DNA of 36,928 nucleotides from contig JACQVB010000173.1 in the NCBI GenBank assembly GCA_016209985.1, forward strand, positions 1 through 36,928. The letters run 5' to 3'. Source of the stretch: Gemmatimonadota bacterium (GTDB taxonomy: Bacteria; Gemmatimonadota; Gemmatimonadetes; Gemmatimonadales; GWC2-71-9). Below are positions 1-36,928 of the stretch, piece after piece. A model generated the notes under the pieces. The model was not told the origin of the DNA. It searched no databases and saw only the letters and a program-made list of their open reading frames with translations. Every line of letters starts with the position of its first letter. Position 1 is the stretch's first letter. The position numbers and the translations under genes were made by a program.

Positions 1-174
1 AGGCGGGGCGGGCGGGCAAGACGGGCCGGTCGGGACTAGTAAGGGTACGACTCTCACTCGCGTGTCCTTGAATAGGAGAGTTGAGTCCGGCCCGTCTGTG
101 TTGTCCGAACTCCACAGGTGAAGACGGGTAAGATTAGTTCTGGGAGTAGCACGCTTTACAAGGAGATGGACCTT

Positions 175-876
175 ATGTTTGCGCCCCTGCTTTTTTCACT
201 CGTTCTCAGCGGAACCGTGGCAGCGCCAGCGCCCTCCGCGCTTTCCGCCCCCCAGCCGCCGGTGAAGGTCTGGTTGTCCTCCAAGGGAGACTTTTTCTTC
301 GGCGAGAGGGCGAAGGCGTACGCCCAGACGGCCGAGGATGGCTATCTGGTCGTGCTCCACGCCGATACCCGCGGCCGGGTTCGCGTCCTGTTCCCGCTCG
401 ATCCATCAAACGACCAGTTCGTAAAGGGCGGCAAGAAGCACGAGCTCAAGGGCCGGGGAGACCGCGAGGCGTTCATGGCGGCTGATTCCGGCCGCGGCGT
501 GGTGTTGGCGGCGTTCTCCAAGAGCCGTTTCGCGGTCGAAAAATTCACGCAGAATGGACACTGGGACTTCCGCGCGTTGGCGGGAGACAGCGTCGATCGC
601 GATCCCGAGGCCGCGTTGATGGACGTCGTCGCGCAAATGCAGGGGAGCGACCGCTATACCTACGACGTCGCGACCTACGTGGTGACCGACCCCCGATACA
701 TGGGCTATGCTCGCTACGGCCCAGGGTGGGGTGGTATGCCGTATGGACCGAGGGTTGGCGTGAGCATCCGTGTGGGCCGGCCTTTCTACGGTCGCGGCTA
801 CTACTACGATCCCTTCTATTATGATCCCTTCTTCTTCGGGTATGGCCCGCTGTGGCGGGGAAGGGGTTGGTGGTAG
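175..876 (+). CDS. Secreted DUF4384-type protein, copy 1
   Basis: I start this gene at the ATG at 175 because AAGGAG lies 9 nt upstream (160-165) and the product then opens with a clean signal peptide (MFAPLLFSLVLSGTVAAPAP). An upstream GTG at 118 is also in frame but has no such support. The core, about residues 30-185, has the pattern of DUF4384 (VKVWLSSKGDFFFGERAKAY, then DGYLVVLHADTRGRVRVLFP), a beta-rich domain of secreted or surface proteins with no known reaction. The last 60 residues are unusually rich in Gly, Tyr, Phe and Trp and end in RGRGWW. The next gene is a clear paralogue on the same strand only 82 bp away, so the pair probably arose by tandem duplication and is probably co-expressed. 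The domain call is good; a cell-surface role is inference. Confidence 0.85.
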   Translation: MFAPLLFSLVLSGTVAAPAPSALSAPQPPVKVWLSSKGDFFFGERAKAYAQTAEDGYLVVLHADTRGRVRVLFPLDPSNDQFVKGGKKHELKGRGDREAFMAADSGRGVVLAAFSKSRFAVEKFTQNGHWDFRALAGDSVDRDPEAALMDVVAQMQGSDRYTYDVATYVVTDPRYMGYARYGPGWGGMPYGPRVGVSIRVGRPFYGRGYYYDPFYYDPFFFGYGPLWRGRGWW

Positions 877-958
877 GGGGGAGGTTTCTTCATTCTCTCT
901 TCCCAAAGCCTCCACCGTCCCGCTTCTAGCTTGCTGTCATAAGCGGGAAGGAGGCTTT

Positions 959-1567
959 ATGGTGATCTCCCAGCTCATGATGGCGGCGCTGGCCGTCTCG
1001 TCGTCGGTGCCGGTTCCGCTCCGATTTGCCGGCGACAGCGCCGACCCACCGATCAAGGTGTGGTTGTCCTCCGACGGAGAATTCCTCTATGGCGACCGAG
1101 CCCGGGTGTACATCCAGGCCGCCGAGGATGGATATGCCGTGGTGCTCCATGCGGACACCCGGGGGCGAGTCAGGGTCCTGTTTCCGTTAGCACCGGATGG
1201 GGATCACTACGTGCGTGGAGGGAAGAAGTACGAAGTGAAGAGCTCGGGCGAACACGAGGCATTCGTGGTGGAGGACACCACCGGGCGTGGCGTCGTGATG
1301 GCTGCGTTTTCCAGCAGCCGGTTTCTGGTCGAGAAGTACGCAAAGGGTGGCCATTGGGACTTCCGCGCGCTCGCGCCGGACACTTCCGAATCAGATCCTG
1401 AGGCCGCACTGCTGGATATCGTGCGGGTGATGCAACCGTCGCAGCGTTTCACTTATGACGTCGCGACCTACATCGTCTACGGCACGCATTATCCAGACGT
1501 CCGCAGATATCCTCCCTACCCACATCCTCGGCCCCGGCCGTGGCCGGGCTGGCCGTGGTGGTGGTAG
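959..1567 (+). CDS. Secreted DUF4384-type protein, copy 2
   Basis: The ATG at 959 is preceded by GGAAGGAGG (946-954) and gives a product of 202 residues with a short hydrophobic leader (MVISQLMMAALAVSSS). The frame is open further upstream, but that part overlaps copy 1. The core repeats copy 1 almost block for block: IKVWLSSDGEFLYGDRARVY, VVLHADTRGRVRVLFP, GHWDFRALAP and TYDVATYIV. The C-terminal tail has diverged: copy 1 is Gly/Tyr-rich, while this one is Pro/Arg-rich and ends in PWPGWPWWW. Both end in a run of tryptophan, which hints at a constraint on the C-terminus such as a beta-signal-like or surface-anchoring end; that is inference. The gene ends 6 bp before a large heptamer hairpin. 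Confidence 0.85.
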   Translation: MVISQLMMAALAVSSSVPVPLRFAGDSADPPIKVWLSSDGEFLYGDRARVYIQAAEDGYAVVLHADTRGRVRVLFPLAPDGDHYVRGGKKYEVKSSGEHEAFVVEDTTGRGVVMAAFSSSRFLVEKYAKGGHWDFRALAPDTSESDPEAALLDIVRVMQPSQRFTYDVATYIVYGTHYPDVRRYPPYPHPRPRPWPGWPWWW

Positions 1568-1572
1568 AAATG

Positions 1573-1720
1573 GGTGTCAGGTGCCAGGTGTCAGCTGATC
1601 AGGTTTCAGGTGTCAGGTTCCAGGTGTCAGGTTTTTACGGGAAGACCCTGGCACCTGGCACCTGACACCTGGCACCTCAGTATCTGACACCTGACACCTG
1701 GCCCCTGACACCTGACACCT
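1573..1720. repeat. Heptamer snap-back hairpin, AGGTGTC family, site 1
   Basis: The left half (about 1573-1632) is a run of about eight degenerate copies of AGGTGYC. After a short spacer, the right half (about 1646-1719) carries about ten copies of the complement (ACCTGAC/ACCTGGC). The two halves can pair into a very long, slippery hairpin. It fills the whole gap between two convergent genes, ending next to the stop codon of the M1 peptidase, so it could act as a two-way terminator. The same unit recurs at 3399-3436 and 34821-34905. Confidence 0.85.
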
Positions 1721-1721
1721 C

Positions 1722-3350
1722 TTACCGCCCGATGTAAGTCGCGAGCAGCTTCACATCCGGATCCAACACGAGGCCTGGCGGCGTCCCGCCCAACGGCGGA
1801 TCGAGCGTGAGTCGGACGCTGGTCTGAGCCGGCACCTCCACCCTGGTGCGCACCTGCTCGCCGGTGGCCGTTTGGATCGCGACTTCCAGCGGAAAGCGAT
1901 ACGCGCCGAATCGTGATCCCTGGGTGATCTCGAGCGTTATCCGTCTGGTGGTCGGGTCGTAGGTCCAGTCGGTGGCGAGCTCGGGGAACCCCGGGCGCGT
2001 CAGCCACTGATCGAAGAACCAGCCGAGCTGCTGTCCGGAAGCGGCTTCCAGCTCGCGGCGCAAGTCGTCACTCAGCGCGTTTCCATTTCGATACTTGTTG
2101 TAATAGCTGCGCAGCCCGCGGAAGAAGGTCGAATCGCCCAGCGTCGAGCGCAGCATGTGCAGGACGAACCCGCCCTTCTGGTAGCTGTTCGCGTCGAGCA
2201 GAGACAGGAGGTCAGTTTCGACCGTGTCGATTACCGGCAGGCGTGCCACCCGTTGATCCGATGTGATCTCGTCCCGGATGCGACGCATCTCTTCGCGAAA
2301 GGCCGAGTCCCCGGCCGATTTCCGGGTCCAGAGCGCTTCGAAATAGGTAGCGAACCCTTCGGAGAGCCAGAGATGCGCCCATTCCGTTTCCGTCACCGCG
2401 TCTCCGAACCACTGGTGTGCGGTCTCATGGGCCACGACACCGTCCGTCATGGTGCGCCGCCGGAAAGGGCGATCCGCGTAAAAGATGGCGGTGGCGTTTT
2501 CCATTCCGCCGAAGCGGGTGGACGACTCGAGGTGAGCCAGCTTCTCGTAGGGGAAGGGCCCGACCAGCGAGGCGAAGAAGGCGACGATATCGCCGGCACG
2601 TTTGAAGGGCCCGGGCATGAAATCTTTCACGCCGGGTTCCACGTAGGCCCATTGATGAACGCAGCGGTTCACCAAAGACAGTCCGCAGGCGGTCTCGCCG
2701 AGGTCGTACTCGTACAGTGGCGCCGCCGCGATCACCATCAGGTAGACCGGGATGGGCTCGGCCATGCGCCAGCGGGTGAGAGTGCCGGCGGGGTTACTGC
2801 CGGCAATTGGGGTCTCCTCGAGCCTTGTGCCGTTGGCGATGACCTTCCGTTGGCTCGGCGCGCGAACGATCCAGGTGACCGTCGCCTTGTCGCTGGGGTG
2901 GTCGACGCTGGGAATCCAGTGGCGCCCGCGGTCCGGCCAGTTGTCGCCGAATGCGGTCCAGCCCCAGGCGCTGTCGGTGCGAATGATCAGGCCGTCGGCA
3001 ACCGGGCCGCCGTAACGGACCGCGACCTTGATGGTATCGCCCGATCCGGCCGGGAGAGGCACCCGGACCGTGCTGCTGTCGCGGACGAACCGGACTGCGC
3101 CCTGGTTGACCAGCACGCTGTCTACCCGGAGCGAGAGGAGATCCAGCCTGAGCGTGTCCACCGGCGCGGTCCGCCGCAGCGTCAACACCGCCCGAGCGTC
3201 GATGGCGTTTCCGGTCTGCGGCAGGTCCAGCGACATCTCGTAGTCGAGAACGTCCACCCCCGGATGGTAGGCCCGCTGAGCGGTCTGGCCCATTACCGGG
3301 ACCGCGATCACGATGGCTGCGGTGGCAAGGTGAAACGATCGAGTGCGCAT
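1722..3350 (-). CDS. Secreted M1-family zinc aminopeptidase
   Basis: A 542-residue protein with a signal peptide (cleavage likely after PVMGQ, about residue 21). M1 peptidases remove N-terminal residues from peptides using one zinc. The defining motifs are present: the exopeptidase GxMEN motif (GGMENATA, about 281-288), the zinc site HETAHQWFGD with His308, Glu309 and His312, and the third ligand Glu331 in SEGFATY, which gives the expected HExxH-x18-E spacing. The length is short for M1 enzymes, matching the compact form that lacks the large C-terminal helical domain. It is divergent from the M28 peptidase gene; the starts are about 110 bp apart, so the two may share a promoter region. Likely a periplasmic or secreted enzyme for peptide scavenging. 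Confidence 0.94.
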   Translation of the reverse strand: MRTRSFHLATAAIVIAVPVMGQTAQRAYHPGVDVLDYEMSLDLPQTGNAIDARAVLTLRRTAPVDTLRLDLLSLRVDSVLVNQGAVRFVRDSSTVRVPLPAGSGDTIKVAVRYGGPVADGLIIRTDSAWGWTAFGDNWPDRGRHWIPSVDHPSDKATVTWIVRAPSQRKVIANGTRLEETPIAGSNPAGTLTRWRMAEPIPVYLMVIAAAPLYEYDLGETACGLSLVNRCVHQWAYVEPGVKDFMPGPFKRAGDIVAFFASLVGPFPYEKLAHLESSTRFGGMENATAIFYADRPFRRRTMTDGVVAHETAHQWFGDAVTETEWAHLWLSEGFATYFEALWTRKSAGDSAFREEMRRIRDEITSDQRVARLPVIDTVETDLLSLLDANSYQKGGFVLHMLRSTLGDSTFFRGLRSYYNKYRNGNALSDDLRRELEAASGQQLGWFFDQWLTRPGFPELATDWTYDPTTRRITLEITQGSRFGAYRFPLEVAIQTATGEQVRTRVEVPAQTSVRLTLDPPLGGTPPGLVLDPDVKLLATYIGR

Positions 3351-3398
3351 GAGGTCTAATGTACGGCTTTCGCGGGGTCGTATGCGTCTCTAGGTTGG

Positions 3399-3436
3399 GG
3401 TGTCAGGGGCCAGGTGTCAGGTGCCAGGGGTCAGGG
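3399..3436 (+). repeat. AGGTGTC-family heptamer array, site 2
   Basis: Five near-perfect heptamers of the (G)TGTCAG/GTGCCAG type lie in the leader of the M28 peptidase gene, ending about 25 bp before its start codon. Unlike site 1 there is no clear inverted second half here, so this may be a half-element. Being in the leader, it would be transcribed with the gene. Confidence 0.75.
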
Positions 3437-3460
3437 AATCCCTCCATTCTCGGAGTTCCA

Positions 3461-5776
3461 ATGCTTCACCGCTTCTTGCTCGCGGGTTTCGTAGCGCTAT
3501 TAGCGTCTTTCCCAGCTACTGCCCAAGTCGCACCGACGGCTGCCGTGCCACCGGCGCTCGCCGCCGTTCCGGTCACGACCCCGCAATACGACTCGGCCTA
3601 CTATGCCTGGCAGGCGGGCGACTATCCGGCTGCCCTGCAGCGATTCGAGAGGATGCTCACCGGACCGAAGGCCTCGGACGTACTCGAGCCGATCGCCCTG
3701 GTGACCGGTGAGCTCTACTTGACGACCGAGCTGAGCGCGGACGGCTCGCAACCTCGCTGGAGCAGGGACAGCAAGACGGCGGCCTTTACCAGCGTGACCG
3801 GCCCGGCCCGCATCATTCACTTTGTCTCGCTGGCGGGTGAGGCGCCCAGGGAGACCGGCGTGGTCTCCGGGTTCGGCGTGGTGTTCTCGCCCGCCAAGGA
3901 CGAAGCCGCGTACCTCGCCGTTACGGAGACTCCGGAGTTGGCGGCGGCTCGGGCGGCGATGGATCAGGCGATCAAGGTGCAGGACTTCCAAATCGCCAAT
4001 CGAGCCCGGGGAGACGTGACCCGTCTCGAAGCGGCAAATTCGCGGGTTCGCGTGCGCGACCTGGCGACCGGAACCGACCGGGACGTCGCCACGCCGGGCC
4101 TCTCGACCGTCTCCCTGGCGTACGGCCGCGACGGCACGCTCTACCTCCTCGGCAACGCGAACGACGTCACTCGGCGGGACGTGTATTCGCTTGCCGGTAC
4201 CGCCCCGAAGCAGCTGACCGATACGCCACGGATCAAGACCTTCGTGGGAGCGACCGGCACGCATCTCATCTACAACGACAGCGGGCTGGTCCGGGTGAAG
4301 AACCTGGCGACCGGCGACGTCCAGCAGTTTCCGGCCACGGGCGCCACGCTTTCCGCTGACGGCTCGACCCTCGCGTACGTCGCGCCTGCCGGAAAGGACA
4401 CCGTCCTCAACGTTTATACGATCGCGAGCGGCCAAACCGTCATCGCCAAGCAGACGCCCTTCGCGCTGGCCAACCCGGCGCTCTCGGCCGATGGAAAGCG
4501 GGTCGCGTTCCAGATGATGCCGCGGGAGGACTGGGAGGTCTACGTCGTGGAGAACGACGGTACCGGAGAGACCCGGGTCACCCGCGATCCCCAGGACGAC
4601 TTATTGCCGGCCTTCATCGGGAACGATCGCTTGCTGGTGAAGAAAGGGGAGGGGCGCCATCGCCGCTCCTACCTCTACCACATCGCCACGGCGAACGAGT
4701 CGCGGCTCTTCCATAACAACACGGTGCGCACCGTTTCGCCGGAGTATGCCTGGGCGCTATCGCCCGACGGGTCAAAAGTCCTGATCGAAGCGGATCGCGA
4801 TGGCAACACCATCTCGCCCGAGCACGGGCTGTATGTCACCGACCTCGGCAAGAGGGTGACGGCGGCGCAGCTGCTCGACCGTATTCGCAGCCAAGCGGCC
4901 GGCGAGAAGGACCTGCGCGCCCGCGGCATGCAGATGTTCGCGGCCATCGCACCCAGGGTGCGCCCGATCGTGGCCGACATTTCGTCGGATCGCATCTATA
5001 CCTATTCCAAAGTCCTGTTCCAGATGGACACCCGGCAAGTCACCAAGCCCGGGAACCTGAAGGCCATCGAGTACTTCGTCGCCTTGCTCAAGTCCTGGGG
5101 CTATGAGCCGGACGTACAATGGTTCGAGCCGCGGCCGGGCCTGCTGGCGGCCAACGTCGTGGCGACGCTCAAGGGCACGAAATTCCCCCAGAAGATCCAT
5201 GTGATGTCGGCGCACTTCGACACGGTGGAGCGGGCGCCCGGCTCGGACGACGACGGCACGGGCGTCACCGCCCTGCTCGAGGCCGCGCGGGTCATGGCCG
5301 GGCACCCCCAGCCGGCGACGATTCAGTTCGCGTTCCTCACCGGCGAAGAGACCGGCGGTCTGGGCGCCCGCGAATTCGTCCGGCGGGCCAAGGCCGACAG
5401 CTCGGCTCAGCTGGTCGGTGTGCTCAACAACGACATGGGCGGCTGGATGGAAGACGGGCGCTACGACGATACCATCCGGTATGCCAGCGACTACCTGCGT
5501 GACGTGGAGCACGCCGCCGCGATCCAGTTCAGCAAGCTCATTACCTATGACGCTCGCTATTATCGCGGCACGGATGCCGGGACGTTTTATGACGCGTATG
5601 GCCCGATCGTGTCGGGCATCGGCGGCTATCCCATTCTGGCGTCGCCGCACTACCACGAGACCCACGATGTGCTGGAGACGATCAGCCCGCATCTCATCGC
5701 CGAGATCGCCAGGACCAGCGTCGCGTCTATCATCCTGATGGCGCAGCAGCCGGAGTTGCCGAAGACGACGAGTTGA
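3461..5776 (+). CDS. Secreted beta-propeller plus M28 zinc peptidase
   Basis: The start is the ATG at 3461 (CGGAG 5 nt upstream), giving 771 residues with signal peptide MLHRFLLAGFVALLASFPAT. Residues of about 80-490 look like a TolB/WD40-like propeller, with repeated blocks such as LSADGSTLAYVAPAGK and LSADGKRVAFQMMPRED. The C-terminal part is an M28 (aminopeptidase Y/S-like) domain with two-zinc ligands: His585 and Asp587 in SAHFDTV, the bridging Asp in DDDGTGV, Glu629-Glu630 in TGEETGG, an Asp in NNDMGG and His732 in YHETHD. All catalytic positions are present. It probably cleaves N-terminal residues or small peptides outside the cytoplasm, with the propeller helping substrate selection. 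Open frame continues upstream through the heptamer array, but that stretch has no signal peptide or RBS logic. Confidence 0.92.
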   Translation: MLHRFLLAGFVALLASFPATAQVAPTAAVPPALAAVPVTTPQYDSAYYAWQAGDYPAALQRFERMLTGPKASDVLEPIALVTGELYLTTELSADGSQPRWSRDSKTAAFTSVTGPARIIHFVSLAGEAPRETGVVSGFGVVFSPAKDEAAYLAVTETPELAAARAAMDQAIKVQDFQIANRARGDVTRLEAANSRVRVRDLATGTDRDVATPGLSTVSLAYGRDGTLYLLGNANDVTRRDVYSLAGTAPKQLTDTPRIKTFVGATGTHLIYNDSGLVRVKNLATGDVQQFPATGATLSADGSTLAYVAPAGKDTVLNVYTIASGQTVIAKQTPFALANPALSADGKRVAFQMMPREDWEVYVVENDGTGETRVTRDPQDDLLPAFIGNDRLLVKKGEGRHRRSYLYHIATANESRLFHNNTVRTVSPEYAWALSPDGSKVLIEADRDGNTISPEHGLYVTDLGKRVTAAQLLDRIRSQAAGEKDLRARGMQMFAAIAPRVRPIVADISSDRIYTYSKVLFQMDTRQVTKPGNLKAIEYFVALLKSWGYEPDVQWFEPRPGLLAANVVATLKGTKFPQKIHVMSAHFDTVERAPGSDDDGTGVTALLEAARVMAGHPQPATIQFAFLTGEETGGLGAREFVRRAKADSSAQLVGVLNNDMGGWMEDGRYDDTIRYASDYLRDVEHAAAIQFSKLITYDARYYRGTDAGTFYDAYGPIVSGIGGYPILASPHYHETHDVLETISPHLIAEIARTSVASIILMAQQPELPKTTS

Positions 5777-5855
5777 GAAGTACGCTCACTTCTGCTTATA
5801 GGTCGCACACTGCGGGTATGAAGGCATACTCATAGGATTTACCACAACCTTTAAG

Positions 5856-5871
5856 TGGCACTCTCCTTGCA
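5856..5871 (+). promoter_or_regulatory. Candidate sigma-54 promoter (-24/-12)
   Basis: TGGCACTCTCCTTGCA matches the sigma-54 pattern TGGCAC-N5-TTGCA, with exactly 10 bp between the invariant GG and GC. It sits in an AT-richer 110-bp gap, about 50 bp upstream of the small lipoprotein gene and on its strand. The spacing would put the transcript start near 5883. No enhancer-binding regulator gene is in the window. Confidence 0.55.
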
Positions 5872-5922
5872 TTCACCATTCGCCAGTTGCACGGAATGCG
5901 GCGTTTCTCTAGGGGGGTGCCC

Positions 5923-6381
5923 GTGTCGTTGCGAATCTTGGCGGTGATGGTGGGATTTGGCCTGGTACAAGCATGTTTCCTGGAGCCGGATGTGAGTCCG
6001 GTCACTATCCAGGCGTACCGCTGCGCGCAGACCGGGCAGGACAAGTGTTTGGTGGCCGGAGAGCGCATTCCCGAAGGCGCCCTGCCGCCCATGAACGAAG
6101 CATTCCTGGTGGTGGCGAAGTATCAGGGTAGTGCATCCCGCTGGACGCTGATCTATCCGTCGAAGTACTCACCGGGCGATATGGATTCCTCCGTCATCGA
6201 GATTGGTCTGCACGACTCGGCGTCGGTCTGGATCAATCTGATGGGCGCGAAAGATGGCTATTACAAGGAGCGCGTCATGTCCAACGGCAGTGTTCCCGAC
6301 TCGATCGAGTGGGAGTTTGGCTGGCGGCGCCAGGCGGCAGTCACGATGAGCGTGCAGGCTCCGACGGCAGGCGAGAACTGA
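5923..6381 (+). CDS. Small putative lipoprotein of unknown function
   Basis: I choose the GTG at 5923 because AGGGGGG lies 5 nt upstream (5911-5917). An ATG at 5896 and a TTG at 5887 are in frame alternatives. The product is about 152 residues. It begins with a hydrophobic stretch ending in GLVQACFLEPD, which fits a lipobox with the lipidated cysteine, so it is probably anchored in a membrane facing outward. The rest is mostly beta-type with no family I recognise; KYQGSASRWTLIYPSKYSPG is the most distinctive block. A candidate sigma-54 promoter precedes it and a simple hairpin follows it, so it is probably transcribed alone. Confidence 0.75.
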   Translation: MSLRILAVMVGFGLVQACFLEPDVSPVTIQAYRCAQTGQDKCLVAGERIPEGALPPMNEAFLVVAKYQGSASRWTLIYPSKYSPGDMDSSVIEIGLHDSASVWINLMGAKDGYYKERVMSNGSVPDSIEWEFGWRRQAAVTMSVQAPTAGEN

Positions 6382-6432
6382 TAGCGCGGGGTTGGGTGGA
6401 AGGCGCCGGTTACCGGCGCACGATTGGGGGGA

Positions 6433-6462
6433 AGGGGCGTGAGACCGTACGTGCACGCCCCT
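6433..6462 (+). terminator. Possible hairpin terminator after the lipoprotein gene
   Basis: AGGGGCGTG (6433-6441) and CACGCCCCT (6454-6462) form a perfect 9-bp stem with a 12-nt loop, 51 bp after the lipoprotein stop. No clear T-run follows, so intrinsic termination is possible but not certain. Confidence 0.5.
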
Positions 6463-6470
6463 CGCGCATC

Positions 6471-6551
6471 TAAGGGTTTGAAGGGTTGTAAGGGTCTGAA
6501 GGGTTCTAAGGGTTGGCCGCCCCCTTAGAACCCTTACAACCCTTACAACCT
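6471..6551. repeat. 9-bp-unit snap-back hairpin (TAAGGGTTN)
   Basis: Five copies of a 9-bp unit (consensus KAAGGGTYN, 6471-6516) are followed after about 6 nt by three copies of the complement (CCTTAGAAC, CCTTACAAC, about 6522-6551). The design is the same as at the heptamer sites but the unit is 9 bp. It sits between the lipoprotein gene and tRNA-Lys. Confidence 0.8.
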
Positions 6552-6607
6552 TTTCCACCTGAAAGAGTGTTGCGCCTCTTCGCATCTCTGACGACCTTTG
6601 GTGTCCC

Positions 6608-6680
<73 letters not shown>

Positions 6681-6717
6681 TCCGCACCCCACGATTTCTT
6701 CCAACCTCAGAGGCGCT

Positions 6718-7746
6718 ATGCGCATGTCGCGCGGCTCCAAGGTTGTCGCGTTGGCTACGGTGGGCCTCCTCGTCGCGGGACCGGCCCGCGGTCAAAGGGT
6801 CGAAACCGTTCAGGTGGCGCCGGAGCGACTGACGGTGCAGGTAGGGGAACAAAGCCATCTGGCTGTCACGGCGTATGCCGGCGCCAACGTGGTCGCCGCC
6901 CCGGCGATTCAGTGGCATACGGTCGATTCCACCATCGTGCGGGTACTGCCAGACCCGGCCTCGCCCGCTGTCGCAACCGTCGTCGGCCTGGCGGTCGGCT
7001 CGACCGTCGTCGAAGTCTACGCCGGCAGGGCGCACACCTTCACCATCGTCCAGGTGACGCCCGCGGCGGGTGCTGCGGCTGCCGCGAGCCCCTCCGCTCG
7101 TGCCGGGGCCTTCCCCGCGGGCAACCTGGCCACCCTGATGGAGGCCAATCGGGGAGCCGTCGCACTGGTGCGGGTGTACGCCGGGACCGATTCCGTGGTA
7201 GACGCGACCGGATTCGTCATCACCCCGTCGGGCTATCTCGTGACCGTACGCCATGCCGTGAACCCCGGGGGCCGCGTGGCGGACTCGGTGCTCGTCATCA
7301 TGGCCGATCACCGCCTGGAAGAGGCGCAGCGAGCAGAGATCGTGAGCGCGGGGGCGGCCGACGGCCCTGACCTGGCCGTCCTCCGGATTCCCGATTACCG
7401 CGGCTCCAACCTGCGGCGGCTGGACTGGGCGGCGAAAGCCGCGCGGGAGGGAACGCCGGCAGCCGTCATCGGCTTTGCCGGGGGACTGGCGAACTCAGTG
7501 GACGCCGGTGGTGTAGTGCGGCCGTCGATGGCCGCGGGAATCGTCAGCAAGGTGAGCGCCGACGTCATCCAGTGGGACGGCTTTACCAGTGCCGGCTCCG
7601 GCGGCAGCCCGGTGTTCAACGCGGCCGGCGAGGTCACCGCGGTGCATCGGTCACGGATAGCCGGCGGGTTGGCGCTCGCGGTGCCCATGGCACAGCTGGA
7701 GGCCCTGCTACCCGCGGACGCGAAAGCTGAATTGGGAATTCAGTGA
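6718..7746 (+). CDS. Secreted trypsin-like serine protease with N-terminal Ig-like (Big2) domain
   Basis: A 342-residue protein with an N-terminal signal peptide (VVALATVGLLVAGPARG). Residues of about 28-112 resemble a Big2/Ig-like beta domain (VQVAPERLTVQVGEQSHLAV, then TVVGLAVGSTVVEVYA). An Ala/Ser-rich linker leads to a chymotrypsin-fold protease. The triad is visible as His179 (VTVRHAV), Asp218 (GPDLAVLRI) and Ser297 (SGSGGSPVFN). There is no PDZ domain, so it is not a typical DegP/HtrA, although the protease domain is of that S1C type. Likely an envelope or secreted protease. The start ATG at 6718 has AGAGG nearby; a second ATG at 6724 would be equivalent. Confidence 0.87.
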   Translation: MRMSRGSKVVALATVGLLVAGPARGQRVETVQVAPERLTVQVGEQSHLAVTAYAGANVVAAPAIQWHTVDSTIVRVLPDPASPAVATVVGLAVGSTVVEVYAGRAHTFTIVQVTPAAGAAAAASPSARAGAFPAGNLATLMEANRGAVALVRVYAGTDSVVDATGFVITPSGYLVTVRHAVNPGGRVADSVLVIMADHRLEEAQRAEIVSAGAADGPDLAVLRIPDYRGSNLRRLDWAAKAAREGTPAAVIGFAGGLANSVDAGGVVRPSMAAGIVSKVSADVIQWDGFTSAGSGGSPVFNAAGEVTAVHRSRIAGGLALAVPMAQLEALLPADAKAELGIQ

Positions 7747-7781
7747 CAGCCCGGTAGACGAGCTTGCCGTCCGGTACCGAT

Positions 7782-8129
7782 CTAGCCGATCCGTTCCTCG
7801 ACCGACCGCATCACCCTCTTGGCCGCTGTCGAGATGTCGCGGCAAAGGGACATCCGGCCGACGACTTCCTCGGGGTAGTCATCCCAGCTTCCGAACGGCA
7901 ATCCCTGATCGAGCAACTGGGCGAGCTGGCGCAGTTCGACGACGTCGCGCGGAGTGAAGGACGGGGGTCTGCCCTGCAGGTCCCGGCGAGCCCGCTCGAG
8001 GAAATCGGCCATGGCGTGCGCGGCCTGGGTGCCGAGCGCCGCGGTCGAGCGTCCCGTGGTGTAGACCTGAATCGCTCCGGCATAGAGCCCGAGGTGCTCG
8101 AGATCGGTGGGGCTGAACGGCGTGCGCAT
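7782..8129 (-). CDS. Small helical protein of unknown function
   Basis: A 115-residue soluble protein (MRTPFSPTDLEHLGLYAGAI...). It reads as mostly helical and carries no motif I can name; FSPTDLEHLGLYA and VVELRQLAQLLDQGLPFGSW are the clearest blocks. It begins 8 nt after the stop of the zinc-ribbon/SH3 gene on the same strand and has no strong Shine-Dalgarno sequence, so it is probably translated by coupling from that gene. It converges with the protease gene, leaving a 35-bp gap. The frame is open further upstream, inside the SH3 gene, but that part lacks coding character. Confidence 0.7.
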   Translation of the reverse strand: MRTPFSPTDLEHLGLYAGAIQVYTTGRSTAALGTQAAHAMADFLERARRDLQGRPPSFTPRDVVELRQLAQLLDQGLPFGSWDDYPEEVVGRMSLCRDISTAAKRVMRSVEERIG

Positions 8130-8137
8130 GCGAAGGG

Positions 8138-8905
8138 TCAGTTGGTGACCGGCACGCCGGCCGGTGGCGCCTCTTCCGAGAGGAGGGAGCGCGATACGTA
8201 GCCCACCCGCCGTCCTTCGGCGTAAACCGCCCACCAGCCTCCCCGGCGCCGAACCACCTCCACCTGCTGTCCCGGACGCAACACCGTGACGACCGCGGCG
8301 TCCGGCTTGGGCTCCTCCCGGACGTTCGCCCATCCTGCGACCACCTTGGGCTGAACCGCCGACGAGGAGTCGGTGGGGGCCGGCGCGCTCACCGTGGCGA
8401 GGCGAGCGGCCTCGCGACGCACCGTGTCGCCTGCGGGACGGCTCTCGGGGGGCTTGGCCACCCGCTTGGTGTCGGCCGGCGTCACGAAGATCAGTCGTGC
8501 GGGCGGCGACCTCATCTCGGCGGATTTGCTCTGGATCACCGCAGGGGCCGCCGTTTTGGAATCGGCAGGGGTCGCGCTGGCCTTGGTGACCAGCGAGACC
8601 CCGGACCGGTGCCGCTCAGGTGAGCGCTCCTTTACCAACGCCATGGTGATCCAGCCGGAAAGCGCCACGAAACTGATGGCTGCCACGGCAATTCCCCGCG
8701 CATAGCTGCGCGCCGGGTGGCGGACGCCGCAATTGGCGCACTCGGCCGCCCGGGAGAGTACGGAGCGACCGCAACGGCGGCATTCGGCCAAGTCGCCGGA
8801 ACCGCCGAGATCGAAGGTCTTTTTCAGGGGCACCGCGCACTTGGGGCACTGCGACGCCACGCTCAGGACTCCGTGGCCGCAGTGAGGACATTTGATGAGA
8901 GCCAT
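8138..8905 (-). CDS. Zinc-ribbon, single-TM, SH3-domain protein
   Basis: The ATG at 8905 has GGAG just upstream and gives 255 residues starting with a zinc ribbon. Two CxxC pairs form each ribbon: CPHCGHG...CPKC (about residues 5-22) and CRRCGRS...CANC (about 38-55). A single membrane helix follows (GIAVAAISFVALSGWITMAL, about 67-86), then a long Ala/Pro/Ser/Lys linker. The C-terminus (about 185-245) is an SH3_3-type domain: GWANVREEPKPDAAVVTVL, RPGQQVEVV, GGWWAVY and GYVSRSLL. The layout suggests a cytoplasmic metal-binding head and an SH3 domain facing the cell wall. The family of the whole protein is not known to me; a sensing or envelope role is inference. Operon with the small gene downstream. 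Confidence 0.85.
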   Translation of the reverse strand: MALIKCPHCGHGVLSVASQCPKCAVPLKKTFDLGGSGDLAECRRCGRSVLSRAAECANCGVRHPARSYARGIAVAAISFVALSGWITMALVKERSPERHRSGVSLVTKASATPADSKTAAPAVIQSKSAEMRSPPARLIFVTPADTKRVAKPPESRPAGDTVRREAARLATVSAPAPTDSSSAVQPKVVAGWANVREEPKPDAAVVTVLRPGQQVEVVRRRGGWWAVYAEGRRVGYVSRSLLSEEAPPAGVPVTN

Positions 8906-9020
8906 CAGCTCCGACTCTATGAAGATTTTTCGGGGTACGATGTGGAACGGCCTAATCAACCACCAATCCCCACTCGTCGCTAGTCGGAGCCGCGGCGGGC
9001 AGGTGTCGGGAAAAAGACTA

Positions 9021-9084
9021 CGGTGCGTGGTGAGTGGTACGTGGTGCGCGGCTAATCCCCGCCACGCACCACGCACCACGCACC
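9021..9084. repeat. Heptamer snap-back hairpin, GGTGCGT family, site 1
   Basis: Four copies of GGTGCGT-like heptamers (9021-9053) are followed by about 7 nt and then three perfect copies of the complement ACGCACC (to 9084). It lies in the leader of the S9 peptidase gene, ending 56 bp before the start codon, so it is transcribed with it if the promoter is upstream. The same unit recurs at 11882-11963. Confidence 0.85.
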
Positions 9085-9140
9085 GCCTCTTGCATGGATG
9101 GCGGCCCCGCGTGTCTCTTCCAAGGCAACCCGGAGGCTCG

Positions 9141-11447
9141 ATGCGTCTCGTTACGTTCTTCACCGCCACCCTCTTCGCCACCACCGGCGCGCTGGGCCAG
9201 GCTCCGCGGGAGCTCACCGCCGCGGACTACGCCCGGGCCGAGAAATTCCTCGGCTACAACACGACTCCGATGGTTTTCGGCGCGACCGTGCGCCCTACCT
9301 GGATGGCGAATGACCGGTTCTGGTATCGCAACACGATCCCGGAAGGGGTCGAGTTGGTGCTGGTCGATCCGGTGGCAAAGACCAGAGCGCGGGCCTTCGA
9401 TCAGGCGAGGCTGGCGGCCGCACTCTCCCAGGTGGCCGACACCACCTACGACCCGTTTCACCTGCCGTCCGTTCAGCTAGACTCGGCGACCGGTGGCCGT
9501 TCGCTCACCGTTGAGGCCCGCTCCAAAAGCTGGACGTGTGACCTCCAAGCCTATCGTTGCACGGCGGTAACGCCCAAGGCCGCCGCTCCGCGCAACTCGG
9601 TTACCTCGCCCGATGGCAAGCTGGCTGCCTTCATCCGTGACTACAACCTCTGGGTGCGCGATCTGGCCGCCGGGAAGGACCTCCAACTCACGACCGACGG
9701 AGTGAAGGACTTCGGTTATGCCACCGACAACGCAGGGTGGGTCAGCAGCGATCGCCCGGTCCTCCTCTGGTCTCCTGACTCGAAGAAGATCGCGACCTTT
9801 CAGCAGGACGAACGCGGCGTGGGGGAGATGTACCTGGTCGAGAACCAGCTCGGCCACCCCACCCTCAAGGCCTGGAACTACCCGCTGGTGGGCGACAGCA
9901 TCATCAGCACCATTCAACGAGTGATCATCGAGGTCGCCGGTCCGCGGGTTATCCGGCTACAGATGGGCCCCGACCAGCACCGGTCGACCACCTGCGACCA
10001 TATCCTGTGTGGCGGCAAACTGACCGACGTCGAGTGGTGGCTCGATGGGTCGCAGCTCGCTTTTGTCTCCACCTCCCGCGACCACAAGCAGGAGAACCTC
10101 CGGGTCGCCGATGCCCAGACCGGCGGGGTGCGTGAGGTGCTGGAGGAAAAGGTCGCCGACTTCTTCGAGTCCGGCATCGGACGGGTCAACTGGCACGTGC
10201 TCCCGGGGTCCAGGGAAGTGATCTGGTACTCCTCCCGTGACGACTGGGGACATCTCTACCTGTACGACCTCACGACCGGCAAGCTGAAAAACCGGATCAC
10301 CAGCGGCAGTTGGAACGTCGCCCAGCTGCTCCGGATCGATGAAAAGACCCGCACCCTGTACTTCACCGGCGTCGGCCGCGAAACCGGGGACCCCTATTAC
10401 CGGCACTTCTACAGCATCAAAATGGATGGCACCGGACTCGCGTTGCTGAACCCGGAAGACGCGGATCACGATGTGGCCCTTTCCCCGTCCGGGGCGTACT
10501 TCGTGGACGTCTATTCCAGGCCCGACGTGCCTCCGGTGGCCGTGTTGCGGGACGCGCGGGGCAAGGCCGTCGTGTCACTCGAGAAAGCGGACATCTCGCG
10601 GCTCGTCGCCGCCGGGTGGACGCCGCCCATGTCGTTCACGGTGAAGGCGCGCGACGGCAAGACCGACCTTTACGGGTTGATGTTCCGGCCCACCGGCTTC
10701 GATTCGACCCGGACGTATCCCATCGTCAACAACGTGTATCCCGGGCCGCAGACCGGCAGTGTCGGCGGCCGGAGCTTCTCGGCGGCGCGGGGCGACACCC
10801 GGGCGCTGGCCGAGCTGGGATTCATCGTGGTCCAGATCGACGCGATGGGGACGCCGCTCCGGTCACACTCGTTTCATACCACGTACTACGGAGACATGGG
10901 AGATAACGGACTACCCGATCAGGTCGCGGGGATGCAGGAATTGGCCCGGCGCTATCGCTGGATCGATCTCGACCGGGCCGGGATTTACGGCCACAGTGGC
11001 GGAGGGTATGCGACCGCCGATGCCATGTTCCGCTATCCCGATTTTTTCAAGGTGGGGATATCCGAAGCGGGGAACCACGATCAACGCGAGTACGAAGACG
11101 ATTGGGGCGAGAAGTATCACGGCCTGCTGGAGCGCCGGCCGGATGGGACCACCAACTACGACAGCCAGGCCAATCAGCGCCTGGCGAAGAACCTCAAGGG
11201 CAGGCTGCTGCTGGCGCACGGGACCATGGACAACAATGTTCCGCCCTACAACACGCTGCTCGTGGTGGATTCCCTGATCAAGTACAACAAGGATTTCGAT
11301 CTGCTGATGTTGCCCAATCGGAATCACGGGTTCGGTGGCGAGGACTACATGGTCCGGCGGCGGTGGGATTATTTCGTGAAGTATCTGATGGGTGCCGAGC
11401 CTCCGCGGGAATACCAGATGCGCGCCGCTCAACCTCCCACGCCTTGA
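9141..11447 (+). CDS. Secreted S9-family (DPP-IV type) peptidase
   Basis: Start at the ATG at 9141 with GGAGG 4 nt upstream; signal peptide MRLVTFFTATLFATTGALGQ. The 768-residue length fits dipeptidyl-peptidase IV-like enzymes, which release dipeptides from N-termini, usually after Pro or Ala. An N-terminal eight-bladed propeller domain (about 80-500; for example RNSVTSPDGKLAAFIRDYNL and LLWSPDSKKIATFQQDERGV) is followed by an alpha/beta hydrolase. Catalytic residues are Ser619 (GHSGGGYA), Asp697 (GTMDNNVPP) and His729 (NRNHGF). All are intact. It acts outside the cytoplasm, probably with the M1 and M28 enzymes encoded nearby. The next gene follows after 7 bp and is likely co-transcribed. Confidence 0.93.
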   Translation: MRLVTFFTATLFATTGALGQAPRELTAADYARAEKFLGYNTTPMVFGATVRPTWMANDRFWYRNTIPEGVELVLVDPVAKTRARAFDQARLAAALSQVADTTYDPFHLPSVQLDSATGGRSLTVEARSKSWTCDLQAYRCTAVTPKAAAPRNSVTSPDGKLAAFIRDYNLWVRDLAAGKDLQLTTDGVKDFGYATDNAGWVSSDRPVLLWSPDSKKIATFQQDERGVGEMYLVENQLGHPTLKAWNYPLVGDSIISTIQRVIIEVAGPRVIRLQMGPDQHRSTTCDHILCGGKLTDVEWWLDGSQLAFVSTSRDHKQENLRVADAQTGGVREVLEEKVADFFESGIGRVNWHVLPGSREVIWYSSRDDWGHLYLYDLTTGKLKNRITSGSWNVAQLLRIDEKTRTLYFTGVGRETGDPYYRHFYSIKMDGTGLALLNPEDADHDVALSPSGAYFVDVYSRPDVPPVAVLRDARGKAVVSLEKADISRLVAAGWTPPMSFTVKARDGKTDLYGLMFRPTGFDSTRTYPIVNNVYPGPQTGSVGGRSFSAARGDTRALAELGFIVVQIDAMGTPLRSHSFHTTYYGDMGDNGLPDQVAGMQELARRYRWIDLDRAGIYGHSGGGYATADAMFRYPDFFKVGISEAGNHDQREYEDDWGEKYHGLLERRPDGTTNYDSQANQRLAKNLKGRLLLAHGTMDNNVPPYNTLLVVDSLIKYNKDFDLLMLPNRNHGFGGEDYMVRRRWDYFVKYLMGAEPPREYQMRAAQPPTP

Positions 11448-11454
11448 GGCCAAC

Positions 11455-11880
11455 ATGACCGACGTGCCTCCCGACCAGCCGGCGCCAGCTCCGCCACCCG
11501 TACGTACGCGGTGGGGCTGGAAGAAGCGCTCGCTGCTCTTCGGGATTCTCGCGGCACCGTTCCTGGTGTTCGCGCTCTACGTCTTCATTTCCTACAACTG
11601 GAGCTATTCCAGCGGGGAGCGCGCGGGATACGTGCAGAAGTTCTCCAAGAAGGGATGGCTCTGTAAGACCTGGGAGGGCGAGCTGGCGATGGTCTCGATG
11701 CCGGGTACCCTGCCGGAGAAGTTCAACTTCACGGTGCGGGACGACGCCGTGGCCCAGCACGTGAACCAGACGCTGGGGCAGCGGGTAAGCCTGACCTACG
11801 AGCAGCACAAAGGATTGCCCACCACGTGTTTCGGTGAGACGGAATACTTCGTTTACAGTGTACGAGTCGTACCACAATAA
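11455..11880 (+). CDS. Small single-TM membrane protein of unknown function
   Basis: A 141-residue protein starting at the ATG at 11455, 7 bp after the S9 peptidase stop. A Pro-rich N-terminus (PPDQPAPAPPP) precedes a positively charged patch (RTRWGWKKR) and one membrane helix (SLLFGILAAPFLVFALYVFI). A conserved-looking extracytoplasmic part follows (SSGERAGYVQKFSKKGWLCK, then TWEGELAM). I recognise this as a widespread uncharacterised small-membrane-protein type but know no function. The stop is directly followed (2 nt) by a heptamer hairpin. Confidence 0.8.
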   Translation: MTDVPPDQPAPAPPPVRTRWGWKKRSLLFGILAAPFLVFALYVFISYNWSYSSGERAGYVQKFSKKGWLCKTWEGELAMVSMPGTLPEKFNFTVRDDAVAQHVNQTLGQRVSLTYEQHKGLPTTCFGETEYFVYSVRVVPQ

Positions 11881-11881
11881 G

Positions 11882-11963
11882 TGTGCGTGGTGCGTGGTGA
11901 GTGGTACGTGGCGGTTCCGGTTGAGGCTTGGCCACATACCACGCACTACGCACCACGCACCCC
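11882..11963. repeat. Heptamer snap-back hairpin, GGTGCGT family, site 2
   Basis: Left half: GTGCGTG, GTGCGTG, GTGAGTG, GTACGTG. After a 17-nt loop, the right half carries ACATACC, ACGCACT, ACGCACC, ACGCACC. It begins 2 nt after the stop of one gene and ends where the hydrophobic leader of the next begins; the downstream reading frame stays open through the whole element. Confidence 0.87.
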
Positions 11964-12859
11964 TCCTCTTGATCGCCCTGACTCTGCTCATCACCCCGCT
12001 GATCCAGGACCTCCCCGTCATCCTGCTCTCCGAAGATTTCGAAGACAATCATCTCGAGTGGCGCGGATGGTACGACCTTCCCGGCGGCCGGCTGGAAAGC
12101 TTCGGTACTGAAGGTCATGCCCCTGAGAGCAAGCGCTCACTCCGGGCGCATTTCCTCCGTGGGGATCGCTCGCCCACTCCCAAGGTCGTCGCCCGCCATC
12201 TGTTCGCGGAGAGCGACGCGGTCTACCTGAGCTACTGGGTGAAGTACAGCGAGGATTGGGTCGGCTCCGGGAAGCCGTATCACCCGCATGAGTTTCATTT
12301 TCTCACCAACGTCGACTCCGACTACGTCGGCCCTTCCCATACCCACCTGACCGTCTACGTGGAGCACAATTACCAGAACGGTGGGATCGCGGTTCTCAGC
12401 CTTCAGGACGCGGCCAATATCGATCGGGCCCGGATCGGCCGGAACCTGACCTCAGTCTCCGAGCGCCGTGCGGTGGCCGGCTGTAACGGCGATCCTGGTC
12501 GGGAACGGGGCGACTGTTTCCAGGCCGGGGGCGAATACAACAACAGCCGGATATTCAAGTCGGTGCGCCCGGTCTTCACGCCCGGCAAGGGTGCGGCATC
12601 GCAGAATGACTGGCACCGGATAGAAGCTTATTTCCGCCTCAACTCCATCAAACGCGGCCGAGGGCAGCGGGACGGTGTGGCCCAGTACTGGATCGACGGC
12701 AAGCTGGTCATCGACCGGCACGACGTTCTGTTCCGCACCGCGGTATTTCCCAGGATGAAGTTCCGGCAGTTCATGATTGCGCCTTACATCGGCGACGGTT
12801 CGCCGGTGGAACAGAGCGTCTGGTACGACGACATCGTGGTGATGACCCGGCGACCCTGA
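11897..12859 (+). CDS. Secreted protein with lectin-like beta fold, start uncertain
   Basis: The mature part is clear from SEDFEDNHLEWRGWYD onward and runs to WYDDIVVMTRRP. It contains blocks such as YLSYWVKYSEDW, HPHEFHFLTNVDSDY and QYWIDGKLVIDRH, which suggest a concanavalin-like jelly-roll fold of the kind seen in polysaccharide lyases; no catalytic set can be assigned. The start is problematic: there is no Shine-Dalgarno sequence, and the region where it should be is occupied by the heptamer hairpin. I give a GTG inside the repeat (11897), which would supply a basic n-region (RFRLRLGHIPRTTHHAP) before the hydrophobic core LLLIALTLLITPL. A TTG at 11969 or the ATG at 11834 are alternatives. 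Confidence 0.7.
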   Translation: MSGTWRFRLRLGHIPRTTHHAPLLLIALTLLITPLIQDLPVILLSEDFEDNHLEWRGWYDLPGGRLESFGTEGHAPESKRSLRAHFLRGDRSPTPKVVARHLFAESDAVYLSYWVKYSEDWVGSGKPYHPHEFHFLTNVDSDYVGPSHTHLTVYVEHNYQNGGIAVLSLQDAANIDRARIGRNLTSVSERRAVAGCNGDPGRERGDCFQAGGEYNNSRIFKSVRPVFTPGKGAASQNDWHRIEAYFRLNSIKRGRGQRDGVAQYWIDGKLVIDRHDVLFRTAVFPRMKFRQFMIAPYIGDGSPVEQSVWYDDIVVMTRRP

Positions 12860-12942
12860 AGGTCACTCTTCCCTCGGCACCACCGGATTCGTAGCTTCGC
12901 TTGGCAGCATTCCTCCTTCGGCCATCACCCCGGAGTCTCCCC

Positions 12943-14529
12943 GTGGCAGAACCGGCTCTCAAGATTCCCTCCACCACCGACACGACCGGATTCATTCGTG
13001 GACTGGGCTTGCTGGATTCGACGATGGTGGTGGCGGGGGCCATGATCGGCTCCGGCATTTTCATCGTTTCAGCCGACATCGCCCGGCTCGTGGGGTCCGG
13101 CGGCTGGCTGCTGCTGGTGTGGATCTTTACCGGTCTGTTGACCATCGCGGGCGCGCTGACCTACGGCGAGCTCGCCGGCATGATGCCCAAGGCGGGCGGC
13201 CAGTATGTGTTCCTGCGAGAGTCCTATTCGCCGCTCTTCGGCTTCCTGTATGGGTGGACCCTCTTTCTCGTCATTCAGACCGGAACGATCGCCGCGGTGG
13301 CGGTGGCGTTTGCCCGCTTTCTCGGCGTTCTGGTGCCGGCGGTGTCTCCCACCGCGTGGATCGTGCCACCCATCAATGTCTCGTCCGGGTATGCGATCAG
13401 TCTATCCTGGCAGCAGTTCGTGGCGATCCTCTCCCTGGTGGTCCTCACCGCGATCAACTTGCGCGGGCTCAACCTCGGGAAGCTGATTCAGAACACCTTT
13501 ACCTCGGCCAAGATCCTCACGCTGATCGCCGTGATCGTCCTCGGCGTCCTGGTGGGCAGGAGCGCGGCCGCGGGGGCCAACTTCTCCCAGCTGTGGAGCA
13601 TCCGCGATCCGGTGTCGATAACGAGCGACCTTCCGTTCCTGCCCACGGTGTCAGCGGCCCAGGGTTTCTTCGGCTTGCTGGTCGCGTTCTGCGTGGCGCA
13701 GGTGGGCTCGCTGTTCTCGGCCGATGCCTGGCACAACATCGCCTTCACCGCGGGCGAGGTGAAGAATCCCAAGCGGGACATTCCGCTCTCCCTCCTGTTC
13801 GGGACGGGGATCGTCATCACCTTGTACGTGCTGGCGAACGTGGCATACCTGTCCACCCTCTCACTGGGCGAGATCCAGCACGCGCCGGACGATCGGGTCG
13901 CGACGGCGATGCTCAAGGTGATCTTCGGAAATGCCGGCGCCGGCATCATGGCGTTCGCGATTCTGATATCCACCTTCGGTTGCAACAACGGGCTCATCCT
14001 GGCCGGCGCCCGGGTCTACTACGCCATGGCCAAGGACAAGCTTTTCTTCCGGCCGATCGGCACCCTCAACCAGAACCATGTGCCCGGCATGAGTCTCCTC
14101 CTGCAGTCGGCCTGGGCCTGCTTCCTGGTGCTGCCGCGTACCCGCCTCAAGGATGCCGCCGGCGCGCCGCTGCTGGACGCCAACGGGATGGAGCAGTACG
14201 GCAACCTGTACGGCAACCTGCTCGACTACGTCGTCTTCTCGGTGCTCATCTTCTACATCCTGACGGTGGCGGCGGTGTTCGTGATGCGCCGCAAGCGGCC
14301 GGACGCGGAGCGCCCCTACCGCGCCTTCGGGTATCCGATCGTGCCGGCGCTCTACATTGTCGGAGCAGCGACCATCGTGCTGGTGTTGTTGCTGTATCGC
14401 ACCCAAACCACGTGGCCAGGACTGCTGATCGTGCTCACCGGGATTCCGGTGTATTTCCTCTGGCACCGGCGGGCCTCACCCCTGTCCCCTCTCCCTGACG
14501 GGAGAGGGGAACCGCAGACCACCGAATGA
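12943..14529 (+). CDS. APC-superfamily amino-acid permease
   Basis: The GTG at 12943 has GGAG 7 nt upstream and gives 528 residues with about 12 predicted membrane helices. The first helix carries the APC substrate-site signature (MVVAGAMIGSGIFIVSADIA), and the ISTFGCNNGLILAGARVYYA block is also typical. These transporters take up amino acids or exchange them by proton or substrate gradients. The neighbours (semialdehyde dehydrogenase, class III aminotransferase) suggest uptake of a beta-amino acid or a branched-chain amino acid; that is inference. The last 19 residues (ASPLSPLPDGRGEPQTTE) are encoded by a repeat element, so the original C-terminus was probably replaced. Confidence 0.9.
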   Translation: MAEPALKIPSTTDTTGFIRGLGLLDSTMVVAGAMIGSGIFIVSADIARLVGSGGWLLLVWIFTGLLTIAGALTYGELAGMMPKAGGQYVFLRESYSPLFGFLYGWTLFLVIQTGTIAAVAVAFARFLGVLVPAVSPTAWIVPPINVSSGYAISLSWQQFVAILSLVVLTAINLRGLNLGKLIQNTFTSAKILTLIAVIVLGVLVGRSAAAGANFSQLWSIRDPVSITSDLPFLPTVSAAQGFFGLLVAFCVAQVGSLFSADAWHNIAFTAGEVKNPKRDIPLSLLFGTGIVITLYVLANVAYLSTLSLGEIQHAPDDRVATAMLKVIFGNAGAGIMAFAILISTFGCNNGLILAGARVYYAMAKDKLFFRPIGTLNQNHVPGMSLLLQSAWACFLVLPRTRLKDAAGAPLLDANGMEQYGNLYGNLLDYVVFSVLIFYILTVAAVFVMRRKRPDAERPYRAFGYPIVPALYIVGAATIVLVLLLYRTQTTWPGLLIVLTGIPVYFLWHRRASPLSPLPDGRGEPQTTE

Positions 14530-14644
14530 CCTGTCGACGGTGGCCCAGGCAGACGCAAGCTGCAACGGTAGTAGGTGGCGCCTCAACACTATCCCTCGGG
14601 CTTTCGTCCCCCTCTCCCGTAAGGGAGAGGGGCCAGGGGTGAGG
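14474..14644. repeat. CCCTCTCCC/GGGAGAGGG double-hairpin element
   Basis: Two perfect 10-bp hairpins of CCCCTCTCCC/GGGAGAGGGG lie at 14486-14509 and 14609-14632. The element ends are also inverted: CCTCACCCCTG at 14474 and CAGGGGTGAGG ending at 14644, extending to 22 bp with one mismatch. Similar CCCTCTCCC hairpins are widespread interspersed repeats in proteobacteria and others. Here the element encodes the permease C-terminus and ends exactly at the likely mmsA start codon. Confidence 0.85.
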
Positions 14645-16141
14645 ATGCCCCACGTTGGCACGTGGAGGACCAGCTCCGCCGCGTTGGCCATTCCGAATTT
14701 CATCGACGGCCGCTGGACGGCCGCGAGCGCGAGTGAATCCCTGCCGGTGCTCGATCCCGCCACTGGCGAGCTCCTCGGCCACGTGCCGCTCTCTACCCAC
14801 GAGGACGCGGCCGCGGCGGTCCAGGCAGCCGCCCGCGCCTTTCCGGGTTGGAGCGCGATTCCAGCGGTTGAGCGGATCGACGTGCTGTTCCGTTTCCGCG
14901 CCTTGCTCGAGGAACAGGCTGGGGATCTGGCCAAGCTGCTGACCCGCGAGCACGGAAAGACGACGGCGGAATCCGTCGGGGAAATCCGCAGGGGAATCGA
15001 AAGCGTGACCCACGCCTGCGCCATTCCCACGCTGATGATGGGAGACACCCTGGAGAACATCGCCACCGGCGTAGACTGCGAAACGGTGCGCCAGCCGCTC
15101 GGTGTCTTCGCCGCCGTCACGCCCTACAACTTCCCGGTGATGATTCCCCTCTGGTTCTGGCCGTTCGCGGTGGCTACCGGCAATACCATCGTCCTGAAAC
15201 CCAGCGAGCGAGACCCGCTCACCCATCAACGGATCGTCGATCTGGTGATGCAGGCGGGCCTTCCTCCCGGCGTGCTCAACGTGGTGCACGGCGACCAGAC
15301 CGTCGTTCAGGCGTTGCTGGAGCATCCGGACGTGAAGGGAATCTCCTTCGTGGGTTCCAGCGCGGTCGCCCGCGCCATCTACTCGGCGGCGGGGGCGGTA
15401 GGGAAACGGGTCCAGGCATTGGGCGGCGCCAAGAATCACATGATCGTGCTGCCCGACGCGGACTACGACGCCACCGCCAAGGCCGTCGTGGCGTCGGTCT
15501 ATGGCGCCACCGGCCAGCGGTGCCTGGCCGGCAGCATCGTGGTGGGCGTGGGTGACGCCTATGAACCGGTCCGCCAGAGGATCCTGGACGGGGCAAGCTC
15601 GTTGCGCGTGGGCTACGGGCTGGAAGAGGGTGTCGACATGGGGCCGGTCATCTCCCGGCCGCATCGGGACCGGGTGGCCGGCTACATCGCGAAGGGTGCA
15701 GAGGAAGGCGCGACCCTGGTGCTCGACGGGCGCCGCTCCAAGGTCCCCAAGTACCCGGCGGGGCACTGGATCGGGGCCACGGTCCTGGAGAACGTCCGGC
15801 CCGAGATGGCGGTCGGCCGGGAAGAGATCTTCGGCCCGGTGGCGGGACTCACCCGCGCCGCGTCACTCGAGGAGGCGATCGAGCTGGTGCACCGGAATCC
15901 GTACGGCAACGCCGTCTCCCTCTTCACCACCAGCGGGGCGGCGGCCCGGGAGTTCCGGCTACGGGCGCAAATCAGTATGATCGGGGTGAATATTGGGGTC
16001 GTTGCACCCATGGCTTTCTTCCCGTTCGGCGGCTCGAGGGGATCATTCTTCGGGGATTTGAAGGCGCAGGGAAGAGACGCGATATCGTTTTACACGGATC
16101 AACGCGTCGTTATTTCGAGATGGCCAACCAGTGAGAAGTAA
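14645..16141 (+). CDS. mmsA: Methylmalonate/malonate-semialdehyde dehydrogenase (CoA-acylating)
   Basis: An aldehyde dehydrogenase of 498 residues from the ATG at 14645; the family starts a few residues before the AIPNFIDGRW block, so the true start could be slightly later. The enzyme converts (methyl)malonate semialdehyde plus CoA and NAD+ to propionyl- or acetyl-CoA plus CO2. Features seen: TPYNFPVMIPLWFWPFAVAT, FVGSSAVARAIY (cofactor loop), LGGAKNHMIVLPDAD, and the catalytic Cys293 in GATGQRCLAGS. The QRCLAG context and the lack of the usual general-base Glu loop (LGGAKNH instead of LGGK.P) are typical of MmsA. The gene follows a permease and precedes an aminotransferase. The final residues and the stop codon fall inside a heptamer hairpin. 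Confidence 0.92.
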   Translation: MPHVGTWRTSSAALAIPNFIDGRWTAASASESLPVLDPATGELLGHVPLSTHEDAAAAVQAAARAFPGWSAIPAVERIDVLFRFRALLEEQAGDLAKLLTREHGKTTAESVGEIRRGIESVTHACAIPTLMMGDTLENIATGVDCETVRQPLGVFAAVTPYNFPVMIPLWFWPFAVATGNTIVLKPSERDPLTHQRIVDLVMQAGLPPGVLNVVHGDQTVVQALLEHPDVKGISFVGSSAVARAIYSAAGAVGKRVQALGGAKNHMIVLPDADYDATAKAVVASVYGATGQRCLAGSIVVGVGDAYEPVRQRILDGASSLRVGYGLEEGVDMGPVISRPHRDRVAGYIAKGAEEGATLVLDGRRSKVPKYPAGHWIGATVLENVRPEMAVGREEIFGPVAGLTRAASLEEAIELVHRNPYGNAVSLFTTSGAAAREFRLRAQISMIGVNIGVVAPMAFFPFGGSRGSFFGDLKAQGRDAISFYTDQRVVISRWPTSEK

Positions 16142-16208
16142 GAAGTGAGAAGTGAGAAGGGTGTTCGCCCTGGATCACTTCTTACTTCTCACATCTCACT
16201 TCTCACTC
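16130..16208. repeat. Heptamer snap-back hairpin, AGTGAGA family
   Basis: Left half: AGTGAGA, AGTAAGA, AGTGAGA, AGTGAGA (16130-16157). After about 17 nt, the right half is ACTTCTT, ACTTCTC, ACATCTC, ACTTCTC (16177-16204). The mmsA stop codon TAA is part of the second heptamer. The hairpin ends 5 bp before the AGGGAG ribosome site of the aminotransferase gene. Confidence 0.87.
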
Positions 16209-16224
16209 CAGCAGGGAGTCTCTC

Positions 16225-17535
16225 ATGAGCACCGGAATAACCCCAACCACCGACGCTGCGAGTGTAAAGGCAGCCTGGAAAGAGTTCATCGTCCCCGCCG
16301 CCGCTCCTTACTACAAGGACCCGCTGGTGCTGGTGGAGGGCAGCGGGTCTACGGTGATCGATGCCGAAGGCCACGAGTATCTCGATTTCTTCTGCGGGAT
16401 CTTGACGACCGGGATCGGGCACTGCCATCCGGAAGTGGTGGAACGGATCCGCGAGCAGGTGGGGCGGCTGGGGCACACCTCGACGCTCTATCTCACCGAG
16501 CCCATGGTCAACGCGGCCCGCCGCCTGGCCTCGATCGCCCCGGGCAACCTCCGCAAGACCTTCTTCACCAACAGCGGCAGTGAAGCGGTGGAGACCGCGA
16601 TCGCCATGGCGCGGATGTACACCGGGCGCGACGAGATCATCACGTTGCGCTATGCCTATGCCGGCCGGACCGCGCTCGGCACCTCGATCACCGCGATGAG
16701 CGCCTGGACGCCGCTCGGCTCCTCGGTGTCGTTCGTCAAACACGCGCTCTCCCCTTACTGCTATCGCTGCGCCTTCGGGCCGCCGCATGATCACTGCGCC
16801 GAGCGCTACGCGAAGGATGTGGAAGAGGTGATCGCGACCATGACGTCGGGCAAGCCGGCGGCGTTCTTCGCTGAGACCATCCAGGGCGCGGGCGGCTATA
16901 TCGTGCCCCCGCAGGGGTACTTCCAGCGCGTGGCCGAGATCATCCGCAAGGCCGGCGGCCTCTTCATCGTGGACGAGGTGCAGGCGGGTTTCGGCCGCAC
17001 CGGCAGCAAGTGGTTCGGTATCGAGCACTGGGGCGTCGAGCCCGACATCATGGTCATGGCCAAGACGGTCGCCAACGGCATGCCGCTTGGCGCCACCATC
17101 GCGCGCGATGACATCGCGGCCGCCTGGAAAGGAAAAACGATCTCCACCTTCGGCGGAAACGCCATCGCCACGACCGCGATGGACGCGACCCTCGAAGTGA
17201 TGCAGCGGGAGAACGTGCCGGCCCGCAGCGAGGAACGCGGCCGGCAGCTCCGGGCCGGGCTGGACCGTCTGGCGCAGCGCTTCGAGTGGATCGGCGAAGT
17301 CCGGGGCATGGGACTGATGCAGGCTCTGGAGCTGGTAGAAGATAAGAAGACCAAGGAGCCCAGCCCGAAGAAGGCGGGGGCGTTGCTGGAAGCCGCGAAA
17401 GAGGAGCGGCTGCTGATCGGCACGGGCGGGTTGAACGGACACGTGATCCGGATTGCGCCGCAGATGTTGATGACCGAGGCCGATATCGCCGATGGTCTCG
17501 AGCGTCTTGAAAGGGCCTGCAAGAAAGTCAAATAG
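16225..17535 (+). CDS. Class III PLP-dependent aminotransferase
   Basis: A 436-residue fold-type I aminotransferase with AGGGAG upstream of the ATG at 16225. Key motifs: TFFTNSGSEAVETAIAMARM (PLP phosphate), FIVDEVQAGFGRTGSKWFGI (Asp binding the pyridine ring) and the Schiff-base Lys280 in VMAKTVANGMPLGA. This family moves amino groups from omega- or beta-amino acids to pyruvate, glyoxylate or 2-oxoglutarate. It resembles the AGXT2 / beta-aminoisobutyrate transaminase branch. With mmsA directly upstream (83 bp) the product would be malonate or methylmalonate semialdehyde, so breakdown of beta-alanine or 3-aminoisobutyrate is the best guess. The exact substrate cannot be read from sequence. 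Confidence 0.9.
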   Translation: MSTGITPTTDAASVKAAWKEFIVPAAAPYYKDPLVLVEGSGSTVIDAEGHEYLDFFCGILTTGIGHCHPEVVERIREQVGRLGHTSTLYLTEPMVNAARRLASIAPGNLRKTFFTNSGSEAVETAIAMARMYTGRDEIITLRYAYAGRTALGTSITAMSAWTPLGSSVSFVKHALSPYCYRCAFGPPHDHCAERYAKDVEEVIATMTSGKPAAFFAETIQGAGGYIVPPQGYFQRVAEIIRKAGGLFIVDEVQAGFGRTGSKWFGIEHWGVEPDIMVMAKTVANGMPLGATIARDDIAAAWKGKTISTFGGNAIATTAMDATLEVMQRENVPARSEERGRQLRAGLDRLAQRFEWIGEVRGMGLMQALELVEDKKTKEPSPKKAGALLEAAKEERLLIGTGGLNGHVIRIAPQMLMTEADIADGLERLERACKKVK

Positions 17536-17566
17536 ACTGCTGCTTCAGTGAACGGCTTCAATTGAC

Positions 17567-17666
17567 GCACGTCGGGGGTCCCGCCGCGCGCTGCGGTTCG
17601 CGAGTGTGGCCGGCTGGTAACTCAGACCACCGCTCACCGACGCGCGCTTTGGGACCCCCGACGTGC
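17567..17666 (+). ncRNA. Structured 100-nt leader element with 16-bp closing stem
   Basis: GCACGTCGGGGGTCCC (17567-17582) pairs perfectly with GGGACCCCCGACGTGC (17651-17666). After a 3x3 internal loop, a second GCGCGC/GCGCGC stem (17586-17591 with 17642-17647) stacks inside, and GAG-GTGG/CCAC-GCTC pairing can close further. It lies between the aminotransferase stop and the P1 peptidase start, ending 37 bp before that start. It could be a cis-acting RNA or a mobile palindromic repeat. I cannot match it to a known riboswitch. Confidence 0.6.
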
Positions 17667-17702
17667 TCCAGCCTGAAATCTCCTCAGCGCGGAGGTGCCG
17701 CC

Positions 17703-18977
17703 GTGTTTCGCTCTATCGCCCTCTTCATCCTCTGTGTTGCGATGCTCCATCCGGAATCTCTCGGCGCCCAAGGTGCCCGTGCCGCCAAGCCGCGAGCGCG
17801 CGAGCTGGGCATTCCCTTTGAGGGCACGCCCGGCCCGCTCAACGCGATCACCGATGTGTCTGGCGTCGAGGTTGGCTTCACTACGCTCACTTCCGGCGAG
17901 GGAAAGCGCGTCGTGGGTCAGGGGCCGGTTCGGACCGGCGTCACCGCGATCCTGCCCCGGGGTAAGGCCTCCTCGCAGGGAGTGTTCGCCGCGTTCTACG
18001 CCGGTAACGGCAACGGTGACATGACCGGAACGCACTGGATAGAGGAAGACGGGGTGCTGGAAACCCCCATCCTGATCACCAATACGCTGAGCGTCGGTGT
18101 GGTGCGCGACGCGGTCGTCGAATGGATGGTCAAGCGCAATCGAGAAGGCCCGTTCTGGTATCCGGTCGTGGCGGAAACGTCGGACGGCAGGCTGAACGAC
18201 ATGAAAGGCCAGCACGTGAAGAAGGAGCATGCGCTGCAGGCGCTCGATTCGGCCCGGAGTGGGGCAGTGAGAGAGGGGAATGTCGGCGGCGGCACCGGCA
18301 TGAACTGCAACGGCTTCAAAGGCGGAACCGGGACCAGCTCTCGCAGGCTGCCTCCCGAGCTGAACGGATACACCCTGGGAGTGCTGGTGCAGTGCAATTA
18401 CGGCAGCCGGTCCGGGGTGAGGATCGCGGGAATCCCGGTGGGACGGGAGATAACCGGCCACGACCCCTGCGTCGCTCAGGCGTTGGACCCGCCGGTTCGG
18501 ACCGGAAACGGACAGCCGGCTCCGGTGTGTCCGCAGCAGGTGAACATGAGCACCCACGTGCCGGAAGATCCCGAGCAGGGATCGATCATCGTGGTGGTGG
18601 CGACCGACGCGCCGATGACGCCAGACCAGCTCAAGCGGATCGCGCGCCGCGTCGGGCTGGGGATGGGACGCATGGGATCGATCCATGGAAACGGCTCGGG
18701 AGACATCTTCATCGCGTTCTCCACCGCGAATGCGGGGGTGGACGACGGCAACAGCACTCCGCCTGATCGGCCTCCGGCCGCCAGCGTGCAGCGCCTGCGA
18801 GGCGCTCGCATGGATGCCTTCTTCACCATGACGGTAGAGGCTACGGAAGACGCGATCACCCACGCGATGAGCGCGGCGGAGACGATGACGGGCGCCGATT
18901 ACTGGCGGTCCTACGCCATACCGCACGACCAGTTGCGGGCGATACTGAAGAAATACGGCCGGTTGAAAGAGCCCTGA
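17703..18977 (+). CDS. P1-family peptidase (DmpA/beta-aminopeptidase type)
   Basis: I start at the GTG at 17703: GGAGG lies 7 nt upstream and a signal peptide follows (FRSIALFILCVAMLHPESLG). The protein has 424 residues. P1 peptidases are Ntn-fold enzymes that cut themselves before a Ser or Thr, which becomes the nucleophile; they act on D-amino-acid or beta-amino-acid peptides. The site is present as LVQCNYGSR, with cleavage expected between Gly234 and Ser235. Other family blocks are NAITDVSGVEVGFTTL, VRTGVTAILPRG, NVGGGTGMNCNGFKGGTG and ARRVGLGMGRMGSIHGNGSG. Because some members release beta-amino acids, it may feed the neighbouring aminotransferase/MmsA pair; that link is inference. Confidence 0.9.
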   Translation: MFRSIALFILCVAMLHPESLGAQGARAAKPRARELGIPFEGTPGPLNAITDVSGVEVGFTTLTSGEGKRVVGQGPVRTGVTAILPRGKASSQGVFAAFYAGNGNGDMTGTHWIEEDGVLETPILITNTLSVGVVRDAVVEWMVKRNREGPFWYPVVAETSDGRLNDMKGQHVKKEHALQALDSARSGAVREGNVGGGTGMNCNGFKGGTGTSSRRLPPELNGYTLGVLVQCNYGSRSGVRIAGIPVGREITGHDPCVAQALDPPVRTGNGQPAPVCPQQVNMSTHVPEDPEQGSIIVVVATDAPMTPDQLKRIARRVGLGMGRMGSIHGNGSGDIFIAFSTANAGVDDGNSTPPDRPPAASVQRLRGARMDAFFTMTVEATEDAITHAMSAAETMTGADYWRSYAIPHDQLRAILKKYGRLKEP

Positions 18978-19084
18978 TCTGGTTGTAGGATGTCGTGCGG
19001 GCGTCTGAAAGCGCGGGCGTACCGGCAGCCACTCCATCGGCCTTCCGCAGGCACGTTCACCAGGCATAGCCCCGGCGCGCCCGG

Positions 19085-19934
19085 TTGGTTCGACCCGTTC
19101 AAGCCTTGATGCCACCGACTCGGCGGGCCTCTCGAATCTTCGCCATCCGGCGCGCGCCCGAGCTGCGCGGTGCGTTGAGCGAATGGGAACGAGCCGACGT
19201 GCAGGGGGCGGCGGCACAAGGACTCGCCTTATTTGCCCGCCGATGCGCGGATCAAAGCTACTGTTTATATCGTGATCAAGCCGCGGACCAATAGCTTCGT
19301 GTGGGAGCTCCTGACCGATCCCGCCATTTTTCTGTATCTGGACCCTCGCGTAACCAAGCCCCAGTTTTCCAACACGGTCGCGCACGAGCTCCACCATATT
19401 GGTCTGGCCAGTGTAGAAGCGCGCGCTGACTCCATTCGTGCAGTCCTCCCGGACAGCGCCCGCCCGGCGGCCATGTGGATGGGAGCCTTCGGCGAGGGCT
19501 TTGCCATGCTGGCCGCTGCCGGCGGACCCGACGTGCACCCTCACGCGGTGAGCGTTGCCGCCGATCGAGCACGTTGGGACGGTGACCTGGCGAACTTCAA
19601 TCGCGATCTCCGAACGTTGGACCAGTTCTTTCGTGACATCATTAGTCGCCGGCTCGCCACGGCCGATACCATCCAGGCTGTGGCGTCGACCTTTTATGGA
19701 ATCCAAGGACCGTGGTACACGGTAGGGCGGAAGATGGCGGTCATGATCGAGAAGCGCTTCGGCCGTCCGGAGTTGATCCGTTGCATGACGGACCCGGGCC
19801 GGTTGTTACAGCGTTACAACGTTGCGGCAGCGGACTACAACCGTACGCACTCGGACAGATTGGAGCAGTGGTCGCCGCAATTGATGGGAGCGCTCGGGGC
19901 TACCGCGCCCGTCGGGTCACCCCCAAGCCCGTAG
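19085..19934 (+). pseudogene. Decayed zinc metallopeptidase-like gene (HExxH)
   Basis: From about 19230 the frame reads YLPADARIKATVYIVIKPRT, then NSFVWELLTD and a zinc-site motif HELHH (residues after FSNTVA), continuing to a stop at 19934. This looks like the secreted DUF5700-type putative peptidases. The part upstream is broken: coding sense (SEWERADVQGAAAQGLA) continues in another frame to about 19225, and no start codon, ribosome site or signal peptide can be joined to it. A single frameshift near 19215-19230, plus decay further upstream, explains this. A TTG at 19233 could start a short protein, but it would lack the N-terminal third. Confidence 0.6.
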
Positions 19935-20046
19935 ACCAGTTTGCAACCGAGCCGCGAACGGTCGCCATCGAGCAGCGAACGGCCAGTGGATGGCGGCCGC
20001 CGTGACCAGGGTTGCCGGTGGGACTTCAGGCTCATAATACTGGGGC

Positions 20047-21135
20047 ATGCCGACAACGATGTCGCGCGAATATCCCCGCGCATGGCTCCTGGTATCCGCG
20101 GCGTGGATTGGGCCCGCCGTGCTCGCGGCCTTCGAGACGTATATGCAGGCCCGTCTGGGAAACCGCCCGCCCGTCACATCACGCATGTTGCTGTGGCAGG
20201 GCGGCGACTGGCTTATCTATGCGCTGCTCACACCCGTCGTATTTCGGCTGGGCCGACGCTTTCCTCTCAAGCCGGGCAAACTCGTCTCCCATGTGCCGAT
20301 TCATTTCCTCGCCTCGATCGTGCTCTGCGCCGCGTGGGCAGCCGGGGGGATAGCTCTGGGCTGGTGGCTGCTGCAGGGCGTCACGGGGCGCGTGACGGGT
20401 GGCTTCACCGCTTGGTTCTTCACCAGCCTGCCGTTCGGAGTCGCGGTCTATTTTGCCGTCCTCGGCATCGAGCATGGCTTGTTCTACCTGACCCAGGCAT
20501 CTCGGCTTTCCGCACAGCTTGCGGAAGCGCGACTCGGAGCGCTGCGCATGCAGATGCATCCGCACTTCCTGTTCAACAGCCTGAACGCAATCACGGTCGT
20601 GGTACGGGACCGCGATACCAGGACTGCGACCCGCATGCTGGAGCAGCTCGGCGAGGTCCTGCATCAGGTGATGCGCACCGATCGACCCCAGGAGGTGCCG
20701 TTGAGCGAAGAGATCGATTTCCTCAAGCAGTATCTCGCGCTGGAGCAGGTGCGCTTCTCGGACCGCCTGCGGCCGGTGTTCGAGATCGACCCGGCGGTCA
20801 TGCGTGCCAAAGTCCCGGACTTCGTGCTTCAACCGCTGGTCGAGAACGCGCTCCGGCACGGCCTGGCGAGAAGAGTGGAGGCCACCCTGCTGCGGATCGG
20901 CGGGCGGCGCGACGGGCCTGACCTGGTGCTGTCGGTCACCGATGACGGCCCCGGTCCTCAGGATCAGGTCGCGGAGGCACGCGAAGGTGTGGGGCTTGCC
21001 AACACCCGTGAACGGCTGGCCACACTCTACGGTGGCTCGGCGAGCCTGGAGCTGAAATCCACACCCGCTGGTGGGGCCGTAGCGACCGTGCGCATCCCTT
21101 ATCGGGAACCGGCAAAGGGGCCGGTGCGGTCATGA
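20047..21135 (+). CDS. LytS-type membrane sensor histidine kinase (pair 1)
   Basis: A 362-residue protein. Residues of about 10-150 contain four predicted membrane helices (for example ASIVLCAAWAAGGIALGWWL). The His_kinase domain begins with QMHPHFLFNSLNAITVVVRD, where His173 is the expected phosphorylation site. The ATPase part carries the N-box LQPLVENALRHGL and the G-box DDGPGPQDQ...GVGLANTRERL. No periplasmic or PAS sensor domain is visible, so the signal is probably sensed within the membrane. It overlaps the next gene by ATGA, marking a two-component operon. The ATG at 20059 is an alternative start. Confidence 0.92.
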   Translation: MPTTMSREYPRAWLLVSAAWIGPAVLAAFETYMQARLGNRPPVTSRMLLWQGGDWLIYALLTPVVFRLGRRFPLKPGKLVSHVPIHFLASIVLCAAWAAGGIALGWWLLQGVTGRVTGGFTAWFFTSLPFGVAVYFAVLGIEHGLFYLTQASRLSAQLAEARLGALRMQMHPHFLFNSLNAITVVVRDRDTRTATRMLEQLGEVLHQVMRTDRPQEVPLSEEIDFLKQYLALEQVRFSDRLRPVFEIDPAVMRAKVPDFVLQPLVENALRHGLARRVEATLLRIGGRRDGPDLVLSVTDDGPGPQDQVAEAREGVGLANTRERLATLYGGSASLELKSTPAGGAVATVRIPYREPAKGPVRS

Positions 21136-21926
21136 GCGCGATCCGGGCGCTGATCGTGGACGACGAGCCGCTCGCGCGCCGCGGGATGCGGCAGCTGCTC
21201 TCGCCTTATCGCGACATTGTCGTCGTGGGAGAATGCCGTGACGGGCGCGAAGCGCTGCGCTGCATCACGACGCTCTCGCCCGATCTCGTCTTCCTCGATG
21301 TGCAGATGCCGGGCTTCGACGGTTTTGCGGTTATCCGGGCCTACGGCGCGGACCGGATGCCTGCCGTGGTGTTCGTCACCGCTTACGACGAATTCGCCGT
21401 CCGCGCGTTCGAAACGCACGCACTGGATTACCTGGTGAAGCCGGTTTCCGAAACTCGATTTGCCGCCGCCGTCACCCGGGTGCGCGAACGCATGCGGCTC
21501 AAGGACGTAGAGGCGCTTGCCGCTCGCCTCGCGGCACTCCTCGAGGGAGTGCCCGAGCATGTATCCGGCCCAGATGGGGATGAACCCAAGGCTGCCGCAG
21601 TCATGGGTCGGATCACCGTGCCGACCACGACCGGAAAGCTGATGCTCGAACCCGGCGAGATCGTCTGGATCGAGGCCGAGGATTATTACGCCGCGATTCA
21701 TACCTACGACCGGCGCCACCGGGTGCGGGAATCGCTCGCCGCGTTCGAGACCCGTCTCAATCCGGCGCATTTCGTCCGGGTGCACCGTGGGGCGATCGTG
21801 AACCTCGATCAGGTGCGAGAGTTGCGCGAAGAGCCGGGCAGTCCCATTCTGATTCTCCGCGATGGCACCCGCGTGCCCGTCAGCAGGCGGCGTCAAGCCC
21901 GACTCAAGAGCCTGCTGCGCCACTGA
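21132..21926 (+). CDS. LytTR-family response regulator (pair 1)
   Basis: A 264-residue regulator overlapping its kinase gene (ATGA at 21132). The receiver domain (1-120) has the acidic pair in LIVDDEPLARRG, phospho-acceptor Asp56 in VFLDVQMPG, the Thr/Tyr block VFVTAYDEFAVRAFETHALD and Lys in YLVKPV. The C-terminal LytTR domain (about 160-262) shows IVWIEAEDYYAAIHTYDRRH and FVRVHRGAIVNLDQVREL, which bind DNA through a beta-rich fold to pairs of direct repeats. Targets are not identified; the DUF1624 gene downstream (142 bp) is one candidate. Confidence 0.93.
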   Translation: MSAIRALIVDDEPLARRGMRQLLSPYRDIVVVGECRDGREALRCITTLSPDLVFLDVQMPGFDGFAVIRAYGADRMPAVVFVTAYDEFAVRAFETHALDYLVKPVSETRFAAAVTRVRERMRLKDVEALAARLAALLEGVPEHVSGPDGDEPKAAAVMGRITVPTTTGKLMLEPGEIVWIEAEDYYAAIHTYDRRHRVRESLAAFETRLNPAHFVRVHRGAIVNLDQVRELREEPGSPILILRDGTRVPVSRRRQARLKSLLRH

Positions 21927-22068
21927 CCGGCCCCATCGGCTCCACTCGCCCACCGTTTGCTGCGCCACCTGACGCGCGTGCTGCGCAATTGGCCACGGCC
22001 GCCGGTTTGGATTGACTCGAGCAGGCGGCCGCTCCCACCATGGGCGGGACATTGGAGGGAATCCCGGG

Positions 22069-23454
22069 ATGAACACGAGTGCCAGTGCTACTGGGAGGAT
22101 CGCCGCAGCCGAACCACCGCAGCACGCGTCGGTACGTGCTCCTCGGGTGGATTCGATCGACATCGTTCGCGGCGCCGTGATGATCCTGATGGCGATCGAT
22201 CACGTGCGGGTGTACTCCGGGCTGCCGGCTGGAGGTCCCACGGCGGGCATCTTCTTTACCCGCTGGGTGACGCATTTCTGCGCTCCGGCGTTCGTCTTCT
22301 TCGCGGGCACCAGCGCGTTTCTGCACGGCCACAAACTCGGCGATCCCGGCAAGCTGTCGCGCTTTCTGCTCATCCGTGGCGCATGGCTTGTCCTGCTCGA
22401 GCTCACGTTTCTCCGCGTGGCCTGGACCTTCAACCTGGACTACGCGCACTACCTGCTCGCGGGCGTGATCTGGGTTATCGGCTGGTGCATGATCTTGATG
22501 GGGGGCGTGGTGCGGCTGCCGATTGGCGCGATCGCCGCTGTCGGGCTGGTCATTATTGCCGGGCACAACATCGTCGACTTCTTCAGACCACAGGTGATGG
22601 CGGTGCTCCGCACCAGCGAGTCCTGGTGGATCTGGAACCTGCTGTACTTCGGTTTCACGGATGGCCGAGCACCACAACTGGGAGCCGCCGGTCCCCGGCT
22701 GGTGGTGCTCTACTCGATCGTGCCATGGATTGGTGTGATGGCGGCCGGCTACGCCTTCGGCGTCATCGTGCGAATGGCCCCCCCAACCCGACGGCGGATC
22801 TGCTGGCGGCTCGGGCTCGGCGCCACCGTGCTCTTCGTCGTGCTACGGGTTTTCGATGTTTATGGCAACCCGTCCCCCTGGAGGCCACGACCGCCGGTAG
22901 CGCAGGCGTCGGCTCAGGCGGCGCCGACGCAGCCGGGAGCAGCCACCACCCCATCCGCCAGTGGACCACGACCAGCGCCACCACCGGCGACCGCCCGGAG
23001 TGCCCCGGTTTCGCCGCCGGCGACGCAACGGCCGGCGCCGTTCCCGGCGGCGCTCGCGTTCCTGAACACGACCAAGTACCCGGCTTCGCTGCTCTTTCTC
23101 CTGATGACCCTCGGGCCGACCATCGCGCTGCTGCCTCTGCTCGAGGGCGCGGGTGGCGTTGCGGCGCGGGTGCTGACGGTCTTCGGCCGGGTGCCGCTCT
23201 TTTATTACCTGCTCCACATCCCCGTCATCCACGGGGTCGCGTTGATCGTGTCTCTCCTGCGGCTGGGATCGGTGAGTCCCTGGCTTTTTGCCAATCACCC
23301 GATGATGAACCCGCCGGTGCCGGAGGGCTATACGTGGAGCCTGGAATTGCTGTACCTCGTAACCATCGTCGTCGTGGCCGGCCTCTATTTCCCGTGTCGA
23401 TGGTTCGCGGAGCTGAAACAGCGCCGCCGCAATTCTTGGCTCAGCTACCTCTAA
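22069..23454 (+). CDS. DUF1624 (HGSNAT-like) multi-pass membrane protein
   Basis: Start at the ATG at 22069 with GGAGGG 9 nt upstream; 461 residues, about 8-10 membrane helices. The N-terminal signature RVDSIDIVRGAVMILMAIDH followed by VRVYSG is the DUF1624 / heparan-alpha-glucosaminide acetyltransferase-like motif, in which the conserved Asp-His is thought to be central to acyl transfer across the membrane. Residues of about 274-325 are an unusual Ala/Pro/Gln/Thr-rich insert (AQASAQAAPTQPGAATTPSA), probably a flexible loop between helices. Closing helices contain VPLFYYLLHIPVIHGVALIV. The acceptor substrate is unknown. It follows the LytTR operon and may be regulated by it. Confidence 0.85.
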   Translation: MNTSASATGRIAAAEPPQHASVRAPRVDSIDIVRGAVMILMAIDHVRVYSGLPAGGPTAGIFFTRWVTHFCAPAFVFFAGTSAFLHGHKLGDPGKLSRFLLIRGAWLVLLELTFLRVAWTFNLDYAHYLLAGVIWVIGWCMILMGGVVRLPIGAIAAVGLVIIAGHNIVDFFRPQVMAVLRTSESWWIWNLLYFGFTDGRAPQLGAAGPRLVVLYSIVPWIGVMAAGYAFGVIVRMAPPTRRRICWRLGLGATVLFVVLRVFDVYGNPSPWRPRPPVAQASAQAAPTQPGAATTPSASGPRPAPPPATARSAPVSPPATQRPAPFPAALAFLNTTKYPASLLFLLMTLGPTIALLPLLEGAGGVAARVLTVFGRVPLFYYLLHIPVIHGVALIVSLLRLGSVSPWLFANHPMMNPPVPEGYTWSLELLYLVTIVVVAGLYFPCRWFAELKQRRRNSWLSYL

Positions 23455-23472
23455 CCGGCGAGGATCCCGAAC

Positions 23473-23979
23473 ATGGAGACCGTAGGGACCGCAACACCGC
23501 GCACCAAGGCCGTTATCCAGGACGTAGCGATCCGCACCGTCGTTCAGTTCGCTGTGGCGCTGTCTTTGCTCGGTAGCAGTTTGGGGGAGGCCCAAACCCC
23601 GGGCCCCTCCGACGAGTCGCTGTTTGCGGCACGAGAGGCAGTATGGCGTGCGTATTTTGCCAACGCGCCGGAGCTCGCTCAGGTGTTACCGAACGATTTT
23701 GTGGGGATCGTAGCCGGAGATTCGGCTTGGGCCGATCGCGCGGCCACGCTCACCGGCGCCAAGGCTTCCGTCGCGCGCGGCACTCGGCTCGTGGCCCTCC
23801 GGTTCCCACGGAATGTGGTGCAACGATACGGGAGCGTTGCGATCCTACATTCGCGATATGAGGCCGAGTTCGACGGACCAGACGGTCCCAACACCATGCG
23901 AGGGCAGATCACGGAAGTCTTCGTCTGGTCCGGCTCGCGCTGGATTCATCCGGCCTGGCATATGGAGATCGACCACTGA
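23473..23979 (+). CDS. Secreted NTF2-fold (DUF4440/SnoaL-like) protein
   Basis: A 168-residue protein starting 18 bp after the DUF1624 gene; GAGG precedes the ATG at 23473. Residues of about 18-41 form a hydrophobic leader (TVVQFAVALSLLGSSLGEAQ). The body is an NTF2-like cone fold: AAREAVWRAYFANAPELAQV, then a beta-rich part ending in ITEVFVWSGSRWIHPAWHME. Such proteins can be enzymes (isomerases, cyclases) or binding modules; I see no defined active-site set. Probably co-transcribed with the upstream gene. Confidence 0.8.
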   Translation: METVGTATPRTKAVIQDVAIRTVVQFAVALSLLGSSLGEAQTPGPSDESLFAAREAVWRAYFANAPELAQVLPNDFVGIVAGDSAWADRAATLTGAKASVARGTRLVALRFPRNVVQRYGSVAILHSRYEAEFDGPDGPNTMRGQITEVFVWSGSRWIHPAWHMEIDH

Positions 23980-24117
23980 GCGAGGGAAGCGGAGATTGCA
24001 CGAACCTGCGATGTGGTCCGCGAATTCGTCGCGCGATCGGTGCAACCTGGCGCGGCTAGGCCACCGCTGGTCGTGAGCTGCTGGTGCCTTGCCCGGCGAG
24101 ACGGTACTCTCGCGGGC

Positions 24118-25074
24118 ATGACAATGCAGAAGCACTCTCACGTGTGGGCCACAGCGCTTCTCCTGCTCGTCGGTACCCCGCCGCTCGCCGCGGAGCAGGA
24201 CGGCCTGGACGAGGCCCGCGCCAGTCTGCTCCAGGCCGACAGTGGCTACTCGGCACTCGCGGCGCAGGGTTTCCTTCCCGCCCTGGCCCGGATGCTCGAC
24301 ACCGGAGTAGTGTTTCTCGAGCCGGGCGCGCCGGTCATGCTCGGCAAGGACTCGGTTCTCGCGTATCTCGCGGGCCGCGGGGAAAGCGAACGATCGAGTC
24401 AAACCTGGCAGGCGGTGCGGGCCGATGTCTCAGCCGACGGTCTCGATGGTTACACCTACGGCTTCGCCGAAGCGGCCGGCGGCGCCAAGGACAATACGGC
24501 GCGGCGGCCGGGTAAGTACATGGCGTACTGGAGAAGAGAGCCGGGCAAACCGTGGCGGGTGCTGGCGTATGTGCGTGCCTTTCTGCCGGCCACCGAGCCG
24601 GCACCCGCCCCGGCGGGGTTTGGCACCCCGGGCACCAAGGTGGTTCCCTTTTCTAGCGGGAGTGGCCCCGCCGCGTTACGGATCTCGGTGATGGATGCCG
24701 ACCGGGCGTTTGCGGAGCGCGCCGCCAGTGCGGGAATGGCGACCGCCTTCGCTGATTACGCGGCGCCCGACGGCGCCATGCTCTCAGGCCGCCCCGGAAT
24801 CGTGTACGGGCCCGCCGCGATCCGCACCACGTTTGCCGCCAATTTTCCCGCCAACGGGCGGCTCCTCTGGGAGCCGGTCGAGGCGCACGTGGCTGGGAGC
24901 GGTGATTTGGCGTTCACGGTCGGCCAGTCGGAGACGCACACCGTGGCGCCCGACGGAAGTCCCCAGGTGAGCTACGGCAAGTACCTCACCGTCTGGAGCC
25001 GAACGGCGTCTGGCGACTGGCGCTTCCAGATCGATGGCGGCAATGGAAGGCCCGAGGCAAGCGGCATTCGCTGA
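24118..25074 (+). CDS. Secreted protein with two NTF2-fold (DUF4440-like) domains
   Basis: I start at the ATG at 24118, which opens a signal peptide (MTMQKHSHVWATALLLLVGT, cleaved near PLAAEQ); 318 residues. Two similar halves are visible. The first (about 30-160) has SGYSALAAQGFLPALARMLD, then YTYGFAEA and KYMAYWRREPGKPWRVLAYV. The second (about 185-310) has DADRAFAERAASAGMATAFA, then GDLAFTVGQSETH and KYLTVWSRTASGDWRFQIDG. This is an internal duplication of a DUF4440/SnoaL-like fold joined by a Pro/Gly linker. No ribosome site is obvious. The preceding gene also encodes an NTF2 fold, so this is a local cluster of the fold. Function unknown. Confidence 0.82.
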   Translation: MTMQKHSHVWATALLLLVGTPPLAAEQDGLDEARASLLQADSGYSALAAQGFLPALARMLDTGVVFLEPGAPVMLGKDSVLAYLAGRGESERSSQTWQAVRADVSADGLDGYTYGFAEAAGGAKDNTARRPGKYMAYWRREPGKPWRVLAYVRAFLPATEPAPAPAGFGTPGTKVVPFSSGSGPAALRISVMDADRAFAERAASAGMATAFADYAAPDGAMLSGRPGIVYGPAAIRTTFAANFPANGRLLWEPVEAHVAGSGDLAFTVGQSETHTVAPDGSPQVSYGKYLTVWSRTASGDWRFQIDGGNGRPEASGIR

Positions 25075-25116
25075 CGCCAGCGCCGGTCCCCTGTCTCACA
25101 CCCTGCCTCGCCCGGT

Positions 25117-25884
25117 TCATTTTCTTCCGATACTACGCAGTCGACCGCGTGCCTCGGCATTGGAAGTGTCGCGCGCGAGAGCTTGGAGAAACGCGGTGGC
25201 CGCCGAGGAGGTGTCGCCCCGCATGAGCTGGATGTTGCCCCGGAAAACCGACAAGGCAGACGACGTTGGGAAAAGGCTCTCGTTGAAATTCAATATGGCA
25301 GTGCCGTCATCGAACCGGCCGGCGCGCGCCAGCCGAAACGCCGCGGTATTGAGCGAGCTTTCCCCGAAATCGTAGGCATCGTGGCCGTAGTAACGCTCGC
25401 GCAGCGTGCGGTAGGCTCGCAGCGCGGAGTCGGCGCCTGCGGCGGTGGCCGCCTCGATCATCACCGCGAACAAGGGCATCGGCCGGCTGATCCCACGGTG
25501 GCAGGTGCGGCAGGTGACCGGGACGGCGGCCCCGCTGAGTCCGGGCAAGGTGTCCAAACGCCGGTTGATGTCGTTCATCATGCGGAGCATCTGGCGAGCG
25601 ACCAGCTTGTTCCGCTTCTGGTCTTTGGCAAAATCGAACTGCTCGAGTGGCAAACCCTCCTCCCCCACATGGCAGAACTGGCACCGGACGCCCAGATCCA
25701 AGGCGAAGTTGCGCATCATCCCTACCACCTCCATGACCGGCGTGGAGCGCGGGATGACCTGCGTGTTCAGCAACGAGTCCGGAGGAAAGCGGCCCGGTGC
25801 CTGAGCCACCAGGGGCGCGACGGTGGAGAGCAGCGCGAATCCGATCGCGATCAACCGCATCATTACCGAGGTGGTCTTCAGCAC
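25117..25884 (-). CDS. Secreted dihaem c-type cytochrome with TPR-like tail
   Basis: Start at a GTG (25884) with GGAGG 6 nt upstream; 255 residues, signal peptide ending near VAPLVAQA (about 28). Two haem sites are visible: CQFCH (Cys68, Cys71, His72) and CRTCH (Cys125, Cys128, His129). The segment between (VVGMMRNFALDLGVRCQFCH, then FAKDQKRNKLVARQMLRMMN) matches the photosynthetic reaction-centre cytochrome-like c family often found in non-phototrophs. The C-terminal half contains helical TPR-like repeats (LNTAAFRLARAGRFDDGTAI, AATAFLQALARDTSNAEARG). Likely a periplasmic electron carrier or a protein-interaction partner of an oxidoreductase. Convergent with the two-domain NTF2 gene. Confidence 0.87.
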   Translation of the reverse strand: MLKTTSVMMRLIAIGFALLSTVAPLVAQAPGRFPPDSLLNTQVIPRSTPVMEVVGMMRNFALDLGVRCQFCHVGEEGLPLEQFDFAKDQKRNKLVARQMLRMMNDINRRLDTLPGLSGAAVPVTCRTCHRGISRPMPLFAVMIEAATAAGADSALRAYRTLRERYYGHDAYDFGESSLNTAAFRLARAGRFDDGTAILNFNESLFPTSSALSVFRGNIQLMRGDTSSAATAFLQALARDTSNAEARGRLRSIGRK

Positions 25885-26154
25885 GACGTACCTCCCGACA
25901 ACGGTGGTTGGAGGAGTTCCCGTCTCAGCCCAATTCCCGGCAGGCTATGCACAATCGTCGCATCGTTGCCGGGTCGGGCAACCGGGCTGCGACGAAGTGC
26001 GACCGGTGTCGCCAGAATGGCCGTTTCCCGCGTCAGGATCGCGAGTCATCGTTCCCTTCCGGTGATTCGTCTTGCCAAAGGCGGTTTTCGCCGCGCCCTC
26101 GTTGTTCACCCCATCGGGATCACCCATCATGCTGCACCTTCAAGAGGCAGTCGC

Positions 26155-26718
26155 ATGCGCACCATCCACATCGTCATTGTGCTGCTGCTGTTCGCCGCGG
26201 TATGCAGTGCGCAGGCTCCCGGTGCCGCAGCCGGCACGCCACCACCCGCGCCCTGCCCGTCCGCGGAGGCGCGGCAATTCGATTTCTGGTCCGGTGAATG
26301 GACTCTTGCCGGGAAAATGCGGGTGCAACCGGGTGAAGAACGATGGACCGTCACCGAAGCCACCAATTCCATTCACCCGATCCTGGGTGCATGCGTGATG
26401 CTGGAGAACTTTCGGGATGCGACACCCGGTGGTTTGACCGGGATGAGTGTATCCAGTTGGAGCCCGCGTACCCGGCAGTGGCAGCAAACGTGGGTCGATA
26501 ATCAGGGCAGCTACATCTCGCTCGCTGGCGAGTTTCGGGACGGGCGAATGACTCTACAGACCACGCCGCGGCGTCTTCCCGACGGCTCCACCGGGATCAA
26601 CCGAATGGTGTTTCACCATATCGCCGCGGATAGCCTGATCTGGGATTGGGAGCTCTCGCACGACGGGGGCCGCACTTGGGAGTTGCTGTGGGGAATCACC
26701 TATCGCCGGAGGCCCTAG
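26155..26718 (+). CDS. Secreted DUF1579-like beta-barrel protein
   Basis: The ATG at 26155 with AGAGG 7 nt upstream gives 187 residues with a signal peptide (MRTIHIVIVLLLFAAVCSAQ). The mature part starts with EARQFDFWSGEWTLAGKMRV, the FDFW-GEW pattern seen in DUF1579 and related lipocalin/calycin-like proteins. It ends in SLIWDWELSHDGGRTWELLW, a typical strand of that family. Only one Cys pair is seen (CPS and GACVM). Role unknown, possibly binding a small hydrophobic ligand. It lies 19 bp before the second LytS kinase gene and may be in its operon. Confidence 0.78.
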   Translation: MRTIHIVIVLLLFAAVCSAQAPGAAAGTPPPAPCPSAEARQFDFWSGEWTLAGKMRVQPGEERWTVTEATNSIHPILGACVMLENFRDATPGGLTGMSVSSWSPRTRQWQQTWVDNQGSYISLAGEFRDGRMTLQTTPRRLPDGSTGINRMVFHHIAADSLIWDWELSHDGGRTWELLWGITYRRRP

Positions 26719-26737
26719 CAGATCAATTTCCCTCCCG

Positions 26738-27880
26738 ATGAGTCAATCGAGCTCGCCAACCCACCCGCTCCCGGAACGCCGGCCCATCCGTTGGGGGCTC
26801 GTCATCGGCATCTGGACGGTGTACGGGCTGATCAACTCGGCACAGCAGCACCTCTCCTTCCTGTTCTCCCGGCCGGGCGCAGCGTATCCCTGGTGGCAGT
26901 CGCTCGTCCTGCAAATGCCGCAGGCGTATGTGTGGGCGCTTTTCACGCCGGCCATCCTCTGGCTGGCGCGGCGCTTTCCCTTCGAGCGAGATCGGTGGAT
27001 CCGGAGCGCGTTGGTCCACGTCACGGTCTGTGTCACCTTCGTTTTTTGTCTCGACCTGGGTTACACCTGGCATGCTGCCAACGTCATCCCGCCGCCGCCC
27101 ACCGCTCCGCCGCTGCTGACCCGCGGGCTGCGAACCTTCGCGATCTGGGTGATCTCGGACAGTCTGCTCTACTGGATCGTGCTGAGCGTCGGCCATGCGG
27201 TGGAGCATTACCGTCGCTTCCGCGAACGGGAGTTGATGGCTTCCCAACTGGAGACCCAGCTGGTGCAGGCGGAGCTCCAGGCCCTGAAGATGCAGCTGCA
27301 GCCGCATTTCCTGTTCAACGCGCTGCATACCATCGGCTCGCTGATACGGACTGGCGACCGGGCGAACGCGGTGCGGGTGACCGCGGGGCTGGGGGATCTG
27401 CTGCGCCGCATGCTGGAGAGCGCCACGCGCCAGGAAGTTCCGTTGCGCCAGGAGATCGAGTTCGTCCGCAGCTATCTGGAAATCGAGCAGATCCGCTTCC
27501 AGGACCGCCTCAGGGTGGTGATCGAGGCCGACGAGTCCGCCCTGGGCGCGATGGTCCCCTACCTGATTCTGCAGCCGCTGGTCGAGAACGCCATCCGTCA
27601 CGGTATCGCCCCGCATCGATCTGCCGGGTTGGTCGCCGTGGAGGCCCGGCGCGTGAACGGCAGGCTCCGGTTGGTGGTGCGGGACGACGGTCCCGGCGTG
27701 GGCCAGGGGCTCACCGCGCGCCCCGGAGTCGGACTCTCCAATACCCGCGCTCGTCTGGTGCGCCTCTACGGCGACGACTTCGACCTGGTGGTACACAACC
27801 GGGTCGAGGGCGGGTTGGAGGCCCGCGTGGATCTTCCGTTCCGGCCGGCGAGCAGCATCGGCGACGACCAGGCGGGATGA
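26738..27880 (+). CDS. LytS-type membrane sensor histidine kinase (pair 2)
   Basis: A 380-residue kinase with four predicted N-terminal membrane helices (about 18-160), including WGLVIGIWTVYGLINSAQQH. The His_kinase motif is QLQPHFLFNALHTIGSLIRT with phospho-acceptor His190. ATPase motifs: LQPLVENAIRHGI and DDGPGVGQG...GVGLSNTRARL. It is clearly a paralogue of pair 1 (same layout, same motif order) but differs in the membrane part, so the two probably sense different signals. It overlaps the regulator gene by four bases (ATGA). Confidence 0.93.
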   Translation: MSQSSSPTHPLPERRPIRWGLVIGIWTVYGLINSAQQHLSFLFSRPGAAYPWWQSLVLQMPQAYVWALFTPAILWLARRFPFERDRWIRSALVHVTVCVTFVFCLDLGYTWHAANVIPPPPTAPPLLTRGLRTFAIWVISDSLLYWIVLSVGHAVEHYRRFRERELMASQLETQLVQAELQALKMQLQPHFLFNALHTIGSLIRTGDRANAVRVTAGLGDLLRRMLESATRQEVPLRQEIEFVRSYLEIEQIRFQDRLRVVIEADESALGAMVPYLILQPLVENAIRHGIAPHRSAGLVAVEARRVNGRLRLVVRDDGPGVGQGLTARPGVGLSNTRARLVRLYGDDFDLVVHNRVEGGLEARVDLPFRPASSIGDDQAG

Positions 27881-28674
27881 TGGTGGGCCCGATTCGCACC
27901 CTGATCGTCGATGACGAGCCCGCTGCGCGAGCCGCCCTCCGCACTTTGCTCAATGACGATCCCGAGATCCAGGTGGTGGGCGAGGCTGCCGACGGTCGCG
28001 CGGCTGTCGAGACCATCGAGCACCACGAGCCCGACCTGGTGTTCCTCGACATCCAGATGCCGGAAATGGACGGGTTTGCGGTGCTGGCCTCCCTGGAGGT
28101 CGCGCGCATTCCGGTCATCGTCTTCGTGACGGCATACGATCAGTACGCGCTGCAGGCCTTCGAGGTCCATGCCATCGACTACCTGCTCAAGCCCTACAGC
28201 GACGATCGCTTTCGCGAAGCCCTGGCGCACGCCAAGAACCAGGTGGGGGATGGCAAGGCCGGGGCGGTCGGCAGGCAAATTCAGGCATTGCTCGAAGGGC
28301 TGGGGCAGGGGAGTAGACCGCCTGCCGCTCCGGACCGCTATCTCAGACGGCTGACCGTCAAGTCCGGCGGCCGCGTCACCATCCTGCCCGTGAAGGACGT
28401 CGATTGGGTCGAAGCGGAGGGAGATTACGTGCGCATTCACGTGGGCCGGCAATGGCACCTGCTGCGGGAAACGATGAAACAGATCGAAGCCCAGCTCGAT
28501 CCCGGCCGTTTTGTGCGGATTCACCGCTCCACTATCGTCAACGTAGACCGGATCAAGGAACTGCAGCCCTTCTTTCGTGGCGAGTACGTCGTGATTCTGC
28601 AGGACGGAACCAGCCTCAAGCTCTCGCGGGGATACAAGTCGCGATTGGAAACGATCCTCGGTCGAGGATTCTGA
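27877..28674 (+). CDS. LytTR-family response regulator (pair 2)
   Basis: A regulator of 265 residues from the ATG at 27877, or 264 from the adjoining ATG at 27880; both overlap the kinase stop. Receiver domain: LIVDDEPAARAALRTLLNDD, phospho-acceptor Asp58 in VFLDIQMPEMDGFAV, VFVTAYDQYALQAFEVHAID, and Lys in YLLKPYSDDRF. LytTR domain (about 155-264): VKDVDWVEAEGDYVRIHVGR, FVRIHRSTIVNVDRIKELQP and LKLSRGYKSRLE. The next gene (74 bp downstream) has a pair of GTCGCAA repeats 21 bp apart in its leader, a good candidate target. Confidence 0.94.
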   Translation: MMVGPIRTLIVDDEPAARAALRTLLNDDPEIQVVGEAADGRAAVETIEHHEPDLVFLDIQMPEMDGFAVLASLEVARIPVIVFVTAYDQYALQAFEVHAIDYLLKPYSDDRFREALAHAKNQVGDGKAGAVGRQIQALLEGLGQGSRPPAAPDRYLRRLTVKSGGRVTILPVKDVDWVEAEGDYVRIHVGRQWHLLRETMKQIEAQLDPGRFVRIHRSTIVNVDRIKELQPFFRGEYVVILQDGTSLKLSRGYKSRLETILGRGF

Positions 28675-28681
28675 GCCCTTT

Positions 28682-28709
28682 GTCGCAACTCCCCGCCGCC
28701 TCGTCGCAA
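28682..28709 (+). promoter_or_regulatory. Candidate LytTR direct-repeat operator
   Basis: GTCGCAA occurs at 28682-28688 and again at 28703-28709, exactly 21 bp apart (two helix turns) and on the same strand. LytTR regulators generally bind two short direct repeats spaced by about two turns. The site is 8 bp after a LytTR regulator gene and 40 bp before the propeller gene. The match to any published LytTR consensus is only partial. Confidence 0.4.
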
Positions 28710-28748
28710 AAGCGTTTGCTCGTGCCCGCCGGCAGCATAGCCTGCCGC

Positions 28749-30614
28749 ATGTCGAAGGACCTCGCCCGCCTCATGCCTCGTTACCTCCCGGCGTTTCTTG
28801 TGACCGCCACGCTCACTACCGGCCCGTGTCGCCTTGCCTTGGCGCAGTCCATGTTCCGGGGCGACACGGTGCATTCGGGGGTCTATGACGGGTCCGGCAA
28901 TGGCGAATTCGGCGGACTGCGTTGGCGGGTGCAGACACTGGGCCCGGTTCGCTCCTCTCCCACGGTGGCCGGCGGCGTCGTGTACGTCGGGAGCAGCGAC
29001 GGCATGGTCTACGCGTTGGATGCGGCGACCGGGCGGACGCGGTGGGAGACTGCCGCCGGTGGGGCGGTGACCTCGTCGCCGGCTGTTGCGGGCGGGCTGG
29101 TGATCGCCGGCACACGGGCGGGCGACTGGTTGGCGCTCGATCAGCGTACCGGAGTGGCGCGATGGCGACTCCGGTCCGGCCCTGAGGTCCCCTTTCCCTG
29201 GGGGCACGAAAGCGGCGATCGCTACACCGCTTCGCCCACCGTGGCGGGCCAGGCCGTTCTGTTGGGCGGCGGCGACGGCGTGTTGCGAAGCGTGGAGCTG
29301 TCCACCGGGCGGGTTACCTGGGAAGCGCGCACGGCGGGACGGATCCGCTCTTCCCCAGCCGTAGGGAATGGTCTGGTGGTCGTGGGTGACGCGGATGGTG
29401 TCGTGTATGGGTTCGACCTCGCGACGGGCAAGCTCCGTTGGAAGTACGAGACCGAAGGGCACACGCTCGTCTCGGCCCGCTTCGGATACGACCGGCGCAG
29501 CATACAGTCGTCACCTGCGATCATGGATGGCCGGGTATTCGTGGGGGCACGAGACGGCTACTTGTACGCGCTCGATCTCGCCACCGGCCAGCTCCGCTGG
29601 CGGTTCAATCACGAGATCTCCTGGGTCAACACTTCGCCCGCCGTCGAGGCGGGACGAGTGTACGCGGCCAGCTCCGATGGGCAGTTCGCCCAGGCGGTGG
29701 ACGCAGCGAACGGAAAAGAGCTTTGGCGAACCAAGACCGGTCTCGTCTGGGCTTCTCCCGCCATCAGTGGAGCAACCGTGTTTTTCGGGGACGCGACCGG
29801 GCGGCTCTTCGCTCTGGACAAGAACAGCGGGGCGGTGCGTTGGAGCTACCGTGCGGGGGGTGCGATTTTCAGCTCTCCCACGATCGCCGGCGGGATCTTG
29901 TACGTGGGATCCGATGACGGTTCGATCTACGCCATCGACGTCTCGGCGCCACGGGCTCTGCGACGCGCGGTGTACTGGGACTCGGCATTTGTGCGGGCCA
30001 CCACCATACCGGGACATGTGGCGATCCGCGACTGGTTCCGCGAGCGTGATTATGAGATTCTGGACGCCACCGGGCTCGCGCGATTCATGAGTGAGCGTAT
30101 CCGGGATCGCGCTCCTTCGACCGTCGTCTTCGCCAGCGATCACGCCCCACCAACCGTGGCGCCGGTTGCCGCAGATACGGTCCTCTTGCGCCGGTATCTG
30201 ACCTTCGGCGGAACGATCGTATGTCCCGGAATCCCTCCGTTGCTCTGGTCCCGGGACCCGGCCACCGGCGATCGCGATCTCTCCAACGTGAACCGTCGTG
30301 CTCCCGCCGTGCTGCTGGGCGTCACCTTCGAGCGGGGAAATTTCGACCCCAACGGCACCAGCCTGGTCTCCGACGCGGGACGCCGGCTGGGCATGGTGCC
30401 GGGATGGCTGAGCGCGTGGGCAGCGGATCCCGAAAGTGTCAGCGAAGTACTCTCGACCGATGAGATGGGCCTGGCGTCAGCCTGGATCCGGCGCTTGGGC
30501 CAGGGGTCGACCGGGGCGTTCATCGGGATTCCGGCGATCGCCACGGGACCGGGCGCCGTCGGCAACCTGCTGGTGTTGCAGACCGCGGCCGAGGCAAGGG
30601 AGGACGCCAGATGA
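28749..30614 (+). CDS. Secreted PQQ-type beta-propeller protein with extra C-terminal domain
   Basis: Start at the ATG at 28749 (621 residues); the ATG at 28773 is also possible. A signal peptide (YLPAFLVTATLTTGPCRLAL) is followed by at least seven PQQ/BamB-like repeats to about residue 400. Clear copies are VVYVGSSDGMVYALDAATGR, VFVGARDGYLYALDLATGQL and ILYVGSDDGSIYAIDVSAPR. No dehydrogenase active site is seen, so this is a scaffold or BamB-like propeller rather than a PQQ enzyme. Residues of about 400-621 form a separate alpha/beta domain (FRERDYEILDATGLARFMSE, LRRYLTFGGTIVCPGIPPLL) reminiscent of a class I glutamine-amidotransferase-like or ThuA fold; this is tentative. Its stop overlaps the start of an XRE-type gene. 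Confidence 0.85.
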   Translation: MSKDLARLMPRYLPAFLVTATLTTGPCRLALAQSMFRGDTVHSGVYDGSGNGEFGGLRWRVQTLGPVRSSPTVAGGVVYVGSSDGMVYALDAATGRTRWETAAGGAVTSSPAVAGGLVIAGTRAGDWLALDQRTGVARWRLRSGPEVPFPWGHESGDRYTASPTVAGQAVLLGGGDGVLRSVELSTGRVTWEARTAGRIRSSPAVGNGLVVVGDADGVVYGFDLATGKLRWKYETEGHTLVSARFGYDRRSIQSSPAIMDGRVFVGARDGYLYALDLATGQLRWRFNHEISWVNTSPAVEAGRVYAASSDGQFAQAVDAANGKELWRTKTGLVWASPAISGATVFFGDATGRLFALDKNSGAVRWSYRAGGAIFSSPTIAGGILYVGSDDGSIYAIDVSAPRALRRAVYWDSAFVRATTIPGHVAIRDWFRERDYEILDATGLARFMSERIRDRAPSTVVFASDHAPPTVAPVAADTVLLRRYLTFGGTIVCPGIPPLLWSRDPATGDRDLSNVNRRAPAVLLGVTFERGNFDPNGTSLVSDAGRRLGMVPGWLSAWAADPESVSEVLSTDEMGLASAWIRRLGQGSTGAFIGIPAIATGPGAVGNLLVLQTAAEAREDAR

Positions 30615-30870
30615 TGCGAGATGCCACGACGATCGAGAGTCACCACCTGTATCGGGTGGTGGGAACCCGCATCCGGGAGCTGAGGCAAGAGAGGGGCTGG
30701 TCGCAACTAGAGCTGTCCATCTTCACCGGCCTGACGCAGTGTACCATCAGTCTCCTGGAAAGCGGACGCCAGAAACGGGTGCGATGGGCGACGCTGGAGA
30801 AGCTGGCCGGCGGGTTAGCGCATCATCGGACCGCCGGGCTCCACCATCTGCCGCTGCCTTCGGACCCTAG
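30611..30870 (+). pseudogene. XRE-family HTH gene, probably frameshifted
   Basis: The ATG at 30611 overlaps the stop of the propeller gene. Residues of about 13-65 are an XRE helix-turn-helix (VGTRIRELRQERGWSQLELS, then GLTQCTISLLESG and TLEKLAGGL). After LAGGL the frame loses coding character and would run on to 31135 across the opposite strand's genes. A one-base change in the GCGGG run near 30810 would instead give LAGG-VSASSD and end at a TAG at 30868-30870, exactly back to back with the stop of the convergent gene. Either an inactivating frameshift or a base-call error would explain it. The HTH itself looks intact. Confidence 0.6.
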
Positions 30871-31187
30871 CGATGCGGGTCCACTCGGCGGGGCTCCGGC
30901 TCCCGAGCCAGCAGCCGTTCGACGAAGTCCACGCGCTCCTGCGCCTCGTTCAGCTCCTGCCGCAGCGCGCTCACCTCGACTTCGAGCGCTTCGAGCCCAG
31001 CCTGGAGCTCGCTCCCCCCGCGGTTCTGCCGGAGGCGTTGGGCCCATACCGCGAACGCCACAGCGAGGGCCGCGTGAATCGTGGCATGCCACGGCTCGGC
31101 TGGTTGGGCCGCGAACCAGACCGCGCCAACGTTGATGACACTCAGCACGACGGAGATCGGGTACCAAATCGCCGGCTTGAAGGTCAT
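30867..31187 (-). CDS. Small membrane/coiled-coil protein A
   Basis: A 106-residue protein starting at an ATG (31187) that overlaps the upstream gene's TGA as ATGA, so translation is coupled. Two membrane helices (WYPISVVLSVINVGAVWFAA and ATIHAALAVAFAVWAQRL) are followed by a coiled coil (about 63-100) ending in EAQERVDFVERLLAREPEPR. The end of the coil, Q-ER-DF-ERLLA, is shared with the upstream gene, so the two are partners or paralogues. The layout recalls PspB-like small membrane proteins, but I do not claim homology. It may be a cassette gene, see the attC-like site at 31537. Confidence 0.75.
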   Translation of the reverse strand: MTFKPAIWYPISVVLSVINVGAVWFAAQPAEPWHATIHAALAVAFAVWAQRLRQNRGGSELQAGLEALEVEVSALRQELNEAQERVDFVERLLAREPEPRRVDPHR

Positions 31188-31477
31188 GGTGAACACTTTT
31201 CCCCAGGGCCCAACGCTGAGCGATCTCGGCCTTGGGCCAATAGTCGCTCGGCAAAGTCGAGGCGCTCCTGAAGCTCTGCGAGCTGAGTTGACTGACTGGC
31301 CAAGCTGGTCTGGACGTCTTCCAGCGCGGCGGCCTGCTGCGCCAATCGCTCCCTGAGCTGGTCCAGCTCGGATCGCGAGGCTCCGCGCCCGGCTATTGCC
31401 CCGGCTATTGCTTTCGCAACCAGTACTGCCGTGGTGGCGGCGATCGCGAGAGCTAGCAGGAAGACAGGCTCACTCAT
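31184..31477 (-). CDS. Small membrane/coiled-coil protein B
   Basis: A 97-residue protein from the ATG at 31477. It has one N-terminal membrane helix (MSEPVFLLALAIAATTAVLV) and then a long coiled coil with heptads of Leu/Ala/Gln (SELDQLRERLAQQAAALEDV, LASQSTQLAELQERLDFAER). It ends in LLAQGRDRSALGPGEKCSP. The QERLDFAERLLAQ block is near-identical to one in the downstream gene, with which it overlaps by 4 bp. The two probably form a hetero-oligomer at the membrane. The gene begins 60 bp from an attC-like core (GTTAGGC on its strand), as a gene cassette would. Confidence 0.75.
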   Translation of the reverse strand: MSEPVFLLALAIAATTAVLVAKAIAGAIAGRGASRSELDQLRERLAQQAAALEDVQTSLASQSTQLAELQERLDFAERLLAQGRDRSALGPGEKCSP

Positions 31478-31536
31478 GGTCGGCGATGTCTCCAGAGTCG
31501 CAGGACATTCGTCTCTCGGCTCACCGCAGCGAGGCG

Positions 31537-31596
31537 GCCTAACGACCCGCGCTTCACCCGCGGGCGACTCGCTGGCGGGCAGCGCGATGTTCAAAC
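31537..31596 (-). other. Degenerate attC-like recombination site
   Basis: GCCTAAC at 31537-31543 fits the RYYYAAC core. The inner part folds as GCGCT/AGCGC, CCCGC/GCGGG and GCGA/TCGC stems with unpaired bases between, like an attC. The far core reads GTTCAAA (31589-31595) instead of GTTRRRY, so this end is mutated. Its order of blocks matches the better site at 32797. I assign it to the minus strand because the genes to its left read that way. Confidence 0.55.
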
Positions 31597-31693
31597 GTGC
31601 AGTGATGCACGCGGGCGCGCAAATGAACCGGTTCCTTCCGCAGCGTACGGCGCCCGCCGGGTGCCAGCGCTGGGTAGACTGGCCCTTCTTCTA

Positions 31694-31711
31694 GTAGCAC
31701 GATTGTGCTAC
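31694..31711. promoter_or_regulatory. Palindromic operator of the AbrB-Doc module
   Basis: GTAGCAC-GATT-GTGCTAC is a perfect 7-bp inverted repeat centred about 45 bp upstream of the antitoxin start. TACATT at its right edge could be a -10 element. Type II antitoxins usually repress their own promoter through such palindromes, and AbrB-fold dimers bind inverted sites, so autoregulation is likely. Confidence 0.65.
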
Positions 31712-31746
31712 ATTGCAGGGTACCAAGACCTAACCGAGAGGCAGCG

Positions 31747-31974
31747 ATGGTTCGTGAAGTGAAGCTCCGCCAGGCCGGGGGGTCCGTGGGGGCAACCCTC
31801 CCCAAAGACATGGCGGATCGCCTCAACCTCAGCGTCGGCGACCGGGTGCTCGCGGTAGAGACGGAGCACGGGATCTTGCTCAGTCCATACGATCCGGTGG
31901 TCGAGAAGGCCCTCGTCATTGCGGCGAGGACCGCCAAGAAGTACCGCAACGCCCTCAGGCAGCTAGCTAAGTAG
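31747..31974 (+). CDS. AbrB/MazE-fold antitoxin
   Basis: A 75-residue protein from the ATG at 31747. Residues of about 3-47 are an AbrB/SpoVT swapped-hairpin DNA-binding domain: VREVKLRQAGGSVGATLPKD, MADRLNLSVGDRVLAVETE, GILLSPYD. The C-terminal helix (VVEKALVIAARTAKKYRNAL) would bind and neutralise the toxin. It is followed after 3 bp by a Doc-type toxin gene. The classical partner of Doc is Phd, which has a different fold, so this is a hybrid module; such AbrB-Doc pairs are known in databases. A palindromic site lies just upstream. Confidence 0.88.
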   Translation: MVREVKLRQAGGSVGATLPKDMADRLNLSVGDRVLAVETEHGILLSPYDPVVEKALVIAARTAKKYRNALRQLAK

Positions 31975-31977
31975 CGG

Positions 31978-32385
31978 GTGCGCGAGCCGCGATGGCTCGA
32001 GCGCCTCGTCGTGGATGCCGTGCATTGGGATCAGATCCGAGAGCACGGTGGGCTGGCTGGGGTGCGGGATGAGACGGCGCTCGAGTCTGCCCTGGCCCGC
32101 CCCCGTCACAAGTGGCACTACCAGGAAACAATCGAGCTAACGACACTCGCGGCCGCCTACGGGTTCGGCTTGTGTCGTAACCATCCGTATCGCGACGGCA
32201 ACAAGCGGGTGGCCTTCGTCGTGATGGTGGTCTTCCTGGAACTCAACGGCCTGTCCTTGAGGGCAGAGGAGGCCGAAGTTGTGACGGTGATGCTCTCCTT
32301 GGCTGACGGTAGGTTATCGGAGAAAGAACTCGGCACCTGGCTTCAGGAGGACGTGACGAAAGCCAAAGGTCGTGGGGCAGTCTAA
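31978..32385 (+). CDS. doc: Doc-type (Fic-fold) toxin
   Basis: A 135-residue Fic-fold protein starting with GTG at 31978, 3 bp after the antitoxin stop. The active-site loop is HPYRDGNKR (His69 to Arg77). The Lys in GNK in place of the Gly of GNG is the Doc mark: Doc phosphorylates EF-Tu rather than adding AMP. Other Doc blocks: LERLVVDAVHWDQIREHGGL, VRDETALESALARPRHKWHY and ELTTLAAAYGFGLCRNHPYR. The length is normal for Doc and all key residues are present, so the toxin should be active. A MITE-like element begins 3 bp after its stop codon. Confidence 0.92.
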   Translation: MREPRWLERLVVDAVHWDQIREHGGLAGVRDETALESALARPRHKWHYQETIELTTLAAAYGFGLCRNHPYRDGNKRVAFVVMVVFLELNGLSLRAEEAEVVTVMLSLADGRLSEKELGTWLQEDVTKAKGRGAV

Positions 32386-32388
32386 GCG

Positions 32389-32529
32389 GAGCCTGTGTGA
32401 AAACCCCCGTCGTTTTGTCGCCTCCAAGAATTCCGATGCTCACGTTTCGCTCAGGACTGACGATCTCGCCCCGGGGAGAGGTCGGAGGCCCCCCTCTGTG
32501 TCCACATTCGGGGGTTTTCACACAGGCTC
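32389..32529. mobile_element. MITE-like element with 21-bp perfect terminal inverted repeats
   Basis: The 21-bp arms at 32389-32409 and 32509-32529 are perfect inverted repeats (inner ends AAAACCCCCG and CGGGGGTTTT). The flanks show a 4-bp direct repeat AGCG (32385-32388 and 32530-32533), as expected for a target-site duplication. The 141-bp body has no gene. It looks like a non-autonomous element mobilised by an IS transposase of unknown family. It could also act as the terminator of the doc operon. Confidence 0.75.
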
Positions 32530-32549
32530 AGCGCGTGTTAGGCCGCGGT

Positions 32550-32780
32550 CTATTGCGGATCCGTCGGGTCACCGAACACGGCGGCGAGCCAAGGCGGCAG
32601 CCGGTTGGTGTAGGCATATATGATAATTCTCGCTCCAAAAACGGCGGCAATCACGCCTCCCACGATGCCGCGCAGCTGCGATCCGCCGGCGAGGCGTGCC
32701 CCGGACCAGATGCCAAGAACGCCCCCGGCAACCAACAACGCGCCAAGCAAAGCGAGGAGAACCCGGTAGCGAAGGGGCAT
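32550..32780 (-). CDS. Small two-helix membrane protein
   Basis: A 76-residue protein from the ATG at 32780. Two membrane helices fill most of it (YRVLLALLGALLVAGGVLGI and LRGIVGGVIAAVFGARIIIY), followed by YTNRLPPWLAAVFGDPTDPQ. No family recognised. On its own strand it starts 17 bp after a perfect GTTAGGC attC core (32797-32803), and another core (GCCTAAC on its strand, 32537-32543) lies just after its stop. So this is exactly the size and layout of a single-gene integron cassette. Confidence 0.65.
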   Translation of the reverse strand: MPLRYRVLLALLGALLVAGGVLGIWSGARLAGGSQLRGIVGGVIAAVFGARIIIYAYTNRLPPWLAAVFGDPTDPQ

Positions 32781-32796
32781 CGTCGTTTGGCCGTCG

Positions 32797-32862
32797 GCCT
32801 AACGATCCGCCGATCACCTGCGAGCCGCGTCGCGGCTCGTCAGGTGCATCGGCATGTTGGGC
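32797..32862 (-). other. Integron-type attC recombination site
   Basis: The 66-bp site has GCCTAAC at 32797-32803 and GTTGGGC at 32856-32862 as outer cores (RYYYAAC/GTTRRRY). Between them are nested inverted repeats: GCCGAT/ATCGGC, CACCTG/CAGGTG and CGAGCCGCG/CGCGGCTCG, interrupted on one side by single unpaired bases (T, C). Unpaired extra bases in an imperfect palindrome are what integron integrases recognise. The fold is good enough to call from sequence; no integrase gene is in the window. Confidence 0.82.
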
Positions 32863-33086
32863 GGCGGATCTGCACGGCCGCGCTGAGTGGCGCGACGCCG
32901 AGACCGGCGACGAGCGCAACCGCGACGCGGCGCCAAATCCGATGCACGACGCCCTCCGGTGAGGGCGTTCGGCACCCGACCGCCGGACGAACGCAGTACT
33001 CTACGGTTCGCAACGACGGAAGTGCTGATGAACCCCTCACAGTATTCTGATGAAGCGACGTGGATACTCTGATGAAGATCCGTAAG

Positions 33087-34272
33087 TTACAATCCGAGGT
33101 GGGGCAGGAGCCACCCAAAGATAGCCTCCATCACGCCGGGCCGCGGCCCCTCGCTCTCACACATCGTGCCCCCATCAACCAGCTCATGGTTGGCGTTGGG
33201 GAACACGGTGATCGTGAAGTCCTTCTGGAGGCCGTCCCGGATGCGCTCGAGGGTGGCAACGCTCCGTGAGACGGGGACACTGGTATCCCGTCCTCCATAC
33301 AGCCACAATCCAGGGGTTGCGACCCGCTCCAGGTATGGGACCGGGTCGAAGCCCGATGGACCTGCTTCGTCGAGACGGCGCTTGATCTCCGCTTCCGAAA
33401 GGCCCGACGGCGCACAGGCGTTGTCGCCAGTCAGGACGCTGTACAACTCCTCTTCCCCCAGCGTGACCGCCGGACCCGAGCCGATGATCATGAACGCAAC
33501 CTCCTCGGGAGCCAGCGCGGCTGCGGTAGGCACCACCCACCCTCCCTGGCTGAAGCCGAACAGCCCGAGGCGGCTCGAATCGAGGTCCGGATGCGTTTGC
33601 AAAACGTCGATGGCCCCAAGCAGGTCGCCGGCCACCAGGGGGAAGTAGTCGGCGTCGTGTATCGGACAACAGGAGCCCCCGGATTCCCCACGCCCCGGCG
33701 GTCGTACGACAGAACCGCGATGCCAACACGATGTAACCATGGCTGGCCAACTCTTGGCTGAGTGCCGAGTAGTGGCCCCGAGCTACGCCGAGTCCATGTG
33801 AAAGCACGATTACGGGCCACCCCGAGTGCGTTGGAGGTGGCGCAGGGACCGCATCGGTGCGAGCCGCGAGGCCGGTCGTTGCCCAGCCCCGCATGTCGCT
33901 GGGCGGAAGGTCCAGGTACCGGCGCGTCATCATGGAATCGACCAGTCCAGGGTCCGTGAAGTAGCTCGCCTTGTTCCCGCTGGTGCCGCGCCGCGCTGGG
34001 TACCACAGTCTCACTGTCAGAGGGCGAGTCTGAATGTGACGTGATGTTGCGCGACTGGAGTCAGTGAGGTGGAGTGTCAACGTGCCGACATCGAAGGGGC
34101 CGCTCGGGGCCGGGATGGGTAGCCGCTGGCTCCAGTCGGGAGACTGCGGAAGGGGTGGCCGCTGGCATGCGGCGAGAGAGATCCAAATCCACACGAGAGC
34201 AAGGGACCGTCCGTACCTGGAGCATGGCCAGGATTCGGAGTTATCGGACGCTCGAATCTCTGAAATACCCAT
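33087..34272 (-). pseudogene. Broken, possibly chimeric alpha/beta-hydrolase gene
   Basis: The N-terminal part (from about 34272) starts with a lipoprotein-type leader (WIWISLAACQRPP) and reads PLTVRLWYPARRGTSGNKAS and GWPVIVLSHGLGVARGHYSA, like platelet-activating-factor acetylhydrolase-type enzymes, as far as SHGYIVL near 33735. The sense then moves to another frame (GIAVLSYDRRGVGNPGA, about 33690-33730) and to a third (DADYFPLVAGDLLGAIDVLQ, SSRLGLFGFSQGGWVVPTAA, nucleophile Ser in GFSQGG, then NANHELVDGG) to 33087. Two frameshifts within about 60 bp make it non-functional unless they are base-call errors. The second half resembles a different hydrolase branch, so the junction may also be a recombination scar. 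Confidence 0.7.
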
Positions 34273-34373
34273 GTAGGCAGCCAGGCGGGCTGCGGCTCGA
34301 CTTTCACCCCCCTGGGCCCTCATGGTCACCGAGTCCCGACCTGGGCAGCAGCCACGCGAAGGTGGGTGCCGAC

Positions 34374-34802
34374 CTAAGCGCCTCGATACACGAGTCGCCC
34401 GATCCACGCGGCGACTAGGAACTCCCCCGCGCTCCATCCCCACACCTTCCACGCGAGGCTCCACGGAAACAGCCGCCATTCGGTCATGACGAGGAAGGGG
34501 AAGAACGACGCCAGCACCCAGGCGAGCCCGGCGGCGACGAGCAACGCCTGACCCCTGGGGAACACCTGGGCGATGATGACGAACAAGAGCACGATCGCGA
34601 GTCCCAGGCCGAGGCGGACGAGGGTGTGCGTCACGAACGGGCCCGCGCCCATGGGGATCTGGAGCCCGATCCGGGCGAAGGCGACCGACATTTCCCGGTA
34701 CCCGAACGCCGCGGCCATGAGGATGCCGCTCACGAAGACCCACACGCCGGCGGCGAGCCCGGCGGCCAGGAGTCGTGGCACGGCGATGTCGGCTGTGCTC
34801 AT
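34374..34802 (-). CDS. Four-helix membrane protein of unknown function
   Basis: A 142-residue protein from the ATG at 34802 with AAGGAG 6 nt upstream. Four predicted membrane helices: LLAAGLAAGVWVFVSGILMA, LVRLGLGLAIVLLFVIIAQV, ALLVAAGLAWVLASFFPFLV and a shorter last one (WSAGEFLVAAWIGRLVY). GYREMSVAFARIGLQIPMG is the main loop. It matches no family I can name with certainty. Upstream lies a degraded AGGTGTC-family repeat, and downstream a broken hydrolase. Confidence 0.72.
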   Translation of the reverse strand: MSTADIAVPRLLAAGLAAGVWVFVSGILMAAAFGYREMSVAFARIGLQIPMGAGPFVTHTLVRLGLGLAIVLLFVIIAQVFPRGQALLVAAGLAWVLASFFPFLVMTEWRLFPWSLAWKVWGWSAGEFLVAAWIGRLVYRGA

Positions 34803-34820
34803 TGGGTGCTCCTTACAGAA

Positions 34821-34905
34821 GTGTTAGGTGTCGGGTGTTGGGTGTCAGGGGCCCTTCCACGCCCTGGACAAGAAATACCTGAAAGCCGACACCAGGCACC
34901 TGATT
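34821..34905. repeat. AGGTGTC-family heptamer hairpin, site 3 (degraded)
   Basis: Four heptamers (GTGTTAG, GTGTCGG, GTGTTGG, GTGTCAG) at 34821-34848 are followed by a complementary but decayed half at 34887-34905 (GACACCAGGCACCTGA). It lies in the leader of the four-helix membrane protein, starting 19 bp from its start codon. The rest of the gap up to 35034 holds no convincing gene. Confidence 0.65.
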
Positions 34906-35034
34906 CCGGTTCGTAGCGCCAGCGCGCCGCGCGCCACCAGCCAAGCGTGCAGCGCCGTCCAGTAGACCTCCGGAAGACGAGGCTTCTTCCCAAAGCGCAA
35001 CTGGCCGACGCCCCTCGATCACCGGCGTCTGCAG

Positions 35035-35595
35035 TCAGCGCGTCGCCACACGCTCGAGCGCCTTGAACGCGACGGACCACGCTCGTTCCTGCCAAACGCG
35101 CGCCTCCTCCCACTCGGGGCTGCTGCGCCAGCCGGAGTGAACCAGATGCACGCGCGTGCCGGGCCCCTCCGGCACGAACGACACCACGACGTGCGTCAAC
35201 GGGTCGGCCGTGTTCGCGAACGCCTTGAATTGCTGGGGACTGCGCCACTGAACGGCGAGGAGCTGGTCTGCTGCCAGTGCGGTAATCCGACAACCGATGG
35301 TGCTGTTGTTCTCCCGATCGGCCGGCTCCCAGAACAGCTCGTACTTGCCGCCGACCCTGGGATCCACGTCGGCTGCGGCGGTGAGCCACGACACGAGTCG
35401 CTCGTTGTTGGTAAAGTAGGCGAACGCCTCCGCAGGTGAAACCGGGAGGAGTACCGATATCGTCAGGATTCGGTCGGCGGCCGGCGCAACGGCATCGCGT
35501 GGTCCGGGCATGCGTTGTCCCTCCGCTGGGGTCGCGGGCGCTAACGTCACGACGAACAAGATTCCGACAATCGGTGACAAGCGCGTCTTCTTCAT
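35035..35595 (-). CDS. Secreted SRPBCC (AHSA1-like) domain protein
   Basis: I start at the ATG at 35595 (GGGGGG a few bases upstream), giving 186 residues with a signal peptide (SPIVGILFVVTLAPATPAEG). The rest is a START/SRPBCC helix-grip domain of the AHSA1 type: VLLPVSPAEAFAYFTNNERL, VDPRVGGKYELFWEPADREN, VSFVPEGPGTRVHLVHSGW and VWQERAWSVAFKALERVA. AHSA1-like proteins are normally cytoplasmic, so the clear signal peptide is unusual and suggests an exported ligand-binding form. Ligand unknown. Confidence 0.85.
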   Translation of the reverse strand: MKKTRLSPIVGILFVVTLAPATPAEGQRMPGPRDAVAPAADRILTISVLLPVSPAEAFAYFTNNERLVSWLTAAADVDPRVGGKYELFWEPADRENNSTIGCRITALAADQLLAVQWRSPQQFKAFANTADPLTHVVVSFVPEGPGTRVHLVHSGWRSSPEWEEARVWQERAWSVAFKALERVATR

Positions 35596-35704
35596 ATGAA
35601 CCCCCCAGGGGCGACGCAAACCCGATCGGGGCACAGGAGGGCCGGATCGGTGTCGACCGCGTCGCTTTCTGAGCGTTTCTCGAAGCGGAAGGCTCCGGGG
35701 TAAT

Positions 35705-35911
35705 TCACGGGGCGGGAAAGCGCTCCAGCACCCATGCGATCATCTGATCCCAGACGCCGGTCGCGAACGGTTCCGTTCTGAGCGCCTCTCGCGGAGAGGT
35801 CGCGGCTTCGAGCTCGTGGTCCGCCTCGACCCCGCGGCCGCCGCACAAATAAATGTCTTCCTTGTATCGCGCGCCCGCCAGCTGCAAACGCTTGTTAGGG
35901 CTCACGCGCAA
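35705..35911 (-). CDS. Doubtful ORF beginning inside an attC-like half-site
   Basis: The first residues (VSPNKRLQLAGARYKEDIYL) translate the sequence CCCTAACAAGCGTTTGCAGC, a RYYYAAC core followed by an AAGCGTTTGC stem half as in many attC sites. Such PNKRLQL starts usually mark read-through of attC, not a protein. The remainder (TEPFATGVWDQMIAWVLERF) may be the tail of a lost gene. Low confidence that it is expressed. Confidence 0.3.
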   Translation of the reverse strand: MRVSPNKRLQLAGARYKEDIYLCGGRGVEADHELEAATSPREALRTEPFATGVWDQMIAWVLERFPAP

Positions 35912-36200
35912 AGCGCCTCCAGTGTTTCGGGTCTCGGCTAGTGTGGATTACGGCCCGAATCGACACAAGCTCGGTCGATAGCGAATAGTACACGGCGTAT
36001 GGGAAGTGATCTACAAGGACGCGGCGCAACTTCCTGTAGACCTCCGGCCCGGCCTCTGGCGCCTGTTTGAGCAATTCGAAGGTGGTATCGAGCTCATCCA
36101 GAAGCTGCTCGCCGAGTCCCGAACGTTGTGCTTCATACCATGAAAAAGCCTCCGCGATATGGGCGGAGGCTTCGGCTCGGATGTCCAGGCGGTAGCTCAC
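35895..36200 (-). CDS. RelE/ParE-superfamily toxin
   Basis: A 101-residue protein overlapping its antitoxin gene by 4 bp (36197-36200). It has the ParE/RelE fold pattern: YRLDIRAEASAHIAEAFSWY, ERSGLGEQLLDELDTTFELL-type helices, then VYRKLRRVLVDHFPYAVYYS, LVSIRAVIHTSRDPKHWRRF. The final HTSRDPKHWRRR-like block is typical of the ParE-like branch that pairs with TIGR02574-type antitoxins. ParE members poison gyrase and RelE members cut mRNA; which applies here cannot be decided. The module lies directly after attC-type cores, a common place for stabilising toxin-antitoxin cassettes. Confidence 0.88.
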   Translation of the reverse strand: MSYRLDIRAEASAHIAEAFSWYEAQRSGLGEQLLDELDTTFELLKQAPEAGPEVYRKLRRVLVDHFPYAVYYSLSTELVSIRAVIHTSRDPKHWRRFAREP

Positions 36201-36415
36201 CGTGATTTGCGGAGCTTACGCTGTACTTCCTCCCACGTCTGAGGTGGCTCGGGGGAGGGATTGTCTAGGATATGATCGAGTTCAGCCTTGTGCCAGTCGG
36301 AAACAGGAACTGACTCTGGACTTGGCGTGAGACTATCCCAAACCTCGCTAATCAAGTCGAGGCGCTCATCCGGCGGCAGCTTGAGAATCTCTTCGAGAAG
36401 AGCTTTCGGAGTCAT
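36197..36415 (-). CDS. Addiction-module antitoxin (TIGR02574-like)
   Basis: A 72-residue protein. The pattern ALLEEILKLPPDERLDLISE, VWDSLTPSPESVPVSDWHKA, ELDHILDNP and then WEEVQRKLRKSR is that of the addiction-module component encoded upstream of ParE/RelE-type toxins. It is mostly helical and would wrap the toxin. It starts 17 bp from a GTTAGGC core on its own strand (36432-36438), so the gene sits at the very beginning of a cassette. Confidence 0.88.
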   Translation of the reverse strand: MTPKALLEEILKLPPDERLDLISEVWDSLTPSPESVPVSDWHKAELDHILDNPSPEPPQTWEEVQRKLRKSR

Positions 36416-36431
36416 AGGAGTAAGATCACGG

Positions 36432-36468
36432 GCCTAACCTTATGGGGCAAGACCGCGTGAGGCCTAAC
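36432..36468 (-). other. Two attC-type cores in direct orientation, 30 bp apart
   Basis: On the minus strand GTTAGGCC occurs at both 36468-36461 and 36438-36431. Only 23 bp separate the cores, too little for a full attC between them, so this is a site remnant or a rearranged junction. The IS110-type element begins immediately to the right. Confidence 0.5.
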
Positions 36469-36486
36469 GCATATTGAGAGCACGCC

Positions 36487-36534
36487 CCTTGTTGGTACCA
36501 TGAAGTCGGCCAAGACGCATGGACCCCAACAAGG
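36487..36534 (+). promoter_or_regulatory. Hairpin hiding the transposase ribosome site
   Basis: CCTTGTT (36487-36493) pairs with AACAAGG (36528-36534), and GGT-CCATG inside pairs with CATGGACC, giving a stem of about 15 bp. The AAGGAG ribosome site of the transposase (36531-36536) lies in the right arm, so transcripts entering from outside would have it sequestered. Such shielding from read-through transcription is known from other insertion sequences. Confidence 0.55.
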
Positions 36535-36544
36535 AGCGGCTCTC

Positions 36545-36928
36545 ATGAAACGGAGTACGAAGTATGTCGCGCTGGACGTGCATCAGGCAACCACGGTGGC
36601 CTCCGTGCGAGAGGAGAGTGGGCGGGTGATTGCCCGGACCATTCTGCCGACCGAGGACGGCCCGATCGTCGAGTTCTTCCGCGGGATGCGCGGGACCATT
36701 CACGTGGCCTTCGAGGAAGGGACCCAGGCCCAGTGGTTACACGATCTGCTGGAGCCACTGGTGCATCGGGTGGTGGTGTGCGATCGGCGCGGGGAGGCGC
36801 GGCGGGGGAATAAGGGCGACCAGGTGGATGCCGACGCCCTCTCGGAGCTGCTCCGGCGGGGTAGCCTGCGCGCGGTGTATCACGGGGGCGCGGAGCGGGC
36901 CACGCTGAAGGAGCTCACCCGCGCCTAC
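36545..36928 (+). CDS. IS110-family DEDD transposase, N-terminal part
   Basis: The first 128 codons of a transposase that continues past the window. The N-terminal DEDD (RuvC-like) domain is clear: first Asp in KYVALDVHQATT, Glu in HVAFEEGTQAQW, Asp residues in NKGDQVDADALSELL, then GSLRAVYHGGAERATLKELT. IS110 transposases act by RNA-guided recombination rather than by DDE chemistry and usually add a C-terminal domain with a catalytic Ser, which is outside the window. AAGGAG lies 8 nt upstream of the ATG at 36545. No frameshift is seen in the visible part. Confidence 0.93.
   Translation, partial: MKRSTKYVALDVHQATTVASVREESGRVIARTILPTEDGPIVEFFRGMRGTIHVAFEEGTQAQWLHDLLEPLVHRVVVCDRRGEARRGNKGDQVDADALSELLRRGSLRAVYHGGAERATLKELTRAY

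What the first reader, a model, noticed from the sequence alone, without database searches (positions are those of the whole stretch)
32389..32533. 141-bp MITE with 21-bp perfect ends and 4-bp target duplication just after doc
Perfect terminal inverted repeats and an AGCG duplication argue for a recent insertion. It landed 3 bp after the doc stop and 3 bp before an attC-type core tail (GCGCGTGTTAGGC), so it may have split the recombination site of the doc cassette and locked the toxin-antitoxin pair in place.
Basis: partly seen in the sequence, partly recalled or inferred. Interest (0 to 1): 0.62.

Follow-up and report, generated by a model that had tools for sequence, protein, structure and literature searches.

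The report
Transposon remnant that targets integron attC
The 141-base palindrome is a small, gene-less transposon whose family inserts almost exclusively at one exact spot of integron recombination sites (attC), and its gene-bearing relatives are IS1182-type insertion sequences, a combination I found no published description of.

Summary
In detail: a 141-bp element (32389-32529) with 21-bp perfect ends and an AGCG duplication. It is a non-autonomous IS1182-family-type transposon (MITE). Four other full copies (about 78-90% identical) and two partial copies exist in this Gemmatimonadota genome; related MITEs occur in Gemmatimonadota, Verrucomicrobia and a Chloroflexi MAG. In a flank-blind set of 25 copies, 22 have CTAAC exactly 7 bp from one end and two more fit with a small change; 0.03 exact matches were expected. 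Removing the element and one 4-bp repeat rebuilds ordinary attC hairpins, with the insertion between R'' and L''. An empty attC, two unrelated MITEs at the same spot in homologous attCs, and opposite-orientation insertions show recurrent site-specific transposition. Autonomous elements with matching ends at attC (about 1.67-1.68 kb) encode IS1182 transposases. Known attC-targeting elements (IS1111-attC ISs, group IIC introns) are not TIR/TSD DDE elements. That site lacks its hairpin, so whether the MITE itself locked the toxin-antitoxin pair is unproven.

The parts
32389..32529 (-). Type A MITE, 141 bp, no transposase gene; 21-bp perfect terminal inverted repeats (strand given in attC orientation)
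32385..32388 (.). Target-site duplication AGCG, left copy; overlaps the last base of the doc stop codon
32530..32533 (.). Target-site duplication AGCG, right copy
32537..32543 (-). R'' box GCCTAAC of the interrupted attC (attC2); 3-bp spacer at 32534-32536, then the TSD
   Evidence: same geometry in 22 of 25 flank-blind copies
32380..32385 (-). TTAGAC directly after the left TSD (overlapping its last T): possible R' remnant / start of the TA cassette; attC2 hairpin missing
   Evidence: sequence reading; flanks fold no better than shuffles; inference
32550..32780 (-). 76-aa ORF (no Pfam match) whose 3' end meets attC2: the cassette attC2 most likely belongs to
   Evidence: orientation
32797..32862 (-). 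attC1, complete (GCCCAAC ... GTTAGGC), hairpin with extrahelical bases in the L'' arm
   Evidence: score 19; shuffled maximum 14; -25.8 vs -13.5, z -4.9
31537..31607 (-). attC3 (R'' degenerate, R' GTTAGGC): the attC expected to serve the TA cassette
   Evidence: -22.3 vs -13.9, z -3.7
31978..32385 (+). doc toxin (DOC_P1 / Fic)
31705..31974 (+). AbrB/MazE-type antitoxin partner of doc (TIGR02609 doc_partner)

Best explanation
The element is a MITE mobilised in trans by an IS1182-family DDE transposase whose lineage has specialised on integron attC sites. Shown from sequence: the family inserts between the R'' and L'' boxes of attC, 3 bp inside the conserved CTAAC, duplicates 4 bp there, and uses either element orientation. 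Shown for the relatives: elements with matching ends at attC carry IS1182 transposases. Inferred: the transposase recognises a bipartite duplex motif, CTAAC-N3-(4-bp target)-TGNAGCNGAC. Its right half (N3-AGCNGMC) is the same as half of the palindromic target (GTCCGCT-N3-GRCC-N3-AGCNGMC) used by the proteobacterial relatives, so attC targeting may have arisen by swapping one half-site. Inferred: by separating R'' from the rest of the hairpin, an insertion should impair IntI recombination at that attC and so stabilise the neighbouring cassette. In the focal site the hairpin is already missing, so the MITE sits in a dead or half attC of the 76-aa ORF cassette, next to the reversed doc toxin-antitoxin cassette.
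For: Four other full copies in the genome, all at attC register. Flank-blind copies: 22 of 25 have exact CTAAC 7 bp from an end (0.03 expected); one has GTAAC and one fits with a one-base shift. TSDs vary (AGCG, GCCG, TTTG, CCCA, CGCA, GGGT, TCGC and others) and match exactly in most copies. TE-free sites refold into attC hairpins, with the extrahelical bases in the TE-proximal arm in the 15 clearest cases. Empty attC G096:C233:113 has the exact 23-bp target CTAACTAGCGCTTGAACCTGTCG that is filled by the 91-bp MITE in L086 and L088 and by the unrelated 141-bp MITE in L027. Homologous attC site, opposite element orientation in L025 and L096. 29 hits of CTAAC-N7-TIR in 395 genomes of the phylum, none for the reversed control; 51 loci across GTDB. 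Autonomous elements: L128, 1668 bp, 490-aa ORF; L098, 1680 bp; both NF033551 IS1182 at 405-440 bits (cut-off 270). Own-genome remnant: CTAACCCGCGCT|GAGGTCGTGTGAAAAC with an IS1182 C-terminal fragment inside. An integron integrase fragment is present in the genome.
Against: No intact transposase with these ends in the window's own (289-contig) assembly; the only related remnant has ends that differ from the MITE's. TSD mismatches in L003 and L004 need recombination or decay; the autonomous L098 has no matching TSD and L128 matches 3 of 4 bases. attC-sited transposases fall in one part of the IS1182 tree, but a single origin is not shown. No transposition or IntI assay was possible. The duplex-motif idea rests on few non-attC insertions (L179/L092 in a coding-like stretch with CTAAC; L190 in the loop of an inverted repeat).
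Confidence: 0.88

Rival explanations
1. The palindrome is part of a long attC site (like the Vibrio repeats) that moves only with its cassette.
For: Every copy in this genome abuts a GTTAG/CTAAC core, and the palindrome gives a hairpin between partly complementary R boxes in the focal site.
Against: Removing it restores complete attC hairpins at other sites. Empty sites exist and two unrelated sequences (91 and 141 bp) occupy the same position. Direct 4-bp repeats vary in sequence. Insertions outside attC exist (L179, L190). Elements with matching ends encode transposases.
Confidence: 0.03
2. A transcription terminator or other structured RNA for the convergent doc and 76-aa ORF genes.
For: It lies between convergent genes and is strongly palindromic.
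Against: Dispersed copies with TSDs and empty sites; the same sequence lies between many unrelated genes.
Confidence: 0.03
3. The MITE insertion itself broke the doc cassette's attC and fixed the toxin-antitoxin pair.
For: The element lies at the border of the TA cassette, and excision of that cassette would need this site.
Against: The interrupted attC is oriented with the minus-strand 76-aa ORF cassette, and the hairpin is absent even without the MITE, so the site may have died before or without the insertion.
Confidence: 0.15
4. The transposase recognises folded (cruciform or single-stranded) attC rather than a duplex sequence.
For: IS1182-family IS1272 targets inverted repeats (PMC5678879). 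L190 sits in the 4-nt loop of a GCGCCG/CGGCGC stem. Insertions are in the arm with extrahelical bases.
Against: A clean 4-bp duplication implies a staggered duplex cut. L179 inserted at CTAACGCC|CGCC in a coding-like stretch with no hairpin. Focal flanks have no hairpin. IS1272 gives no TSD.
Confidence: 0.25

Closest known systems
IS1182 family insertion sequences (ISPa7, ISPmo1, IS1272)
   Same: Transposases of the attC-sited autonomous elements match NF033551 (405-440 bits); the Pedosphaera one is about 49-50% identical to ISPa7/ISPmo1-type plasmid copies; similar ends ([CG]AG..YGTGT(G/A)AAAAC) and 4-bp TSD.
   Different: Proteobacterial relatives insert at GTCCGCT-N3-GRCC-N3-AGCNGMC palindromes; IS1272 replaces inverted repeats without a TSD (PMC5678879); this lineage uses attC R''/L''.
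IS1111-attC group (ISKpn4, ISPst6)
   Same: Insertion sequences that target one end of cassette attC sites (PMC11187229).
   Different: Those are DEDD transposases guided by a seekRNA, with subterminal inverted repeats; here DDE IS1182 transposases, true terminal repeats and a 4-bp TSD.
Group IIC-attC introns
   Same: Insert at attC sites (PMC7923331).
   Different: Retroelements acting on the folded bottom strand; no terminal repeats or TSD.
MITEs
   Same: Short, gene-less, terminal repeats like those of a full-length IS, several copies.
   Different: Near-absolute site specificity for attC.

Membership tests
IS1182 family (parent of the MITE) | IS1182 transposase between such ends | tested here: met
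   Met for L128 and L098 at attC; in the window's genome only a remnant
IS1182 family (parent of the MITE) | MITE ends match the ends of a specific autonomous element that can mobilise it | tested here: inconclusive
   GAGNCYGTGTGAAAAC core shared with autonomous copies; no autonomous element with identical ends found in this genome; trans-mobilisation not testable here
MITE | Short, no transposase gene, TIR, TSD, several dispersed copies | tested here: met
Integron attC site (as target of the family) | R''/R' boxes and hairpin with extrahelical bases after element removal | tested here: met
   (15 clear cases), empty site
Integron attC site (focal copy) | Complete hairpin at the focal site | tested here: not met
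   flanks fold at -7.4 vs -8.5; only R'' and a possible TTAGAC remain
IS1111-attC group | DEDD transposase, subterminal inverted repeats, no TSD | tested here: not met
   TSD present; transposases are IS1182 DDE
Group IIC-attC intron | Reverse transcriptase / intron structure | tested here: not met
   91-149 bp elements with TIR/TSD; autonomous versions encode DDE transposases

The most novel reading that the evidence does not exclude
A lineage of IS1182 elements in several phyla is specialised on attC, and its MITEs do not simply kill the site. Because they can fold out as hairpins beside L'', some occupied cassettes remain mobile, so the MITE rides on cassettes as well as on transposase. In the focal case the MITE stem would even stand in for the lost attC stem between GTCTAA and TTAGGC.
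Probability: 0.12. Interest if true: 0.85.

Novelty: new variant of a known kind. Interest (0 to 1): 0.66.

Why it matters
It would be a third kind of mobile element that homes to integron cassette sites, and the first found here with a classical DDE transposase, terminal repeats and a target duplication. A transposon that selectively occupies attC offers a natural way to freeze cassettes in arrays, and makes it testable how an IS family switches target specificity by changing one half-site. It is also a warning for attC annotation tools, since occupied sites are likely to be missed.

Tried and rejected
Long-attC and terminator readings: rejected by empty sites, varied TSDs and autonomous relatives. 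Plasmid and phage collections for the 141-bp element: no match. CTAAC-N7-TIR in viral contigs: none. Transposase search in 298 Gemmatimonadota genomes at E 1e-60: nothing, but the query was distant and the threshold strict, so uninformative. L132's 456-aa ORF looked autonomous but is not a transposase; one search finds a 120-bp MITE-like copy at that locus. C191 tyrosine recombinase lies by IS91-like genes and was not taken as intI. Tree of transposases: attC-sited ones group in one region but not as a proven single clade. Papers: no text pairing IS1182 with attC beyond incidental mentions; the library holds open-licence papers only, so absence is weak evidence.

Full report
Observation. The 141-bp element at 32389-32529 has 21-bp perfect inverted ends and is bordered by AGCG on both sides. 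As a single strand it folds far better than shuffled sequence. The window is contig C137 of a 4.64-Mb, 289-contig assembly. Two genomes listed as the same family correspond to public Gemmatimonadetes contigs of identical length and match position (G031 and G037), so the host is taken to be Gemmatimonadota.

Copies. A DNA search of the host genome finds four other full copies, about 78-90% identical, and the end sequence adds partial copies at C79 and C262. All lie beside GTTAG/CTAAC. In relatives the same ends bound elements of 91 bp (type B) and about 140 bp (type A); in Verrucomicrobia 149 bp. Two of the 149-bp copies in one Limisphaerales genome are identical and most of the 91-bp copies in G096 are 96-98% alike, which points to recent activity there.

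Site specificity. To avoid circularity I took copies found by element sequence only. Of 25 distinct copies, 22 have CTAAC exactly 7 bp from one end, against 0.03 expected. One more has GTAAC and one fits with a one-base shift. The remaining copy (L190) lies in the TTCA loop of a GCGCCG/CGGCGC stem. L179 has CTAAC but lies in a coding-like stretch without a hairpin. The target duplications differ between sites and are exact in most.

The target is attC. Deleting the element and one duplication in silico gives canonical attC hairpins, for example L086 at -49.4 against a shuffled mean of -22.9. In the 15 clearest cases the insertion is in the arm that carries the extrahelical bases, between R'' and L''. 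The consensus of 31 sites is GCCTAAC-N3-[N4]-TGNAGCTGAC (most of these sites were found with CTAAC in the search pattern, so the flank-blind count above is the unbiased figure). The empty attC at G096:C233:113 matches occupied sites over the 23-bp target. L086/L088 and L027 hold unrelated MITEs at that same position, and L025 and L096 hold the same MITE in opposite orientations in homologous attCs. Arrays G096:C78 and G432:C38 mix occupied and empty sites; G432 is labelled Novosphingobium but may contain a mis-binned contig.

Parent element. The pattern CTAAC-N7-TIR gives 29 hits in 395 genomes of the phylum and none for the reversed control, and 51 loci in GTDB, mostly Verrucomicrobia and Gemmatimonadota (about 7 would be expected by chance from uniform composition, my estimate). 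L128 (Dadabacteria MAG) is a 1668-bp element with a 490-aa transposase. L098 (Pedosphaera MAG) is 1680 bp. Both are IS1182 family. Further copies in Verrucomicrobia have attC-like flanks. The host genome keeps a remnant: an IS1182 C-terminal fragment bounded by an IS end at CTAACCCGCGCT.

Relation to relatives. ISPa7/ISPmo1-type elements on plasmids and related elements in viral contigs insert, mostly with 4-bp duplications, at GTCCGCT-N3-GRCC-N3-AGCNGMC. The right half equals that of the attC target. I infer that attC specificity could have evolved by replacing the left half-site. IS1272, another IS1182 member, is reported to target inverted repeats and to replace them without duplication (PMC5678879).

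Local anatomy. attC1 (32862-32797) and attC3 (about 31607-31537) fold well and are oriented on the minus strand. The interrupted site, attC2, starts with R'' at 32543 just beyond the stop of the minus-strand ORF 32780-32550. The doc pair (31705-32385, plus strand) is a reversed cassette whose own attC would be attC3. After the left duplication comes TTAGAC, possibly the R' remnant, and the flanks have no hairpin. So the MITE lies in a degenerate attC. Loss of cassette mobility at this border is likely, but the MITE is not shown to be its cause.

Novelty. Papers found describe IS1111-attC insertion sequences and group IIC-attC introns as attC-targeting elements. No held paper links IS1182 or MITEs with attC targeting in the searches made, within the limits of an open-licence library. 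I therefore call it a new variant of a known kind.

Noticed in passing
L204, L215, L219, L201, L202, L213 and others (insertion flanks): Proteobacterial IS1182 elements (ISPa7/ISPmo1-like) insert with a 4-bp GRCC-type duplication at the centre of GTCCGCT-N10-AGCGGAC-like palindromes; the origin of that repeated palindrome is unknown to me.
   Followed up: partly
window 35895-36415 minus, attC-like start at 35900: A second toxin-antitoxin pair (ParE toxin, TIGR02574 antitoxin) directly followed by an attC R''/L'' sequence whose R' was not found.
   Followed up: partly
L190 (G410:C13:16129): A 138-bp MITE with the same ends sits in the 4-nt loop of a stem (GCGCCG-TTCA-CGGCGC), loop duplicated: a non-attC, structure-like target.
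   Followed up: partly
L179/L092 (G096:C102:11538): The 91-bp MITE interrupts a coding-like sequence near its start at CTAACGCC|CGCC, without an attC hairpin.
   Followed up: partly
L261 (G000:C68:2-421 minus): N-terminal 140 aa of an integron integrase cut off by the contig end (TIGR02249, 113 bits).
   Followed up: partly
window 30867-31196 and 31184-31594, minus: Two small ORFs with similar coiled-coil-like C-termini (LQERLDFAERLLAQ / AQERVDFVERLLAR) next to attC3: probably related cassettes.
   Followed up: no
L066 (IMG/VR), reverse strand 8240: An element of roughly 170-200 bp with similar ends and a GGTG duplication in a viral contig, not at an attC R'' box.
   Followed up: no
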